Positions 1 through 64,000 of a stretch of DNA of 64,000 bases are shown here, one piece after another (positions within the stretch are counted from its first letter, which is position 1; every line of letters begins with the position of its first letter). The DNA is from Acinetobacter sp. YWS30-1 (lineage in GTDB: Bacteria > Pseudomonadota > Gammaproteobacteria > Pseudomonadales > Moraxellaceae), in contig NZ_CP114606.1 of NCBI RefSeq assembly GCF_033558715.1, positions 2,604,001 through 2,668,000 on the forward strand, given 5' to 3'. The notes beneath the pieces are model-generated. The model was not told the DNA's origin, ran no database searches, and saw only the letters and a program-made list of their open reading frames with translations. A program made the translations under genes and the position numbers.

Positions 1-29
1 TCTGAATCATTGCCCTACTCCAAAACCGA

Positions 30-87
30 GCATCACCGGTCACAATTTCGAAAGGCTCAAAGAGTACTCGAAATTGACCGATGATGC
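30..87 (-). other. Imperfect stem-loop downstream of rpsQ
   Basis: The arms at 43-51 and 68-76 pair perfectly (CAATTTCGA with TCGAAATTG). The pairing resumes after a two-base bulge with 37-40/77-80, then 30-35/82-87 with one mismatch, giving about 19 base pairs around a 16-nt loop. It lies in the S10 transcript between rpsQ and the gene expected next, rplN, which would start beyond the left edge. No T-run follows, so it is not an obvious terminator. It could be a processing site or a ribosomal-protein binding site; that role is inference. Confidence 0.5.
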
Positions 88-101
88 AACAAGAACGTTA
101 A

Positions 102-359
102 TTACTCAGCAGCTGCTTCAACAACTTCAACTAAAGTCCATGACTTAGTTTTAGACATTGGGCGGCTTTCTTTAATGGTTACAACGTCGCCAACTTTAGC
201 TGTGTTGTTCTCATCATGAGCATGTAATTTTGTTGAACGGCGGATTGATTTGCCATACAACGGGTGTTGAACACGGCGTTCGATAAGAACAACGATAGAT
301 TTTTCCATCTTGTCGCTTACTACTTTGCCTGTTAACGTGCGGACTGTATTTTCACTCAT
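102..359 (-). CDS. rpsQ: 30S ribosomal protein S17
   Basis: The 85-residue protein is a small OB-fold protein that binds 16S rRNA early in assembly of the 30S subunit. The family is recognisable from the N-terminal segment [17 protein letters not shown] and the central [19 protein letters not shown], and the length is normal for S17. Its start codon overlaps the end of rpmC by 4 bp, so the two are translationally coupled. It is the last complete gene of the S10 operon in this window; rplN should follow to the left. The C-terminus ends in an alanine/glutamate tail (EAAAE). Confidence 0.98.
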
Positions 360-553
360 TGTCCGTTCCCCTGTTTTTCGGTAAGGAGGGTCTTGATACG
401 AGCAATAGTCTTGCGAGTCAATTGCACTTCGTGCGATTTACCCAATTGACCAGTTGCTTTCGCCATACGAAGACGGAATTGGTTTAGCTGTTGCTCATCA
501 AGCAAAGCTGTCAACTCTTCTACCGACTTTTCACGTAGATCTTTAGTTTTCAT
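356..553 (-). CDS. rpmC: 50S ribosomal protein L29
   Basis: The 65-residue all-helical protein sits beside the peptide exit tunnel of the 50S subunit, near the docking site for nascent-chain factors. The N-terminus [18 protein letters not shown] and the later [19 protein letters not shown] are typical of L29. It overlaps rpsQ by 4 bp and abuts rplP, whose stop overlaps its start by one base. Order and spacing are those of the standard S10 operon. Confidence 0.98.
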
Positions 554-966
554 TACATTACCGTCCGAGTCACGATAGTGGTTTTAAACGGAAGTTTAGC
601 AGCAGCAAGCGTGAACGCTTCGCGAGCTAGGTCTTCGTTAACACCATCAATTTCGTACAAGACTTTACCTGGTTTGATTTGGCAAACCCAGTATTCCACA
701 GAACCTTTACCTTTACCCATACGCACTTCAAGTGGTTTAGAAGTAATTGGCTTGTCCGGGAATACACGGATAAAGATTTTACCACCACGTTTAATACGAC
801 GGCTAATTGTACGACGCGCTGCTTCAATTTGACGTGCAGTCATTTGACCACGTTCGATTGATTTAAGTGCGATAGTACCAAAAGATACTGAGCTACCGCG
901 GTGAGCTAGACCAGTGTTACGGCCTTTTTGCACCTTACGGAATTTAGTACGTTTAGGTTGCAACAT
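553..966 (-). CDS. rplP: 50S ribosomal protein L16
   Basis: The 137-residue protein L16 binds 23S rRNA near the A site and helps organise the central protuberance and peptidyl-transferase region. [19 protein letters not shown] at the N-terminus and the [21 protein letters not shown] stretch (broken here by one residue, TISRRIKRG) are hallmark sequence, as is [11 protein letters not shown]. The length matches the family exactly. It lies 3 bp after rpsC. Overlapping reading frames on the opposite strand have no support and are not listed. Confidence 0.98.
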
Positions 967-969
967 GGA

Positions 970-1722
970 TTATTCTCCTTTTTCAGCAGAACGATCATTG
1001 CGACGACCACGACGCTCTTGACCTTCACCACGACCGCGACCGCGTTTAGCTGGACGTTCTTCAGCTGGAGCTGGGTTCATGACTTGTTTCATGCCACCCA
1101 AGATCTCGCCACGGAAGATCCAAACTTTAACACCAATCGTACCGTAAGTAGTCTCAGCACGCATAGTCGCGTAGTCGATATCTGCACGAAGAGTATGTAG
1201 AGGTACACGACCTTCACGATACCATTCAGTACGAGCAATCTCAGCACCACCTAAACGGCCTGAAACTTCTACTTTGATACCTTTCGCACCAGCACGCATA
1301 GTGTTTTGAACCGCACGCTTCATAGCACGACGGAACATTACACGTTTTTCCAATTGAGAAGCGATAGCTTCAGCAACTAGACGCGCGTCTAAGTCTGGAC
1401 GATCAATTTCGTTGATACTTACTTGCGCAGGAACACCCATAATAGATGTTAATTCGCGTTGTAATTTCTCAATGTCTTCGCCTTTTTTACCGATTACGAT
1501 ACCAGGACGAGCAGTGCTAATAGTTACTTTAGCAGCGCCTGTTGGACGTTCGATAAGAATATTGCTGATCATTGCATTCTTAAGTTTTTTAGTTAAAAAC
1601 TCACGAACTTGCAAATCTTTAAGCAAGTATTCAGCGTATTGTTTCGGACTCGCATACCAGTTAGCGTTATGACGTTTCACAACACCTAGGCGGATACCGA
1701 TTGGATGAACCTTCTGACCCAT
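970..1722 (-). CDS. rpsC: 30S ribosomal protein S3
   Basis: The 250-residue S3 lies at the mRNA entry channel of the 30S subunit and contributes to mRNA unwinding. It begins [19 protein letters not shown], contains the KH domain segment ([15 protein letters not shown], residues about 75-90) and the conserved C-terminal core [13 protein letters not shown]. The C-terminal tail is extended and rich in Arg, Gly and Glu (about residues 218-250), as in other Acinetobacter. The stop lies 3 bp before rplP, and its start is 1 bp after the rplV stop. Confidence 0.98.
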
Positions 1723-1723
1723 A

Positions 1724-2053
1724 TCAAACCCCTACCTTAACGGTGATGTGACAAGTACGCTTAGTAATACGATCTGCACGGCCTTTAGCACGTGGCATAA
1801 TACGTTTCAGGCTCATGCCTTCATCAACGTAGATCGTAGAAACTTTAAGGTCGTCTACATCTAAACTGTTATTATGTTCAGCGTTTGCAATTGCAGATTC
1901 CAACGCTTTCTTAACCAATACTGCAGCTTTTTTGTTGCTGAAGTTTAAGATGTTAAGAGCGTGCGCAACAGATTTGCCGCGGATAAGATCTGCAACCAAA
2001 CGAGCTTTTTGTGCCGAGATAGCGGCACCGCGTAATTTAGCAGTTACTTCCAT
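1724..2053 (-). CDS. rplV: 50S ribosomal protein L22
   Basis: The 109-residue L22 extends a beta-hairpin into the nascent peptide tunnel and is a known site of macrolide-resistance mutations. [20 protein letters not shown] at the start and the hairpin segment [19 protein letters not shown] (about residues 82-100) identify it. Two consecutive ATG codons exist; the second (2053) is preferred because an AGGTG ribosome-binding site lies seven bases from it, against only four from the first. The hairpin shows the unmodified consensus, so no resistance change is apparent. Confidence 0.97.
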
Positions 2054-2064
2054 CATAGCACCTA

Positions 2065-2340
2065 TTAACGTTTAGATTTCTTGTCAACACCGTGACCACG
2101 GTAGGTACGAGTCGGTGCAAATTCACCAAGCTTGTGTCCAACCATATGTTCAGAGATGATCACTGGAACATGGTTACGGCCATTGTGTACAGAAATTGTT
2201 AAACCAACAAAATCCGGGAGGATCATCGAACGACGCGACCAAGTTTTGATCGGCTTACGGTTATTAGCCGCGATAGCCGCTTCAACCTTAGCGAACAAGT
2301 GCGCATCGACGAATGGGCCTTTTTTCAGAGAACGAGGCAT
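2065..2340 (-). CDS. rpsS: 30S ribosomal protein S19
   Basis: The 91-residue S19 sits in the head of the 30S subunit and forms inter-subunit contacts with S13. [35 protein letters not shown] and the C-terminal [17 protein letters not shown] are typical. Length is normal. It lies 19 bp downstream of rplB and 11 bp upstream of rplV in the same transcript. Confidence 0.98.
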
Positions 2341-2359
2341 TGTCAGATTCCTTTACTTG

Positions 2360-3184
2360 TTACTTAACGCGACGGTCGCGAATAATCATCTTAGTCGTAC
2401 GCTTGTTGGTACGTGTTTTGTACCCTTTAGCTTTTTGACCCCATGGGCTTACAGGTTGAATACCTTTGTTACGCCCTTCACCACCACCGTGTGGGTGATC
2501 AACTGGGTTCATCGCCATACCACGAACGGTAGGACGAACACCACGCCAGCGTGATGCACCAGCTTTACCTAGTGAGCGAAGGTTGCTTTCTGAGTTAGAT
2601 ACTTCACCTAACACAGCGCGGCATTCAACATGAATTTTACGCATTTCGCCTGAACGAAGACGAACGATAGCGTAGGAACCGTCACGACCCAACAACTGAA
2701 CAGAAGTACCAGCTGAACGAGCTAACTGCGCGCCTTTACCGATTTTAAGTTCGATGTTGTGAAGAGTAGAACCGATAGGCATGTTGCGAAGTGGCAAGCA
2801 GTTACCTGGACGGATTGGAGCATCGTTACCAGATTGAACTGAATCACCAGCGCGTAAACCTTTAGGCGCGATGATGTAGCGACGTTCACCGTCAGCATAC
2901 TTCAACAACGCAATGTGCGCAGTACGGTTTGGATCGTATTCAATACGCTCAACTACAGCTGGGATGCCATCTTTGTTACGTTTGAAGTCGATTAAACGGT
3001 AGTGTTGTTTGTGACCGCCACCAACGTGACGAGTCGTAATGTGACCGTTGTTATTACGGCCGCCAGTACGTTTTTTAGCTTCAACTAGTGGAGCATAAGG
3101 CGCGCCTTTGTGAAGGTGATCATGAACCACTTTCTCTACAAAGCGACGTCCTGGAGACGTTGGCTTACATTTTTGAATAGGCAT
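2360..3184 (-). CDS. rplB: 50S ribosomal protein L2
   Basis: The 274-residue L2 is one of the primary 23S rRNA binders and is needed for subunit association and peptidyl-transfer activity. [20 protein letters not shown] starts the protein; [17 protein letters not shown] and the C-terminal [17 protein letters not shown] loop, which contains the conserved histidine near the catalytic centre, are present. Length agrees with gamma-proteobacterial L2. It is flanked by rplW (11 bp upstream) and rpsS. Confidence 0.98.
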
Positions 3185-3195
3185 AGTTTTCGTCC

Positions 3196-3516
3196 TTATT
3201 CCGCTGCGCTTTCAGCGGCATCGCCCAAGTCAGCCATTTCAACATCTTGGCCAGCTTTCAGGGTGACGTATGCTTTTTTAACATCAGAACGACGTCCTAA
3301 TGTTTTACCAAAGCGTTTAGTTTTACCTTTAGTGATCGTAGTGTTAACTTTAACAACTTCTACACCAAACAATTGTTCCACTGCTTTTTTGATTTCAAGC
3401 TTGTTTGCATCAAGTGCAACTTTGAATACTTGAACACCAGCAGTTTCACCTAAAACTTGTGCTTTTTCTGAGAAAACAGGTCCTTGCAGGACTTGATATA
3501 AACGTTCGTTGTTCAT
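3196..3516 (-). CDS. rplW: 50S ribosomal protein L23
   Basis: The 106-residue L23 lies at the tunnel exit and docks trigger factor and [22 protein letters not shown] and the later [19 protein letters not shown] are recognisable L23 sequence. Its start overlaps the end of rplD by 4 bp, as is usual in this operon. The C-terminus carries a short acidic/alanine tail (DAAESAAE) that is longer than in E. coli L23. Confidence 0.97.
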
Positions 3517-4115
3517 CCGAGTTCTACCTCAATTTTCTTAGCAGCAGCTACAGACATAACAACTTTATCGAACGCGATCAAGCTAACAGGATCGATTGCA
3601 GTCGCATCAACCACATCAACGTGTGGAAGGTTACGAGCAGCTAGATACAAGTTCTCATCAACAGCATCAGTAACGATCAATGCACGAGTAGCATTCAAGT
3701 CGTTAAGTTTTGCAAGCAATTCTTTAGTTTTTGGAGCTGCAACAGCAAACTCTTCAACTAGAACTAAGCGATCTTGACGAACAAGTTCAGCCAGGATGCA
3801 TTGCATAGCACCGCGGTACATTTTACGGTTTACTTTTTGAGACCAGTCTTGTGGACGAGCAGCAAAAGTTTTACCACCGCCAACCCAGATTGGGCTACGA
3901 ATAGAACCAGCACGAGCGCGGCCAGTACCTTTTTGACGGAATGGTTTTTTACCACCGCCAGAAACGTCTGCACGTGATTTCTGAGCTTTAGAACCTTGAC
4001 GACCACCAGCTAAGTAAGCTGTAACAACTTGGTGTACAAGAGCTTCATTAAATTCACGACCGAACGCAACTTCTGATAATTCAACAGCAGAGCCGGAAAC
4101 AGTATTTAAATTCAC
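3513..4115 (-). CDS. rplD: 50S ribosomal protein L4, putative autoregulator of the operon
   Basis: The 200-residue L4 inserts a long loop into the exit tunnel. The loop is visible as [20 protein letters not shown] (about residues 45-64), followed by RSPIWVGGG. In E. coli L4 also represses the S10 operon through the leader RNA and causes attenuation; a structured leader at 5138-5308 makes similar control possible here, but this is inference. It is 11 bp after rplC. Confidence 0.97.
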
Positions 4116-4126
4116 GTTATTTCCCC

Positions 4127-4765
4127 TCAGGCCTTGATCGTAGGACGAACAGTTACGTCGCCACCAGTAGCGCCAGGAATCGCACCTTTAACTACTAGAA
4201 CTGAACGTTCTGCGTCGATAGATACAATTTCAAGACCCTGTACAGTTACGCGTTCAGCACCTAAATGGCCAGCCATTTTTTTGCCTTTGAACACGCGACC
4301 AGGAGTCTGGTTTTGACCTGTAGAACCTAGAACACGGTGAGAAACAGAGTTACCGTGAGTAGCGTCTTGAGTACGGAAGTTCCAACGCTTAACACCACCC
4401 TGGAAACCTTTACCTTTAGACTGACCAGTTACGTCAACAATTTGACCCACTGTGAACAGATCTACACCGATAGTAGCGCCAACTTCACGACCTTCAAGCT
4501 CAGCTTCTGAAACGCGGAATTCTTGAACCAGACGACCAGCAGCAACACCAGCTTTCGCGAAGTGACCTTTCTGAGCGTTAGTTACGCGAGATTCGCGACG
4601 TTCACCAGTAGTGATTTGAATCGCTTGATAACCATCAGTTTCAAGCGTTTTGATTTGAGTGATGCGGTTAGGATCAACCTCAATCACTGTAACAGGCACA
4701 GAAACACCAGCATCTGTAAAGATACGTGTCATACCGCACTTGCGACCGACTAAACCAATAGCCAT
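4127..4765 (-). CDS. rplC: 50S ribosomal protein L3
   Basis: The 212-residue L3 is an early-assembly 23S binder reaching the peptidyl-transferase centre. [20 protein letters not shown] at the N-terminus and [20 protein letters not shown] near residue 145, which includes the glutamine methylated by PrmB in E. coli, identify it. The start at 4765 is preferred over an ATG six bases earlier because the AGAGG site is nine bases from it and only three from the earlier ATG. Confidence 0.97.
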
Positions 4766-4825
4766 GTGCATAAACCTCTAAAAAAGCGGCCTAATTAACT
4801 TAGAGCGTTAATTAACCCGAAAGCC

Positions 4826-5137
4826 TTAACCCAATGCGATCTGAACATCAACACCAGCTGCAAGATCTAACTTCATCAATGCATCTACAGTTTTGTCTGT
4901 AGGTTGAACGATGTCGATCAAACGTTTGTAAGTGCGGATCTCGTATTGGTCACGCGCATCTTTGTTAACGTGTGGTGATGTTAAAACGTTAAAACGTTCA
5001 ATGCGTGTAGGCATTGGAATTGGACCACAAACTTGTGCGCCAGTACGTTTTGCTGTTTCTACGATTTCTTGAGCTGATTGATCAATAAGACGGTGATCAA
5101 AAGACTTAAGACGGATACGAATTCTCTGGTTAGACAT
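4826..5137 (-). CDS. rpsJ: 30S ribosomal protein S10 (NusE)
   Basis: The 103-residue S10 is a 30S head protein and, as NusE, a partner of NusB and NusG in antitermination. [40 protein letters not shown] and [17 protein letters not shown] are diagnostic. The reading frame is open for another 12 codons upstream, but 5137 is the family start and has GGAG about eight bases before it. It is the first gene of the operon, downstream of the promoter at 5315-5343. Confidence 0.98.
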
Positions 5138-5308
5138 ACCAGTTAACTCCAAGCCAAATATATAAAGAATCACTCTTGACGCATCTCACCCCACTATTTT
5201 AAGGCAAGTGTCAAGAGCAGTGAAATATCACTAAGGTCGTGATCGATGCCACGACTGTAACGATAGTTAACTACTTTCTTCGCAGTTAACCCCCTTCCTC
5301 TCGAAGGG
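5138..5308 (-). promoter_or_regulatory. Structured 5' leader of the S10 operon
   Basis: About 170 nt separate the predicted start of transcription from rpsJ. Four inverted repeats are visible: CTCTTGAC (5173-5180) with GTCAAGAG (5210-5217); GTCGTG (5236-5241) with CACGAC (5250-5255); GTTAACT (5266-5272) with AGTTAAC (5284-5290); and CCCTTC (5292-5297) with GAAGGG (5303-5308). S10 leaders in gamma-proteobacteria bind L4; this layout is compatible, but the L4 site was not identified. Confidence 0.55.
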
Positions 5309-5314
5309 TCGCTT

Positions 5315-5343
5315 ATTATAGCCATTGTTTATTGCATAAGCAA
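5315..5343 (-). promoter_or_regulatory. Predicted sigma-70 promoter of the S10 operon
   Basis: On the minus strand a -35 box TTGCTT (5338-5343) is followed after exactly 17 bases by a perfect -10 box TATAAT (5315-5320). It is the only strong match upstream of rpsJ, and it fits a highly expressed ribosomal operon. Confidence 0.75.
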
Positions 5344-5411
5344 ATCCCTTTTACGGTTTTTCTTGCTGTATTTCAATTTATTCGGGAAATCAATTGTTTA
5401 TTTTTTACTCA

Positions 5412-6146
5412 CTAGGCTGTTTTTTCCAAAACATACTGAATAGCTTGATTTAGTATTTGATTTCCTTGGATAAAATTATTTTTGGTTGTTCTTTTCAGTT
5501 GTTGTATGTCCTGTACATATTTTCCAGAAAATTGTGAAATTTCTTCTTCATTTTCCAAAAACAGCTTTAAAGTTTTCGGGGTGATTTCCGGATGAAACTG
5601 GAACCCCAAGACATTCTTGCCGAGTTGATACATCTGATTACGACAGGCTTCATTTTCTGCCAGATGAATTGCCCCTTTAGGTAGTTCAAAGGTTTCACTA
5701 TGCCACTGCATAATTTCAAACTGTTCAGGTAAAATAAAACAATCCTCGGGTACATGCGCGACTTTGCGTACCGTGGTCCAGCCTAACTCCTGTTCCTGGT
5801 TTCGGCTGACGGCCGCACCTAAGGCATTGGCAATCAACTGCCCGCCTAAACATAAGCCAATCGCCGGTTTGCCTTGAGAAAGATAACGGCGTAACCAGCG
5901 TTTTTCGATCTTGAGCCATGGATAATTTGCCTCATCATTGACACTCATGGTGCCGCCCATGATGATCAGCAAATCAACTTCTTCAACTGCTGGTAAAGCT
6001 TCTATATCGAGTGGACGATCGACGGGTAAAGCAAAGAATTCAGTCGCAGTAATTTGCGCCTGATGCTGCTTTAAAAAAGCAATACAACTACCAAAACCCT
6101 CGCCAGCAATATGCTGAAAATAATGTACTTTTAACTGCGACTTCAT
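5412..6146 (-). CDS. Class I glutamine amidotransferase (GMP synthase-like GATase domain protein)
   Basis: The 244-residue protein is a stand-alone class I glutamine amidotransferase, a family that hydrolyses glutamine or acts as a peptidase with a Cys-His-Glu triad. The nucleophile elbow is seen in PAIGLCLGGQLIANALG (about residue 100), and the His-Glu pair in FQFHPEITP (about residue 187). No synthetase domain follows, so this is not GuaA. The start MKSQLKVHYFQHI (6146) is preferred to an upstream ATG because that is where family similarity begins. It is divergent from the neighbouring lyase gene. The substrate is not evident. Confidence 0.85.
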   Translation of the reverse strand: MKSQLKVHYFQHIAGEGFGSCIAFLKQHQAQITATEFFALPVDRPLDIEALPAVEEVDLLIIMGGTMSVNDEANYPWLKIEKRWLRRYLSQGKPAIGLCLGGQLIANALGAAVSRNQEQELGWTTVRKVAHVPEDCFILPEQFEIMQWHSETFELPKGAIHLAENEACRNQMYQLGKNVLGFQFHPEITPKTLKLFLENEEEISQFSGKYVQDIQQLKRTTKNNFIQGNQILNQAIQYVLEKTA

Positions 6147-6308
6147 GCGCCTAAACCTTTTGTTGTAGCTCTCTGATTTTAGGTTTTGCAAAAATGAAGC
6201 CAACTTTTTAGCAATGTCAGTTTTTTCAACATTTCACAACATAACTAGCAGCAATAATGAGATTCTCTTAAGCTAAAGCAATATTTGATTACATTTAAGA
6301 GCATTCAC

Positions 6309-7511
6309 GTGAAAAAAAATCCTCAAACAGCGCTGATTCATGCACCACGAAAGGCCCCGCAATACATTTCCAGTATTCAACCTCCCCTGTTTCGTGCATC
6401 AACCATTATCTTTAACAACACCGATGCCCTATTTAATCGCCATTGGACCGATGACTATGACTATAGCTATGGCACCCACGGTACACCGACGACATTTACC
6501 TTAGGCGATAGCATTGCCCAGATCGAAGGTGGTCAATATTGTTTGCTGGCACCGAGTGGTTTATCCGCGATTAATCTCGTGAATTCTTGTTTTTTAAGCC
6601 AGGGCGATGAAGTGTGGGTTGCAGATAATATCTATAGTCCAAACATGGAACATCTACGCAATCTGGAAACCCGCTATGGTATTCAGGTCAAAGTCTATAA
6701 TGCGATAGATGCGGATACTTTTCAGCCCTCGGAAAAAGCCAAACTACTTTGGCTTGAAGCGGCGGGTTCCGTGACTTTAGAATTTCCCGATTTAAGTCGC
6801 TTGGTCAAGAAAGCTAAAGCTAACAACATTCTCACTGCGCTTGATAATACCTGGGGTGCAGGTCTTGCCTTTAATGCTTTTGATTTTGGCAATGAACACT
6901 TAAGTGTCGATATGACCGTGCATGCCCTTACTAAATATCCAAGTGGTGGCGGTGATATCCTGATGGGTTCAGTGGTTACGCGCAATAAAGAACTGCACCA
7001 CAAGTTGTTCCGTGCGCATGCCATTCAGGGTATTTCAGTATCAGGTGATGATGTCGCTCAGGTACAACGAAGTCTGGCATCGATGCAACTCCGATATGAA
7101 CATCAATCACAAAGTTGCTTAACCTTATTAGACTGGCTCAAACAGCAACCAGAATTTGTTCAGGTCTTACATCCGGCTGATACTGACAATGCTGGCCATA
7201 AAAACTGGAAAGAAATTTGCAAGCAAGGACACAGTGCCGGAGTGGTCAGCGTGATTTTTGACAATAACTACAAGTTGCAAGATATTCGCAATTTCTGTGA
7301 CAGCTTAAAACTGTTTAAGCTTGGCTTTAGCTGGGGTGGTCCTGTCAGTCTGGTCATGCTATATAACTTAAAAGAAATGCGTGTGCTTGAACATTCACAT
7401 TTGAAGGAGGGTTTTCTGGTTCGTTTCTGTATTGGTCTGGAACATCCGGAAGATCTGATTGAAGATATTCAGCATGCACTACAAGAAATGAAAAAACTTA
7501 AAAATGAATAA
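6309..7511 (+). CDS. metC: Cystathionine beta-lyase-like PLP enzyme (Cys/Met metabolism family)
   Basis: The 400-residue protein belongs to the Cys/Met-metabolism PLP enzymes (aminotransferase fold type I). YSYGTHGTPTTFTLGDSIAQ near the N-terminus, the DNTWGAG motif (aspartate contacting the pyridine ring) and HALTKYPSGGGDILMG, with the Schiff-base lysine in ALTKYPSG, are visible. The closest fit is MetC, which cleaves cystathionine to homocysteine, pyruvate and ammonia in methionine synthesis, but the family is hard to separate by eye. A GTG start (6309) with AAGAG eight bases upstream is preferred to a TTG at 6285 with no binding site. It is 18 bp before the HerA-like gene. Confidence 0.82.
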   Translation: MKKNPQTALIHAPRKAPQYISSIQPPLFRASTIIFNNTDALFNRHWTDDYDYSYGTHGTPTTFTLGDSIAQIEGGQYCLLAPSGLSAINLVNSCFLSQGDEVWVADNIYSPNMEHLRNLETRYGIQVKVYNAIDADTFQPSEKAKLLWLEAAGSVTLEFPDLSRLVKKAKANNILTALDNTWGAGLAFNAFDFGNEHLSVDMTVHALTKYPSGGGDILMGSVVTRNKELHHKLFRAHAIQGISVSGDDVAQVQRSLASMQLRYEHQSQSCLTLLDWLKQQPEFVQVLHPADTDNAGHKNWKEICKQGHSAGVVSVIFDNNYKLQDIRNFCDSLKLFKLGFSWGGPVSLVMLYNLKEMRVLEHSHLKEGFLVRFCIGLEHPEDLIEDIQHALQEMKKLKNE

Positions 7512-7529
7512 ATAACAACAGGAAAATCT

Positions 7530-9080
7530 ATGGGTACACCAATCATTATTGCAAAAAAAACCAGTGATACTACGCAAGATATTGTACTGCACTCACAGCT
7601 TGCCAACCGTCACGGACTGATTGCCGGCGCGACCGGAACCGGCAAAACGGTAACCTTGAAAGTTTTAGCAGAAAACTTTTCTCGCATTGGTGTACCCGTG
7701 TTCCTTGCCGATGCCAAAGGCGATGTTTCCAGCCTGGCCAAGCCAGGCGAAAGTAATCCTAAGTTTGATGAACGTATTAAAAGTCTGAATATTGATTCGA
7801 TTCCTTTTGAAGCTTCGCCGGTCGTATTCTGGGATCTGTTTGGTGAACAAGGCCATCCGGTCCGTACTACGATTTCTGAAATTGGGCCACTCTTGCTTGC
7901 CCGCATCCTGAACCTGAATGACACGCAAGAAGGCGTTCTCTCGGCAGTCTTCCGAATTGCCGACGATCAGGGCTTGTTACTGATCGATTTTAAAGACCTG
8001 AAAGCCATGCTCAGCTATGTCAGCGAACATGCTGCAGACTTTAAAGCGGAATATGGCAATCTCTCCCCCGCCAGCCTCGGTGCGATTCAACGCAATTTAT
8101 TGGCACTTGCAGATTAAGGCGGGGATAAATTCTTTGGCGAGCCAGCACTCGACCTGATGGATTTCCTGCAAACGGATAGCCAAGGCCGCGGCAATATCAA
8201 TTTGCTGGCTGCCGACAAGCTGATGAACACACCGAAGTTGTACGCCACTTTCCTATTATGGATGCTGTCAGAGTTATTTGAACAGTTACCGGAAGTGGGT
8301 GATCTGGACAAACCGAAACTGATGTTCTTCTTTGATGAAGCGCATTTACTCTTTGATAATGCCAGCCCTGCCCTACAGGAAAAGATTGAACAGGTGGTAC
8401 GCTTGATCCGCTCCAAAGGTGTCGGGATTTACTTTGTCACCCAGAATCCACTGGATTTACCAGAAAGCGTCCTCAGTCAACTCGGCAACCGGGTTCAGCA
8501 TGCCTTACGCGCTTTTACTCCTAAAGATCAGAAGGCAGTCAAAACGGCGGCGGATACCTTCCGTGCCAATCCAGAATTTAAAGTACAGGAAGCGATTACT
8601 GAACTTGCTGTAGGTGAAGCGCTGATTAGCTGTCTGGATGAAAAAGGGACTCCACAGATTGTTGAACGTGGCTGGATCATGCCACCACATTCTTCTTTTA
8701 GCCCGATTACACCAGAAGAACGTAAAGCACTGATGCAGCAAAGCATTGTCGCTGGTATTTATGAGCAGGAAGTTGACCGTGACAGTGCGCATGAGATGCT
8801 GCAGCAAAAAGTACTGGAACTTCAGCAGCAGGCTCAAGCTGCGGAACTTGCCAAGCAACAGGCCAAAGAACAGGAAGCTCTGGCTAAACAGCAAGCCAAG
8901 GAACAGGAACGTTTGGCACGTGAACAGCAAAAAGAAGCTGAGCGTGCAGCCAAGCAACGTGAAAAACTTACTCAGGATATTGTGGGTACCTTTGCCAAAA
9001 GTGCAGCACGTAGTCTTGGTGGTAGTACCGGACAGAAAATTGTGCGTGGTCTATTAGGTTCCCTCTTCGGGCGCAAATAA
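7530..9080 (+). pseudogene. HerA-like/DUF853 (YjgR family) ATPase gene interrupted by an in-frame stop
   Basis: Positions 7530-8114 and 8118-9080 are the same reading frame, separated only by a TAA at 8115-8117. Read through, the protein would be about 516 residues, the usual size of the DUF853/YjgR group of HerA-FtsK-like ATPases. The first part carries Walker A (GATGTGKT, about residue 32) and FLADAKGDVSSLAKPGE. The second part begins [18 protein letters not shown] and has Walker B ([11 protein letters not shown]), an arginine-finger-like region and a long Gln/Lys/Glu coiled coil at the C-terminus. A CAA to TAA change would explain the stop. A 307-residue restart at ATG 8157 lacks Walker A and should not be an active ATPase. 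A sequencing error cannot be excluded. Confidence 0.85.
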
Positions 9081-9110
9081 CCTTCCTTTCTCCGATCGAA
9101 AACATCATTT

Positions 9111-9143
9111 TTATGGGATATTTTTATATCCCATAATTTTTTT
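9111..9143 (+). terminator. Rho-independent terminator after the HerA-like gene
   Basis: TTATGGGATAT (9111-9121) pairs perfectly with ATATCCCATAA (9126-9136) around a four-base T loop, followed by a run of seven T (9137-9143 region). Confidence 0.75.
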
Positions 9144-9177
9144 ATGGTTTTATGCTTTTACTATATTGTAAAAGCAT

Positions 9178-9210
9178 TTTATAAGATGTATTCTAAATAC
9201 ATCTTATAAA
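9178..9210 (+). promoter_or_regulatory. NsrR operator upstream of hmp
   Basis: A perfect palindrome with 15-bp arms (9178-9192 and 9196-9210) and a 3-bp centre CTA ends 22 bp before the hmp ATG. The core AAGATGTATT (9183-9192), mirrored by AATACATCTT (9196-9205), follows the known 11-1-11 NsrR consensus with AAGATG at its edge. NsrR senses nitric oxide and represses hmp in many proteobacteria; its gene lies directly downstream of hmp here. Confidence 0.85.
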
Positions 9211-9232
9211 TAACAGCCATGAGAGATCAGCT

Positions 9233-10441
9233 ATGACTCCACAGCAAATTGACCTTGTAAAAGCCACTGTTCCTGTACTTCGTGAAAATGGGGTTGCCCT
9301 GACCGGTTATTTCTATAACCGCATGCTAGGCAATAATCCTGATTTGAAAGAAACCTTTAACATGGGACATCAACGCAGTGGAGCTCAAGCACAAGCCTTG
9401 GCAGGTGCGGTTCTGGCTTATGCTGAAAATATCGAAGATCCATCTGTGCTGTTACCCGTGGTTGAGCTGATCGCACATAAACACGTGAGCTTAAACATTA
9501 AGGCACCGGATTACGGTATTGTTGGGGAAAACCTGTTGCATTCGATCAGTGAAGTGCTGAACATTTCGATGGATGATCCATTGATTGATGCTTGGGCTGC
9601 AGCGTACGGTCAACTGGCGGATCTGTTCATTGCAACTGAAAAAGCGATTTACGACCAGCATGAACAGACTAAAGGCAGCTGGTTAGGCTGGCGCAACTTC
9701 AAGATTGCCAAGAAAGTCGTGGAAAGTGACGAAATCACTTCTTTCTACCTGGCTCCAGTCGACGGCGGTCCATTACCGAAATATGAAGCTGGCCAATATA
9801 TCTCTGTACGTGTGTTTGTACCTGAGTTAAATCTGAGACAACCACGCCAATATACCCTGTCGACTTGCCCACAAGCAGACTACCTGCGTATCTCGGTGAA
9901 ACGTGAAGACCAGAAAGGCGACATGGTTCCAGGTTGGGTATCGAATACTTTACATAGCCTGCCAGAAGGTTCAGAAATTGAAGTCTCTGCACCGACAGGT
10001 AACTTCTACCTGATTGATCCGAATAAACGTAATGTGTTCATCAGTGGCGGTGTAGGTCTAACTCCAATGGTAGCCATGCTGAACCAGCTGGTGACTCTGG
10101 ATATGCCGCAGCCTGTGACTTTCATCCATGCCTGCCGTAGCAAACAGGTTCATGCGATGAAACAGCATATTCATGACTTGAAAGCCAAATATCCACGTTT
10201 AAGCACAATGACTGCTTATGAATTCCCTCACCCAAGCGATAAACTGGGCGAGGATTATGATGTTGCCGGTCGACTGGACTTAAGCACTGTAGATAGCGCA
10301 TTATTACCAGCCAACGCAGACTACTATCTCTGTGGCCCAATGCCATTTATGGCTGAACAGCAAAAAGCGCTCGTCGCTCGCGGAATCCCTGCTGAGAACA
10401 TTCATAGCGAAGCCTTTGGCACAGGTGGTGTACGCCACTAA
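9233..10441 (+). CDS. hmp: Flavohemoprotein, nitric oxide dioxygenase
   Basis: The 402-residue protein has the full flavohemoglobin order. A globin domain (about 1-140) with the proximal histidine near LIAHKHVSLNI is followed by a ferredoxin-reductase FAD domain with the FAD-binding RQYTLS motif (about residue 205). A NAD(P)-binding domain begins at ISGGVGLTPMVAM. It converts NO and O2 to nitrate using NAD(P)H and protects respiration and Fe-S enzymes. GAGAG lies before the ATG. A strong NsrR operator overlaps the probable promoter, and a terminator follows, so it is a single-gene unit. Confidence 0.97.
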   Translation: MTPQQIDLVKATVPVLRENGVALTGYFYNRMLGNNPDLKETFNMGHQRSGAQAQALAGAVLAYAENIEDPSVLLPVVELIAHKHVSLNIKAPDYGIVGENLLHSISEVLNISMDDPLIDAWAAAYGQLADLFIATEKAIYDQHEQTKGSWLGWRNFKIAKKVVESDEITSFYLAPVDGGPLPKYEAGQYISVRVFVPELNLRQPRQYTLSTCPQADYLRISVKREDQKGDMVPGWVSNTLHSLPEGSEIEVSAPTGNFYLIDPNKRNVFISGGVGLTPMVAMLNQLVTLDMPQPVTFIHACRSKQVHAMKQHIHDLKAKYPRLSTMTAYEFPHPSDKLGEDYDVAGRLDLSTVDSALLPANADYYLCGPMPFMAEQQKALVARGIPAENIHSEAFGTGGVRH

Positions 10442-10470
10442 CTGCTTCTTCAGCTTAAAATAAAAACAGA

Positions 10471-10508
10471 GGGTTAGTCTGGTATGCTAGACTAACCCAA
10501 ATTTTTTC
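10471..10508 (+). terminator. Terminator between hmp and nsrR
   Basis: GGGTTAGTCT (10471-10480) pairs perfectly with AGACTAACCC (10489-10498) around an 8-nt loop, followed by AA and a T-rich tract. Confidence 0.8.
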
Positions 10509-10529
10509 ATCAAAAACATCAGTATTATC

Positions 10530-10970
10530 ATGCAACTGAATAAATTTACTGACTATGCGCTGCGCATACTGATGTATGTTGCACAACCCCGTGATCTGCC
10601 TTATACGATTGCCGAGTTGGCGGAGCGCTTACAGATTTCACAGAACCATGCCATGAAAATCGTCTACTTTATGGCAAAACAGGACTGGCTGATTACTTCT
10701 CGTGGTAAAGGGGGTGGAATCCGTCTTAATCCGGCTGCCCTGAAAGTTCAGCTAGGACAGATTGTGCGTATTCTGCAACGTGATAACCAGATTGTAGAAT
10801 GTAATGATCCACCTTGTATATTACGTACCAATTGCGGATTAAAAGGCATTCTGGATCAGGCTGTGGAGCAGTTTTACACCAGTCTGGATCAATATATTCT
10901 GGGTGATGTCGTTGAACCGACCAAGGAACATTTTAGTATCCAGTCACCAATTAGCCTGATCAATCTCTAA
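10530..10970 (+). CDS. nsrR: Rrf2-family Fe-S repressor NsrR
   Basis: The 146-residue Rrf2 regulator has an N-terminal winged helix (MQLNKFTDYALRILMYVA, then AERLQISQNHAMKIVYFMA) and three cysteines near residues 90-105 (VECNDPPCILRTNCGL) that bind a NO-sensitive Fe-S cluster. This spacing distinguishes NsrR from IscR. It lies 88 bp after hmp, whose operator it should bind. A terminator separates them, so nsrR probably has its own promoter, but no clear box or ribosome-binding site was found. Confidence 0.93.
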   Translation: MQLNKFTDYALRILMYVAQPRDLPYTIAELAERLQISQNHAMKIVYFMAKQDWLITSRGKGGGIRLNPAALKVQLGQIVRILQRDNQIVECNDPPCILRTNCGLKGILDQAVEQFYTSLDQYILGDVVEPTKEHFSIQSPISLINL

Positions 10971-11063
10971 TACCCTTATTCTATTGGGCAATTCTAAAGT
11001 TCGCTTGCCCGCCCGACTTCCTTTATAATAGCTTCTTGTATAATTAGTCATTGAAGTTGAGCC

Positions 11064-11981
11064 ATGCATCACAGCAGAGGAAAGTCGAAAAACAGTAAGG
11101 CATCAAATGCCCCAAAGCAAAAGATCAGCTATGAAAAAAAGGTCGATCCAGCCATTACTGAATATTCGGTACAAGCCCTCAACTGGTTACGCAAAGCTGA
11201 GTTCCTGATGAGTGCACCCAAGCTCAGCTTGTGTGTAGAAGATACCGGTTATGAGGTGGCTTTTGCTGGCCGTTCCAATGCGGGTAAATCGAGTGCCATC
11301 AATGCCCTGACCAATCAGAAACAGTTGGCCCGTGCGTCCAAAAAACCAGGCCGTACCCAGATGATCAACTTCTTTAGCCTTGGCAATCCGGATCAGCGTC
11401 TGGTCGATTTACCGGGTTATGGCTATGCAGCGGTCCCAGAAGCCATGAAAATTGTCTGGCAGAAAGAACTGGAAAACTATCTGATTCACCGCAAGAGCCT
11501 GCAAGGTCTGGTGTTGCTGATGGATATCCGTCATCCGCTACAACACTTTGATGTGATGATGCTGGAATGGGCGTATTCACGTAAATTATTCGTACATGTG
11601 CTGCTGACCAAAGCCGACAAGCTGAACCGTGGCCCTGCTTCGAAAGCGCTACAAGAAGTGAAAGCCAAACTGAAAAAGATGAAGCTGGATTTCTCGATTC
11701 AACTGTTTTCTTCTCTAAACAAGCAAGGTCTGGAAGAACTGGCCAGTGTGATGGGCGGGCGTTTGAACTTCACTTTGAATCAAGCACCTGAATTTGATCT
11801 GGACAGCATTCCTGAAGCTTCAATGCATGATTTAAACGAAGCTGATGAACCAATTGAATTATTAGAAGATGAAGATGAGACCAACAGCACTCATGAAGTC
11901 AGTGCCAGTGAACTGAATGATCTGGACGCGCCTGTGGAAGTCGATCCAACAAAGATTGTCGAACAGGATCCACAAAAATAA
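11064..11981 (+). CDS. yihA: YihA/YsxC-family ribosome-biogenesis GTPase with acidic C-terminal tail
   Basis: The 305-residue protein is an EngB-type GTPase required for late 50S assembly. G1 is visible as GRSNAGKSS (about residue 72), G2 around PGRTQ, G3 as DLPGYG and G4 as LLTKADKL. The E. coli protein has about 210 residues; this one adds about 35 at the N-terminus (Ser/Lys-rich) and about 65 at the C-terminus that are strongly acidic (residues about 245-305). A later start may be used because no strong binding site precedes 11064. A terminator follows at 12012. Confidence 0.92.
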
Positions 11982-12011
11982 GCCGAATGTGTTTCATCGG
12001 ATAAAAGAATG

Positions 12012-12047
12012 TCCCGTATTGCCTGCTGCAATTCGGGATATTTTTTT
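12012..12047 (+). terminator. Terminator after yihA
   Basis: TCCCGTATTG (12012-12021) pairs with CAATTCGGGA (12029-12038), with one mismatch, around a 7-nt loop and is followed by TATTTTTTT. Confidence 0.75.
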
Positions 12048-12083
12048 CATACTGTCTTGATCAAGCAGTGATGGATTCACACC

Positions 12084-13028
12084 ATGTCTTTACTTTCGCG
12101 CTTCAAAACAACAAGAATTGGCTCTTCCATTTCCTATTTTATCCAGCCTCGCAAAGTCAGCTTTGAATGGCAAGATACTCCGGTCGACTGGATTCCTGAT
12201 CAGCCCTTTGCCAGTTACTTCGTCAATGAAATTAACAATATTCTTCCTGCAGGTGAACTCTGGTTCTGCCGTTTATATAACAAAGTCCTCCCCCAGATCA
12301 CTGACGAAAAATTAAAGCATGATGTACAGGCATTTATCCGTCAGGAAGCCATACATGCGCAAGCGCATAATTCGGCCAATAAAGAATATTTATCTGAACG
12401 TCAGATTGATATCCAGCGCAATCTGCACATCATGCATTTCCTATTTAACAAGCTGCTCGCCGATCAGCCATTCGGTCTCAAAATCCCTAAAATCCTAGAA
12501 CACCAATGGGATCTGTTTCGTCTCGGTATCATTGCGACAGTAGAACATATGACCTGTGTCCTGGGTAAATACGCACTCTACAATACTGAATGGGAACGTC
12601 TGGGTGCTGATCCGAATATGCTGGATCTGGTGAAATGGCATGGTGCTGAAGAAATTGAACATCGTAGTGTGGCTTTTGATTTATATCGTCACCTAGGTGG
12701 CGGCTATATTGCCCGTTATTATCTAAGTGTGGTGATCATTATTGGTGTAATTGGCCTTTGGGTGGATGGTGCTGCACATCTGTTATCGCAGGATTCACGT
12801 TTCAAGCAGTATAAGCCAGCCGTATATAAACCCTGGATCTGGAAAGAATGGTTGCGTATTTCCCAGTCAGATAACCGCCTTCTGCCTAACCCGCTGTGGT
12901 TAGTATCCCAACAGCTCGGTTATTTAATGCCTTGGTATGATCCGGTGCATGAAGGCAGTACCGATGATGCGCTGCATTATCTCAACCATTCACAGGCAGC
13001 CAAACGCGCTACTCTCAAAGTCGCTTAA
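12084..13028 (+). CDS. Predicted metal-dependent hydrolase (PF10118-type)
   Basis: The 314-residue protein resembles the predicted metal-dependent hydrolases often found beside lipid or fatty-acid genes in Acinetobacter. Metal ligands may be the histidines and glutamates in RQEAIHAQAH (about residue 88) and GAEEIEHRSVAFDLYRHLGG (about residue 195), a ferritin-like or diiron-like arrangement. One hydrophobic segment (VVIIIGVIGLWVDGAAHLL) follows. Substrate unknown. It is transcribed alone, with a terminator on each side. Confidence 0.75.
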   Translation: MSLLSRFKTTRIGSSISYFIQPRKVSFEWQDTPVDWIPDQPFASYFVNEINNILPAGELWFCRLYNKVLPQITDEKLKHDVQAFIRQEAIHAQAHNSANKEYLSERQIDIQRNLHIMHFLFNKLLADQPFGLKIPKILEHQWDLFRLGIIATVEHMTCVLGKYALYNTEWERLGADPNMLDLVKWHGAEEIEHRSVAFDLYRHLGGGYIARYYLSVVIIIGVIGLWVDGAAHLLSQDSRFKQYKPAVYKPWIWKEWLRISQSDNRLLPNPLWLVSQQLGYLMPWYDPVHEGSTDDALHYLNHSQAAKRATLKVA

Positions 13029-13054
13029 GCTTGCCTGTTATTACAATTTCTAAC

Positions 13055-13083
13055 AGCAGGGATCGCTTCCCTGCTTTTTATTT
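13055..13083 (+). terminator. Terminator after the hydrolase gene
   Basis: AGCAGGGA (13055-13062) pairs with TCCCTGCT (13068-13075) around a 5-nt loop, followed by TTTTATTTG. Confidence 0.75.
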
Positions 13084-13125
13084 GTCCTAAGATAGAAATA
13101 TAACAATCATAATCAGGAGGGACTT

Positions 13126-13545
13126 ATGCAAGCACGGATTTCTGTGATTACCCTCGGTGTGCTCGATCTGGAAGCTTCACTACGCTTTTACCGTGATGGA
13201 CTGGGTTTTCCCAGTGAAGGAATTATGGGTGAAGAGTTTGAATATGGCGCGGTGGCTTTTATTCAATTACAACCTGGTCTTAAGCTTGCCTTATGGCCAC
13301 AGCGTAGTATCCAGCAAGATACCGGTCTAGAGCCAAGCCCAATCTGTCCGACGCAAATGACTCTGGGGCATAATGTCTATAGTCCCTTAGAAGTCGACCA
13401 GGCAATGGCACAGGCTGAACGTGCCGGCGCTAAAATTATTAAACCTGCACACACGACTTTTTATGGCGGATATGCAGGTTATTTTCAGGATCCCAATGGT
13501 CATCTCTGGGAAATTGTCTGGAACCCGGACTTTGACAAAGATTAA
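13126..13545 (+). CDS. VOC-superfamily (glyoxalase-like) protein
   Basis: The 139-residue protein has the paired beta-alpha-beta-beta-beta modules of the vicinal-oxygen-chelate fold: ISVITLGVLDLEASLRFYRD at the start, and YAGYFQDPNGHLWEIVWNPD at the end with the C-terminal metal-ligand glutamate (HLWEI). Members include glyoxalases, dioxygenases and fosfomycin or bleomycin resistance proteins; the role here is not determinable. AGGAGGG precedes the ATG. Its stop codon overlaps that of the convergent symporter gene. Confidence 0.85.
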   Translation: MQARISVITLGVLDLEASLRFYRDGLGFPSEGIMGEEFEYGAVAFIQLQPGLKLALWPQRSIQQDTGLEPSPICPTQMTLGHNVYSPLEVDQAMAQAERAGAKIIKPAHTTFYGGYAGYFQDPNGHLWEIVWNPDFDKD

Positions 13546-14780
13546 ACCGGCACTTCAGGCTCGCGGGTATGTCGATCTACCACCACACTAATCATCATAT
13601 CGCCCTGCACGTTTACTACTGTACGTACGGTATCCAGCAGACGGTCAATCGGAAGTAGAATCGCAATCGCTTCAGCAGGTAAACCCACTGATTGCAGTAC
13701 CATGATCATGGTGACCATGCCGGCGCTTGGAATGCCCGGTGCACCTAATGACGCAATCATTGCCGTGGCACAAACCACCAGCTGCTGACCTAAGGTTAAA
13801 TCCAGCCCCATCAGATTGGCAATAAACAAAGCTGCTGCAGCTTCATAAAGTGCCGTTCCATCCATATTCAGCTGCGTGCCAAGAGGAATCACAAAACCGG
13901 CTGTTTGCGGACGTACGCCCAGGTTCTCCTGCGCGCATTTTAAAGAAATCGGCATGGTTGCCGAACTGGAGCTGGTGGCAAAGGCAGTAATTAATGCACT
14001 ACGGGTGCCTTTAAAAAAGGTCAGCGGATTCATTTTTCCGAAGATCCATAGCAATAACGGCAACACCACTATTCCGTGGAAAATTGTAGTGCCTGTCACC
14101 ACTGCCGCAAACTCGGCCAGACGGCTCAGTACTGAAATATCTTCAGTGGCAATTAACTTGGCGAGTAATGCAAAAATCCCAATCGGTGCCAGTTTCATGA
14201 TCCAGCCAATCATCAACATCATGATATCAAAAAACTGGTGACTGAGCTTACGTACAGTACGGAAGCTGTCTCCACCTGCGACCAACGCCACACCGATAAA
14301 CAAAGCAAAAATTACAACGGCCAAAACATTGCCATCAGCAAAGGCCTTAAAGGGGTTGATCAGGGTATTCTGAATAAAGTTGGTAAAGAAAGAAGATGGC
14401 GTTAAAGTATCAGGAGTCTGATGCTGAGCCATGGCATCCTGAAACATCACCACATCTACGCCTCTCCCCACGTTGAATAGATGTGCACAGGTCAGTCCTA
14501 GAATCAATGCCAATGAGGTGGTGGTCACGCAGCACAGTAAAGTAATTTTCCAGGTTCGACTCAGCTGCCCGCCCGCCTGCAGATTAGACACCCCAACCAC
14601 AATTGAGGTAAAGATCAGGGGAATCAAAATCATTTTCAGCAGGCCAATAAAAAGGCTGCTGGCAATTCCAATCCCGTACAGGCCGACATCAAAAAATGTG
14701 CTTTGCGGAAATAAAGTCAGTAAAAATCCAAACAGTACCCCCAATACGGCGGCAATTAAAATCTGCGTATTTAAGCTCAT
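13542..14780 (-). CDS. Dicarboxylate/amino-acid:cation symporter (DAACS family)
   Basis: The 412-residue inner-membrane protein is of the GltP/DctA fold. The re-entrant loop signature TAFATSSSSATMPISL (about residue 270), the LNMDGTALYEAAAALFIAN motif (about residue 310) and the later GAPGIPSAGMV loop are all present. It should import glutamate, aspartate or a C4-dicarboxylate together with Na+ or H+; the substrate cannot be told from the sequence alone. Transcribed alone, convergent with the VOC gene with stop codons overlapping by 4 bp. Confidence 0.92.
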   Translation of the reverse strand: MSLNTQILIAAVLGVLFGFLLTLFPQSTFFDVGLYGIGIASSLFIGLLKMILIPLIFTSIVVGVSNLQAGGQLSRTWKITLLCCVTTTSLALILGLTCAHLFNVGRGVDVVMFQDAMAQHQTPDTLTPSSFFTNFIQNTLINPFKAFADGNVLAVVIFALFIGVALVAGGDSFRTVRKLSHQFFDIMMLMIGWIMKLAPIGIFALLAKLIATEDISVLSRLAEFAAVVTGTTIFHGIVVLPLLLWIFGKMNPLTFFKGTRSALITAFATSSSSATMPISLKCAQENLGVRPQTAGFVIPLGTQLNMDGTALYEAAAALFIANLMGLDLTLGQQLVVCATAMIASLGAPGIPSAGMVTMIMVLQSVGLPAEAIAILLPIDRLLDTVRTVVNVQGDMMISVVVDRHTREPEVPV

Positions 14781-14876
14781 TTCACATGCATTTTTAATAT
14801 TGATCTTAAGGGCACTATGCCATGCAAGTGCTGGAGAATCGAGTAATTTTTTATAAAGAGCCGTGCTTAAAAATGT

Positions 14877-14905
14877 ATAAAGCCGGATCTGGGATCCGGC
14901 TTTAT
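14877..14905 (-). terminator. Terminator after tesB
   Basis: A 13-bp perfect stem (14877-14889 with 14893-14905, GC-rich core GCCGGATC) has a 3-nt loop and is followed on the minus strand by ACATTTTT. It separates tesB from the symporter gene. Confidence 0.7.
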
Positions 14906-14923
14906 TTAAATTAAAAGTATGCT

Positions 14924-15796
14924 TTACTGGGTTTCAATTTCACGTAAACGGATCAGGCCTTCTTGTGTGGTACTGCAGACCAGCTCACCATTTTGCCACA
15001 TGCGGCCAAAGTTCAGACCACGTGAACTGGCACTTTGAGTAGCATCCATGTCGTATAACATCCATTCATCTACCCGGAATGGTTTATGGAAATACATGGC
15101 ATGATCAATACTGGCACATTGCAAGCTTGGAGACAGATAACTTAAACCATGCGGACGCAGCGCTGTGGTCATTAGGGTAAAGTCCGAATAGAAAGCAGCA
15201 ATCGCCTGATGCAAGGAAATTTCATCCACTTCTGTAGCGATCTTTCCATGAGTACGGATATAGTGCGCATAATTTGGCGCTTCCGGTTGCGGCTGGAATG
15301 GATTCACTGGCATTACAGGGCGAATTTCGACATGACGGTCACGCATGAAAGACGCACGCACATTTTCCGGAATAAATTCAATAATCTGCCGGGTGAGCTC
15401 TGCTTCATTTTTCAGGCTTTCTGCTGGTGGATACTCAGGTTCTGAAATCTGATAGTTCAGACCTTCTTCCTGATGCGCAAAGGAAACCATACACATGAAA
15501 ATGGTACGGCCATGCTGAATGGCGCGAACCTGACGGCTGACGAAACTTTTACCATCACGGATACGGTCCACTTCATAAATGATCGGTGCATTGACATCGC
15601 CACCAAACAGGAAATAGGCATGCAGTGAATGCGCAGGACGATCTGTGGTATAAGAGGCAGCACGTAGGGCCTGTCCCAGAACCTGCCCACCAAATACGCG
15701 CTTGCCTACCAGATTACGGCTAATTCCCCGGAAAATATTTTCTTCTAACTTTTCTAAACTGAGCAGCTCGACCAGTTCCTGTGTTAAGGCATTCAT
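14924..15796 (-). CDS. tesB: Acyl-CoA thioesterase II
   Basis: The 290-residue double-hotdog thioesterase hydrolyses medium- and long-chain acyl-CoA to free fatty acid and CoA. VFGGQVLGQALRAA (about residue 38), RDGKSFVSRQVRAIQHG and the C-terminal SLQCASIDHAMYFHKPFRVDEW with the catalytic aspartate in ASIDHA are characteristic. The start MNALTQELVELLSLEKLE at 15796 gives the family length; the frame is open 30 codons further upstream without similarity. Confidence 0.95.
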   Translation of the reverse strand: MNALTQELVELLSLEKLEENIFRGISRNLVGKRVFGGQVLGQALRAASYTTDRPAHSLHAYFLFGGDVNAPIIYEVDRIRDGKSFVSRQVRAIQHGRTIFMCMVSFAHQEEGLNYQISEPEYPPAESLKNEAELTRQIIEFIPENVRASFMRDRHVEIRPVMPVNPFQPQPEAPNYAHYIRTHGKIATEVDEISLHQAIAAFYSDFTLMTTALRPHGLSYLSPSLQCASIDHAMYFHKPFRVDEWMLYDMDATQSASSRGLNFGRMWQNGELVCSTTQEGLIRLREIETQ

Positions 15797-16078
15797 AAGC
15801 AACCTGTGTGATATTGGCAAGATCCAGAAGTGTAGAAATAAATCTATACAATTTATTCTGAATATTCTGCCATAAAATCCAAGCAATCTTCTAAAGATTG
15901 ATTGACTGTTCTGTCAACTGATCTTGCAACTTACTAGGAAAAACATCTGCTTTCGCGCTAAAATTGAACCACTTCGATTGAATTTGTCAGAAAATGACAT
16001 ATTGTTTGTTTTTATAATCAATCAAAATAAATTCCCTCAGAAATTCTGTAGTTTTGGTCAGTAAAATTAGGAGTAACT

Positions 16079-18646
16079 ATGTCCAAGAGTGGCTTTGGTC
16101 AAATGTATCGCAAGCTTTCAAGTAAGCTACTTGATCTTGTGGTCACCCCGCATGTTCTTGGGGAAGTACCAAGTGAAGTGACAACTCCTACTGCTGACCA
16201 GACTCCGGCAGCACAGCAGAAAATCGTCTGCTATATCTTGCAGAATCATTCACGCAGTAATGCATTGGTAGTCGATGCGGAAACTCGCCGTTTAAACATG
16301 CCGCCTGCGCTCGACCCTCTACAGATTGGTGACAGCAAGGAAAAGGCTTCGGTTCTGTTCCTGCAGCATCATGATGAGAATAATCTGCTTAGCTCACCAC
16401 CACATGCTTTTCCTCCACGCCTGTTACGCCTGATTGAAGTCCTAGAAAAAAATCCCGAACTGGATGTGGAACTGGTACCGGTGACTGTACTTTGGGGTCG
16501 TGATCCTGAAAAAGAAGATTCTTGGTTCAAGCTTTTATTTACCGATACCTGGTCTACGCCAAGCCGGGTCAAACAGCTGGTCAATATCGGTCTGCATGGT
16601 CGCCAGTCTTATCTGGAGTTTCATGAGCCACAATCTTTGCGCGCCCTCATGGAATTTGCCAAAGAAACTTATCCAAATTCAGCGCCAGCGACCTATATTG
16701 TCAGCCGTCTGAATGACTATTTGGATGCACAGCGTGAAGTGATCCTCGGCCCTGACCTGTCAGATCGCCGTAATGTGATGCATGGCCTGATTAAATCTCC
16801 GGATGTACAGGCGGCTATTCGTAATGAAAGCATCCGCAGCAAAATCAGTATGCTGGAAGCAGAACGTCGTGCGATTGGCTATCTGAATGAAATTGTATCG
16901 GACTACTCTCACTCTACCGTACGTTTCGCCGATAAAGCCCTGACCCGTTTATGGACCCAGCTCTATGACGGCGTGGAAGTACATAATTTCAGTACCGTGC
17001 GTGAACTGGCCAAAGATTATGAAATTGTCTATACGCCATGTCACCGCAGTCATATCGACTATTTATTATTGTCTTATGTGATTTATCGTCGTGGTCTGAT
17101 GGTGCCTTATATTGCGGCAGGCGATAACCTGAACATGCCATTTGTGGGTCAGATCTTACGGGGTGGTGGTGCTTTCTTTATCCGTCGTACCTTCCGCGGT
17201 AATGCACTCTATACCACCGTATTTAAAGAATATCTGTATAGCGTGCTGTCGCGTAATACTCCACTGGAATACTTTATCGAAGGTGGTCGTTCACGTACTG
17301 GTCGTCTGCTGCCACCAAAAACCGGCATGCTGGCGATGACCGTACATGGTCATTTACGTGGCAAAGCTAAGCCAATTGTCTTTGTTCCGACTTATATCGG
17401 CTATGAACGCCTGATGGAAGGTGGTACTTATGTCGGTGAGATGAATGGCAAGCCGAAAGAAGCAGAATCTATTTTTGGCATCCTGAAAACCTTGCGCAAA
17501 ATTGAACGTATTTTTGGCAAGGTCCATCTGAACTTCGGTGAACCGGTATTTCTGGATGACATCCTGAAACAGCATGGTGCAGAACATATCAAAATTGAAA
17601 AGAATGATGATCCGATTCCGCAGCCAGTATCCGACGCAGTCAACAGTTCTGCCCAAGCCATTCTGGAAAATATCAACCGTGCAGTCGTGGTGAATCCGGT
17701 TTCACTGCTGTCACTTATTTTATTGGCAACACCGAAACATACGCTGGACGAAGAAATCTGTATCAAGCAGCTGGATACCTACCGTAATCTGCTGGTGGCT
17801 TTACCTTATGATGAGCGTATGCAAATTACCTCACTTTCAGGTAAAGAGATTATTGCCTATGCAATGAAGCTCAAGCTGATTAAACGGGTGAAACACGTTC
17901 TGGGCGATATCATTGCCATTGAAGATAATCAGGCCGTATTGCTGACTTATTTCCGTAATAACATCGTGCATAGCTTTGTATTGCCGTCCCTGATTGCGGC
18001 ACTGGTAGAACACAATGGCATGATTCGCCGTGAAGATGCGATCAACGCTAGCAGTACACTCTATCCATTCCTGAAAGCTGAGCTATTCCTGAAATGGAAA
18101 GAAGACGAAATTCAGCAACATGTTGATGCTTATATCGATGCTTTACTTGCAACCAATCTGATCAGTGCAGATGGTGAAAATCTGGTAGCGCCAGCACCGA
18201 ATACTGAAGCGCATCACCAGCTTGAAGTTCTGGCTGCTCCAGTAACCCAAAGTCTGGAACGTTACTATATGACACTGGCTTTGATCACCCAGCGTGGCCC
18301 AGGCAATATTTCAACCCGTCAGGTGGAAGAACTGAGTCATCTGGTGGGGCAACGTCTTTCTGTACTGTATGAATTCAACTCACCAGAATTCTTTGACAAA
18401 GCCTTATTCCAAAGCTTTATTAAGGTTCTGACGCAAAAAGGCTATATTTGTACCAACGAAGACAATGCCATTGTCTATGATGAGCAGCTGACCAATGTTG
18501 CGCAGTATGCAGATCTGGTACTGGATGAAGTGAAGCTGCAAATGCTGCATCACATCACCTCCTTTACCGATGAAGAGTTGAAAGAAGCACTAGATGCGGT
18601 TGCGGCTGAACAAGCCAAGAAACGTGCGAAACGCAAGAAAAAGTAA
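16079..18646 (+). CDS. plsB: Glycerol-3-phosphate 1-O-acyltransferase
   Basis: The 855-residue membrane-associated enzyme makes 1-acyl-glycerol-3-phosphate, the first step of phospholipid synthesis. The four acyltransferase blocks are present: HRSHIDYLLLSYV (HX4D, about residue 320), GGAFFIRRTF, YFIEGGRSRTGRLLPPKTGM and the IVFVPTYIGYERL block. Length is close to the usual 800-860. The C-terminus ends in a basic run (AKKRAKRKKK). TTAGGAG lies before the ATG. A strong terminator follows. Confidence 0.97.
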   Translation: MSKSGFGQMYRKLSSKLLDLVVTPHVLGEVPSEVTTPTADQTPAAQQKIVCYILQNHSRSNALVVDAETRRLNMPPALDPLQIGDSKEKASVLFLQHHDENNLLSSPPHAFPPRLLRLIEVLEKNPELDVELVPVTVLWGRDPEKEDSWFKLLFTDTWSTPSRVKQLVNIGLHGRQSYLEFHEPQSLRALMEFAKETYPNSAPATYIVSRLNDYLDAQREVILGPDLSDRRNVMHGLIKSPDVQAAIRNESIRSKISMLEAERRAIGYLNEIVSDYSHSTVRFADKALTRLWTQLYDGVEVHNFSTVRELAKDYEIVYTPCHRSHIDYLLLSYVIYRRGLMVPYIAAGDNLNMPFVGQILRGGGAFFIRRTFRGNALYTTVFKEYLYSVLSRNTPLEYFIEGGRSRTGRLLPPKTGMLAMTVHGHLRGKAKPIVFVPTYIGYERLMEGGTYVGEMNGKPKEAESIFGILKTLRKIERIFGKVHLNFGEPVFLDDILKQHGAEHIKIEKNDDPIPQPVSDAVNSSAQAILENINRAVVVNPVSLLSLILLATPKHTLDEEICIKQLDTYRNLLVALPYDERMQITSLSGKEIIAYAMKLKLIKRVKHVLGDIIAIEDNQAVLLTYFRNNIVHSFVLPSLIAALVEHNGMIRREDAINASSTLYPFLKAELFLKWKEDEIQQHVDAYIDALLATNLISADGENLVAPAPNTEAHHQLEVLAAPVTQSLERYYMTLALITQRGPGNISTRQVEELSHLVGQRLSVLYEFNSPEFFDKALFQSFIKVLTQKGYICTNEDNAIVYDEQLTNVAQYADLVLDEVKLQMLHHITSFTDEELKEALDAVAAEQAKKRAKRKKK

Positions 18647-18660
18647 AGTTTACTTAAAGA

Positions 18661-18689
18661 AAAAGAGAGGTTTTGGCCTCTCTTTTTTT
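18661..18689 (+). terminator. Terminator after plsB
   Basis: AAAGAGAGG (18662-18670) pairs with CCTCTCTTT (18677-18685) around TTTTGG, followed by a run of T. Confidence 0.85.
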
Positions 18690-18721
18690 GCTTGAGAATT
18701 AATAAAAATGATAAATATTCC

Positions 18722-18741
18722 CTCTCCTTTTAGGAGATGAG
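18722..18741 (+). repeat. Left part of a dispersed repeat, interrupted by IS110 copy 1
   Basis: These 20 bases are identical to 58667-58686 and nearly identical to the same part of the intact repeat at 25801. The rest of this repeat resumes at 19982, beyond the IS110 element. Confidence 0.75.
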
Positions 18742-18773
18742 ATACCGTCTTGGTAGTCAATCAGGTTTTGAGA

Positions 18774-19760
18774 TTATTCGACCACTAAATAATCTCTTTG
18801 ATAGGCAGTCTGATGTTTTAAAACGCCATAACACAGATGTATAAGCTTGCGCATTGCAGCACCTAAAGCACACATTTTATTTTTACCCTGGCTTAATAAT
18901 CGTTGATATAAAGCTTCAATGTGTGGATTATATTTAATCGCTGTTAATGCCGACATATACAATACTGAGCGTATTTTACTGTCACCTGCTTTTGATAAGT
19001 GACTTTGCTTGTTGACTGAACTGCCAGACAACTGATGTACTGGAACCAAACCTACATATGCAGCAGCTTGACTTGCTTTTTCAAACTTGTGCGAATGAAA
19101 TAACCCCAACAGTAATAAGCCTGATCGTTCACCGATTGAAGGAATAGTTTGCAGTAATTTCAAATCCTGTTTCAATGTTGGATCTTGATCTATGTGATTA
19201 TTTATTAACTTATCAATATGTTCAAGTTGCTGATTTAAATACTCAATATTCTCTTCAAGTAATTTAATCACAACAACGGAGGTATGAGTGGACTGCGCCT
19301 TTTCAAGTCGATTCTTTTCCTGCAATAGACTACCTAGATAGACATCTCGTCTGCCTAGTAAAGCTTTTAATAATCTGACATTTTCAGGTTCAGGCTGCCA
19401 TATGATTAACTTTGCGGTGTAACCATAACGTGAAAGAGCTTCACTATCAGCTTTATCCGTTTTATTTAGCATGGACATGCCTTTGGCAAAGGCTCTTACT
19501 CGTGAAGGATTAGCCACACAAACCTTTACACCTGCATCATATAGATAATATCCCAAATTCTCGTGATAAACCGAAGTCGCTTCCATGATTGCTGTCACTT
19601 GATCAGGTTCAATTTTAAGAGTGATGAGCCATTTGAGCAGACTGCCAAAGCCACTTTCTGTATTAGTAAATATTTTATTTTTTCTTTTTCCAGTCAAACC
19701 TTGAGGGAAAATGCAACAATCTATTTTGGTTTTACTGACATCAATACCTAGCATAATCAT
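18774..19760 (-). CDS. IS110-family transposase/recombinase, copy 1
   Basis: The 328-residue recombinase has the DEDD RuvC-like domain at the N-terminus: MLGIDVSKTKIDC (first Asp), IMEATSVYHENLGYYLYD (Glu) and NKTDKADSEALSRYG (the Asp pair, about residue 100-105). A central coiled region around residues 150-200 is followed by the C-terminal Tnp domain with IPSIGERSGLLLL and AAYVGLVPVHQLSGSSVNK, which contains the candidate catalytic serine. AAGGAA lies seven bases before the ATG at 19760. Residue Ile in NNHIDQDP is Met in copy 2. Confidence 0.95.
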   Translation of the reverse strand: MIMLGIDVSKTKIDCCIFPQGLTGKRKNKIFTNTESGFGSLLKWLITLKIEPDQVTAIMEATSVYHENLGYYLYDAGVKVCVANPSRVRAFAKGMSMLNKTDKADSEALSRYGYTAKLIIWQPEPENVRLLKALLGRRDVYLGSLLQEKNRLEKAQSTHTSVVVIKLLEENIEYLNQQLEHIDKLINNHIDQDPTLKQDLKLLQTIPSIGERSGLLLLGLFHSHKFEKASQAAAYVGLVPVHQLSGSSVNKQSHLSKAGDSKIRSVLYMSALTAIKYNPHIEALYQRLLSQGKNKMCALGAAMRKLIHLCYGVLKHQTAYQRDYLVVE

Positions 19761-19981
19761 GGTGATATTCCTTGAGTTTAAGCTATGATTTTTATCCCAT
19801 TAACCATCATCTTACCTTGTGAATACAGCATCAAAGTGCTTAGTTACCGTTCAGAGTTGTATGAGGGATAAGGGCAAATTGTAGGTTTTATCTCAGGTTC
19901 AAATTTAAGATTTTAGCAGCACTCCAAACTCTACAATTTGCGTATAGTGGTAGCTAATCACTATATCAATCAAGATACAAG
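19761..19981 (-). ncRNA. Predicted bridge RNA region of IS110 copy 1
   Basis: In element orientation a 5' hairpin (19943-19965) is followed by two large loops. Loop 1 is closed by an 11-bp perfect stem (19931-19941 with 19874-19884) and contains AGTGCTGCT (19915-19923) and CTGAG (19892-19896). Loop 2 is closed by TTATCCC/GGGATAA (19792-19798, 19865-19871) and contains ACGGTAACT (19842-19850) and ACAAG (19816-19820). The first pair fits the target repeat, the second fits the joined element ends, each including the CT core. This is the layout known for IS621-type bridge RNAs; expression was not shown. Confidence 0.7.
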
Positions 19982-20005
19982 AAGCACTGCCGCGTAAGGG
20001 AGAGG
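19982..20005 (+). repeat. Right part of the dispersed repeat interrupted by IS110 copy 1
   Basis: The sequence after the element (AGCACTGC then a purine-rich AAGGGAGAGG) aligns with the right half of the repeat at 25823-25846 and with 59927-59950 flanking copy 2. Further purine/pyrimidine palindromic sequence of the same type follows to 20058. Confidence 0.7.
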
Positions 20006-20064
20006 TCCTTTTATATAAAACCCTCCTCCTAACCTCCTCCCAGAGGGAGGAGGAACTTCCAAAT

Positions 20065-20877
20065 TTATAAATCAGTCTTATTCATCAACTCTAAATAATC
20101 CTGAAAACAATCCTGATGCTCTAACTCAAAGCCTATCTTTTCCATTCTTGTGGCATACAGCTTTTTACCCGTCACCCTGTCACTTTCCACTTTCAATATA
20201 AATAAACCCATCTGCTGCTGAAACCATTGCAAGACTTCATGCAAAAGTTGTGGCTGATTATTAGTCAAAATATATGAAGAATCAGGATGTTCCACGTGAA
20301 TCATATGAGCTAGAAAACGTGATAAGTCTTCAATATGAATACGATTCGACCAGTGCAGATTTGGATAACTGATCATTGAGGTTGCCATTTTCTGCATACG
20401 TGCCACAGAAGTCCCATAAATCCCACTTGGGCGGATAATGGTACATTGATCAGGATAAGCCGCGAGATACGCCTGTTCCATGTGATGCAGAATTTCACCT
20501 TGAGCATCATTCGGATGAATTTCAGTTTCATCATCCACGCTTTCACCTGCATTCTGTCCATAAACCCGGGTTGATGAAACCACCACCATTCTTTTTACCG
20601 GATGGGATTTCAAGGCAGTAATGATTGGCTGAACCGAATCCAGATAAATGTGCTGATAGGCTTCGACCCCCCTCAGTTTTGGGCTAAGTAACACATAGAC
20701 CCAATCAATCGGAGCGGCTGCACTTAAATCCAGAGTGTGTACATCCTGAATCAGATGAGTTGCGAATGAATCTGTTTTGGGACTTTGGCTAATTGTGCTA
20801 ATTTGATGACCTTGCTCAAATAATTGTTTAGCTACCCGCTCGGATGTTTTACCATAACCAATAAATAAAATATGCAT
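20065..20877 (-). CDS. NAD(P)-dependent epimerase/dehydratase-like SDR protein
   Basis: The 270-residue protein has a Rossmann start MHILFIGYGKTSERVAKQL with a glycine motif, and VVVSSTRVYGQNAGESVDDE with the tyrosine expected for an extended short-chain dehydrogenase, followed by TIIRPSGIYG. It resembles the YeeZ-type nucleotide-sugar epimerase relatives of unknown substrate. The start MHILF (20877) is chosen because similarity begins there; an earlier in-frame ATG would overlap recG. Divergent from recG with a 33-bp gap. Confidence 0.78.
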   Translation of the reverse strand: MHILFIGYGKTSERVAKQLFEQGHQISTISQSPKTDSFATHLIQDVHTLDLSAAAPIDWVYVLLSPKLRGVEAYQHIYLDSVQPIITALKSHPVKRMVVVSSTRVYGQNAGESVDDETEIHPNDAQGEILHHMEQAYLAAYPDQCTIIRPSGIYGTSVARMQKMATSMISYPNLHWSNRIHIEDLSRFLAHMIHVEHPDSSYILTNNQPQLLHEVLQWFQQQMGLFILKVESDRVTGKKLYATRMEKIGFELEHQDCFQDYLELMNKTDL

Positions 20878-20910
20878 TCGACACCGAATCACAGACCTGG
20901 TTGAGGGGAC

Positions 20911-22956
20911 ATGGCTGCAGTCCATCAGTTACAAGGCGTTGGCAATGCCGCCGCTGCTTTACTCGAAAAACTAAATATCTTTAATACTGATGATTTGCTT
21001 TTTCATCTACCACGTGACTATGAAGACCGTAGCACGATCATTCCCATGAATCAATTAACGGTGGGACGCAGCTATTTGCTGGAAGGTATCGTGAAAGGGG
21101 TTGATTTCCCACCCGGTAAACGCAAGTCTATGGCAGTGTTACTGGATGATGATTCTGGCAAAGTCACTTTGCGCTTTTATCATATTTATAAAGGCATTAC
21201 CGATCGCTGCAAGCTCGGTAACCGTTTAAGAGTCTTTGGTGAAGTGCGAGTCGGTGCCCGTGGTCTGGAAATGTATCATCCAGAGCTGCAAGTCATTACT
21301 GAACATACGCCTCTGCCTCATACCCAACTCACCTCGATCTATCCGGCAACCGAAGGACTGACTCAGCCCAAGCTGCGGGAATATATTAAACAGGCACTAG
21401 AACTGCATAGCGATGATCTGCCTGAACTGTTGCCACAAAAATTTAGCAATGGTTATGGCCTGAAGCAGGCACTGGAATATATTCATCATCCACCGCTGGA
21501 CGCCAATATGTTGCAGCTCACTCAAGGCTCACATCCGGCACAGCAGCGTCTGATTTTTGAGGAACTGGTGGCACATCAAATCAGTTTACTGACTCGGCGT
21601 GCCTTTATTCAGCAGATTGAAGCCCCTTCATTTTCCCCGAGTAAAACCTATGCCAAACAGCTTTTGGCCGGTTTACCTTTCGAAATGACCGGTGCGCAAA
21701 AACGTGTATCCAAAGAAATTGCCATAGACCTGAAACAGGATAAACCGATGCTACGTCTGGTGCAAGGTGATGTGGGTGCAGGTAAAACCTTAGTGGCCGG
21801 CGTAGCAGCCTGTCATGCCCTAGAAGAAGGCTGGCAAGTTGCGCTGATGGCGCCAACTGAAATTCTGGCCGAACAGCATTACCTCAACTTCAAGCGCTGG
21901 TTCGAACCACTCGGTTTAAATGTTGCCTGGCTTTCTGGGAAGCAGAAAGGTAAAGCGCGTACTACAGCAGAGCAAGTGATCCGTGATGGTAGCGCGCATC
22001 TGGTGGTGGGCACACATGCCCTGTTTCAGGAAAATGTCGAGTTTGCCAAACTGGGCTTAGTAATTATTGATGAGCAGCATCGTTTTGGGGTCGATCAACG
22101 CTTAGCCTTGAGAAATAAAGGCTTGGATGGCATGTCGCCGCATCAATTGGTGATGACCGCAACCCCGATTCCACGCACGCTTGCTATGTCGGCGTATGGC
22201 GATCTGGATACGTCAATTATTGATGAATTGCCACCGGGTCGTACTCCGATCCAGACTGTGACCATTCCGCTGGATCGTCGCGAAGAGGTTCTGCAACGGA
22301 TTGCCACGAATTGTGCTGAAGGTAAACAGGCTTATTGGGTCTGTACTTTGGTGGAACAGTCGGAAACTCTGGATGCTCAAGCCGCAGAAGCAACCTTTGC
22401 CGAGATCAAGGAACGCTTCCCTGAACTGAATATCGGTCTGGTACATGGCAAAATGAAAGCCGATGAAAAACAGGCAGTCATGCAGGAATTCAAAGACAAT
22501 AAACTGCAGCTACTCATTGCTACAACTGTGATCGAAGTCGGTGTTGATGTCCCGAATGCTTCGATTATGGTGATTGAAAATGCCGAACGGCTTGGCCTGT
22601 CACAACTACATCAGCTGCGTGGCCGGGTTGGTCGTGGTGCCAAAGCCAGCTTCTGTGCCTTGCTTTATAAAAATCCATTGTCACAAAATGGTCAGGAACG
22701 TCTGCGCATCATGCGCGAAACCAATGATGGTTTTATCATTGCCGAGAAAGACCTGGAATTACGTGGTCCGGGTGAATTGTTAGGAACCAAACAGACTGGT
22801 GATATGGGTTTCCGTGTAGCCAAGCTGGAACGTGATGATCACTTGCTGAATCAGGCGCATTATGTCGCCCAGCAGATGTTAAAAGATTATCCGAAACAGG
22901 CGGATGCATTATTAAAACGCTGGCTACCTGAGGCTCCACGCTATGCCTATGTTTAA
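20911..22956 (+). CDS. recG: ATP-dependent DNA helicase RecG
   Basis: The 681-residue helicase reverses stalled forks and processes branched DNA. It has the N-terminal wedge OB domain (about 50-150), Walker A GDVGAGKTLVA (about 290), the DEQHRFG motif II, TATPIPRTLAMSAYGDLD motif III and the C-terminal helicase lobe with QLRGRVGRG (motif VI). Length agrees with RecG. The next gene, comF, begins before its stop codon, so they are probably co-transcribed. Confidence 0.97.
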   Translation: MAAVHQLQGVGNAAAALLEKLNIFNTDDLLFHLPRDYEDRSTIIPMNQLTVGRSYLLEGIVKGVDFPPGKRKSMAVLLDDDSGKVTLRFYHIYKGITDRCKLGNRLRVFGEVRVGARGLEMYHPELQVITEHTPLPHTQLTSIYPATEGLTQPKLREYIKQALELHSDDLPELLPQKFSNGYGLKQALEYIHHPPLDANMLQLTQGSHPAQQRLIFEELVAHQISLLTRRAFIQQIEAPSFSPSKTYAKQLLAGLPFEMTGAQKRVSKEIAIDLKQDKPMLRLVQGDVGAGKTLVAGVAACHALEEGWQVALMAPTEILAEQHYLNFKRWFEPLGLNVAWLSGKQKGKARTTAEQVIRDGSAHLVVGTHALFQENVEFAKLGLVIIDEQHRFGVDQRLALRNKGLDGMSPHQLVMTATPIPRTLAMSAYGDLDTSIIDELPPGRTPIQTVTIPLDRREEVLQRIATNCAEGKQAYWVCTLVEQSETLDAQAAEATFAEIKERFPELNIGLVHGKMKADEKQAVMQEFKDNKLQLLIATTVIEVGVDVPNASIMVIENAERLGLSQLHQLRGRVGRGAKASFCALLYKNPLSQNGQERLRIMRETNDGFIIAEKDLELRGPGELLGTKQTGDMGFRVAKLERDDHLLNQAHYVAQQMLKDYPKQADALLKRWLPEAPRYAYV

Positions 22957-23578
22957 GCTGCTCCAACAGGGAAAACACTGGCTGAACCGTTTACAACCTT
23001 GTCAGCTGTGCCAGACAGATTATCAAAACCTGCATTCTGTCTGTCAGGATTGCTGGCAACAGTTACCTTGGGCACATCAGACTATTCAGCGTCAGGAAAT
23101 GCAGTTTCAGGTGGCTTGTGACTATGCCTACCCGATGGATCGCCTGATTCAATTATTTAAATATGAGCAGAAGCTGCATCTGGAACCATTATTGGCAGGT
23201 GCATTACTAACCTTAAAATTTCCTAAAGTCAGTGCAGTGGTTCCTATGCCGATTTCAACCGAACGACTGGTTGAACGTGGCTATAATCAATCTTTGTTGC
23301 TGGCCAAGCATGTAGCTAAACACTTGCAAGTTCCCGTCTGGCAACCAATTGAACGACTCAAGCAACATTCACAAAAAGGCTTAAGCCGTCTGGAACGTAT
23401 CGAAGATATTGAAGCCCAGTTCAGGGTCACTATCTCTTCAAAAGTCCGTTATCGTAAGGTTTTAATTATTGATGATGTGGTTACGACTGGCAGCTCAATT
23501 CGAGCTTTGAGCCAGCAACTGGAAAAACTGGGCTGTCAGCAGATTTATGCCGCCTGTCTGGCGGGAGCCAAACTTTAA
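22943..23578 (+). CDS. comF: ComF-family phosphoribosyltransferase-like protein
   Basis: The 211-residue protein has an N-terminal four-cysteine zinc site (PCQLCQ and SVCQDCW, about residues 20-42) and a C-terminal phosphoribosyltransferase-type PRPP loop VLIIDDVVTTGSSI (about residue 173). In naturally competent bacteria including Acinetobacter, ComF takes part in DNA uptake. It overlaps recG by 14 bp (or 8 bp if the second ATG is used), indicating coupling. Confidence 0.92.
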   Translation: MPMFKLLQQGKHWLNRLQPCQLCQTDYQNLHSVCQDCWQQLPWAHQTIQRQEMQFQVACDYAYPMDRLIQLFKYEQKLHLEPLLAGALLTLKFPKVSAVVPMPISTERLVERGYNQSLLLAKHVAKHLQVPVWQPIERLKQHSQKGLSRLERIEDIEAQFRVTISSKVRYRKVLIIDDVVTTGSSIRALSQQLEKLGCQQIYAACLAGAKL

Positions 23579-23579
23579 A

Positions 23580-23981
23580 TCAGGCTTGGGCCAGTAAGTT
23601 CTTTTTAACCCAAGGTATGACAATTTCTGTAGTTAAAGGTGCAAGTTTCACATCTTTCTGATCCAGATCCACCCATTTCATCTCGGCAATCTCAGCTTCA
23701 ATATGTGGTTCGCCATCTAACTGCACCAGATAAACATAACTAACCAGTTGATGATCCGGTTCATTGGCAGTTTGAGTTTCAAAACACCCGATAAATTGCT
23801 GAATCTCAGCCTGACAACCAATTTCTTCCTTAATTTCACGTAGCAGGGTGCGTTCAGGTGCTTCATCCGGTTCCAGCTTGCCACCCACTTGCATAAAACA
23901 GTCAGTATTTTTCTTACGAACCACCAGCAGCTGCTGATCTGAATTCAAAATAATGGCAGCTGCGACGGTAATAATTTTCAT
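23580..23981 (-). CDS. Nudix hydrolase
   Basis: The 133-residue protein has a complete Nudix box GKLEPDEAPERTLLREIKEEIG (given here in two parts: GKLEPDEAPER and TLLREIKEEIG, residues about 35-56) with the EExxEE-type metal ligands. The enzyme should hydrolyse a nucleoside diphosphate linked to another moiety; substrate not predictable. It ends 1 bp after the convergent comF stop. Confidence 0.9.
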   Translation of the reverse strand: MKIITVAAAIILNSDQQLLVVRKKNTDCFMQVGGKLEPDEAPERTLLREIKEEIGCQAEIQQFIGCFETQTANEPDHQLVSYVYLVQLDGEPHIEAEIAEMKWVDLDQKDVKLAPLTTEIVIPWVKKNLLAQA

Positions 23982-24009
23982 GAATTCGGAACGATCAAGT
24001 GGAAAACAC

Positions 24010-24600
24010 TTATTTTACGAGATCTTCCTGATCGACCATACCCCATTTTGCTTCAGGCGGCTGGTAGTCTTGAAATTTCTGTAAAATTTCTTCGAAGTCA
24101 TCACTCACGATCAGGGATTCAGTAAAACGTGGCTTGGTAAAACCCTTGTCCGTGGTCATCTGAATAAATTTCAGCAAATCATCATAAAAGCCATCGACAT
24201 TGAGAAAAGCACAAGGTTTTTTATGAATCCCGAGCTGAGCCCAAGTCCATTGCTCAAAAATTTCCTCGAGCGTTCCCGCCCCACCCGGAATGGCAATAAA
24301 ACCATCGGAGAGTTCTGACATTTTGGTCTTACGCTCATGCATATTATCGACCACATACAGCTTGGTAATATGTGGATGTGCCAGTTCACGATTCACCAAG
24401 GGTCTTGGAATAACACCAATAACCTCGCCCCCTGCAGCCAAGGCACTATCCGCTACAATGCCCATTAATCCGGAACGACCACCACCATAAATCAGTGTTT
24501 GCTGTCTTTTTGCCAGAGTTTGGCCTACCTTTTCAGCAATTTGTTTATAACCAGGTTCAGAACCTAGCGCTGAGCCACAGAAAATTGCGATAGAATTCAT
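24010..24600 (-). CDS. LOG-family protein (cytokinin-activating-like phosphoribohydrolase)
   Basis: The 196-residue Rossmann protein has the two LOG signatures: GGGRSGLMG (about residue 43) and PGGAGTLEEIFEQWTW (about residue 108). LOG enzymes release the base from nucleoside 5'-monophosphates; bacterial members may act on AMP-like substrates. An upstream frame extension of 25 codons is not conserved; starts at 24600 or 24603 are possible, with GGTGAAA just before. Its neighbours show no functional link. Confidence 0.88.
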   Translation of the reverse strand: MNSIAIFCGSALGSEPGYKQIAEKVGQTLAKRQQTLIYGGGRSGLMGIVADSALAAGGEVIGVIPRPLVNRELAHPHITKLYVVDNMHERKTKMSELSDGFIAIPGGAGTLEEIFEQWTWAQLGIHKKPCAFLNVDGFYDDLLKFIQMTTDKGFTKPRFTESLIVSDDFEEILQKFQDYQPPEAKWGMVDQEDLVK

Positions 24601-24753
24601 CATTTTCACCATTGCATTGCCGGTATATAGTACGCAGGCAGCGCCTGAGAGTTTTTTTTTCAAAAATAACTGCACAATCAGTGTTTTTATTCAATTCCTT
24701 GTCTAAAATACACGCATTTAGATTAACTTACTGCGCAAGGGAGAAAAGACAGC

Positions 24754-25767
24754 ATGCTTGAAGCCTTTTACGCCACAGAGCGCGGTAGCCTAGAAGATGC
24801 CACCATCAATGGTGATTTCGACCTGCATCCGGAACTGGTTTGGATAGATTTAATTGCGCCTTCACAGGAAGAACAGCAATGGATTCTGGATGCCTATGAG
24901 CAAAACCTGCCCACCTTAAAATCTCTGGAAGATATTTCTTCGAGTGCCCGATTTTACCGTGATGATGACGGTATTTTGCACATCAGCACCTATTTCTTAA
25001 CGAAAAATAAAAATTATCAAGTCGAAAGTGAACATGAGGATGATGCCAGCATCCTCGCAACGGTTCAGACAGTCGCTTTCATTTTGCATAAAGACCGGCT
25101 CTTTACCCTACGCGGTGAAAAGCTGGTAGCTTTCCGGGCCTTTCGTGCCCGTGCGCGTCGCAATGATTATGATATTGACTATAAAGATCCAACCTGGATT
25201 TTGCTGGGTTTGCTCGAGGCCAAACTGGATGAGTTGGCCGATATTCTGGAAGACGTACATAAGGATCTGGAAAAATACTCAACCGAAGTGCTGAATAACC
25301 GGCATCGTGAACAGATCCTGGATCTGGATGACATGATTACCCGTCTGGCCCAACTGGAAGATATGCTCGGGAAAGCTCAGCTCTGTCTGATCGATTTACG
25401 ACGGGTACTTACCTTCCTGTCACGTCCACGAGCCTTAGGCAGTCATATTTATGATGCAGATATTCGAGAACTCAGTGAAGACGTCCGCTCACTGGTCGAG
25501 CATGATGCCTTCCTGTTCCAAAAAGTCCGATTCTTGCTGGATACCACGTCCGGATTCATTAACACTGAACAGAATGATACGATCCGTCGCTTCTCGATTT
25601 TACCGAGTATGCTTGCGCCACCCATGCTGATTGCCAGTATTTACGGGATGAACACTGATGTCTTGCCCTTCGCTCAAGGTTCGATGAGCTTTGTGATGGT
25701 GAACATTATTATTATGGGCTTCCTGATTGGGCCATTGATTTACTTTAGATGGAAGAAGTGGATTTAG
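24754..25767 (+). CDS. corA: CorA-family magnesium/divalent metal transporter
   Basis: The 337-residue protein has a long soluble helical N-terminal funnel and two C-terminal transmembrane helices joined by the YGMN signature (ASIYGMNTDVLPF, about residue 296), the selectivity motif of CorA. Ends with a short basic tail (RWKKWI). AAGGGAG precedes the ATG. It may transport Mg2+ or Co2+; a ZntB-like zinc function cannot be excluded. It is followed by a cluster of intergenic repeats. Confidence 0.93.
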   Translation: MLEAFYATERGSLEDATINGDFDLHPELVWIDLIAPSQEEQQWILDAYEQNLPTLKSLEDISSSARFYRDDDGILHISTYFLTKNKNYQVESEHEDDASILATVQTVAFILHKDRLFTLRGEKLVAFRAFRARARRNDYDIDYKDPTWILLGLLEAKLDELADILEDVHKDLEKYSTEVLNNRHREQILDLDDMITRLAQLEDMLGKAQLCLIDLRRVLTFLSRPRALGSHIYDADIRELSEDVRSLVEHDAFLFQKVRFLLDTTSGFINTEQNDTIRRFSILPSMLAPPMLIASIYGMNTDVLPFAQGSMSFVMVNIIIMGFLIGPLIYFRWKKWI

Positions 25768-26086
25768 AATCCCTCCTAATTTCTCCTTAGGGAGGAAGCT
25801 CCCTCTCCTTTTAGGTGATGAGTAGCAGTGATACTCAAGGGTGAGGTCAGAATTAATCCTCTCTCTAAGTCTCTTGTGCTTAGATTTAGGGCAGTGCTTT
25901 AAATCCCGCTTAGAGAGAAAAGACTTCCTATATTTGCTTAAAGTTCGAGTTTAGACCCATTTCTCCACTTTTTTAAAATACAAGTTCCCTCTCCTTTCAG
26001 GAGAGGGTTAGGGAGAGATTAATTAACTAATCCCTCCTACCCCCCTTCGAGAAAGGGAGGAACTTTTTTAAAATATACCGACAATA
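25768..26086. repeat. Cluster of intergenic palindromic repeats between corA and mlaB
   Basis: No gene was seen. The stretch holds at least four copies of a purine/pyrimidine palindromic repeat: 25769-25797 (CCCTCC...GGAGG), 25801-25848 (the same family as the IS110 insertion sites), 25987-26010 (CCCTCTCCTTTCAGGAGAGGG, given as CCCTCTCC loop GGAGAGGG) and 26032-26063 (CCCTCC...GGGAGG). These are typical of Acinetobacter REP-like repeats. They may act as bidirectional terminators for corA and mlaB. Confidence 0.7.
25801..25848 (+). repeat. Uninterrupted copy of the IS110 target repeat
   Basis: This 48-bp repeat aligns along its whole length with the flanks of both IS110 copies (18722-18741 + 19982-20005, and 58667-58686 + 59927-59950). 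The insertion point corresponds to 25822/25823, between GATGAG and TAGCA. It has no insertion. Confidence 0.8.
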
Positions 26087-26110
26087 AAAAAGCACCTTTC
26101 GGTGCTTTTT
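26087..26110 (-). terminator. Terminator after the mla operon
   Basis: AAAAAGCACC (26087-26096) pairs perfectly with GGTGCTTTTT (26101-26110) around TTTC. It works for mlaB on the minus strand and could also act on corA readthrough. Confidence 0.8.
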
Positions 26111-26112
26111 AT

Positions 26113-26403
26113 TTACTGAATGATCTGTAAATCATCCTGCAAATGACAGGCCTGAATAATCTTCATCATTTTCTCAGGAACCGCTTTAAACTGTAGCCCT
26201 CGTGCTTGCGGAGTTTGGCGCAACCAGCGCACCAGAACTGCCAAAGCCAAAGTACTACCCTGCTCAAGTCCAGCCAAATTAACTACCACAGGAAACTTGT
26301 CCTGTGACTGAATGACACGCAAACCATCTAGGTAATAGTTCTGCGCATTGTCAGCGTCAATCTTGCCTGAAACCTGTAGTTCCTGATTATTGAATTGAAT
26401 CAC
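26113..26403 (-). CDS. mlaB: MlaB, STAS-domain component of the Mla lipid transporter
   Basis: The 96-residue cytoplasmic STAS protein stabilises the MlaFE ABC complex in retrograde phospholipid transport. The STAS shape VVVNLAGLEQGSTLALAVLVRWL is clear (about residues 38-62), with the conserved Ser/Thr. Last gene of the minus-strand mlaFEDCB unit, 12 bp after mlaC, with a terminator immediately downstream. Confidence 0.9.
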   Translation of the reverse strand: MIQFNNQELQVSGKIDADNAQNYYLDGLRVIQSQDKFPVVVNLAGLEQGSTLALAVLVRWLRQTPQARGLQFKAVPEKMMKIIQACHLQDDLQIIQ

Positions 26404-26415
26404 AGCTCACCTATC

Positions 26416-27051
26416 TTATTTTTTCTTGTCAATCGCCGCTTCAGCATCTGGCTTAAAGTTGGCAATGGCTTTATCCAGATTACCACCATTACGTTTTACT
26501 GTAGCCGCAAACTGGTTACGGAACTGCAGACCCAGGTCAATACCAGAAACATTGATGTTACGGATTTTCCATTGTGAACCTTTATCAACCAGCTGGAAAG
26601 CAACCGGGATTTTCTCACCTTTGTTATTAAAGTCGATAGTCACCACAGGATTTTTGCTGTTAGTCGCCTTGTAAGGACGAACGCTGTAAGTCTGGTTACT
26701 GAACTTAGAGAAAGCCGTACCATAATTTTCAATCAGGGTTTCACGGAAGTTCTTTTCAAACTGTGCACGCTGCGCCGCAGTACTATACTGATTGGTCGCA
26801 TAAGTCCCCATCACAATCCGGGTAAACGATTGTGAATCGATATACGGGTCAAGATTCTGACGAACAATCGTTTTCACAAGCGCAGGATTATTCTGCAATT
26901 TAGCATGATCGGTTTTAAGACGATCAATCAAATTGTCTGCAACTCTTTTAATAAAAGCAGGTGGGGCTTCAGACGGTGCAGCAAACACTGTACCAGCAAC
27001 CATTGTTGAAAGAATGCTTGCAGCAAGCGTTTGTTTTACTAAAGTCTTCAC
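26416..27051 (-). CDS. mlaC: MlaC, periplasmic phospholipid-binding protein
   Basis: The 211-residue protein begins with a signal peptide (MKTLVKQTLAASILSTMVAG, cleavage probably after VFA). It carries the Tol_Tol_Ttg2 fold, as in GTYATNQYSTAAQRAQFEKN and the GSQWKIRNINVSGIDLG segment. It shuttles phospholipids between MlaA in the outer membrane and MlaD in the inner membrane. It lies 18 bp after mlaD. Confidence 0.94.
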   Translation of the reverse strand: MKTLVKQTLAASILSTMVAGTVFAAPSEAPPAFIKRVADNLIDRLKTDHAKLQNNPALVKTIVRQNLDPYIDSQSFTRIVMGTYATNQYSTAAQRAQFEKNFRETLIENYGTAFSKFSNQTYSVRPYKATNSKNPVVTIDFNNKGEKIPVAFQLVDKGSQWKIRNINVSGIDLGLQFRNQFAATVKRNGGNLDKAIANFKPDAEAAIDKKK

Positions 27052-27069
27052 TCAAATCTCCTCAATCTG

Positions 27070-27747
27070 TTATTCAACAAATGCAGGTTCTGCATCTGTT
27101 GTTTCTGAAAATGCAGCTTCTTCTGAGGCACTTTCCTGACTATCTGACGATTTTCCGGCACCACCGGTAATAAATTTCGTCACTAAATCTTCAATTTCCA
27201 TGGTGCCTTGAGTGTTCGCAATCTGCTCACCACGTTTCAAGTAAGTCAGACCGCCACCTGGAATAATTTTCAGATACTTTTCACCCAATAAACCATTTGT
27301 TGCTACCATAATGTAAGCATCTTCATCGATATTGGTGATGGATTTCATGTTATCTAATAGTTGTTTTTCCATTATTTTTTGTTGCGCAGGATCGGCTGCG
27401 GTATAATCTGAACTATAACGTAACTCTTCCAATGCTTCCTGCTGAACCTGCTTGAGCTGCTCGGCATTAAAAGAAGTCAGAGAGCCATCCAGTGTCATAT
27501 GGACAGTGGCTAAACGGGTCACCGGATCCAGTGTAATTTTATCGACCTGACCGACTTTCACCCCACTTAAAGCAACTTTAGCGCGTGGTTTGATGCCATT
27601 TACATTTTCAAAAGTCGCTGTCATCTGATAGCTATCAGAAATATTGGTGCCTACCAGACCGCTAACACGCATCGCCAAAAAGAACAGGGCGATACCAAAA
27701 AGAATGACAAAAACACCAACGGCCAGCTCACTAGTACGTGATTTCAT
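27070..27747 (-). CDS. mlaD: MlaD, inner-membrane MCE-domain protein
   Basis: The 225-residue protein has one N-terminal transmembrane helix (LAVGVFVILFGIALFFLAM) and an MCE domain (TATFENVNGIKPRAKVALSG through LGEKYLKIIPGG). It forms the periplasmic hexameric ring that receives lipid from MlaC. The C-terminus is acidic and alanine-rich. Its start codon overlaps mlaE by one base. Confidence 0.95.
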   Translation of the reverse strand: MKSRTSELAVGVFVILFGIALFFLAMRVSGLVGTNISDSYQMTATFENVNGIKPRAKVALSGVKVGQVDKITLDPVTRLATVHMTLDGSLTSFNAEQLKQVQQEALEELRYSSDYTAADPAQQKIMEKQLLDNMKSITNIDEDAYIMVATNGLLGEKYLKIIPGGGLTYLKRGEQIANTQGTMEIEDLVTKFITGGAGKSSDSQESASEEAAFSETTDAEPAFVE

Positions 27748-28526
27748 TAAATACCTCCGAACATGACCGCAGTCAACACGAAATCAAAACCTAATACGCA
27801 CAGCGAAGAATAGACGACCGTACGTGTTGTAGAAGTTGCGATACCTTCTGATGTTGGTTCACAGGCATAACCCTGATAAACCGCGATCCAGGTACAAATT
27901 AATGCAAAAACAAAACTCTTGATAATGGTGCCATTCAGGACATCTTTATAGAATCGCACGGTACTTTCCATGCCACTCCAATATGCACCTTCATCAGCAC
28001 CCAGAAAATCAACACCTACCATTTTTCCGCCCATAATCCCGACCGCAGCAAAGATCACAGAGAGCATGGGCAAGCTAAAAATACCGGCCCAAAGGCGTGG
28101 TGAAATTACCCGTTTTAAGGGATCGACCCCAATCATTTCCATACTGGATAATTGCTCGGTTGCTTTCATCAGACCAATTTCGGCAGTTAAGGCAGAACCG
28201 GCACGACCAGCAAATAGTAAGGCAGCAACCACAGGTGCCAATTCACGTAACAGGGTTAAAGCCACTGCAGTACCAAGCATCGCTTCACTACCGAATGTCG
28301 ACAGGATGGTATACATCTGCAAACCGAGTACCGAACCAATAAACAGGCCAGATACCGCAATAATCAAGAGTGACAGCACCCCAACCCGATACATCTGATA
28401 AACAAACAGCTTTACTCCCAGCCAGGTCGGCATGGAAAAGAGAATCTGCAACAGCATCAGTGTTGCAACACCAATCCCCTGAACACGTTCAATAACGCGT
28501 CTACCTAAGGCAGCAATGGCATTCAT
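27747..28526 (-). CDS. mlaE: MlaE, permease of the Mla transporter
   Basis: The 259-residue permease has five or six hydrophobic segments and the signature of the DUF140 family: [36 protein letters not shown] and the ELGxMKxxEQ-like [20 protein letters not shown] (exactly 20 residues). It pairs with the ATPase MlaF, whose gene it overlaps by 4 bp. Confidence 0.95.
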
Positions 28527-29341
28527 GAACGTACCTCATCACTTAAATAAGCCTGATGACTAAACTGATAATCTACCGGGCCTTCAACCGAACCAGTCAG
28601 GAACTGCTGCACAAAGGCTGAAGGATGATTTTTCAATTCTTCTGCTGTGCCCTCACCCTGAATTTTGCCTTCTGCGACTACATAAATGTAATCGGCAATC
28701 GATAAAGTCTCTGCCACATCATGTGAAACAATAATGGTCGTTAAATCCAATGCTTCACGTAGAGAGCGAATCAGTCGGGTCAAAACTCCCATCACAATCG
28801 GATCCTGCCCGGCAAAAGGCTCATCGTACATAATCAGTTCTGGGTCCAGTGCAATCGCGCGACCCAAAGCCACCCGGCGATTCATCCCGCCAGACAACTC
28901 TGAAGGCATCATTTGCTCTGCCCCACGCAGTCCTACTGATTCGAGTTTCAAAGCCACGATTTCAGCAATCAAATGTTCAGGCAATTTGGTATGCGCACGA
29001 ATCGGAAAGGCAACATTTTCATAGACGCTCATGTCGGTAAACAGAGCACCACTTTGGAACAGCATGCCCATACGTGCACGTGCAGAAAAAAGCTCGGAAC
29101 GGGACATCTTGGCAATATCTTTACCGTCCAGTAAAACCTGACCCTGTTCAGGCGTCAGTTGCCCACCGATCAATCTTAATAAAGTGGTTTTACCAGTTCC
29201 GGAAGGTCCCATAATGGCGGTAATCTGCCCACGACGAATTTTTAAACTGACATCGTCATAAATTACACGCTCACCCCGCTTGAAACTCAAATTCTTGACT
29301 TCAATCAAAGACTGAGGATCCTGCGCTGTTTGATTTTTCAT
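28523..29341 (-). CDS. mlaF: MlaF, ABC ATPase of the Mla transporter
   Basis: The 272-residue ATPase has Walker A ([11 protein letters not shown], about residue 46), the Q-loop, the ABC signature ([14 protein letters not shown], with M in place of the usual Q) and Walker B ([13 protein letters not shown], followed by the switch histidine in IIVSHD). It powers phospholipid transport across the inner membrane. First gene of mlaFEDCB; promoter predicted at 29400-29427. Confidence 0.95.
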
Positions 29342-29399
29342 AGCTGAGTTTATTCCTGCATTTTTTCAGCATGCATATGACAAAAGAACGAAGTTCAAC

Positions 29400-29427
29400 A
29401 TGTTAGCATTTGAAAATGAAGGGTCAA
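29400..29427 (-). promoter_or_regulatory. Predicted promoter of the mla operon
   Basis: On the minus strand TTGACC (29422-29427) and TAACAT (29400-29405) are 16 bases apart, 59 nt before the mlaF start. The -10 box is a weak match, so the call is tentative. Confidence 0.45.
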
Positions 29428-29703
29428 GTTCATGGAAAACATAATGCTCCATGCCTGGCCATATATTTCTAGTAATCAAAAATTTTGTTTCGACGCGATT
29501 TTAACAGACTATGATCCATTTAAAAAACGATATACATAATAAATCAGATTGCACAAAAGCAAAGTTACCGCAATGTAGGACATATACCCCCTCAATAATA
29601 TGAAAGACTATACAAGGACGCTTTCAGATTACGGATCATCATAAATCCAGAAAAAGTTGATGAAGTGGGCATTCTATGCTGAAAAAACAAAAAATCAATG
29701 CAT
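29428..29703. other. Intergenic region between mlaF and the DEAD-box helicase gene
   Basis: AT-rich, no ORF with coding character, no tRNA or clear RNA structure. Apart from the mlaF promoter at its right and the helicase terminator at its left, I see nothing in it. Confidence 0.6.
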
Positions 29704-29733
29704 AAAAAAACCAGCACTCAGGCTGGTTTTTTT
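29704..29733 (-). terminator. Terminator after the DEAD-box helicase gene
   Basis: AAAAAAACCAGC (29704-29715) pairs with GCTGGTTTTTTT (29722-29733) around a 6-nt loop. Confidence 0.85.
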
Positions 29734-29751
29734 ATTTCAGACGTTATTCAA

Positions 29752-31500
29752 TTAGTCATTGAATTTACGACGTGGACGATCTTCACCGAATGAACGCTCG
29801 CCACGTGGCTTGTCATCAAAGTTGCGACGCGCTGGACGATCACCGAAGTCACGTTTTGGACGGTCACCGAAACCACCTTCACGGCGTGGAGCAGGACGAT
29901 CACCAAAATCACGTTTTGGACGGTCACCGAAAGAACCTTCACGACGTGGTTTGTAATCTACACGGTTACCGCGGTTGTCATCATTACCTTCGAAACGAGG
30001 ACGGTCACCGAAGTCACGACGTGGGCGATCATTGTTAAACTCGCGACGTGGACGGTCTTCATTGAAGTCACGACGTGGACGATCACCGAAACCGCCTTCA
30101 CGACGTGGACGATCGCTGTTGAAGTCACGACGTGGACGATCTTCGCCACCGAACGCAGGACGTTCGCCACGAGGTTTGTCATCGAAGCTACGACGTGGAC
30201 GGTCATCACCACCTTCACGACGTTTGAAATTGCTCTCGCCTTCGAAACGACGACCACCACCGAAGCCACGACCGCCATCACGACGACCGCCACGACCACG
30301 ACCAGCGCCATCACGGCTACCGCGTGCAGGAGGTGGAGATGGCTCAAGACCTTCAATTTCAGATACGTTTAGACGAGCTTCAAGGAAGTCTTCTAGTGCA
30401 CGGATTTTACCGCGTTCACGATAAGTCGCTAAAGTAATTGCTTTACCAGTACGGCCCGCACGACCTGTACGACCGATACGGTGTACATAGTCTTCGTTCT
30501 TCATAGGAAGACCAAAGTTGATCACGTGAGAGATTGTCGGTACGTCAAGACCACGTGCTGCAACGTCAGTTGCAACCAGGATTTTTGCACGACCTTCACG
30601 GATGCTGCGCAGACGACGGTTACGAACGGTTTGTGGCATCGCACCATGTAGAGCAACAACGGATAAACCTGCTTCAGCAAGTTCTTCAGCCAGCATATCT
30701 GTATCTTCTTGAGTAGAAGCAAAGACCACTGCCTGATCAACATCTTCTTCGTTTAACCAGTGAGTAAGAAGTTTTTTCTTGTGCTCAAAGCCATCAGTCC
30801 AGTGTAAAGTCTGGGTAATGTCAGTATTGGTAGAGTGACCAGTTTCAATTGCAATACGCTCTGGTTCATTCATCATGCGTTCAGCAAGGGTAATGATACG
30901 TGGAGCGAAAGTTGCAGAGAACATCAGTGTTTGTTTACGGTTTGCAGCCAAGTCACCGATTGCTTCCAGGTCTTCAGAGAAACCAAGATCCAGCATACGG
31001 TCAGCTTCGTCGACGATCAGCGAGTCAACTTTGTCAAGTTTGATTTGACGACGGTTAACAAGGTCAAGTAAACGGCCTGGAGTTGCTACAACAACCTGTG
31101 CACCTTTTAACTGCTGGATTTGTTTACCAAATGGCATACCACCCATAATTGCAGCAATACGAACACCTTTCATGTGACGTACAAATGCGATCGCGTCTTG
31201 GCATACTTGTTGTGCCAATTCACGAGTTGGTGAAATCACCAGAATAGTCGGTTGAGTCACCGCTTTCATACGTTCTTTAAATGGTACGAAAGTATCTTGG
31301 TTAGCAAGTGCGTTCAAAGTTGGGAGAAGGAACGCAGCGGTTTTACCCGAACCTGTCTGGCTAGATACTAAAAGGTCTTTACCTTCTAGTGCAGCAGGGA
31401 TAGATTGTTCTTGTACAGGAGTCGGAGTAGTAAAACCTAAGCCTTGAAGGGCTTGTTGTAACGATTCATGCAAAGAAAATTCAGCAAAAGTTTTGCTCAT
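29752..31500 (-). CDS. DEAD-box ATP-dependent RNA helicase with long RG/RD-rich tail
   Basis: The 582-residue helicase has the Q motif (EFSLHESLQQALQGLGF), Walker A (SQTGSGKTAAFLLP), DEAD (VDEADRMLDLGF), SAT (MFSATF) and HRIGRTGRAGR. The C-terminal third (about residues 385-582) is low-complexity, with repeats of the form DRPRRDF, FGDRPRR and GDRPKRDFG that should bind RNA. It resembles RhlE/DeaD-type helicases used in ribosome assembly or cold adaptation. The start MSKTFAEFSLHES (31500) is chosen over an open extension upstream. A leader of about 270 nt precedes it. Confidence 0.9.
   Translation of the reverse strand: MSKTFAEFSLHESLQQALQGLGFTTPTPVQEQSIPAALEGKDLLVSSQTGSGKTAAFLLPTLNALANQDTFVPFKERMKAVTQPTILVISPTRELAQQVCQDAIAFVRHMKGVRIAAIMGGMPFGKQIQQLKGAQVVVATPGRLLDLVNRRQIKLDKVDSLIVDEADRMLDLGFSEDLEAIGDLAANRKQTLMFSATFAPRIITLAERMMNEPERIAIETGHSTNTDITQTLHWTDGFEHKKKLLTHWLNEEDVDQAVVFASTQEDTDMLAEELAEAGLSVVALHGAMPQTVRNRRLRSIREGRAKILVATDVAARGLDVPTISHVINFGLPMKNEDYVHRIGRTGRAGRTGKAITLATYRERGKIRALEDFLEARLNVSEIEGLEPSPPPARGSRDGAGRGRGGRRDGGRGFGGGRRFEGESNFKRREGGDDRPRRSFDDKPRGERPAFGGEDRPRRDFNSDRPRREGGFGDRPRRDFNEDRPRREFNNDRPRRDFGDRPRFEGNDDNRGNRVDYKPRREGSFGDRPKRDFGDRPAPRREGGFGDRPKRDFGDRPARRNFDDKPRGERSFGEDRPRRKFND
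29760..30330 (-). repeat. Degenerate in-frame tandem repeats in the helicase tail
   Basis: Within the helicase gene the DNA repeats units such as cgtggacgatc and tcacgacgtgg about every 24-60 bases, encoding DRPRR-type blocks. The repeats stay in frame. Such tracts often vary in copy number between strains. Confidence 0.65.
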
Positions 31501-31772
31501 AGAGTATTCCACCCGGAAATTGGGTGCTCCATTAAAAATAAAGTCAAATGGACATCGACAAAAAGCGGTACAGCAATTAAACGCTGAAAAGAGATGATTC
31601 AGCGGCGATCCGAGTAACGACGATGTGATATAACGCACGCATGATTACGGCATAACCTGAAGGAATCGCTTTAGCGATTGGGGCGCGAGATATCGTCCTC
31701 TCTTTGGACCGCACGCGCATACACAATGATAAGAAGAGAAATGTTCAGGTGACGAACAGAAATTAAGTGCGT
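31501..31772 (-). promoter_or_regulatory. Long leader of the helicase mRNA
   Basis: About 270 nt lie between the predicted transcription start and the ATG. It contains a hairpin AATCGCT/AGCGATT (31664-31670, 31673-31679) and several GC-rich inverted stretches, but no ORF of note. Long leaders on cold-shock helicase genes are known in other bacteria; function here is inferred. Confidence 0.4.
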
Positions 31773-31778
31773 GCGCAG

Positions 31779-31806
31779 ATTATAGCAGGATTATTCATAA
31801 AGTCAT
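31779..31806 (-). promoter_or_regulatory. Predicted promoter of the DEAD-box helicase gene
   Basis: On the minus strand ATGACT (31801-31806) and a perfect TATAAT (31779-31784) are 16 bases apart. A GC-rich stretch CTGCGCACG follows the -10, resembling a stringent discriminator. Confidence 0.6.
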
Positions 31807-31973
31807 CCGCTTTTCAGATTATTTTGTTTAACTGCTAATTTCTTCATCAATTTCTAAGACTTAAACAAGAAAAGAAATGTAATTAATTCTCCAGCCGGTC
31901 AATTTTCTTTTTACCAAAGCTGTAAATCATCTAAATATTAGGATATTTATCTCGTAATTATTTTTAAAAAATA
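31807..31973. other. AT-rich spacer upstream of the helicase promoter
   Basis: No gene or structure seen; the suhB terminator lies at its right end. Confidence 0.5.
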
Positions 31974-32001
31974 AAAAAGGCATCCCGAGAGATACCTTTT
32001 T
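31974..32001 (-). terminator. Terminator after suhB
   Basis: AAAAAGG and ATC pair with GAT and CCTTTTT around CCGAGA with one C-A mismatch (31974-31984, 31991-32001); a T-run follows on the minus strand. Confidence 0.7.
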
Positions 32002-32029
32002 AATATTCGATTTACGGCGTTAAACCCGA

Positions 32030-32860
32030 TTATTTCGCTGCGTCACCCCAAGCAGGAACAACTGCTTGCATAAGAGGTTTCAGCATTTTCATTGAACAAG
32101 CCAAAACTTGACCATTTTCCATAGAATCGCTACCACCACGCGCATCAACCACAGTACCGCCCGCTTCTTTCACGATTAACTCGCCTGCTGCAATATCCCA
32201 AGGTTTCAAGCCAAGCTCGAAGTAACCATCAAGACGACCAGCAGCGACATAAGCCAGATCCAAGGCAGCTGAACCACCACGACGGAATTGTGCACCTGCT
32301 TCAGTCACATTGAGCAATGCATCAAAATGATTCTTGGCATAAGAGACTACTTCACCATTACGTTTAGTACGGTAAGCATGACCAACTGCCAGGAAAGTAT
32401 TGTTCAGACTGTCTTTAACATTTACACGGATACGGCGCTGGTTCAGCATCGCACCACGACCACGGCTCGCAGAGAATAGCTCATCTTTCACCGGGTCATA
32501 AATAACACCGTGTTGAGTTACACCTTTGTGCTGAACTGCGATAGAGATACAGAAATGCGGAAAACCGTTGATAAAGTTTAGTGTGCCATCAAGCGGATCG
32601 ATCACCCAACACCAATCAGCGTCGTGACCTTTACCTTCTTGCAGACCAAATTCTTCACCAAGGAAACTGTGATTTTTATAGCTTTTACGTAGAGTATCGA
32701 TGGTCAACTGTTCCAGATAACGATCTACACGCGTTACCGGACCATCAATGCCTTTTTCTTCGACTTGCAGATCGAGTTTATGACGATTTTGATGCGCTTT
32801 TAAAAGCTCTTGACCAACTAATTGAGCCGCACGCGCAGCCATCACCACCATAGGTTCCAT
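32030..32860 (-). CDS. suhB: Inositol-1-monophosphatase family protein SuhB
   Basis: The 276-residue Mg2+-dependent phosphatase has the motifs of the family: GEEFG (about residue 70), WVIDPLDGTLNFINGFP (about residue 88) and KPWDIAAGELIVKEAGG (about residue 220). In E. coli SuhB also joins the rRNA antitermination complex. Transcribed alone; dxs lies upstream behind its own terminator. Confidence 0.94.
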   Translation of the reverse strand: MEPMVVMAARAAQLVGQELLKAHQNRHKLDLQVEEKGIDGPVTRVDRYLEQLTIDTLRKSYKNHSFLGEEFGLQEGKGHDADWCWVIDPLDGTLNFINGFPHFCISIAVQHKGVTQHGVIYDPVKDELFSASRGRGAMLNQRRIRVNVKDSLNNTFLAVGHAYRTKRNGEVVSYAKNHFDALLNVTEAGAQFRRGGSAALDLAYVAAGRLDGYFELGLKPWDIAAGELIVKEAGGTVVDARGGSDSMENGQVLACSMKMLKPLMQAVVPAWGDAAK

Positions 32861-32906
32861 TGAACACCCACTACAAATTTGAAGATACTGATAAAGAATA
32901 ATGCAT

Positions 32907-32942
32907 AAAAGCCCGCATATTTTAGCAAATATCCGGGCTTTT
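32907..32942 (-). terminator. Terminator after dxs
   Basis: AAAAGCCCG plus ATATTT (32907-32922) pairs with AAATAT plus CGGGCTTTT (32927-32942) with one C-C mismatch and loop TAGC. Confidence 0.8.
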
Positions 32943-32974
32943 TGGGAAAAAATGTGTCGAAACTTTTTAAGCGT

Positions 32975-34885
32975 TTATAACAGAACGCTTTGACCTAGCT
33001 TTAACCAGGCCTCATTGATTGATTTTTCAATGCCTTGGCTATCAAGTCCTGCCTGCTGCAACATCTGGCTATGTGTTGCTTGTGCCATAAAGCTATCCGC
33101 TAGACCTAGGTTCAGGATTGGTTTAACGATTTGAGCTTCAGCCAGATACTCATTCACAGCACTTCCTGCGCCGCCCATGACTGCATGTTCTTCAACAGTG
33201 ACAAACAGACTGGTTGAATTGGCCAGCTGGTTTAATATTTTGGTATCCAATGGTTTGATAAAACGCATATTCACTACGCGTACGCCCACATCATGTTTGC
33301 TGGCAAATACCTGAGCAGCTTCCACTGCGGCTTGAACCCGACTACCGAATGCCAGAATAGAAACATATTCGTCATACTGTTCGTTCAGACTGAGCAACAA
33401 TTCTGCCTGACCGATCTGCATCTCGGTCATGGTTTTCTGGATTTCCACACCCAGTCCATTCCCACGCGGATAACGCACTGCTGCCGGACCATGATACAGA
33501 TAAGCCGTATGCAACATCTGACGGCATTCATTCTCATCTTTTGGTGCCATGATCACCAGATTCGGAATGGTACGCATATAGGCATAATCATAGGCGCCGG
33601 CATGCGTTGGACCATCTTCACCAACCAGACCGGCACGATCGATCCCAAACGTCACATCCAGATTTTGCAGTGCCACGTCATGCACCAACTGATCATAACC
33701 CCGTTGCAGGAAAGTTGAATAGATTGCGACGACCGGTTTTAAACCTTCACAAGCCATACCTGCTGCCAGCGTCACTGCATGTTGTTCTGCAATGGCCACA
33801 TCAAAGAAACGTTCAGGGTATTCTTTGGCAAACTGCACCATACCTGAACCTTCACACATCGCCGGAGTAATCGCCAATAGGCGTTTATCCTGTGCTGCTT
33901 CATCACATAACCATTGTCCAAATACATCCGAATATTTCGGTGCTGGATTAGCTACTGCAACTGCATTGAGTTTACTAATCGCATGGTATTTAATCTGGTC
34001 ACATTCTGCTGGTGCAAAGCCCTTACCTTTTTTGGTATAGATATGAATTAGGCGCGGACCTTTACGTTTTTTCAAGGCTTTAAAGACGTGTACCAGTTGT
34101 TTGACATCATGGCCATCATAAGGACCAAAATAATCAAAACCAATGGCTTTAAACAGGTTATCTGCGGCATCAGTTGCAGCCTGATGTAAACGAGAGTTAT
34201 ATAGCCATTCCGGATGTGGCTGTACATAAGCCTCACCATCTTCAGTCACGTTGACGAATTCGCCACGTTCCCAGATTGCAGCAAGATGCTTGGCAAAACC
34301 ACCAGTACTGCAAGAGATCGACATATCATTGTCGTTCAGAATCACCATCAGGTCAGCCTGATGTGCCACAGCATCATTCATCGCTTCAAAAGCCATGCCT
34401 GCTGTCATGGCCCCATCACCAATGATTGATACGACTTCACACGGATTGTTCTGATAACGGCGGGCCAAAGCCATGCCAAGGCCAGCAGAAATGGCGGTAG
34501 ATGAATGTCCTACCCCAAAAGTATCAAATTCAGATTCTTCACGCGCTGGAAATGCGGCCAGACCATCTTTGGCACGGATTGTAGTGAGCTGTTCACGACG
34601 TCCAGTCAACGCCTTATGCGGATAAGCCTGATGACCCACATCCCAGATCAGGCGATCATGTGGCGTATTAAAGCAGTAATGTAAAGCGACTGTGAGCTCA
34701 ATCACACCCAGATTGGCCCCAAAGTGTCCACCACTCTGACCCGCAGCATACAAAATGAATTGACGTAACTCATCTGCCACTTGAGTGAGCTGGCTTTGCT
34801 CGAGTGCACGCAGTTGCTCAGGATGATCGATCGCATCAAGCAACGGTGTTACAGGGCGTTGAGTTGGTATTTCTGTATACAGCAT
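32975..34885 (-). CDS. dxs: 1-deoxy-D-xylulose-5-phosphate synthase
   Basis: The 636-residue thiamine-diphosphate enzyme condenses pyruvate and glyceraldehyde-3-phosphate, the first step of the MEP isoprenoid pathway. [31 protein letters not shown], the ThDP motif [20 protein letters not shown] and the transketolase C-terminal GEDGPTHAG are present. The ATG at 34885 is preferred to a TTG at 34894 because AAGG is properly spaced only from the former. Normal length. Likely essential. Confidence 0.97.
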
Positions 34886-35196
34886 ATATGGCAAAGCCTT
34901 CTAAAGCCTGGCAAAATCTTAAGCTAGGTCAATGGGGAATAACCGATCATATAGTTGAATTGTAGCAGCTTCAATTCAGCTACGCTTCTAGCGATGCAAT
35001 ATTAAACAGCGATCTCGTCGGGGTGAAAAATTTGCAGGCTACGATTATCCTGAATAATCTTACTATTTATCAACTATTATCGTTCGCTTTCTACAAAAAA
35101 GAAAATGTTCTTCATAAATTCAGCTGAGCAATTCTACTAATGTTTAAGCATTACGCTATACTTTAGCTACTTTATTAGGATTTTACGGGTTCAGCT
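34886..35196. other. Divergent intergenic region between dxs and ribA
   Basis: Promoters of both genes should lie here. A TATACT box at 35156-35161 would suit ribA but its -35 partner is poor. No ORF, riboswitch or repeat seen. Confidence 0.45.
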
Positions 35197-35799
35197 GTGC
35201 CTATCGAATTTGTCGCAACTTCAAGATTACCGACCGCTCATGGTGAATTTAAAATTACTGTTTTTCAAGACCCTAAAACTGGCGAAGAACATGTCGCTCT
35301 TTCTAAAGGCTTAGAAGAACCAAGTGATGAACCTATGCTGGTCCGTGTACATTCTGAATGTTTAACCGGTGATGCCTTTGCTTCATTAAAATGCGACTGT
35401 GGCCCTCAACTCCAGGCAACACAAAAACTGATTAATGAAGTGGGTCGCGGTGTCATTCTTTATTTACGTCAGGAAGGACGCGGAATTGGCTTGACCAATA
35501 AAATCCGTGCATACGCCTTGCAAGACCAGGGACATGATACGGTCGATGCCAACCTAATGCTGAATTTACCGGCAGATGCACGTCAATATGATATGTGCAG
35601 CATCATGCTGGATCACCTAGGTGTAAAAGCCGTCCGCCTGATCACCAATAACCCTTTAAAAATTGATGCACTGAAAGAGCAAGGCATTAATGTAGTGGAC
35701 CGTGTACCACTCACTGTGGGTCTGAATCCATTCAATGAGCAATACCTCAAAACCAAGCATGAGCGTATGGCGCATATGTATCAGAAGGAAGATTTTTAA
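35197..35799 (+). CDS. ribA: GTP cyclohydrolase II
   Basis: The 200-residue zinc enzyme opens GTP in the first step of riboflavin synthesis. The zinc cysteines are visible in [16 protein letters not shown] together with the upstream VHSECLTGD, and the catalytic RQEGRGIGL follows. Length equals stand-alone RibA; there is no DHBP-synthase domain. It uses a GTG start with AGGA about 15 bases before it. A pair of strong palindromes lies just downstream. Confidence 0.96.
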
Positions 35800-35815
35800 A
35801 AGAATCTCCCCCTGC

Positions 35816-35886
35816 CCCCTCTTTTTCAAAGAGGGGAAATTTCCTTTTATATAAGTATAGGGAAGCCTCCCTTTTTTAAAGGGAGG
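35816..35886. repeat. Two intergenic palindromes between ribA and hemN
   Basis: CCCCTCTTT (35816-35824) pairs with AAAGAGGGG (35828-35836), and CCTCCCTTT (35866-35874) pairs with AAAGGGAGG (35878-35886), extended by outer AA/TT pairs. Both genes converge on this spot, so the palindromes may terminate both, and they resemble the repeat family of 25768-26086. Confidence 0.7.
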
Positions 35887-35920
35887 TTTGGAGGGATTTA
35901 TAAGATCCTAAGAGGGATTC

Positions 35921-37294
35921 TTAAATCGTCATCGAGAAAATCCGGTTCTCTGGCATACGACGCTTTAAACGTAAATCAAAAGCCATGCAAATATTGCGTA
36001 CAAATGGTTTCCCTTTCTCCAAAATCGTGACTGAAGAGTCTTCAATTTTGATCAACTGATCCTGCTGCATTTCCACCAACTGCTTTAGAACTTCATCAAT
36101 TTCAGCAAACTTCATGTCAGGTTTTGCCCAAGAAGTAGTAAAGCTACACATCAGATTCAGGATATGTTTACGAATAATCAGATCTTCCTGAGTCAGGATA
36201 TGGCCTTTCACCACTGGAATCTGATTCTGCTCTAGCAGTTCATAATATTCTTCAATGGTTTTCACATTCTGCGCAAAGCTATACCAGCTATCACTAATCG
36301 AAGAAATTCCGAGTCCGATCATCACCTGAGTTTTAGACGCGGTATAACCCATAAAATTGCGGTGCAAAGTCCCAGACTGAAAGGACTGGTACATGCTGTC
36401 TTTTTCTAGCGCAAAATGATCCATACCAATTTCATGGTAACCATGCGCCAGGAGCTTTTTCTTACCCTCTTCATAACATTGACGCTTGATCTCATCTTTG
36501 GGTACATCAGCATCTTTAAAACCGCGCTGGCCATTCCCTTTAATCCAAGGTACATGTGCATAGCTATATAAGGCCAGACGGTCTGGTAATAGGGAATTGG
36601 TCTGATCGATGGTATTTAAGACATCCTCCAGGCTTTGAAACGGCAGACCAAAAACCAGATCATGCGAAATCGATTCATAACCAATTTCACGTGCCCATTC
36701 AGCCACCTGTTTAACATTTTCATAAGGCTGAATCCGGTGAATGGCTTTTTGTACGGTTTCATTATAATCCTGCACGCCATAACTGACCCGACGAAAACCC
36801 AGGTCATACAAGCCTTGCAAATGCTCACGCGTGGTATTGTTTGGATGACCTTCGAAGCTGAATTCATGCTCTGCTGCAATCTTGGCTTTGGACAAAATAC
36901 CTTGAATCAGCTGGGTTAAATGTTCAATGGAAAAGAACGTCGGTGTCCCACCACCAAGATGAATTTCTTTGATGATGGGTTTTTCTTCTAATAACTCACA
37001 ATACAGCTCCCATTCTTTCAGCACAGCTTGTATATAAGGTTGCTCGACTTCATGACGTTTGGTCACCCGTTTATGACAGCCACAAAAGGTACATAAACTT
37101 TCACAAAATGGCAGATGGATATACAGGCTAATGCCTTCAGTCGCATTCGACTCCTGAAAAGAACGTTTTAGTGTCTGCTTCCAAAGCTCTAGTGAAAATC
37201 CTGACTCTTCCCAATAAGGTACGGTTGGATAACTGGTGTAGCGGGGACCGGGGACATTATATTTTTGAATGAGAGAATTTGCCTGCACAGTCAT
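35921..37294 (-). CDS. hemN: Oxygen-independent coproporphyrinogen III oxidase
   Basis: The 457-residue radical-SAM enzyme converts coproporphyrinogen III to protoporphyrinogen IX without oxygen. The cluster motif CESLCTFCGCHK (about residues 66-77) has CX3CX2C plus the extra cysteine of true HemN; GPRYTSYPTVPYW at the N-terminus and HLGGGTPTFFS are also diagnostic. It is divergent from hemF, its aerobic counterpart. No clear FNR box was seen between them. Confidence 0.96.
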   Translation of the reverse strand: MTVQANSLIQKYNVPGPRYTSYPTVPYWEESGFSLELWKQTLKRSFQESNATEGISLYIHLPFCESLCTFCGCHKRVTKRHEVEQPYIQAVLKEWELYCELLEEKPIIKEIHLGGGTPTFFSIEHLTQLIQGILSKAKIAAEHEFSFEGHPNNTTREHLQGLYDLGFRRVSYGVQDYNETVQKAIHRIQPYENVKQVAEWAREIGYESISHDLVFGLPFQSLEDVLNTIDQTNSLLPDRLALYSYAHVPWIKGNGQRGFKDADVPKDEIKRQCYEEGKKKLLAHGYHEIGMDHFALEKDSMYQSFQSGTLHRNFMGYTASKTQVMIGLGISSISDSWYSFAQNVKTIEEYYELLEQNQIPVVKGHILTQEDLIIRKHILNLMCSFTTSWAKPDMKFAEIDEVLKQLVEMQQDQLIKIEDSSVTILEKGKPFVRNICMAFDLRLKRRMPENRIFSMTI

Positions 37295-37500
37295 GAATGC
37301 CTACCACCTTATCAGTCAGGTTAATGCGCTGCATAGAGCGCTGTTAAGGTTATTGTGCGGAGCTCAAAAAAAGAATTCAACCTAGTAGCCTGGTCGGATT
37401 TAATGCACTACACATCCTTCTAAAACATTAGGTTGAATGTTGTTACAAATGGTGAGCATCTAGAAAAACACCTTAATTTTTAGGCCATTTTATGCTTTGA

Positions 37501-38484
<984 letters not shown>

Positions 38485-38511
38485 AGCAATCAAAATATTT
38501 AAATACAAATT

Positions 38512-38534
38512 GCCCTCAGATCGAGGGCTTTTTT
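38512..38534 (+). terminator. Terminator after hemF
   Basis: GCCCTC (38512-38517) pairs with GAGGGC (38523-38528) around AGATC and is followed by six T. Confidence 0.85.
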
Positions 38535-38634
38535 AATGGATAAATCCTCTATACTGCAACTCAGAAAGATATTTCAGGATCTACTCCTAGATCTCGACTC
38601 TGATAAAGATAAATTCTGCTAGGTAAAAATAACA

Positions 38635-38841
38635 ATGTTTAAGCTTCACCTTAATCCTGCTACGTTGGCCTTTTGGCTATTTCTGGCGCTTGGTATTAGT
38701 GCGATTAGTACCGCTGTCATCAGTCATAACCTGATTCTAGATGTAGTTGCCATTTTTGTGAGTGTCCTCACGATTGCCGGAACCTTATTTAGTATGGCCT
38801 TGCTCTTTGTCGAACATATTATTGAGATCTGTAGTTCCTAA
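38635..38841 (+). CDS. Small hypothetical membrane protein, two transmembrane helices
   Basis: The 68-residue protein has two hydrophobic stretches (ATLAFWLFLALGISAIST, about residues 9-27, and LDVVAIFVSVLTIAGTLFSM, about 35-55) and a short acidic-His C-terminus. I do not recognise the family. The ATG is preceded by TAGGTAAAAATAACA, with a weak AGG. Lies between hemF and aroE on the same strand; composition resembles its neighbours. Confidence 0.6.
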   Translation: MFKLHLNPATLAFWLFLALGISAISTAVISHNLILDVVAIFVSVLTIAGTLFSMALLFVEHIIEICSS

Positions 38842-38939
38842 ACCTTTAATCTTTAGCCTGCTTTTCACTGCTGACAGGCTTTAGCCCTCCTGCATTTTCA
38901 CGTATATTAATGGCCATTTCCGCACATGGACATGGTGAA

Positions 38940-39728
38940 ATGAGCAAGCAATTTGCCGTCATTGGCAACCCCATCGAACAATCACGCTCTCCTGAACTGC
39001 ATCAGGCTTTCGCTGCCAAAACCGGGGTCGATCTGACCTATACCAAACGCCTTGCCCCTCTGGATGGTTTCACAGCCAATATCCAGGAATTTTTTGCTCA
39101 GGGCGGTATTGGCATGAATGTGACTGTGCCCTTCAAAGAACAGGCCTTTGCCCAGTGCCAGGTCCTTACCGAACGTGCCAAAATCGCCAAAGCCGTTAAT
39201 ACCCTATGGATGAAAGATGGCATTCTGCATGGCGACAATACTGATGGACAAGGCTTAGTCGAGGCTATTCGTGCTCTTGACTGGACTCTGGAAAATACCG
39301 ATATCCTGATTATTGGTGCTGGTGGCGCGACCCGCGGCGTGATCTATCCATTGGTACAGGCTGGTGTGAAGAAGATTATCATTGCTAACCGTACTTTGTC
39401 ACGTGCAGAACAACTGGTTGCCGATCTAAAAGACGCTGTGCCTCAAGCAGAGTTACAAGCCATTGCCTTAACTGATTTAGCTGGTGAGTTTGATATCGTG
39501 ATTAATGCGACTTCTGCCAGTCTTAGCGGTGATGCGCTGGTACTACCTGAAGCTCTACAGTTTAAACATGCCTATGAAATGGCCTATGGCAAACCGTCCA
39601 CGTTCTTAGATCAAGCCAAAGCCCGTGGCGTCCCTACTTCTGAAGGTTTCGGCATGCTAGTCGGTCAGGCCATTGAATCTTTTTATATCTGGAACGGAGT
39701 AAAACCTGAGCTGAAAGATTTTCTTTAA
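38940..39728 (+). CDS. aroE: Shikimate dehydrogenase
   Basis: The 262-residue NADPH enzyme reduces 3-dehydroshikimate in aromatic amino-acid synthesis. FAVIGNPIEQSRSPELHQAF with the substrate-binding SRSP, GMNVTVPFKEQAF with the catalytic Lys, NTDGQGLV with the catalytic Asp and the GAGGATRGV nucleotide motif are visible. The start at 38940 is chosen because GGTGA precedes it; an in-frame ATG ten codons earlier has no binding site. Confidence 0.95.
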   Translation: MSKQFAVIGNPIEQSRSPELHQAFAAKTGVDLTYTKRLAPLDGFTANIQEFFAQGGIGMNVTVPFKEQAFAQCQVLTERAKIAKAVNTLWMKDGILHGDNTDGQGLVEAIRALDWTLENTDILIIGAGGATRGVIYPLVQAGVKKIIIANRTLSRAEQLVADLKDAVPQAELQAIALTDLAGEFDIVINATSASLSGDALVLPEALQFKHAYEMAYGKPSTFLDQAKARGVPTSEGFGMLVGQAIESFYIWNGVKPELKDFL

Positions 39729-40114
39729 TTCTGAATATTTTTGAGATGAACGGGTTAGCCATTAATCCGTTCACTCTTTTCCTTTTATTAAAAATAATAA
39801 AATTAAATTGGATTTAATGACATGATTTATCCAATGATTAGACCCTAACATTCGTGTACAATTCATACAAAAATACCCCTAGACAACCTCCCTAAATGTT
39901 GATTAAAGTCCAGACAGATAAGCATTTTTAAATAGAAGTGCCTTATTTAAAGATGGAGAGTTCCGTTATTTAATCTTTAAACTTGTCTGATCTTCTCAAT
40001 TCGCTTTTCTGACATTTTTATTTGTTGTCTTTATCAATGTTTTTTTATCCCCAATGTGAATAATCATAGAATCGATACAGATAATCCAAAACTATTTTAA
40101 TCAGGATTAAACGC
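39729..40114. other. Intergenic region between aroE and the acyl-CoA dehydrogenase gene
   Basis: Contains a probable aroE terminator: TGAACGGGTTA (39747-39757) pairs with TAATCCGTTCA (39763-39773) apart from one G-T, followed by a T-rich tract. The remaining 330 bases are AT-rich and should hold the promoter of the next gene; I see no ORF or other signal. Confidence 0.55.
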
Positions 40115-41938
40115 ATGCCAGCATATAAAGCTCCTTTACGTGATATTCGCTTCTTAATGAATGAAGTGCTTGATTACCCTGCACATTACCAAAAACTGTC
40201 AAATGGCGAATATGCCGATGCAGATACGGTAGACATGATTCTAGAAGGTGCGGCAGATTTCTGTGAAAATGTACTTTCTCCACTGAACCAGACCGGCGAT
40301 GCAGAAGGCTGTCATTTTGAAAATGGCGAAGTACGCACACCTAAAGGCTTCAAGGAAGCTTATGATCAGTTCGTACAAGGTGGCTGGCAAGGTCTGTCTT
40401 ATCCTGAAGAATTTGGCGGTCAAAACCTGCCGATGTCTTTAAACCTGATCAAATCAGAAATGATGGGTACGGCAAACTGGTCTTTCCAGATGTATCCAGG
40501 TTTGAGCGTGGGCTGTATCAATACCATCATCCAGTATGGTACTGACGAGCAGAAAAACACCTATCTACCGCATCTGGTTGCAGGTACCTGGTCAGGAACC
40601 ATGTGTCTGACTGAGCCACAATGTGGTACCGACCTGGGTCAGGTAAAAACTAAAGCAGAACCGCAAGCTGATGGTACTTATGCGATTTCTGGTACTAAAA
40701 TCTTTATTTCTGCGGGTGAGCATGATTTAACTGAAAATATCGTGCACATCGTTTTGGCACGTCTTCCAGATGCGCCACAAGGCACTAAAGGCATTTCCCT
40801 GTTCATCGTACCGAAATTTATTGCCACTGAAGATGGCGGTATTGGTGAACGCAATGCGGTGAACTGTGGTTCGATTGAACACAAAATGGGGATCCGTGCC
40901 TCTGCAACAGCGGTACTAAACTTTGACAATGCAGTAGGTTATTTAATTGGCGAGCCAAACAAAGGCTTGCATGCCATGTTTACCTTCATGAATACCGCGC
41001 GTATTGGTACCGCAATCCAAGGTATCTGTCATGCAGAACTATCGTTCCAGGGTGCATTGCCATATGCCAAAGAACGTATGTCGATGCGTGCCCTGTCTGG
41101 TAAAAAAGATCCAGAAAAAGTGGCGGATGCGATTATCCACCATGCTGATGTACGCCGTATGCTGTTGACCCAGAAAGCGATTGCTGAAGGTGGTCGTGCC
41201 ATGATCTATCATGCTGCACAAATCGCAGATAACATGAATGATGCTCTGCTGCGTGGTGATACTGCTGAATTTGAACAGCAGGATGATCACTTAGGTTTCT
41301 ATACCCCTATTCTGAAAGGCTTCCTGACTGAAATGGGTTATGAAGCAGCGAACCACGGTATGCAAGTATTTGGTGGTCATGGTTACATCAAAGAATGGGG
41401 CATGGAGCAAATCGTTCGTGATTCACGTATCTCTACCCTGTACGAAGGAACGACTGGCGTTCAGGCACTTGACCTGATTGGTCGTAAGGTCCTGCTAACC
41501 TCTAAAGGTAAAGTGATTCGTGATTACACCGCTGAAATTCTGAAATTCTGTGGACAGCATGCACGCAATAAATACATGCGCCGTTTTGCCTGGGACCTGA
41601 CCAAGCTATGTGCACAGTGGAATGCACTCACTGTACGTATCATGCTGGCAGCACGTAAAGACCGTGACATCGTATCCTCTGCTTCTGTGGACTTCCTGAT
41701 GTTCTCAGGCTATGTAATGATGGCTTACTTCTGGGCACAACAAGCTGCAGTGGCTTCAGCGAAACTGGTTGCTGGTGATGGTGCAGAAGTTCCAGAGTTC
41801 TACAAAGCGAAAATTAAAACTGCTGATTTCTACTTTGAGCGTTTATTGCCACGTGCCCAAGGCCATGCTGAAGCAATGGTGAATCCATCCAAAACCATGA
41901 CTTCACTGGCAGCAGAACACTTCAGTTTTGATTACTAA
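40115..41938 (+). CDS. Acyl-CoA dehydrogenase, long C-terminal-domain subgroup (about 600 residues)
   Basis: The 607-residue flavoenzyme is larger than classical acyl-CoA dehydrogenases because of an extra C-terminal domain. N-terminal MPAYKAPLRDIRFLMNEVLD, the FAD/acyl segment MCLTEPQCGTDLGQVKTKA, the VFGGHGYIKEWGMEQIVRDS block and the IRTLYEGT-like STLYEGTTGVQALDL are clear. The same architecture occurs in 3-methylmercaptopropionyl-CoA dehydrogenase (DmdC) and in FadE5-like proteins. It probably oxidises a fatty acyl-CoA, with the chain length unknown. A perfect terminator follows. Confidence 0.9.
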   Translation: MPAYKAPLRDIRFLMNEVLDYPAHYQKLSNGEYADADTVDMILEGAADFCENVLSPLNQTGDAEGCHFENGEVRTPKGFKEAYDQFVQGGWQGLSYPEEFGGQNLPMSLNLIKSEMMGTANWSFQMYPGLSVGCINTIIQYGTDEQKNTYLPHLVAGTWSGTMCLTEPQCGTDLGQVKTKAEPQADGTYAISGTKIFISAGEHDLTENIVHIVLARLPDAPQGTKGISLFIVPKFIATEDGGIGERNAVNCGSIEHKMGIRASATAVLNFDNAVGYLIGEPNKGLHAMFTFMNTARIGTAIQGICHAELSFQGALPYAKERMSMRALSGKKDPEKVADAIIHHADVRRMLLTQKAIAEGGRAMIYHAAQIADNMNDALLRGDTAEFEQQDDHLGFYTPILKGFLTEMGYEAANHGMQVFGGHGYIKEWGMEQIVRDSRISTLYEGTTGVQALDLIGRKVLLTSKGKVIRDYTAEILKFCGQHARNKYMRRFAWDLTKLCAQWNALTVRIMLAARKDRDIVSSASVDFLMFSGYVMMAYFWAQQAAVASAKLVAGDGAEVPEFYKAKIKTADFYFERLLPRAQGHAEAMVNPSKTMTSLAAEHFSFDY

Positions 41939-41962
41939 GTCAAAAGTTTAGGTTTTAGCTTT

Positions 41963-41988
41963 AAAAAGAGCGCTACGGCGCTCTTTTT
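41963..41988 (+). terminator. Terminator after the acyl-CoA dehydrogenase gene
   Basis: AAAAAGAGCGC (41963-41973) pairs perfectly with GCGCTCTTTTT (41978-41988) around TACG. Confidence 0.9.
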
Positions 41989-42124
41989 CATATGTCAAAA
42001 TGATGACTGGATACAAAGAAAAATCTGCTGCGTACACAAACTACACAAATTTATATCTATAATTTTCAGACGTCTATTAAATAATCCATATAATTTACTT
42101 GAATATCTATAAATACAGGGTATG

Positions 42125-42214
42125 ATGGCGATAACTAGAAAAATTCTTGTTTTGGTTAGTCTTCTTTTAAGTATCGCAGTTTTAGTCATAAACCTTCGTT
42201 TTAAAGATCAATAA
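42125..42214 (+). CDS. Possible 29-residue single-helix membrane peptide
   Basis: A short reading frame begins with two ATG codons; the second (42125) has CAGGG ending four bases before it. The peptide has a basic start (MAITRK), one hydrophobic helix (ILVLVSLLLSIAVLVI) and a basic tail (NLRFKDQ). It occupies the otherwise empty stretch 41989-42297. Its shape is that of small membrane proteins, but there is no similarity support. Confidence 0.35.
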   Translation: MAITRKILVLVSLLLSIAVLVINLRFKDQ

Positions 42215-42297
42215 GCTCCATCCTTTTTATTTTTCAAAGTTACAGCTAGTCATCTGAAATTTTGACTATAAATCCATAAGATTCAATAGGTTATATT

Positions 42298-42507
42298 ATG
42301 TCTAACACAGTTACCGGTACAGTAAAGTGGTTCAACGAAACTAAAGGTTTTGGCTTCATTCAACAAGACAATGGTCCAGATGTTTTCGCTCACTTCAGCG
42401 AAATCCAAGGTTCAGGTTTCAAAACTTTAGCTGAAGGCCAAAAGGTTTCTTTCAGCGTAGCTCAAGGCCAAAAAGGTCCTACAGCGACTAACATCACTGC
42501 AATCTAA
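42298..42507 (+). CDS. Cold-shock-domain protein (CspA family)
   Basis: The 69-residue OB-fold protein binds single-stranded RNA and DNA. RNP1 (KGFGFIQ) and RNP2 (VFAHF) are both present, with [15 protein letters not shown] at the N-terminus; the length is standard. Expressed alone, with a leader of at least 80 nt and a perfect terminator. Whether it is cold-inducible cannot be told. Confidence 0.95.
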
Positions 42508-42884
42508 TATTGCGAAGATGAAAAAAAGCACTCATTAGAGTGCTTTTTTTGTACCTTAAATTGACTAATTTTAGTTTCCAGATCAATTAATTAAATTTTA
42601 AAGATAATTAAAAATATTCGCTTTTCATTCATCATCTTGTCCTAAATTTCTTCATCTAAATTTATTCAGGTTAAAACATGAAGAAACTGAGAAGAATTTT
42701 GATGATTTTAAAATCAAAAATTGCCCATAAAAATATAGAAGTTTTAATAAAAATTATTATTTATTAATAACTTAAATACAAAATTAAAAAAATCCTGAAA
42801 TTTACAAAAGTGTTGTCTATGGCTCCATCTTCCCTACATCACTGACTCCTATGATGAACTCATTGAATAAATATGAGTATGATC
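42508..42884. other. AT-rich intergenic region after the cold-shock gene
   Basis: Begins with the terminator at 42521-42550. The rest (42551-42884) is very AT-rich, with long A/T runs, and should hold the promoter of the following broken gene. A possible 29-codon ORF at 42678 was considered and rejected. Confidence 0.6.
42521..42550 (+). terminator. Terminator after the cold-shock gene
   Basis: AAAAAAAGCACTC (42521-42533) pairs perfectly with GAGTGCTTTTTTT (42538-42550) around ATTA. Confidence 0.9.
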
Positions 42885-43170
42885 ATGAAAAAACTAGTTT
42901 CTTCTTTAATGATTGGTTTGATCGCAACAACAGCTACCATGTCAGCAATGGCGGCTCCTGGACCGGATCATCGTCATCCAACGCCAGCAGTGCATCATTT
43001 TGATAAGAAACCAATGCCGCATTAGAGGTGGTTTCCATAAAGCACCTCCTAAAGCGCATTTTAACCAGCATGATCGTCATGATAAGTTTGGCAAGAAAGA
43101 CCATAAAGGCTTCTTCAACAAAAATCATCACAATGGCCCGCATCACAAGTTGCCACCTAAGTATCGTTAA
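42885..43170 (+). pseudogene. Frameshifted gene for a small secreted His/Lys-rich protein
   Basis: The frame from ATG 42885 encodes a signal peptide (MKKLVSSLMIGLIATTATMS, cleavage near AMA) and a His/Pro-rich mature start, ending at TAG 43023-43025. The neighbouring frame (43021-43170) continues directly with RGGFHKAPPKAHFNQHDRHD and further His/Lys/Gly-rich sequence to a TAA. Dropping one T from CATTAG at 43022-43023 restores a single protein of about 94 residues. The high His content suggests metal binding, which is inference. A sequencing error is possible. Confidence 0.75.
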
Positions 43171-43202
43171 TCCGAATGGCTTAAATGCATAGTGGAGAGA
43201 GA

Positions 43203-43237
43203 AGAAAAAGCCCGATGTAACTCATCGGGCTTTTTCT
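43203..43237 (+). terminator. Terminator after the His-rich gene
   Basis: AGAAAAAGCCCGATG (43203-43217) pairs with CATCGGGCTTTTTCT (43223-43237) around TAACT. Confidence 0.9.
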
Positions 43238-43256
43238 TTTTAAACTTGATTAATTA

Positions 43257-44230
43257 ACCCGAATCGCGGATAAAAAATTGACTTGAAAAATAAGAGGACT
43301 AGAGCCATCAGTTGAGTTACCACACAAAACTTAAAACTCTAGTCCCGATGTTTAATAGTACCGAATTATTTTGCGTAATTGATGATTTCTTTCTTAAATT
43401 TGAAGCAACCTACTGGAATTTCCTTAAACAAAGTCGTCGTTCCTCCAGAGTCCGAACCGCTCACTTGAGTATCTCAGAAATCACTTTTATCGCGATCTGG
43501 TATAAATGTTCTCATTTCACTAATTTCAAAGCATTTTTCACATGGTTGAAACAGGATAAAAATCATTTATTTAAAAGCTTACCCTGTTACCAACGGATGA
43601 TTCATCTGATTAATAGACATCAATTAGCTCTACACGCTTTACATGTGGCGCTAATGAAAGGCCAAGGTACACAATATTTATGGATTGATTCAACACCTCT
43701 GCCAGTTTGTAAAAATCAACGTATTCAACGCCATAAATCATTAGTCCAAATTGCATCACGTGGTAGAAACTCAATGGGCTGGTTTTATGGCTGTAAATTA
43801 CATATTGTGATGAATCAATTTGGTGAAATTGCTTGTTCTGCTTTATCCAATGGACATTTGGCTGATATCAAAATGGTTGAGAGACTCGTTCAAGAGATGG
43901 AAGCAAAGTTGTATGGAGATCGTGGCTATATTAGTCAAGAACTGAAGAGTAGGTTGAAAGAGCAAGGTATTGATTTAATTACCTATCATCGAAAAAATAT
44001 GCAGGCTATACAACTTTCTGAGTCAGATAAATATCACTTAAAACAGCGCAATAAGATAGAGACTTTATTCAGTTTATTGAAAGGTCAGTACAATTTAGTG
44101 ACAAGCAAAGCACGTAGTGTTCATGGATTTCTAGGAGGGATTTACGCGTCCTTGTGTGCATATCAACTGATCCATAAAAATAAGCCAACAATTCAAATTA
44201 TGAAGTCATCGGCTTAAGCAGGATTCGGGT
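43257..44230 (+). mobile_element. IS982-family insertion sequence (974 bp)
   Basis: The ends carry short imperfect inverted repeats, ACCCGAATC at 43257-43265 and its complement GATTCGGGT at 44222-44230. They are flanked by a 6-bp direct repeat TAATTA (43251-43256 and 44231-44236), a likely target duplication; because TAATTA is palindromic the boundary is slightly ambiguous. The size fits the family. It lies between the terminator of the His-rich gene and hemW and disrupts no gene. Confidence 0.85.
43348..44217 (+). CDS. IS982-family transposase
   Basis: The 289-residue DDE transposase has the first Asp in YLWIDSTPLPVCKNQRIQRH (about residue 112-130). It is followed by MGWFYGCKLHIVMNQFGE, the ADIKMVERLVQ/LYGDRGYIS block with the second Asp, and NKIETLFSLLKGQYNLVTSK with the Glu. 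It starts MFNSTELFCVIDDFFL at 43348; an in-frame TTG at 43312 is less likely. The gene is intact, so the element may be active. Confidence 0.92.
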   Translation: MFNSTELFCVIDDFFLKFEATYWNFLKQSRRSSRVRTAHLSISEITFIAIWYKCSHFTNFKAFFTWLKQDKNHLFKSLPCYQRMIHLINRHQLALHALHVALMKGQGTQYLWIDSTPLPVCKNQRIQRHKSLVQIASRGRNSMGWFYGCKLHIVMNQFGEIACSALSNGHLADIKMVERLVQEMEAKLYGDRGYISQELKSRLKEQGIDLITYHRKNMQAIQLSESDKYHLKQRNKIETLFSLLKGQYNLVTSKARSVHGFLGGIYASLCAYQLIHKNKPTIQIMKSSA

Positions 44231-44254
44231 TAATTATCCAGATAGATTATGCGA

Positions 44255-45427
44255 TTAAAGAAACTCTTCCAGCACAGAGTTTAAAAAGATGTGACCTTGC
44301 TCAGTACATGCCAGACGTTCTGTATCTTCTACCATCAGTTGACGTTGACGCAGTGAAGTCAATAATTCACTCAGTGTATCCAGACTATAGCCTGTTCGTT
44401 CAAGATAAAGCTTCGCTTCCACACCCTCATTTAAACGTAAGGCATTCATCATAAATTCAAACGGCATATCTGCCGCTTCGATGCGCTTAAACTGCAAATG
44501 TTCTGCTGGCACTTTGGCTAAATAGTCTTTGGGCAAACGGGTTTTCTGGAAACGGTAAACACCATCCAGTTGAGTCACTTTGCCATGCGCCCCTGCTCCA
44601 ATGGCCAGATAATCACCAAATTGCCAGTAATTCAGGTTATGTGCCGATGGTAATTCTTCACGCCAGGCAGAGACTTCATAATTGATAAAGCCATTGGCTT
44701 TTAAATAAGCCTCGCCCTGTTCCTGAATCTCTTCCAGTACTTCATCGACCGGTAAAATCGGCTGAGTACGGAAAAACACAGTATTCGGCTCAATAGTTAA
44801 CTGATACCAGGAAATATGCGTAGCACCATTCTCGACTGCCAGTTTCAGGTCATTGAGTGCCTGCTCTAGTGTCTGTTCAGGTAAGCCATGCATCAAATCC
44901 ACATTAATCCGTTGAAAACCAGCATCACGCGCCAGGCCAATCGCCGAGATCGCATCTTCATTGCTATGGATTCGGCCCAGCTTTTTCAGATGCTCGGTAT
45001 TAAAACTTTGCACGCCAATAGAAAGACGATTAATACCAGCTGCTAAATAGCCAGCAAATGGATCATGCTCCACTGTACCCGGATTGGCTTCCAGCGTGAT
45101 TTCACAATTCTCTTCAAAAGGAATCAGTGCTTTCAGTTCGGTAAATAGCCATTGATAACCTGCAGCAGAGATCAGTGATGGCGTTCCCCCACCGATAAAT
45201 ACACTATGAATCGAACGGCCTTGGGCAAAATCAACCTGAGTTTTAAGGTCCTCTACCAGCGCATGCAGATATTCCCGCTCCAGCTCGAGAGACAATTCCC
45301 CATCAGGCACGGCATGCGAGTTAAAGTCACAATACGGACATTTACGTACGCACCACGGCATATGGATATACAGGGATAAGGGAATAAGTGCAGGATTCAA
45401 TTCAGCCAAAGAACTACTCAAAAACAA
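44255..45427 (-). CDS. hemW: HemW, radical-SAM haem chaperone
   Basis: The 390-residue protein resembles HemN but has only three cluster cysteines, CVRKCPYCDFNSHA (about residues 27-40), without the fourth Cys of HemN; this marks HemW/YggW. FIGGGTPSLIS and GVQSFNTEHLKKLGRIH are also typical. HemW inserts haem into target enzymes rather than oxidising coproporphyrinogen. The IS982 element ends 24 bp downstream of its stop. Confidence 0.92.
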   Translation of the reverse strand: MFLSSSLAELNPALIPLSLYIHMPWCVRKCPYCDFNSHAVPDGELSLELEREYLHALVEDLKTQVDFAQGRSIHSVFIGGGTPSLISAAGYQWLFTELKALIPFEENCEITLEANPGTVEHDPFAGYLAAGINRLSIGVQSFNTEHLKKLGRIHSNEDAISAIGLARDAGFQRINVDLMHGLPEQTLEQALNDLKLAVENGATHISWYQLTIEPNTVFFRTQPILPVDEVLEEIQEQGEAYLKANGFINYEVSAWREELPSAHNLNYWQFGDYLAIGAGAHGKVTQLDGVYRFQKTRLPKDYLAKVPAEHLQFKRIEAADMPFEFMMNALRLNEGVEAKLYLERTGYSLDTLSELLTSLRQRQLMVEDTERLACTEQGHIFLNSVLEEFL

Positions 45428-45535
45428 CTACAAGATCTAGCGTAATTTTAACATGACTCGGCAACAACACTGCTAAAATTAAAATCGCCATCACCTAATG
45501 CTTAAAAATTTAAATAGAATTAGATAGTTAAAATT

Positions 45536-45994
45536 ATGAAAATATCCTCCCAGCTCCTTATTTTATTGCCTTTGGTCTTTGCAATCGGGGTCTTGCTGAC
45601 CTTACAGACGGCTATTAATACCCAATTAAAAGAATATTTATATTCTCCTATTCAAGCTGCATTTTTTTCCTTTTTGATTGGTACAATAGTACTTGCCGGC
45701 ATCGTGCTGTTTCAGTCACATCCCAAACCAGGCTTACAGGAGCTAATCGCAATTCCCTGGTATCTCTGGTTAGGTGGTTTTTTGGGTGTTTATGCGATCA
45801 GCATGAGCATTTATGCTGCACCTAAAATGGGCTTCCTGACACTGACCGGAATGATTATTTTTGGTCAGATGGTGATGTCCATGATCGTCGATCAGTTTGG
45901 TCTGCTGGGCAATGAAAAAATGCCGGTGAACTGGCAACGTCTTTTAGGTGGCGTGGTGATTTTTATTGGTGTGCTTCTCACTTTACAACGCTAA
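45536..45994 (+). CDS. DMT-superfamily small transporter (YdcZ/DUF606 type)
   Basis: The 152-residue protein has about five hydrophobic helices. LQTAINTQLKEYLYSPIQAA followed by FFSFLIGTIVLA and GGFLGVYAISMSIYAAPKMG match the half-size DUF606 group of the drug/metabolite transporters, which normally act as dimers. Substrate unknown. It is 40 bp before the MATE gene and may be co-transcribed with it. Confidence 0.8.
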   Translation: MKISSQLLILLPLVFAIGVLLTLQTAINTQLKEYLYSPIQAAFFSFLIGTIVLAGIVLFQSHPKPGLQELIAIPWYLWLGGFLGVYAISMSIYAAPKMGFLTLTGMIIFGQMVMSMIVDQFGLLGNEKMPVNWQRLLGGVVIFIGVLLTLQR

Positions 45995-46034
45995 ACCTTA
46001 TCTCTAAGCACATGATCACTAATGAGTAATTTTT

Positions 46035-47393
46035 GTGTCGAATGTTTTGATAGCCACAACCCGTCGTTATGAATTAAAACAGCTGTTCCATCTGATGTTG
46101 CCCATTCTGGTCACACAATTCTCCCAGGCAGGTTTGGGCCTGATTGATACCATTATGGCCGGGCGTCTCTCACCAACTGATCTGGCAGCGATTGCGGTTG
46201 GTGTCGGCCTCTGGATTCCAGTCATGCTACTCTTCAGTGGCATCATGATCGCCACTACGCCTCTAGTCGCTGAAGCTAAAGGTGCACGTACACCTGAGAA
46301 AATTGCCACAATTGCGCGACAATCATTATGGGTCGCATTCATCCTTGGGGTGATTGCGGGTCTGGTTTTACAAGTTTTGCCCCTCTCTTTACCTTTACTA
46401 GGTGTCCCAGAAAGCTTGCAACCTAAGGCTGGTCTGTTCCTGCATGCGATTGGTTTTGGTATGCCTGCTGTGACCATGTATGCAGCTTTGCGTGGTTATT
46501 CTGAAGCCCTTGGTTATCCACATCCGGTCACTGCCATTAGCCTCATGGCGCTACTGCTTTTGGTTCCATTAAACTTCATTTTTATGTATGGAGTTGGCCC
46601 TATTCCGGCACTGGGCAGTGCCGGTTGTGGTTTTGCCACAGCAATTCTGCAATGGTTAATGTTACTCAGCTTGGCGCTGTATATTTTTAAAAATCGGGTT
46701 TATCAAAGTAGTCAGCCATTTAGTCACTGGGAAAAGCTGAACGGATATTGGCTGAAACGGATTTTAAAGCTGGGCTTTCCGATCGGACTGGCAATTTTCT
46801 TTGAAGTGAGTATTTTTAGTACCGCAGCGATAGTCTTGAGCCCATTGGGTGAAACCATTGTGGCCGCTCACCAGATTGCTATTTCTGTTACCTCACAGCT
46901 GTTCATGATTCCGATGTCTCTCGCCATTGCACTAACCATTCGGGTGGGAACTTATTATGGTGAACAGAACTGGGATGCCATGCGTAGAGTACAAGGCTTA
47001 GGTCTGATGACCGCGACGATTTTGGCTCTGCTCATCATGTTATTACTCTGGGTGTTCCGTAGTGAAATCGTAGCGCTTTATACCTCTGATCCTATGGTGA
47101 CCCAGATTGCGCTTTATCTGGTGCTCTTTGCAGTGGCCTATCAGCTGATGGATGCCTGGCAGATCAGTGCTGCAGGTTGCTTACGCGGTATGCAGGATAC
47201 CAAAGGCCCAATGTGGATCACCATGATTGCCTATTGGGTGATTGCCTTCCCGGTGGGGGTTTATTTGTCCCGGTTTGGAGATATGGGGGCGGCAGGCGTC
47301 TGGGTCGGACTGATTGTCGGTCTCAGTGTGGCTTGTGTCCTGCTGCTGGCACGGCTTTATGGTAATAATAAACGTTTAAGCCAGCATGCCTAA
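46035..47393 (+). CDS. abeM: MATE-family multidrug efflux pump, AbeM-like
   Basis: The 452-residue protein has 12 predicted helices and clear MATE repeats: MLPILVTQFSQAGLGLIDTI and VAVGVGLWIPVMLLFSGIM-type sequence in the first half, with AAHQIAISVTSQLFMIPMSL in the second. The N-terminal half is close to AbeM of A. baumannii, which exports fluoroquinolones and dyes in exchange for H+ or Na+. It uses a GTG start. Substrates here are inferred from similarity by memory. Confidence 0.88.
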   Translation: MSNVLIATTRRYELKQLFHLMLPILVTQFSQAGLGLIDTIMAGRLSPTDLAAIAVGVGLWIPVMLLFSGIMIATTPLVAEAKGARTPEKIATIARQSLWVAFILGVIAGLVLQVLPLSLPLLGVPESLQPKAGLFLHAIGFGMPAVTMYAALRGYSEALGYPHPVTAISLMALLLLVPLNFIFMYGVGPIPALGSAGCGFATAILQWLMLLSLALYIFKNRVYQSSQPFSHWEKLNGYWLKRILKLGFPIGLAIFFEVSIFSTAAIVLSPLGETIVAAHQIAISVTSQLFMIPMSLAIALTIRVGTYYGEQNWDAMRRVQGLGLMTATILALLIMLLLWVFRSEIVALYTSDPMVTQIALYLVLFAVAYQLMDAWQISAAGCLRGMQDTKGPMWITMIAYWVIAFPVGVYLSRFGDMGAAGVWVGLIVGLSVACVLLLARLYGNNKRLSQHA

Positions 47394-47423
47394 TCCTCTT
47401 ATTATTTAAAAGGATGCATTGAA

Positions 47424-47630
47424 TTACTGATTTAACGCATCTTTTAATCCCTGTGGAACCTCGGACTCATCCGCCACTTCCTTAATCACCACTTGCCCGA
47501 CAATGACATCTGTTCCATTAAAGGTCATGGTCGGTGCACCATAAAGTTCATAGCCTTCATTGAGTGCCTTGGTCACACGGGCACAAAAATTCACATCATC
47601 TTTACCAGTAAAATATCGATAGACTTTCAT
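47424..47630 (-). CDS. DUF1737 protein
   Basis: The 68-residue protein MKVYRYFTGKDDVNFCARVT matches the small DUF1737 family, of unknown function. The later LNEGYELYGAPTMTFNG is also typical. The start 47630 is chosen over an open extension of 19 codons because similarity begins there. Convergent with the MATE gene. Confidence 0.8.
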   Translation of the reverse strand: MKVYRYFTGKDDVNFCARVTKALNEGYELYGAPTMTFNGTDVIVGQVVIKEVADESEVPQGLKDALNQ

Positions 47631-47918
47631 TGAAATTTCTTGATCTTGAGATGCGATTATTTTAAGACTTTCATCATGGAAAGGCACTGAAAAATCATGC
47701 TTTGCTCTCTCCAGAATAATTAAATAATTGATTTAAAAACTGCCGTACATACGCCGAGTTGGTTTAAAAATTGCATAAATCAAATGAACAATATCAAGCA
47801 AATATGAATACTTTGAGAAGCTTTGCAACATAACATCTACAATTAAATATAGGCAATTTATAGTTTGTCACCTATGATCAAATACACCCATAAAAATGGT
47901 GATTTTGAGGAATCTCGC

Positions 47919-49217
47919 ATGGCAAAAACGGCTCGAACGCCTGGTCGCCGCTTTATGAAATTGGCTGGAATGACCGCAAGTATTGCAAGTAAAACCCTAT
48001 CCAATTCGATTAAAAATTTAACTGCGGATGAAGAGCAGAAAAATGCTGCACGCAGTAAATTATTTCAGGATATTGGAGTACAGATTGCTGATACCTTGGG
48101 GGAAATGAAAGGTGCGGTGATGAAAGTCGGCCAGATTGCCTCACAATATAAAGATATTTTCCCGCCTGAAGTTGCTCGAGCCATCTCCAAATTGCAGCGT
48201 CAGGCTCCACCGATGCCATTTAAAGAGATTCAGTCTCAGGTCGAAAAAGAATTGGGAAAATCTTTGCAGGACCTATTCCAGCAGTTTGATGAGCAGCCTT
48301 TTGCTGCAGCCTCAATCGGACAGGTACATAAAGCGACGCTACCCGATGGCCAGCAGGTTGTGGTCAAGGTGCAATATCCGGGAGTGGAAGAAGCCTGTGA
48401 AAGTGACCTGAAACAGGTTCGTCTGGCCTTGCGTTTGATGGGTGTACTAAAAATTGACCGCAAATTGCAGGATCAGCTATTCAAGGAAATCCAGCATAGT
48501 CTGGACAATGAACTCAATTATGAAATTGAAGCTCAGAATCTGGAAGTGGCACGTGCCTTTCATGAATCGCTCGATCACCAAATTGTGATTCCGAAAGTAT
48601 TTAGTGAATATTCTTCCCGCCATATTCTGACCCTAAGCTTGGAACAGGGTGAAAGTATGGAAACAGCCAGCCAATGGCCGCTAGAAACCCGTAATGCCCT
48701 AGGCCGCCGTTTATTCCGTGCGATTGGTCAGGAAATTTTCTATCTGAAACGTTTCCATTGTGATCCGCATCCAGGGAACTTTGCCTTCCGTGAAGATGGC
48801 TCGGTGATTATTTACGATTACGGCGGTGTTAAAACGCTTTCTACCGAGATCATTACTCATTTCAAAGAGTTGATCCATGCAGCCCGTGACAAGGATATTT
48901 CGACCATTGAACAGCAACTGGATGCCTTGCATACCCTGACAGAAACCGGAAAATTCCCGGCCGATCTGTATGAACAATGGCTAGAAGTGCTGATGCGTCC
49001 TTTAACCACTAATTATGATTTTGCTAAAAACTCAGCACATCATGATGGAATGGAATTGCTCAAACCTTCTCTAAAATATTGGGATGTATTCAAACCGTCG
49101 CCAGATACCCTGATGGTGAACCGTACTATTTCCGGACAATACTGGAATCTGATTCATTTGAAAGTACATGATGATTTGAGTGATGTATTTGAGGAAATTG
49201 TGCCAAGTCGCAGTTAG
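47919..49217 (+). CDS. AarF/ABC1/UbiB-family atypical kinase
   Basis: The 432-residue protein has the ABC1 signature KVGQIASQ (the KxGQ motif, about residue 73), the A-rich loop AAASIGQVHKATL, VVVKVQYPG with the ATP-site Lys, and HCDPHPGNFAFREDG/IYDYGGVK for catalytic loop and metal-binding Asp. UbiB and relatives support ubiquinone synthesis. The start 47919 is chosen because GAGGAA lies six bases upstream; TTG and ATG codons further upstream have no such site. Confidence 0.88.
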   Translation: MAKTARTPGRRFMKLAGMTASIASKTLSNSIKNLTADEEQKNAARSKLFQDIGVQIADTLGEMKGAVMKVGQIASQYKDIFPPEVARAISKLQRQAPPMPFKEIQSQVEKELGKSLQDLFQQFDEQPFAAASIGQVHKATLPDGQQVVVKVQYPGVEEACESDLKQVRLALRLMGVLKIDRKLQDQLFKEIQHSLDNELNYEIEAQNLEVARAFHESLDHQIVIPKVFSEYSSRHILTLSLEQGESMETASQWPLETRNALGRRLFRAIGQEIFYLKRFHCDPHPGNFAFREDGSVIIYDYGGVKTLSTEIITHFKELIHAARDKDISTIEQQLDALHTLTETGKFPADLYEQWLEVLMRPLTTNYDFAKNSAHHDGMELLKPSLKYWDVFKPSPDTLMVNRTISGQYWNLIHLKVHDDLSDVFEEIVPSRS

Positions 49218-49267
49218 ATTGAAGTAATAAGCTTACAAGCTGTAACCTTACTTCACTTGAAATATCA

Positions 49268-49286
49268 AATGTTACATTATAACATT
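49268..49286 (+). promoter_or_regulatory. Probable Zur operator upstream of rpmE2
   Basis: AATGTTA (49268-49274) is mirrored by TAACATT (49280-49286) around CATTA. This follows the Acinetobacter/gamma-proteobacterial Zur consensus of GTTATA-type arms. It lies 29 bp before the L31 start, and zinc-independent L31 genes are classic Zur targets. Confidence 0.75.
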
Positions 49287-49314
49287 ACTCTTAAATTACA
49301 AGAGGAATATTACG

Positions 49315-49566
49315 ATGCGTCCAGACATTCATCCCGAATATCGAGAAGTTTTATTTCATGACACCAATGCTGATGTCTACTTCGTGATTGGCAGCACCAT
49401 GACTTCTAGCCAGACCAAGGAATATGAAGGTAAGACCTATCCTTATGTCACCCTTGATATTTCGAGTGCTTCACATCCGTTCTATACCGGTGAGCAACGT
49501 CAAACCAGTAATGAAGGTCGCGTAGCGAGCTTTAACAAACGTTTTGCCCGTTTTAAACGTGGTTAA
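49315..49566 (+). CDS. rpmE2: 50S ribosomal protein L31 type B (zinc-independent)
   Basis: The 83-residue protein [20 protein letters not shown] is a C-minus L31: none of the CxxC zinc ligands of ordinary L31 are present. Under zinc shortage such paralogues replace the zinc form and free zinc. [15 protein letters not shown] at the C-terminus is typical. An AGAGGAA binding site precedes the ATG. A Zur box lies upstream. Confidence 0.95.
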
Positions 49567-49610
49567 ACTTAAAACCTCCGATTTTTTTCTCAATTTAAAT
49601 TGCGGTTTAT

Positions 49611-49645
49611 GTCAGGAAATTACCTCCAATTTCCTGACTTTTTTA
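49611..49645. terminator. Shared terminator between rpmE2 and crcB
   Basis: GTCAGGAAAT (49611-49620) pairs perfectly with ATTTCCTGAC (49629-49638) around TACCTCCA, followed by TTTTTTT on the plus strand. The genes converge here. Confidence 0.8.
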
Positions 49646-50023
49646 TGCCTGCGCTAAAGCCAGCTGGGTTAAATAGAAGCCCACACCCAGCATAAATACT
49701 CCGACAATCATACTAGAGATCACATAACTGAGGGCGATCGTGACTGCACCCTGCTTAAGCAGCTGAAAGGTTTCTAGTCCAAAACTGGAAAAAGTCGTAA
49801 AGCCGCCCAAGATGCCTACCATCAAAAATAGCCGTGCTTCAGTTTGCAGGAAACTATATTTCTGGCTAAAGGCAAAGAAAATTCCGGCACACAGACAGCC
49901 TATAATATTGATCCACCAAGTCGGCCACGGAAATAGCATCTGTGGCTTGGCAATCAACATTCCTGTTCCATAACGCAGTGTTGCCCCGATTGCCCCGCCC
50001 ATTGCCACCAAAAGCCAGTTCAT
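49643..50023 (-). CDS. crcB: Fluoride exporter CrcB (Fluc family)
   Basis: The 126-residue protein has four hydrophobic helices and the family motifs MGGAIGATLRYGTG and GGFTTFSSFGLETFQL, which form the dual-topology fluoride channel. The start MNWLLVAMG (50023) is chosen over an upstream extension. No fluoride riboswitch was recognised in the region before it. Confidence 0.92.
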   Translation of the reverse strand: MNWLLVAMGGAIGATLRYGTGMLIAKPQMLFPWPTWWINIIGCLCAGIFFAFSQKYSFLQTEARLFLMVGILGGFTTFSSFGLETFQLLKQGAVTIALSYVISSMIVGVFMLGVGFYLTQLALAQA

Positions 50024-50188
50024 GTCTACTCCGTCTTTATTCGATCTTAAACCTTTTCTCAGCCACCATGTGGGACGAGAATAATGAATAACATCATGCA
50101 CCTAAAATTGCAGAATGAACATGGACCTTTGCCAAAAAATTGGTATATTCGACGCCATTCAAATTGATTTAAGTTAGAGGGAATCCAC

Positions 50189-50521
50189 ATGGCTCAGGAA
50201 TTACTGGCTCAATTGGCTGCGGGCGAAGCTAAATTTGCAGATGTGATTGCATATATCGATGCGCACTATGCTCATACACCTACTGCTTTTAAAAATGGCC
50301 AACAGGCTAATGCTGCCACTGAAAACCAAGGCAGTGCCAAAGTATTTTCATTTGCCAAACTGAATGGTTTGGATCAGGCACAAACCTTGAGCCTGTTTGC
50401 AGAACACTATGCGGCTGTACTGGCCACACCAGAAGCAACGGATCACCAGAATATCCGCCAGTTCATGCAAAATGGCTGGGATGGCATTGCCTTTGAAAGT
50501 GAAGCACTGGTTGCCAAATAA
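50189..50521 (+). CDS. HopJ-family protein
   Basis: The 110-residue protein AGEAKFADVIAYIDAHYAHT, with AFKNG and later QTLSLFAEHYAAVL plus HQNIRQFMQNGWDGI, matches the HopJ family. The name comes from a suspected Pseudomonas effector, but this family is common in bacteria without type III secretion, so it is probably a housekeeping protein of unknown function. A clear AGAGGGAA site precedes the ATG; a terminator follows. Confidence 0.85.
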   Translation: MAQELLAQLAAGEAKFADVIAYIDAHYAHTPTAFKNGQQANAATENQGSAKVFSFAKLNGLDQAQTLSLFAEHYAAVLATPEATDHQNIRQFMQNGWDGIAFESEALVAK

Positions 50522-50536
50522 GCATGTCTTTAAAAT

Positions 50537-50565
50537 AAAAAACCGCCTATTTCTGGCGGTTTTTT
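50537..50565 (+). terminator. Terminator after the hopJ-family gene
   Basis: AAAAAACCGCC (50537-50547) pairs with GGCGGTTTTTT (50555-50565) around TATTTCT. Confidence 0.85.
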
Positions 50566-50744
50566 ATATCAAAATAACAGAACAAAATGACATTCATATT
50601 TAAGATTAAAATTATTTTTTGGAAGAAGTAGTTCACTTTAAAAATGAAAAACTATAAGGCTAAAAATAAATTAAATATCAATAAAGCCTGGTCACCCTGA
50701 AGCACTCCAAGCGACCCTTTCAGAAAGCCATAAGTTTTCCAGTT

Positions 50745-51308
50745 TTAACCTTTACCCACTTTCTCAATCCACTTGATTGAGCTGACCCGAAACACTTCAC
50801 AAGCGCCATCACCGGTATCGGTTGGAGTTAAAGAGGATTTCCAGACGAGGTCTTTATCACGTACTTCCACCAGTTCCCCTTGCAAACGCACCAGGTCACC
50901 CCGTTTTACCTGTTTAATTGCTTTGGCAATTTGTGGATTGGCAGGGATGATGTGCATATTGGATACCATCTGTTTAGCCTGTTCAATAGGCACTGGCACG
51001 CGATCCATTTTCCAGTTCAGGTAACGGTTATACTGGTTGACTGTAATGTGCCGGGCAATTTCAGGTTGTGCAAACAGCCCCCAACTCACCGCATAATCGA
51101 TCGGAGAGAACTTGGCCTGCTCATCGTCGGTATAAATTTTTGATCCCAGAATGCGGAAATCACCTTTAAACGGCTGCAAGACTGAAATAGATTGGTCTTT
51201 AGCCATCGGTGGCAGTCCTTTGGCAACATTATGGTCTACAGAAGTGTGACCATAAAGCGGTAGTAAAAGACTGGCCGCCAAAGCATAGTATCGAAGATGT
51301 TTGAACAT
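50745..51308 (-). CDS. Secreted hypothetical protein of a conserved envelope family
   Basis: The 187-residue protein has a signal peptide (MFKHLRYYALAASLLLPLYG). The mature part contains SPIDYAVSWGLFAQPEIA, VSNMHIIPANPQIAKAIKQV, GDLVRLQGELVEV and SSLTPTDTGDGACEVFRV. I know these blocks from uncharacterised proteins found across proteobacteria; function unknown. A distant relative lies nearby at 52112-52696, sharing the C-terminal LQGxxVxV and CxxFR blocks. Confidence 0.75.
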   Translation of the reverse strand: MFKHLRYYALAASLLLPLYGHTSVDHNVAKGLPPMAKDQSISVLQPFKGDFRILGSKIYTDDEQAKFSPIDYAVSWGLFAQPEIARHITVNQYNRYLNWKMDRVPVPIEQAKQMVSNMHIIPANPQIAKAIKQVKRGDLVRLQGELVEVRDKDLVWKSSLTPTDTGDGACEVFRVSSIKWIEKVGKG

Positions 51309-51488
51309 AATTCTGTCTTTATTCCATCAAATCTTTTCAAGAATATCTTGTCTGATAGTACGATTTTTTTAATGAATAAATAGTTGAAATTAGTAACAAG
51401 TTGATCAATTTTGGTGAGCGGAGGGCTTTAGCTAATCTGATTATTTTCGGTTAATCTAAGCCTGTCTAAAAATAATTTGAATGCGACC

Positions 51489-52115
51489 ATGCTGTATAAA
51501 TTCTATCAACAACATATTTTTCCACATTTGCTAAATCAGGTCATGCAGACCCCATCCCTGATGGATTTACGCCGCGAATTATTATTGCCTATTACAGGTG
51601 AAGTCCTGGAAATTGGCTTCGGTACAGGATTAAATCTGCCTTTTTATCAGGCCGTCGATAAAGTCTATGCGCTGGAACCTAACCCGGACATTTTTAAACT
51701 AGCTCAGCAGCGTATCAGTCAAAGCCCTTATGCGGTCGAACAGATTCAGGCCCGTGCAGAAGCCCTGCCTTTTGCAGAAAATAGTCTGGAAAATATCGTA
51801 TCAACCTGGACCTTATGCAGTATTCCGGATCTGCATCAAAGTCTGCATGAAATTTACCGGGTTTTGATGCCGGGCGGCCATTTTCATCTGGTTGAGCATG
51901 TATTAAACCGAGAGCATCTCAACATTCAGCGCTTGCAGCATTTACTCACCCCGATCCAGAAAAAAGTAGCAGATGGCTGTCATCTTAACCGGGATATTGA
52001 AACCGCTCTTTTAGAGGCTGGGTTTGAACTGGATGAAGTTCATTATATCGATGCAGAAGGTATTCCAAAGATTGGCCAGCGTATGCTGTTAGCTAGAGCG
52101 CATAAACCGCTTTAA
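51489..52115 (+). CDS. Class I SAM-dependent methyltransferase
   Basis: The 208-residue methyltransferase has motif I VLEIGFGTGLNLPFY (about residue 40), motif II around YALEPNPD and motif III near VSTWTLCSIPDL, followed by VLMPGGHFHLVEH. The pattern resembles UbiE/phosphatidylethanolamine-type or thiol methyltransferases. The start at 51489 is an ATG; a TTG at 51477 is possible. Its stop overlaps the convergent gene by 4 bp. Confidence 0.85.
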   Translation: MLYKFYQQHIFPHLLNQVMQTPSLMDLRRELLLPITGEVLEIGFGTGLNLPFYQAVDKVYALEPNPDIFKLAQQRISQSPYAVEQIQARAEALPFAENSLENIVSTWTLCSIPDLHQSLHEIYRVLMPGGHFHLVEHVLNREHLNIQRLQHLLTPIQKKVADGCHLNRDIETALLEAGFELDEVHYIDAEGIPKIGQRMLLARAHKPL

Positions 52116-52696
52116 TCCAGCACTTTTAAATCAGTTATTCTAAACAGGCGGCATTGGGCTGATTTTGGATTGCTTTTTCCAACCTGAAATTCTTGCTGGC
52201 TGGTCGCTGATTTGACCTGTACCCAGTCACCTTGCAGCCAGATCCGCTGATCTGCTTTTAAACGGCGAACCTTATTGGCAACAGCTTCGCTGGCGGCAAT
52301 CACACTCAGGTTCAGCAAATGAGGTTGAATGTTCGCAGGATTGGCTTGTGCGTCTGTAGCGGTCATATTAAAACAACGCCTGTCCTGCTCAAGCTTGAAT
52401 GGTTTAAATACAGCACTGGATACTTCCGGTACTGCCAGTAACAGATCAATATTACTGACATAGGCCAGATCATTAAAACTTCCCACCACCGGACTGGCTG
52501 GATGAATGGTACGGCGCTCAGGCCCATAATACTGTTTAGCCAGTACGCGATATTCAGCCTGATGCGGCTCAATCGATTCTACCTGAAAATTTTTGAGTAC
52601 CCCGGTCTGCTCCAGATTCGGGATCGCCCGAAAGTATTCCGACCAGATCCATAGTCCAAGCGCAAACAGTGCTGCGGCAATAATCAGTTTATCCAT
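52112..52696 (-). CDS. Hypothetical membrane-anchored protein, distant relative of the 50745-51308 product
   Basis: The 194-residue protein has one N-terminal hydrophobic helix (LIIAAALFALGLWIW), then a soluble domain. LLNLSVIAASEAVANKVRRL and QRIWLQGDWVQVKS and the final CRLFRITDLKVLD match, in order, NMHIIPANPQIAKAIKQV, LVRLQGELVEV and CEVFRVSSIKWIE in the protein encoded at 50745-51308. The two appear to be diverged paralogues. Function unknown. Confidence 0.65.
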   Translation of the reverse strand: MDKLIIAAALFALGLWIWSEYFRAIPNLEQTGVLKNFQVESIEPHQAEYRVLAKQYYGPERRTIHPASPVVGSFNDLAYVSNIDLLLAVPEVSSAVFKPFKLEQDRRCFNMTATDAQANPANIQPHLLNLSVIAASEAVANKVRRLKADQRIWLQGDWVQVKSATSQQEFQVGKSNPKSAQCRLFRITDLKVLD

Positions 52697-52722
52697 AGTG
52701 TAGCGTTGAAGCTTGCTGTCCT

Positions 52723-53190
52723 TCAGTCTTCAAAATCAATCCGGATGGTCTCAAAACGTACCCGCCCTTCCTGAATGGCTTGAGCAATTGCCATCTGGCC
52801 TTTGGTCAGACGTGCACCCCCACTTTTAATATCAATCAAAACCACTTCAATATCTTCTGCCAGTCCTTCACCATCACGAAAATCGGTATAACCATCAAAG
52901 ACTACATAATCCACCGGATCACCTAAAAATTTGGCATCACTAGGCAGATATTGAAACTCTGGCATGATCGGTGCCAACTGCTCGGCCATTTTGCCTTTGA
53001 GTACCGCGCGACTGGTATTTACACTGCGTTTTTGTGCAGCGACTAAAGCTTGCTGATGTTCCAGCTCCAGCTCGGCAATATATTGTTCATATTCTGCTTT
53101 AATTCGACCATTTCGCGTCTGGCCCAGAATCAGGGTAGTTAAAACCACTCCAATACAGGCACCAATCAGCATAGCCATTCCAATGGACAT
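52723..53190 (-). CDS. Holliday-junction-resolvase-like protein (Endonuc_Holl type)
   Basis: The 155-residue protein has an N-terminal hydrophobic helix (MLIGACIGVVLTTLILG), a coiled segment, and a C-terminal domain with DPVDYVVFDGYTDFRDGEG and VVLIDIKSGGARLTKGQMAI. The IDIKSG core resembles the PD-(D/E)xK nuclease fold of predicted archaeal-type Holliday junction endonucleases (PF10107). The activity is unproven. It is 26 bp upstream of the previous gene in the same direction. Confidence 0.65.
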   Translation of the reverse strand: MSIGMAMLIGACIGVVLTTLILGQTRNGRIKAEYEQYIAELELEHQQALVAAQKRSVNTSRAVLKGKMAEQLAPIMPEFQYLPSDAKFLGDPVDYVVFDGYTDFRDGEGLAEDIEVVLIDIKSGGARLTKGQMAIAQAIQEGRVRFETIRIDFED

Positions 53191-53313
53191 TCAATCTTCC
53201 TAATCTGCTTTATTTTGCTGCCTACCTTCGACTGAAGTTGAAAGGGTCTGCCATCCAGTAAGCCTGCAAAGAATGATATGCTAGGCGGGAGCAGAATTAA
53301 ATCATCCCGGGTC

Positions 53314-53958
53314 ATGAAAACTATTTTAATTGCAAATCAGAAAGGTGGCTGTGGTAAAACCATTACTGCGATTAGCCTGACAGCTGCCCTGGCACAAAAG
53401 GGTTATAAAGTTGCTCTGGCCGATGCGGACAGCCAGAAATCGACCTTGCAATGGTTGAAACATCGCCCAAAAGATGCCGCACCGATTCAGAGTCTGGACT
53501 GGCGAAATGCCAAATCGATTGGGGATGCGCCTAAAAACTTGGAATATCTGATTATCGATGCACCCGGAGCGCTGACTGAAGATCATGCCGAACAGCTAAT
53601 TAGTGAAGCGGATGCCATCATTATCCCGCTGCAGCCTTCTTTTTTTGATATTGATTCTACGCGCCGTTTTCTCAAACATTTGCAGGATATTAAACGTATC
53701 CGTAAAGGCAAGGTTGAAATTCTGCTCCTCGCTAACCGCACCAAACCTAATGCAGCCAGTAATCAGGACATTCAGCAATTCTTTAATAAAATTGATCAGC
53801 AACCGGTTACCTGGATTTCTGAACGTGCACCCTATAGCCGACTGGCCATGCAAGGCCTGTCTATTTTTGATAAACAGCAGAAGATGTACCGGGAATTACA
53901 GGATCAATGGCAACCTTTATTGAATGCCATTATTGACGATCCAAGCCAATGGTTCTAG
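53314..53958 (+). CDS. ParA-family ATPase (orphan)
   Basis: The 214-residue protein has the deviant Walker A of ParA/MinD (NQKGGCGKT, residues about 8-16), [14 protein letters not shown] and [18 protein letters not shown] for Walker B. The downstream [20 protein letters not shown] is typical of chromosomal single ParA proteins. No parB or parS-like gene is adjacent, so the role is probably not plasmid partition. The start at 53314 follows CCCGGG; an ATG at 53278 is less likely. Confidence 0.85.
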
Positions 53959-54090
53959 TTCTGTTATTTTTAGCCTCTTCTTTTTATTCTAAGGAAAATA
54001 ATCGTACTACTTCCCGCACTATCGTTTTCGATCGCTTTTTTTTCAGTTAATATGCCTGACACGACCTAAAAAAATGAGCTTCTAAATTCA

Positions 54091-55239
54091 GTGCAACAGT
54101 ACGCGCCTACACTACAAAAAGTCTTATTATTTGGACTATTTTTCATTCTGATTTTTTTGAGTTTTCACATACTCAAGTATTTCATCATTCCTGTAGTTTG
54201 GGCAGCCATTATTGCGTACATGACCTGGCCGCTGTATCAGTCGATCTTAAGAATGAGTGGCAATCGGCCGACACTGAGTGCGACCATTATGATTCTGGGT
54301 GTGATTCTGGTATTTGGTTTGCCTTTTATCTTTGCCATTTTTATGCTGCAACACGAAGGCCGGAACCTGTATTTTGAATTGCAGAAACAGGTATTCTCAG
54401 GTCATCTCAGCGTTCCAGATTTTATTCGCGGCCTGCCACTTGTGGGTAAAGAAATTACCCGTACCCTGAATGAGATTAATGCCGATCCAAATAGCATTGC
54501 ACAAACTATTTCGGTCTGGATTCAGGGTCATCTGAATTACGGTAAAGTTGTGCTGAATGAAATCAGTAAAAATGTCTTCAAGCTGTGTTTTGCCGTGCTG
54601 TCGTTATTCTTCTTTTATCGTGATGGCCATACCATTCTGAATCAGGTGCGTAAAGCCTTTGAAATGGTAGTCGGTCCACGTATTCATCATTATCTGGCTA
54701 CAATTTCGGATACTACACGTGCGGTGGTCTATGGCGTAGGTTTAACGGCGATTGCCCAGTCTTTACTGGCAGGTATCAGCTACTTTGTGGCTGGCGTACC
54801 GAACCCAATGGTACTGACCATTATCACCTTTATCTTTGCTTTAATTCCTTTTGGCCCTCCTGTTGCTTATGGTGCAGTTTCGCTATGGCTGTTCTCGCAA
54901 GGTCAAACCATTGAAGCCGTAGGAGTCATGATCTGGGGTGTCTGTATTGTGAGTACGGCAGATAATGTGATTCGTCCACTGGTCATTTCAGGTGCAACAC
55001 AAATTCCATTCCTGCTGATCATGTTTGGTGTCTTAGGTGGCATTGCCAGTTTCGGTCTGGTCGGTGTCTTTATTGGACCGGTGATTCTGGCCGTACTACT
55101 GGCCATCTGGCGTGAATGGCTGCATGAAAGTAACTTGAATGAACCTTTGATGATGCCTAAAGCCACTATGGCGCATGAGGTTGAACCGAAGAAAAAATTC
55201 CGTCTGCGCCGCAACAAGACACCGAAATCACAAGACTGA
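54091..55239 (+). CDS. AI-2E-family transporter (PerM type)
   Basis: The 382-residue membrane protein has about eight hydrophobic segments. TWPLYQSI in the first loop, FFFYRDG (about residue 170), AGVPNPMVLTIITFIFALIP (exactly 20 residues) and ADNVIRPLVISGATQIPFLL are diagnostic of the AI-2E/PerM family. Members export small molecules or act as Na+/H+ antiporters; substrate not known. GTG start. Basic C-terminal tail. Confidence 0.85.
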   Translation: MQQYAPTLQKVLLFGLFFILIFLSFHILKYFIIPVVWAAIIAYMTWPLYQSILRMSGNRPTLSATIMILGVILVFGLPFIFAIFMLQHEGRNLYFELQKQVFSGHLSVPDFIRGLPLVGKEITRTLNEINADPNSIAQTISVWIQGHLNYGKVVLNEISKNVFKLCFAVLSLFFFYRDGHTILNQVRKAFEMVVGPRIHHYLATISDTTRAVVYGVGLTAIAQSLLAGISYFVAGVPNPMVLTIITFIFALIPFGPPVAYGAVSLWLFSQGQTIEAVGVMIWGVCIVSTADNVIRPLVISGATQIPFLLIMFGVLGGIASFGLVGVFIGPVILAVLLAIWREWLHESNLNEPLMMPKATMAHEVEPKKKFRLRRNKTPKSQD

Positions 55240-55349
55240 CTGGCTTAAACAAATTAAAACATTTAAGTACCGATTTTCCATAGTGCTTTTGGTCTTGCTC
55301 TGTTTCAATAGATTCCGAAAAGCAGAATAAAGATCAAGGTGTGATAATT

Positions 55350-55892
55350 ATGTCTTCATTGTTTAAACTTACAGCTTTGTGCGCAGTCAGTGCCGCACTT
55401 TTTACCGGTTGCGCTTCAACCTCTACTTCGACTGAAAATGTTAAAACCGTGACCCTGAATGCAGTCTCTGCACAGGGCGTCGGTGAATCGATTGGTACCG
55501 TATTATTGAGTGACAGCCCGGCGGGCCTGGTGATTCGTACTAATCTGAAACAGCTTCCTGCGGGTGAGCGTGGTTTCCACATTCATGAAAATGGTTCATG
55601 TGCACCGGGTGAAAAAGATGGCAAACCAGGTGCTGCACTTGCTGCCGGCAGTCACTACAACCCGAATCAGGCACCTCATCATGGCACACCCATGACGGGT
55701 CATCTGGGTGACTTACCAGCCCTTAAAGTAAACACTGATGGTACAGCACGTGTGACTCTGCTTGCGCCACGCCTGAAACTGGCAGATGTTCAGGGTCGTG
55801 CCATCATGGTCCATGCAGGCGGTGATAACTATTCAGATGAACCGCAGCCATTAGGCGGTGGCGGTGAACGTATTGCATGTGGCGTAATCTGA
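55350..55892 (+). CDS. sodC: Cu,Zn superoxide dismutase, lipoprotein
   Basis: The 180-residue protein begins with a lipoprotein signal (MSSLFKLTALCAVSAALFTG then C), so it should be anchored in the envelope. Copper and zinc ligands appear in GFHIHENGSC, HYNPNQAPHHGTP, HLGDLPAL and AIMVHAGGDNY; the disulphide cysteines and GGGGERIACGVI are present. AAGG lies ten bases before the ATG at 55350; a GTG at 55341 is too close. It detoxifies superoxide in the periplasm. Confidence 0.95.
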   Translation: MSSLFKLTALCAVSAALFTGCASTSTSTENVKTVTLNAVSAQGVGESIGTVLLSDSPAGLVIRTNLKQLPAGERGFHIHENGSCAPGEKDGKPGAALAAGSHYNPNQAPHHGTPMTGHLGDLPALKVNTDGTARVTLLAPRLKLADVQGRAIMVHAGGDNYSDEPQPLGGGGERIACGVI

Positions 55893-55915
55893 TTTATTAC
55901 AGATTATTAGCATTC

Positions 55916-55940
55916 AAAAACGGGCTTCTTGCCCGTTTTT
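55916..55940 (+). terminator. Terminator after sodC
   Basis: AAAAACGGGC (55916-55925) pairs perfectly with GCCCGTTTTT (55931-55940) around TTCTT. Confidence 0.9.
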
Positions 55941-56016
55941 TAGTAGATATTTCTTTTGAAATTGGCGCTTAAATTGCATTCAAAACCGGCAGTCAAATAC
56001 CACGGATCATATTCTT

Positions 56017-58200
56017 GTGAATAGCTCAGATTCCATATTGCATCCTCTTCAGCACATACTTAAAAAAGCCCTGTTGCCTTTTCAGTCCAGTGCCTTGATG
56101 ACTTACTGTTTGCAGATGTTCATTGTGCTTTCAGGAACGACTTTTGGTCTAAAGCTTCTCGGCTATGAGACTTTGATTGTTCCGGTCACTTTAGGGGCAA
56201 TTGCTACTGCCCTGACCGATTTTGATGACCGTTTAAGTTTAAGGCTACGCAATCTGGGGCTGGTCATGCTGCTGTTTTTTGCAGTCAGTAGCATGCTGGA
56301 ATTTCTGCATCCCTATAAAGTCTGGTTTGCACTCTGGCTATCACTTTCTAGTGCCGTATTTATCTTGATGGGGGCTTTAGGACAGCGTTATGCCACCATT
56401 TCTTTTGGCACTGTATTGCTGTCCATTTACACCATGTTTGGCTTGGGAGAATATGCGCACTGGTACGAACAGCCGCTGTATTTTGTAGTTGGTGTACTGT
56501 GGTATGGCCTGACTTCTATCCTATTTTATCTGATTCGTCCAACTTTACAGGTTCAGGAAAATCTGTCCATCAACCTACAACAGATGGCCGAACTGCTATC
56601 GACCAAAGCCAAATTATTTGATCCCGATAATCAGAATAATGTCGAACCGCTGCTTTATGAACTTTCCTTAAAAAATACCCAAGTCATTGAAAGCTTTAAC
56701 CGCACCAAAGATTCTTTACTGACCCGACTCAAAGCCTCGCGCCCAAATCATAAAACTATTTACTGGCTGAATCTTTATTTTCTGACCCAGGATATCCATG
56801 AACAGGCGACTGCCAACTATCTGCATTACGAGCAGATTCACCAGCATTTTAGCCGTACCGATCTGATTTTTCGCATTCAGAAAAATATTCACTTGCAGGC
56901 GCTTGCCTGCCAGCAGTTGGCTGCTTGCGTATTGCGTAATGAAACTTATCAACTTCCTGAACAGCATCAACTGGCACTCAAAGCATTAGAAGCCTCCATG
57001 AGGGAGTGGATTGCGCAGCACCCCCAGAATATTGAGGTAAAAAACTTACAGCTCATTCTGAGCAATCTGCTGAGTGTGCATGAACAGCTGCAACATTTGC
57101 AGGATGGACAAGCCATTTACCGTCCGGATTATCCAAAGCATTTTGATGATTCCAGCCTGTTTGATGATGACCTGCGTGGACCTGCGGATTTCTGGCTGAA
57201 ATTAAAACCCCATTTGGGACCGCAATCGGCGCTGTTTCGTCATGCGGTGCGGATCGCTTTGGTCTTTCTGGTCAGCTATGCAATTTCTCTATTGCCCTTT
57301 GCCAAAAATGGCTACTGGATATTGCTGACCAGTCTGTTTGTATGCCAGATCAGTTATTTCGCTACCAAAAGCCGTTTAAAACTGCGGACTTTGGGTACAT
57401 TGCTCGGCGTCATTCTAGGAATTCCAATCCTGTATTTTGTGCCAAGTATTGAAGGCCAATTGCTGCTCACAGTTATTTTCGGTGTCGGCTTTTTCTATTT
57501 GCGCTCCAAGAAATATGCTATGGCCACATTGATGGCAACCTTGGTGGTACTGCTGATTTTTAATCTGAAAGGCGCAGGCTATGCTGTCATTCTGCCGAGA
57601 ATTATCGATACCCTAATTGGCTGTCTGATTGCCTGGCTGGCGGTCAGTTGTATCTGGCCTGACTGGAATTTCCGTAATATTTCCAGCAATATCAAAAAAT
57701 CCTCCCAAGCGACGCTGAACTATTTACTGGCTATTCTGGAGCAATATCAGCATGGCAAAAATAACAGCATTGCTTATCGGACAGCACGTCGTTTGGCCCA
57801 CAATGCCCAGATTGACCTTTCCAATATGATTTCCAGTCTGAGTACCGAACCGAATCCAGATCCGGTGCTGATTCGCAATGCCTTCCGTTATCTGGTTTAT
57901 AGCCACAGTCAGCTCAGTTATATTTCCGCATTGGGTAGCCATCGTGAACAGGTATCTGATCCGCAAATTCTGCAACTGCTTTCTGCCTGTCAGCAGACCT
58001 TAACCTCTGCCCTATCAAATCCTGAAAATGTACCGCAGCAGGACATTCAAGGCCAATTGGCAGAAATCCGGCAACTGAGTCAGCAGGAACATATTTCCAC
58101 CCACCTGCTGCTGGTACTTAAACAGATCAGTCTTTTACTGGAAACCTTGCCTGAATTATTGTCTCTAAGACAGCAATTACTGGCAGTTGAAATCAAATAA
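56017..58200 (+). CDS. FUSC-family inner-membrane protein (YccS/YhfK type)
   Basis: The 727-residue protein has the duplicated arrangement of FUSC proteins. Six N-terminal hydrophobic segments (about 25-185) precede a long cytoplasmic helical region, followed by a second membrane bundle that begins ALFRHAVRIALVFLVSYAIS (about residue 405) and contains GYWILLTSLFVCQISYFATK and RTLGTLLGVILGIP. A C-terminal helical domain closes it. These proteins are linked to export of aromatic acids or other toxic compounds. GTG start. Confidence 0.85.
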   Translation: MNSSDSILHPLQHILKKALLPFQSSALMTYCLQMFIVLSGTTFGLKLLGYETLIVPVTLGAIATALTDFDDRLSLRLRNLGLVMLLFFAVSSMLEFLHPYKVWFALWLSLSSAVFILMGALGQRYATISFGTVLLSIYTMFGLGEYAHWYEQPLYFVVGVLWYGLTSILFYLIRPTLQVQENLSINLQQMAELLSTKAKLFDPDNQNNVEPLLYELSLKNTQVIESFNRTKDSLLTRLKASRPNHKTIYWLNLYFLTQDIHEQATANYLHYEQIHQHFSRTDLIFRIQKNIHLQALACQQLAACVLRNETYQLPEQHQLALKALEASMREWIAQHPQNIEVKNLQLILSNLLSVHEQLQHLQDGQAIYRPDYPKHFDDSSLFDDDLRGPADFWLKLKPHLGPQSALFRHAVRIALVFLVSYAISLLPFAKNGYWILLTSLFVCQISYFATKSRLKLRTLGTLLGVILGIPILYFVPSIEGQLLLTVIFGVGFFYLRSKKYAMATLMATLVVLLIFNLKGAGYAVILPRIIDTLIGCLIAWLAVSCIWPDWNFRNISSNIKKSSQATLNYLLAILEQYQHGKNNSIAYRTARRLAHNAQIDLSNMISSLSTEPNPDPVLIRNAFRYLVYSHSQLSYISALGSHREQVSDPQILQLLSACQQTLTSALSNPENVPQQDIQGQLAEIRQLSQQEHISTHLLLVLKQISLLLETLPELLSLRQQLLAVEIK

Positions 58201-58321
58201 CCAAGCGGAGCACTAGGATATAAGTATTTAAAATAATTCATTTTATTCTATAAATTTCATTTTGCTTAAATCGGCAGATTGGGTACACTCAAGCCTGATT
58301 GAATAGAACATAGAAGAGTGA

Positions 58322-58624
58322 GTGCGCGTGAATATTAAAACTTTACGTCTGGTTGGATTGCTTGAAGGTATTTCATTTCTGCTGCTGTTATTTATTGCCA
58401 TGCCGGTTAAGTACATGATGGATAACCCGATTCTGGTGAAATATATCGGCATGGGTCACGGTGTTCTTTTCGTGCTTTTTCTTGTAGTGTTATTTGCGGT
58501 ATGTGAAAAACAGAAATGGTCTCTGAGTATGTTTATTTTGGGCTTGATCGCGTCGATTCTGCCGTTTGGACCATTTATCTTTGATATGAAATTAAAGAAG
58601 TTGGAGCAGCCGGCTGAAGCTTAA
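58322..58624 (+). CDS. DUF3817 membrane protein
   Basis: The 100-residue protein has three hydrophobic helices. LRLVGLLEGISFLLLLFIAM, MPVKYM and GMGHGVLFVLFLVVLFAV, followed by LIASILPFGPFIFDMKL, match the small DUF3817 family of unknown function. GTG start at 58322 with GAAGAG nearby; a second GTG at 58328 is possible. Confidence 0.85.
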   Translation: MRVNIKTLRLVGLLEGISFLLLLFIAMPVKYMMDNPILVKYIGMGHGVLFVLFLVVLFAVCEKQKWSLSMFILGLIASILPFGPFIFDMKLKKLEQPAEA

Positions 58625-58666
58625 CTTTTGGATTCTAATCATTATTAAATCAATAATGGATGTTTT

Positions 58667-58686
58667 CTCTCCTTTTAGGAGATGAG
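58667..58686 (+). repeat. Left part of a dispersed repeat, interrupted by IS110 copy 2
   Basis: Identical to 18722-18741. The rest resumes at 59927 beyond the element. Confidence 0.75.
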
Positions 58687-58718
58687 ATACCGTCTTGGTA
58701 GTCAATCAGGTTTTGAGA

Positions 58719-59705
58719 TTATTCGACCACTAAATAATCTCTTTGATAGGCAGTCTGATGTTTTAAAACGCCATAACACAGATGTATAAGCTTGCGCATT
58801 GCAGCACCTAAAGCACACATTTTATTTTTACCCTGGCTTAATAATCGTTGATATAAAGCTTCAATGTGTGGATTATATTTAATCGCTGTTAATGCCGACA
58901 TATACAATACTGAACGTATTTTACTGTCACCTGCTTTTGATAAGTGACTTTGCTTGTTGACTGAACTGCCAGACAACTGATGTACTGGAACCAAACCTAC
59001 ATATGCAGCAGCTTGACTTGCTTTTTCAAACTTGTGCGAATGAAATAACCCCAACAGTAATAAGCCTGATCGTTCACCGATTGAAGGAATAGTTTGCAGT
59101 AATTTCAAATCCTGTTTCAATGTTGGATCTTGATCCATGTGATTATTTATTAACTTATCAATATGTTCAAGTTGCTGATTTAAATACTCAATATTCTCTT
59201 CAAGTAATTTAATCACAACAACGGAGGTATGAGTGGACTGCGCCTTTTCAAGTCGATTCTTTTCCTGCAATAGACTACCTAGATAGACATCTCGTCTGCC
59301 TAGTAAAGCTTTTAATAATCTGACATTTTCAGGTTCAGGCTGCCATATGATTAACTTTGCGGTGTAACCATAACGTGAAAGAGCTTCACTATCAGCTTTA
59401 TCCGTTTTATTTAGCATGGACATGCCTTTGGCAAAGGCTCTTACTCGTGAAGGATTAGCCACACAAACCTTTACACCTGCATCATATAGATAATATCCCA
59501 AATTCTCGTGATAAACCGAAGTCGCTTCCATGATTGCTGTCACTTGATCAGGTTCAATTTTAAGAGTGATGAGCCATTTGAGCAGACTGCCAAAGCCACT
59601 TTCTGTATTAGTAAATATTTTATTTTTTCTTTTTCCAGTCAAACCTTGAGGGAAAATGCAACAATCTATTTTGGTTTTACTGACATCAATACCTAGCATA
59701 ATCAT
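58719..59705 (-). CDS. IS110-family transposase/recombinase, copy 2
   Basis: The 328-residue recombinase has the DEDD domain (MLGIDVSKTKIDC, IMEATSVYHE, NKTDKADSEAL) and the C-terminal serine domain (AAYVGLVPVHQLSGSSVNK). It is intact and differs from copy 1 by one residue, Met for Ile in NNHMDQDP, plus one silent change. Near-identity indicates recent transposition or gene conversion. Confidence 0.95.
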   Translation of the reverse strand: MIMLGIDVSKTKIDCCIFPQGLTGKRKNKIFTNTESGFGSLLKWLITLKIEPDQVTAIMEATSVYHENLGYYLYDAGVKVCVANPSRVRAFAKGMSMLNKTDKADSEALSRYGYTAKLIIWQPEPENVRLLKALLGRRDVYLGSLLQEKNRLEKAQSTHTSVVVIKLLEENIEYLNQQLEHIDKLINNHMDQDPTLKQDLKLLQTIPSIGERSGLLLLGLFHSHKFEKASQAAAYVGLVPVHQLSGSSVNKQSHLSKAGDSKIRSVLYMSALTAIKYNPHIEALYQRLLSQGKNKMCALGAAMRKLIHLCYGVLKHQTAYQRDYLVVE

Positions 59706-59926
59706 GGTGATATTCCTTGAGTTTAAGCTATGATTTTTATCCCATTAACCATCATCTTACCTTGTGAATACAGCATCAAAGTGCTTAGTTACCGTTCAGA
59801 GTTGTATGAGGGATAAGGGCAAATTGTAGGTTTTATCTCAGGTTCAAATTTAAGATTTTAGCAGCACTCCAAACTCTACAATTTGCGTATAGTGGTAGCT
59901 AATCACTATATCAATCAAGATACAAG
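59706..59926 (-). ncRNA. Predicted bridge RNA region of IS110 copy 2
   Basis: By eye identical to 19761-19981. It carries the same target guide AGTGCTGCT (59860-59868) with CTGAG (59837-59841), and the same donor guide ACGGTAACT (59787-59795) with ACAAG (59761-59765). Identical guides explain why both copies sit at equivalent sites. Confidence 0.7.
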
Positions 59927-59950
59927 TAGCACTGCTGCGCAAAGGTAAGG
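59927..59950 (+). repeat. Right part of the dispersed repeat interrupted by IS110 copy 2
   Basis: TAGCACTGCTGCGCAAAGG here continues the repeat that begins at 58667. A further palindrome CCCTCTCTC/GAGAGAG-type follows at 59968-59993. Confidence 0.7.
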
Positions 59951-60069
59951 TTATTTTATTAATATTTCCCTCTCTCTCCCATAGGGAGAGAGAACATTCA
60001 ATACTTTTATTTGAGGCAAATAAAGTAAATAGCTTCATTCGATTAGATATTTAAGAGAAAGGAATTCTT

Positions 60070-61299
60070 TTAAAACTCCCCTCGCCATTTTCTTTCCAAC
60101 ATCACCTGTTTCAGCTGCATACGTGGCAAGCTAAACCACAGCGCAATTAAAATAAACGAGGCACCGCAATAAGCCCAAAGATCAAAAGCTTCATAAGCAA
60201 TTCTGACCACTTCAATCACGATAAAGAAACTCAGCATCATCAAGATGGATACTGTTGCCGCAACCGTGCCTTTAGACACTTCAGATGACATCAGGGCAAA
60301 ACGGTATAATACCGAGAAGCTGATCCCTTCACCCAGACTGATGCAAGTCGTACCGATAATCAGGCAATGCAGAAAATAATCCGAAATCAGCATTCCCACT
60401 AAAAGCAAAATGGTTCCAAACAACATCAATGGCACACCCAGCATCACTGTTTTACCGAGCGGCATCTTGTCGATAATTTTTAGCAGAATGATATTGCCCA
60501 GAATCAGGCCACCCAATACCGGAAACTGAGCCAGGCCATATTGCATGCTGCTCAAGCCTAGTTCTTCAACCAGAATCACGGGAGATAAGGCAATCCATAA
60601 CATCAATGGCAAGCTCACCAGTGGCAATGCCATGGTCATAATCACAAAACGCTTATTTTTCAGGACCTGTTTAAAGTCATCGATAATATAGCTGAGTGGC
60701 TGTTTGGGAATACTGATATTCGGATTCGGCATCTTCGCTTTTAGTCCAAACCAGCTCAGAAATGCCAGACAGGCAATGCCGATAAAACCCCAGTGCCATG
60801 AGACATGGTCAATCATAAAGGCACCGACTACTGGCCCTAAAAGTGGTGCCAGCAAGGAGACATTGGCCATAAGTGCCATGACTTTAATGGCATCGCGTTC
60901 TTCAAAACTTTCCTGAATCGCGGCATAACCCACAGCAGCAATAAAGGACAAGCCAAAACCTTGTAAAAAGCGCAGGAACAGAAAGCTTTGAATATTCGGT
61001 GTGAGTAAAATCGCCAGACAGCAGATTACAAAAAAAGCTACGCCACCGAGCAGGACTTTTTTACGGCCTAATCGGTCTGATAAGGGTCCTAAAATTGCGG
61101 CAACAAATGCCCCACCTAACAGGAAAAAGGACATAGAAGATGGTGCCCAGGAACTGCTTACGCCAAAATCACGGGTAATGGCCAACATGGCCGGCTGGAT
61201 CAGGTCATTACAGATATAGACGGAGAATTCAAACAGCACCAGTGCCAAAGGAAACATCAATGTGGCACGGGTCAGTTTGTGGGTTTGGGCATTTTGCAT
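60070..61299 (-). CDS. craA: MFS drug efflux pump, CraA/MdfA-like
   Basis: The 409-residue protein has 12 helices. Helix 1 holds the acidic residue typical of MdfA (LVLFEFSVYICNDLIQPAML). Motif A is GPLSDRLGRKKVLLGG, and motif C is in the LLAPLLGPVVGAFMIDHVSW region. It is close in sequence to CraA of A. baumannii, a chloramphenicol and multidrug proton antiporter; the spectrum here is inferred. Transcribed alone, between the IS110 copy and the split gene. Confidence 0.9.
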   Translation of the reverse strand: MQNAQTHKLTRATLMFPLALVLFEFSVYICNDLIQPAMLAITRDFGVSSSWAPSSMSFFLLGGAFVAAILGPLSDRLGRKKVLLGGVAFFVICCLAILLTPNIQSFLFLRFLQGFGLSFIAAVGYAAIQESFEERDAIKVMALMANVSLLAPLLGPVVGAFMIDHVSWHWGFIGIACLAFLSWFGLKAKMPNPNISIPKQPLSYIIDDFKQVLKNKRFVIMTMALPLVSLPLMLWIALSPVILVEELGLSSMQYGLAQFPVLGGLILGNIILLKIIDKMPLGKTVMLGVPLMLFGTILLLVGMLISDYFLHCLIIGTTCISLGEGISFSVLYRFALMSSEVSKGTVAATVSILMMLSFFIVIEVVRIAYEAFDLWAYCGASFILIALWFSLPRMQLKQVMLERKWRGEF

Positions 61300-61401
61300 G
61301 GGAGTTGTTATTGCCAGTCTGTTCGTTAACAGCAGACCGAACTTTATCTAAAATAGAAAGAAATAATTTTAGCAGAGATCGGATTTAAAGTATTTTGAAC
61401 T

Positions 61402-61730
61402 TTAACTACTCTCAACCGATTTCTTCATTTTTAAAGATTCAGCTAAAACTTTATTTGCCTCTGTCAGTAATTTGACTTGTTCCAACGAATTATCAGAATT
61501 TGAATCAGCTTTCGAATCGTTATAAAGTTCCTGTCCAAAGAAACGATCTGCTAAATGTTTCCGAAGTTCTAAACGATCCTCATCTTTAAATTCACGGGCA
61601 TAAAGTGGGAAAGAAGCGAGTTCAGTTCCCAACATTCTGGCTTTATATGCCACTTTACGATGTTTAGAAGATTCACGAGCTAAGTACCAAGCAGGTGTAG
61701 TTAAGCTAAAAAGCATCAATGGGCAGAGTA
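61402..61730 (-). pseudogene. 3' fragment of a membrane protein gene split by IS30
   Basis: The apparent 117-residue ORF starts inside the IS30 terminal repeat, so its first nine residues are IS-derived. What remains begins LCPLMLFSLTTPAWYLARES, a second transmembrane helix, and continues SKHRKVAYKARMLGTELASF, LYAREF and RKHLADRFFGQELYN, then a polar tail. This fits the C-terminal part of coiled-coil membrane proteins with a conserved S-HR...ELASF...LRxxLxxRFF pattern. The N-terminal part is at 62800-63508. Confidence 0.75.
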
Positions 61731-62799
61731 AAACTTGAAGTGCGACATAAACCACCTAATTAATTTAAAGGGTTTATGGAGTATATAAAATTGTCATACC
61801 ATCATCTTAACTTTGAAGATCGTACTGCATTAATGCTTGAGTCAAGAAAAGAAGGCTTTTCAGCCAGAAAATTTGCTGAACTCATTAAAAGACATCCTAG
61901 TACGATCTATCGTGAGCTTAAAAGAAATAGCATCAATGACGTTTATCAAGCTCAATATGCTTCTGATAACACCTTCGCTAGACGTAGACGCGGTCACAGA
62001 AAACTCAAAATCGACTCAATTCTCTGGAGATTTATTGTTGAAGCGATCCGTTGTTTATGGTCTCCTCAGCAAATAGCAAAGCGTTTAAAGACATTTCCTG
62101 ATTTGGATCAAACAATGAATGTAAGCCATACAACGATTTATTCAACTATACGAGCATTACCAAAGGGTGAGTTGAAAAAAGACTTATTATCCTGTCTGCG
62201 TCATGAAAATAAAAAGCGAAAAGCTAACGGTGAACCTAAAAAAGATTCTATATTACAGGATATTAAAACTATTCATGAGCGCCCAGCCGAAGTTCAAGAA
62301 AGAAAAATACCGGGTCATTGGGAAGCCGATTTAATTAAAGGTAAAGACAATAAAAGTTCGATAGCAACACTTATTGAACGAAATACACGGCTCTGTATCT
62401 TGGCAACATTACCTGATGCAAAGGCAGAATCAGTGCGCAAGGCTTTAACTGAAGCTCTGAAATATTTACCTGCAGAACTACGTAAAACGTTGACCTATGA
62501 CCGTGGACGTGAGATGTCAGAACATAAAATCCTCGAAGAAGATTTAGGCATAGATGTATATTTCTGTGACCCACATTCGCCATGGCAGAAAGGTACATGC
62601 GAAAATATGAATGGTTTAATTAGGCAATATTTACCTAAAGGGATTGATTTAAATCAGGCAGATCAGCATTATTTAAATCAAGTCGCCATGTCACTGAATA
62701 CTCGTCCTAGAAAAGCGTTAGATTGGCTTACACCATTAGAGAAATTTGCTCAGCTTGTTGATTATCATAAGGCTTTTGAAACTGTCGCACCTCATGTTT
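61731..62799 (+). mobile_element. IS30-family insertion sequence (about 1069 bp)
   Basis: Imperfect terminal repeats AAACTTGAAGTGCGACA (61731-61747) and the complement of AAACATGAGGTGCGACA (62783-62799) agree at 15 of 17 positions. The size fits the family. No clear target duplication is seen (GTA on the left against GAA on the right). The element splits an AT-rich gene on the other strand. Confidence 0.85.
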
Positions 62800-62801
62800 G
62801 A
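61776..62801 (+). CDS. IS30-family transposase
   Basis: The 341-residue transposase has an N-terminal helix-turn-helix (SARKFAELIKRHPSTIYREL, exactly 20 residues) and a DDE domain: GHWEADLIKGKDNKSSIATL with the first Asp, LTYDRGREMSEHKIL with the second and SPWQKGTCENMNGLIRQYLP with the Glu. All catalytic residues are present. The stop lies at the right end of the element. AAAGGG precedes the ATG. Confidence 0.95.
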   Translation: MEYIKLSYHHLNFEDRTALMLESRKEGFSARKFAELIKRHPSTIYRELKRNSINDVYQAQYASDNTFARRRRGHRKLKIDSILWRFIVEAIRCLWSPQQIAKRLKTFPDLDQTMNVSHTTIYSTIRALPKGELKKDLLSCLRHENKKRKANGEPKKDSILQDIKTIHERPAEVQERKIPGHWEADLIKGKDNKSSIATLIERNTRLCILATLPDAKAESVRKALTEALKYLPAELRKTLTYDRGREMSEHKILEEDLGIDVYFCDPHSPWQKGTCENMNGLIRQYLPKGIDLNQADQHYLNQVAMSLNTRPRKALDWLTPLEKFAQLVDYHKAFETVAPHV

Positions 62802-63508
62802 ATTCGCCATGTTTTGATTAGACTTTCCCAACCAAGTGGAATATGAATATAGGTACTATCTCTTAAATGATTCCAATTTTGGATAGAGATGTTAAGAAAA
62901 CCCAATATCAATATTGTTCCAATAATTGCAAAAATACCTAAAGCCCAATTCCTATATTTGTCAGCAATCTTAATTTCATCACTATAAATATCTATATATA
63001 GTTGCCCTATCTGAGAATTACTATGCTCATCTATTAACTGATTATAAGCAAAATTTTTATTTTTTAGCTCTTCAATAATTCTATTGGCTTCATTTTGACT
63101 ATTTATAACTATTTCATTCAGCTTAGAAATTTCATATTGCTGATTCTTTATATCTAAGCAACCTTTTTCTAATTTTTTATATTGTTCATCTATTTTTGCT
63201 CCCCAATCAAAAAGAGCTTTATTTCTTGAAATATACTCGTTAGTAATTTTAATTAAATCTGTTGCTCTACTCTCTAAAAATCCTATTATTTTTCTATCCT
63301 CTGTTTTTTCATAATCTTCTAGTAAGTCTAAAAACTGAAGAAATAACTCACCATGAATTACAAACATATTTGTATCAATACTTTTACTTTCTAATAAGTT
63401 CTTTAATACTACAAGAGCCTCAGGAACCATTTCTCTATTAAAAAGTTTTTGCAGCTCATCTATTATACTTGTAAAACATTTCGCTGATTCTATTTCGATA
63501 TCGCTCAC
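62800..63508 (-). pseudogene. 5' fragment of an AT-rich coiled-coil membrane protein gene split by IS30
   Basis: The reading frame encodes a long helical, coiled-coil-rich region (about residues 1-185, for example KLEKGCLDIKNQQYEISKLN) and one transmembrane helix (WALGIFAIIGTILILGFLN, about 188-206). The last two residues and the stop come from IS30. Removing the IS joins ...KTWRI in frame to L-LCPLMLFS at 61730, giving one protein of about 345 residues. The gene is notably AT-rich compared with neighbours, suggesting acquisition. Function unknown. Confidence 0.75.
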
Positions 63509-63529
63509 TTAATTGTCCCCCAAAAGCAA

Positions 63530-63556
63530 AAAAGCGCATCAATAAGATACGCTTTT
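63530..63556 (-). terminator. Terminator after the small lipoprotein gene
   Basis: AAAAGCG plus ATC pairs with GAT plus CGCTTTT around AATAA with one C-A mismatch (63530-63540, 63546-63556). Confidence 0.7.
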
Positions 63557-63586
63557 AACGAAGTTTTGTTTAAAGATCAAACATTA

Positions 63587-63964
63587 TTATGGACAGACTG
63601 CTTTCTGGAAAGTTTTGGTATTTGAACCGCGTACACACTGATAGAGCTTTTCAGTATTGTGCATTTTCCAGTTCTTCTCTTCTTTTCTAAAATGATAAAT
63701 GGTCTGAATCGATCTCACCGAGTCATCCATCAAACCTGTTTCAGTTACTTTTACCTGTCCAACCGTCGGTGACTCAACACGATTAAAGAACTGACGTATC
63801 TCGACTGTTGCCAGTTCTTCACGCAGATCAGGCCTCATTTTAAGTACCTGATCCAAAGGTGTATCTGAAGAAGACTGCACTTTTGCAATCACTTTCTGGG
63901 TGGTTGTACAACCTGATGTCATCACACCCAGACCTAAAATTGTAACCGCCAATAACCGTAACAT
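63587..63964 (-). CDS. Small hypothetical lipoprotein
   Basis: The 125-residue protein has a lipoprotein signal (MLRLLAVTILGLGVMTSG then C). The mature part contains a helical TPLDQVLKMRPDLREELATV and a beta-rich second half ending YQCVRGSNTKTFQKAVCP with two cysteines that may form a disulphide. I do not recognise the family beyond Acinetobacter-type hypothetical proteins. It is followed by its own terminator. Confidence 0.7.
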   Translation of the reverse strand: MLRLLAVTILGLGVMTSGCTTTQKVIAKVQSSSDTPLDQVLKMRPDLREELATVEIRQFFNRVESPTVGQVKVTETGLMDDSVRSIQTIYHFRKEEKNWKMHNTEKLYQCVRGSNTKTFQKAVCP

Positions 63965-64000
63965 ATTGTTTAACCCAGATTATCTTTATTATGCAGAAAT

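Follow-up and report, generated by a model that had tools for sequence, protein, structure and literature searches.

We propose that Acinetobacter sp. YWS30-1 carries a recently mobile insertion sequence of the IS110 group that works like IS621, and we hold this with high confidence. Jumping elements of this kind, which are guided by RNA, were described in 2024. Our starting point was a stretch of 64,000 nucleotides from this genome (the window), which contains two of the three full copies of the element in the genome. A first-pass annotation of the window had proposed a bridge-RNA system whose target specificity can be read from its leader. This proposal has held up: the concordance of guides and targets across families, a covarying structure, and a recombinase that aligns with those of IS621 and ISCro4 all support a predicted IS621-type bridge-RNA element with readable specificity.

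In the mechanism that we propose, a bridge RNA derived from the leader would be bound by the 328-amino-acid recombinase. The first loop of the RNA would pair with both strands of the target (AGTGCTN and the core CT on the left; CTCA, often CTCAGGT, on the right), and the second loop would pair with ACGGTAT-CT-TGT, the sequence that forms when the ends of the element are joined. A circular copy would then be inserted through serine-mediated cleavage next to the CT core and strand exchange, and the element would be expressed from a promoter at the junction. We infer the RNA binding, the cleavage chemistry, the circular intermediate, and the expression from a junction promoter.

The guide-RNA principle has already been published (PMC11208160, PMC11208158, PMC11187229). 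Bridge RNAs and seekRNAs in this family, promoters formed at the junction, targets in palindromic repeats, and natural redirection have all been published; this element is a new example of a published kind. It lets the pairing rules of bridge RNAs be tested against natural insertions in another genus, with many sites for one guide, guide variants that differ by one base, and off-targets. One relative is also a candidate for trans-guiding in nature.

The element and its recombinase

Copy 1 is 1,240 bp long (18740..19979, minus strand), with ends that were set by comparing copies with different flanks. Its left end is TGTATC and its right end is ACGGTATCT, which includes the core CT. The other copy in the window (58685..59924, minus strand) has the same guides. 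The left flanks are AGTGCTTCT at copy 1 and AGTGCTACT at copy 2, and both copies have CTCAT on the right. At copy 1, the occupied left target, as read from the sequence, is AGTGCTT plus the core CT (19980..19988, minus strand); the occupied right target is CATCTCC (18733..18739, minus strand), directly after the core CT at 18740-18741. The core CT is present at both target and donor, with the proviso that it was partly used in placing the ends. The genome also has two short right-end remnants, which adjoin pieces of IS3-type genes.

The recombinase gene (18774..19760, minus strand) encodes 328 amino acids and leaves a non-coding left end of 219 nt upstream of the gene, versus a right end of just 34 nt. 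The protein matches the Pfam families DEDD_Tnp_IS110 and Transposase_20, and it scores 210.5 bits against NCBIfam's model of IS110 RNA-guided transposases (the cut-off is 140). The only solved structures that match it at E 0.001 are ISCro4 (PDB 9t56, the best match, E 7e-53; compared by protein sequence alone) and IS621 (E 4e-48). D7, E60, D102, D105, and S245 (numbered by hand) align with the DEDD motif and catalytic serine of IS621, whose residues are named in PMC11208158. A RuvC-like DEDD domain with a Tnp domain that has the catalytic serine is one mark of IS110-group elements with a bridge RNA. The IS1111 group is instead recognised by subterminal inverted repeats of 7-17 bp and an RNA downstream of the gene. 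In this element the guides are upstream, and the longest end-to-end inverted repeat is 5 bp (CAAGA/TCTTG). Inverted repeats have been reported to be 2-3 bp in the IS110 group and 7-17 bp in the IS1111 group (PMC11208160). We also observed inverted repeats of 8-10 bp close to the ends of relatives with an upstream RNA (L067-L069, L072-L074, L076, L078, and L093). Such repeats (GGAGAGAT/ATCTCTCC, and variants that change on both sides) occur in 9 of the 13 families from outside the genus.

Database records label the gene merely as an IS110 family transposase. Within the genus, 29 of 175 genomes have a match, and 9 of the genomes have 18 places that match at full length and 99-100% identity; in the order, 15 of 390 genomes have a match at E 1e-40. 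All named records with the element are from Acinetobacter (4 of 4 loci and 33 of 33 plasmids). Of the 16 plasmid records that contain 80% or more of the element, we used 14 (all but H11 and H16), and we used none of the 17 shorter ones.

The leader and its predicted bridge RNA

The leader, which encodes the predicted bridge RNA, fills the space between the left CT core and the ATG (19761-19979, minus strand, as are all features of this section). It had been described as 221 nt long, with two loops. It has the layout of a bridge RNA, with a 5' hairpin (19945..19963), a target loop, and a donor loop; the length is 219 nt, as 221 counts the two-base core at 19980-19981. The stem of the target loop is formed by 19926-19940 with 19875-19888, and this loop contains the left target guide (LTG) AGTGCTGCT at 19915..19923 and the right target guide (RTG) AACCTGAG at 19892..19899. 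The RTG is followed by AT (19890..19891), at the place of IS621's target-loop handshake guide. In the donor loop, the left donor guide (LDG) ACGGTAACT at 19842..19850 matches the donor ACGGTATCT at 8 of 9 positions, and the right donor guide (RDG) ACAAG at 19816..19820 matches at 5 of 5; then comes GT (19814..19815), at the place of IS621's donor-loop handshake guide. Donors hardly vary between families.

These positions agree with the first-pass annotation for all four guide segments. It was also right that the joined ends would read ACGGTAT-CT-TGT and that the LTG fits the left target, and the LDG the left donor, except for a mismatch just before the core in both loops. For the right target, it had paired a guide CTGAG with CTCA; the pairing stands, and the guide is longer than was claimed.

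Could such matches arise by chance? Among 20,000 shuffles of the leader that preserve dinucleotides, 537 matched the left target at 8 of 9 positions; for the left donor the number was 193, and 7 shuffles matched both. None of the 20,000 had the full arrangement of guides, with thresholds that were set after seeing the sequence. When we searched the 175 genomes of the genus with a pattern for the target loop, we found 22 leaders in 10 genomes: 20 with the guide AGTGCTGCT and two with AATGCTGCT.

The putative promoter at the junction was read by eye. Joining the ends would bring TTGACT near the right end (18755..18760), a would-be -35 box, to 17 nt from TATCTT in the left end (19972..19977), a would-be -10 box. 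A promoter scan of the integrated element found none that reads into the leader from its start.

A single leader folds no better than shuffled sequences (z -1.19; 25 of 200 shuffles fold equally well or better), so the evidence for the RNA's structure is comparative only. In an alignment of ten leaders from the genus (A1, which includes L022 and L029), a five-helix structure has 95.7% of its cells paired. Of its 37 pairs, 22 change on both sides, as compared with 0 of 500 shuffles and at most 4 pairs if the structure is slid along the alignment; the structure used for this count was partly derived from A1 itself, which favours it. RNAalifold placed the LDG in a stem, and the pair counting used an apical AGCA/TGCT stem instead.

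A covariance search with published models had been suggested in the first-pass annotation as a check. Our own model (R1), which was built from sequences that include the leader of copy 1 and keeps the RNAalifold form, covers 19796-19963. Given 14 relative loci from outside the genus and outside its training set, it detects the RNA in 11 (E ≤ 4.5e-4) and weakly in L080 (E 0.027), and it is negative in 6 of 6 loci that lack the leader. This search left out L070, L071, L081-L086, and L088-L094. However, R1 misses the IS621 locus (L095), as well as the relative L079, at E ≤ 10, and a search of Rfam gave no bridge-RNA match at gathering level. R1 also gives weak scores to the opposite strand of the leader's stem (E 0.005) and to one unrelated place (E 2.9). 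Overall, the comparisons support a predicted RNA structure with a 5' hairpin and two internal loops that is conserved and covarying. Elsewhere in the window, the Rfam cspA thermoregulator matches at 42175-42552 (plus strand), with 87.6 bits versus a gathering score of 78.

Guides and their targets

Copies with the window element's guide, or with its one-base variant, have 22 distinct left flanks, of which 20 go with AGTGCTGCT and two with AATGCTGCT. For AGTGCTGCT, 17 of the 20 flanks fit the guide at every position except 7. The other three have further mismatches: one at L098 (AATGCTGCT), three at L099 (AATACTTCT), and four at L101 (TCCACTGCT). The first-pass annotation would have been refuted by copies with the same guide at unrelated sites, and with 17 of 20 flanks fitting, this check came out in its favor. 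On the right, 24 of 26 distinct junction pairs have CTCA, and 10 of 26 have CTCAGGT. In three of those ten (L021, L108, and L110) the guide reads TCTGAG, which would make one pair of the seven a wobble. Two side observations concern L101 and L098. Four related plasmids (L101, L102, L103, and L111) share one common off-target insertion, TCCACTGCT / CTCAT, outside the repeat that is the usual target. L098 lies on a plasmid of A. baumannii E-072658, and its right flank starts with CTTGTATCT, which resembles an IS110 left end, as though two elements were arranged end to end.

A different explanation for the specificity is that the recombinase recognises the palindromic repeat by protein-DNA contacts, so that the matches in the leader would be incidental or leftovers of captured targets. 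The sequence TTGCG is found upstream of the guide match in every ordinary left flank except one, which would fit recognition of the whole repeat; but these bases are also present in free repeats, so they belong to the repeat. Near-identical elements speak for the guide instead. Both copies with the guide AATGCTGCT are in AATGCT targets, and genome G065 has one copy of each guide kind, each in its matching target. So a change of one base in the guide, at position 2, accompanies the same change in the target (Fisher p 0.03, with the two exceptions counted and L049 and L101 left out; the flanks are partly non-independent because of shared contexts and hybrids). Furthermore, L101 lies outside the repeat, and relatives with different guides have different targets that match on both sides. 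We consider recognition of the repeat by the protein to be very improbable.

The comparison across relatives was made as a permutation test with 20 guide families, one site each, and the best 9-base match of the leader to its own left target. The matches of LTGs to their own targets sum to 165, while permuted assignments have a mean of 119.9 and a maximum of 140, and none of 20,000 permutations reached 165. For RTGs the sum is 113 (permuted mean 98.4, maximum 111; again 0 of 20,000 reached it); this test uses a 7-base right target and is not diagnostic for the CTCAT sites of the window element. In general, the first loop fits the two strands of the target, and where the target differs the loop differs accordingly; the exceptions are L026, L098, L099, and L101. 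The site of L026 (family Bx) does not fit its guides at all, and the family D sites L059, L062, and L063 fit the left guide poorly and the right guide fully. We could place 67 of 76 matched places, with some copies under several locus ids. No left end was recognised for L022, L028, L029, L030, and L070, and no right end for one place in each of L069 and L071; L061 and a single place of L088 were too close to an edge. Seven short matches were excluded from the flank comparison. As a separate observation, the family D copies L025, L057-L060, L062, and L063, all in genome G104, have recurrent flanks (left CAAAAGACTTTTGNTTACT-like, right CTTTGGGTCTTTCCAAAG), and several family D copies in this genome have left targets that fit the guide poorly.

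What is the target? The 20-mer TTGCGNAGCANTGCTNCTCA is present in 114 of 175 genomes of the genus, and a backwards control pattern has no match in the 175. Among the matches listed (the first 150 copies, in genomes up to G064), 142 have complementary arm bases where about 60 are expected from base frequencies; repeat copies are related, so we do not attach a probability to this. Because the arm bases mostly stay complementary, the target is a dispersed palindromic repeat. It surrounds copy 1 at 19980-20000 and 18730-18740 of the window, and other copies are at L010-L012 and L113-L124. The repeat sits between genes and also within IS3-type genes (L119, L123, and L124). Of the four loci that best match the place orthologous to copy 1, two (L128 and L129) are unoccupied and have a slightly different palindrome, and two (L126 and L127) have none, so the repeat seems to be gained and lost and looks mobile. 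As for a mover, the genome has one gene for a Y1 transposase, and the repeat pattern that we searched for is absent from its locus.

Position 7 is the only arm base of the repeat that changes frequently. The guide has G there, and the target base (t7) at the 20 sites is T at 11, A at 4, G at 5, and C at none, so 15 of 20 are mismatched. At the 16 occupied sites of AGTGCT type (self-insertion left out), t7 is T at 10, A at 4, and G at 2. In 96 free repeats among the matches listed it is T in 49, A in 11, G in 30, and C in 6. The guide's own base is present at 2 of 16 occupied sites versus 30 of 96 of the listed free repeats (Fisher p 0.23), so a match is not preferred. Target position 7, the repeat's variable base, seems to be unread by the guide. 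The counts suggest that natural insertions do not discriminate at the position where this base sits, so one guide would be usable on the sub-types of the repeat. In experiments with IS621, in contrast, a match was reported to be preferred at all nine target positions, and position 7 of the left donor to be more tolerant than others (PMC11208160). In families A-E of the genus, the LDG also has a mismatch at position 7 (A versus T). We had considered a position-7 mismatch in both loops as a general rule and dropped it, since LDG position 7 is matched in 12 of the 13 families from outside the genus (family K is the exception).

Position 7 of the target might instead be read by the donor loop after strand exchange, by handshake pairing, which acts at the bases before the core in IS621 (PMC11208158). 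The target-loop AT does fit the donor's T7 and A6. The handshake base of the donor loop is G here, and G faces a C at t7 in 13 of 13 families outside the genus and in family E; T, the commonest t7 here, could wobble with G. But C, which would be the best partner, never faces this G at our 20 sites, and t7 at AGTGCT-type sites is not clearly unlike that of the listed free repeats. The handshake A of families B and D likewise finds no partner at t7. A role for the handshake in reading t7 therefore seems unlikely to us, and we favor the view that the variable base is not read.

Related systems and unusual copies

Like IS621 (PMC11208160, PMC11208158), the element has a DEDD-Ser recombinase, a predicted leader RNA with a 5' hairpin followed by target and donor loops, the order LTG/RTG and LDG/RDG, a CT core, A-U handshake bases that follow the RTG, and a target in an extragenic palindromic repeat. 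It differs in that its protein is only about one-third identical (36.9% in tblastn) and it has its own guides and its own repeat. Also unlike IS621, the RTG pairing is longer at many sites, target position 7 is mostly mismatched, and LDG position 7 is mismatched. The seekRNA element ISEc21 (PMC11187229) likewise has an upstream non-coding region in which the match to the top strand is 3' of the match to the bottom strand. In ISEc21 a promoter forms at the circle junction, and natural redirection has been reported for its relative ISMch6 (PMC11187229). ISEc21 targets a conserved part of IS3-family genes, whereas the target here is a palindromic repeat, with some copies in IS3-type genes that bear the repeat.

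Specific insertion into repeated extragenic palindromes was described for the IS110-family elements ISPpu9, ISPpu10, and ISPa11 (PMC1525189), in other hosts and with other repeats. That paper is older than the guide RNAs, and the word Acinetobacter is absent from its text. In our literature searches on IS110 and bridge RNA in Acinetobacter and on palindromic repeats of Acinetobacter, neither the element nor the repeat appeared in a title or abstract opening among the matches listed.

The copy that does not fit its own site, the family B element L026 from genome G111, is a candidate for natural trans-guiding by the RNA of another resident element. Its leader is identical at 219 of 220 positions to that of L064, which is at its own guide's site. 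L026 is instead at a family C site, which guide C fits at 8 of 9 positions on the left and 8 of 9 on the right. A C element, L066, is present in that genome too, and its LDG and donor are the same as those of L026, so trans-guiding is a simple reading. The bridge RNA of IS621 was shown to act in trans (PMC11208160). Alternatively, L026 may have used its own guide, or a C element may later have been refilled with a B interior by homologous recombination. We give this account serious weight, if somewhat less than even. Recombination between copies does produce hybrid flanks; L110, for example, combines the left flank of L021 with the right one of L108. However, L026's own guides match the site at just 3 of 9 and 4 of 9 positions, and both of its outer ends are of B type (the left end and the last 25 bases of the right end are as in L064), so the exchange points would need to lie in the outermost bases.

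L026 suggests a broader possibility, in which IS110 elements that reside in one cell and have the same donor loop but different target loops might pool their guides, so that the bridge RNA of one would insert the DNA of another. In addition, guides that are blind to position 7 would serve all sub-types of the repeat. This broader idea is speculative and we doubt it somewhat; if it were true, then the choice of target would belong to the set of resident elements and not to any single one.

Another unusual copy, L049 (G149:C9:1869370-1870353), lies directly behind a leader fragment whose end is the element's own LTG with the core (AGTGCTGCT, then TGTATC). For this single case, we think it most likely that an element inserted into the DNA of its own guide and that two copies then recombined. 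The DNA of a guide always resembles a left half-site.
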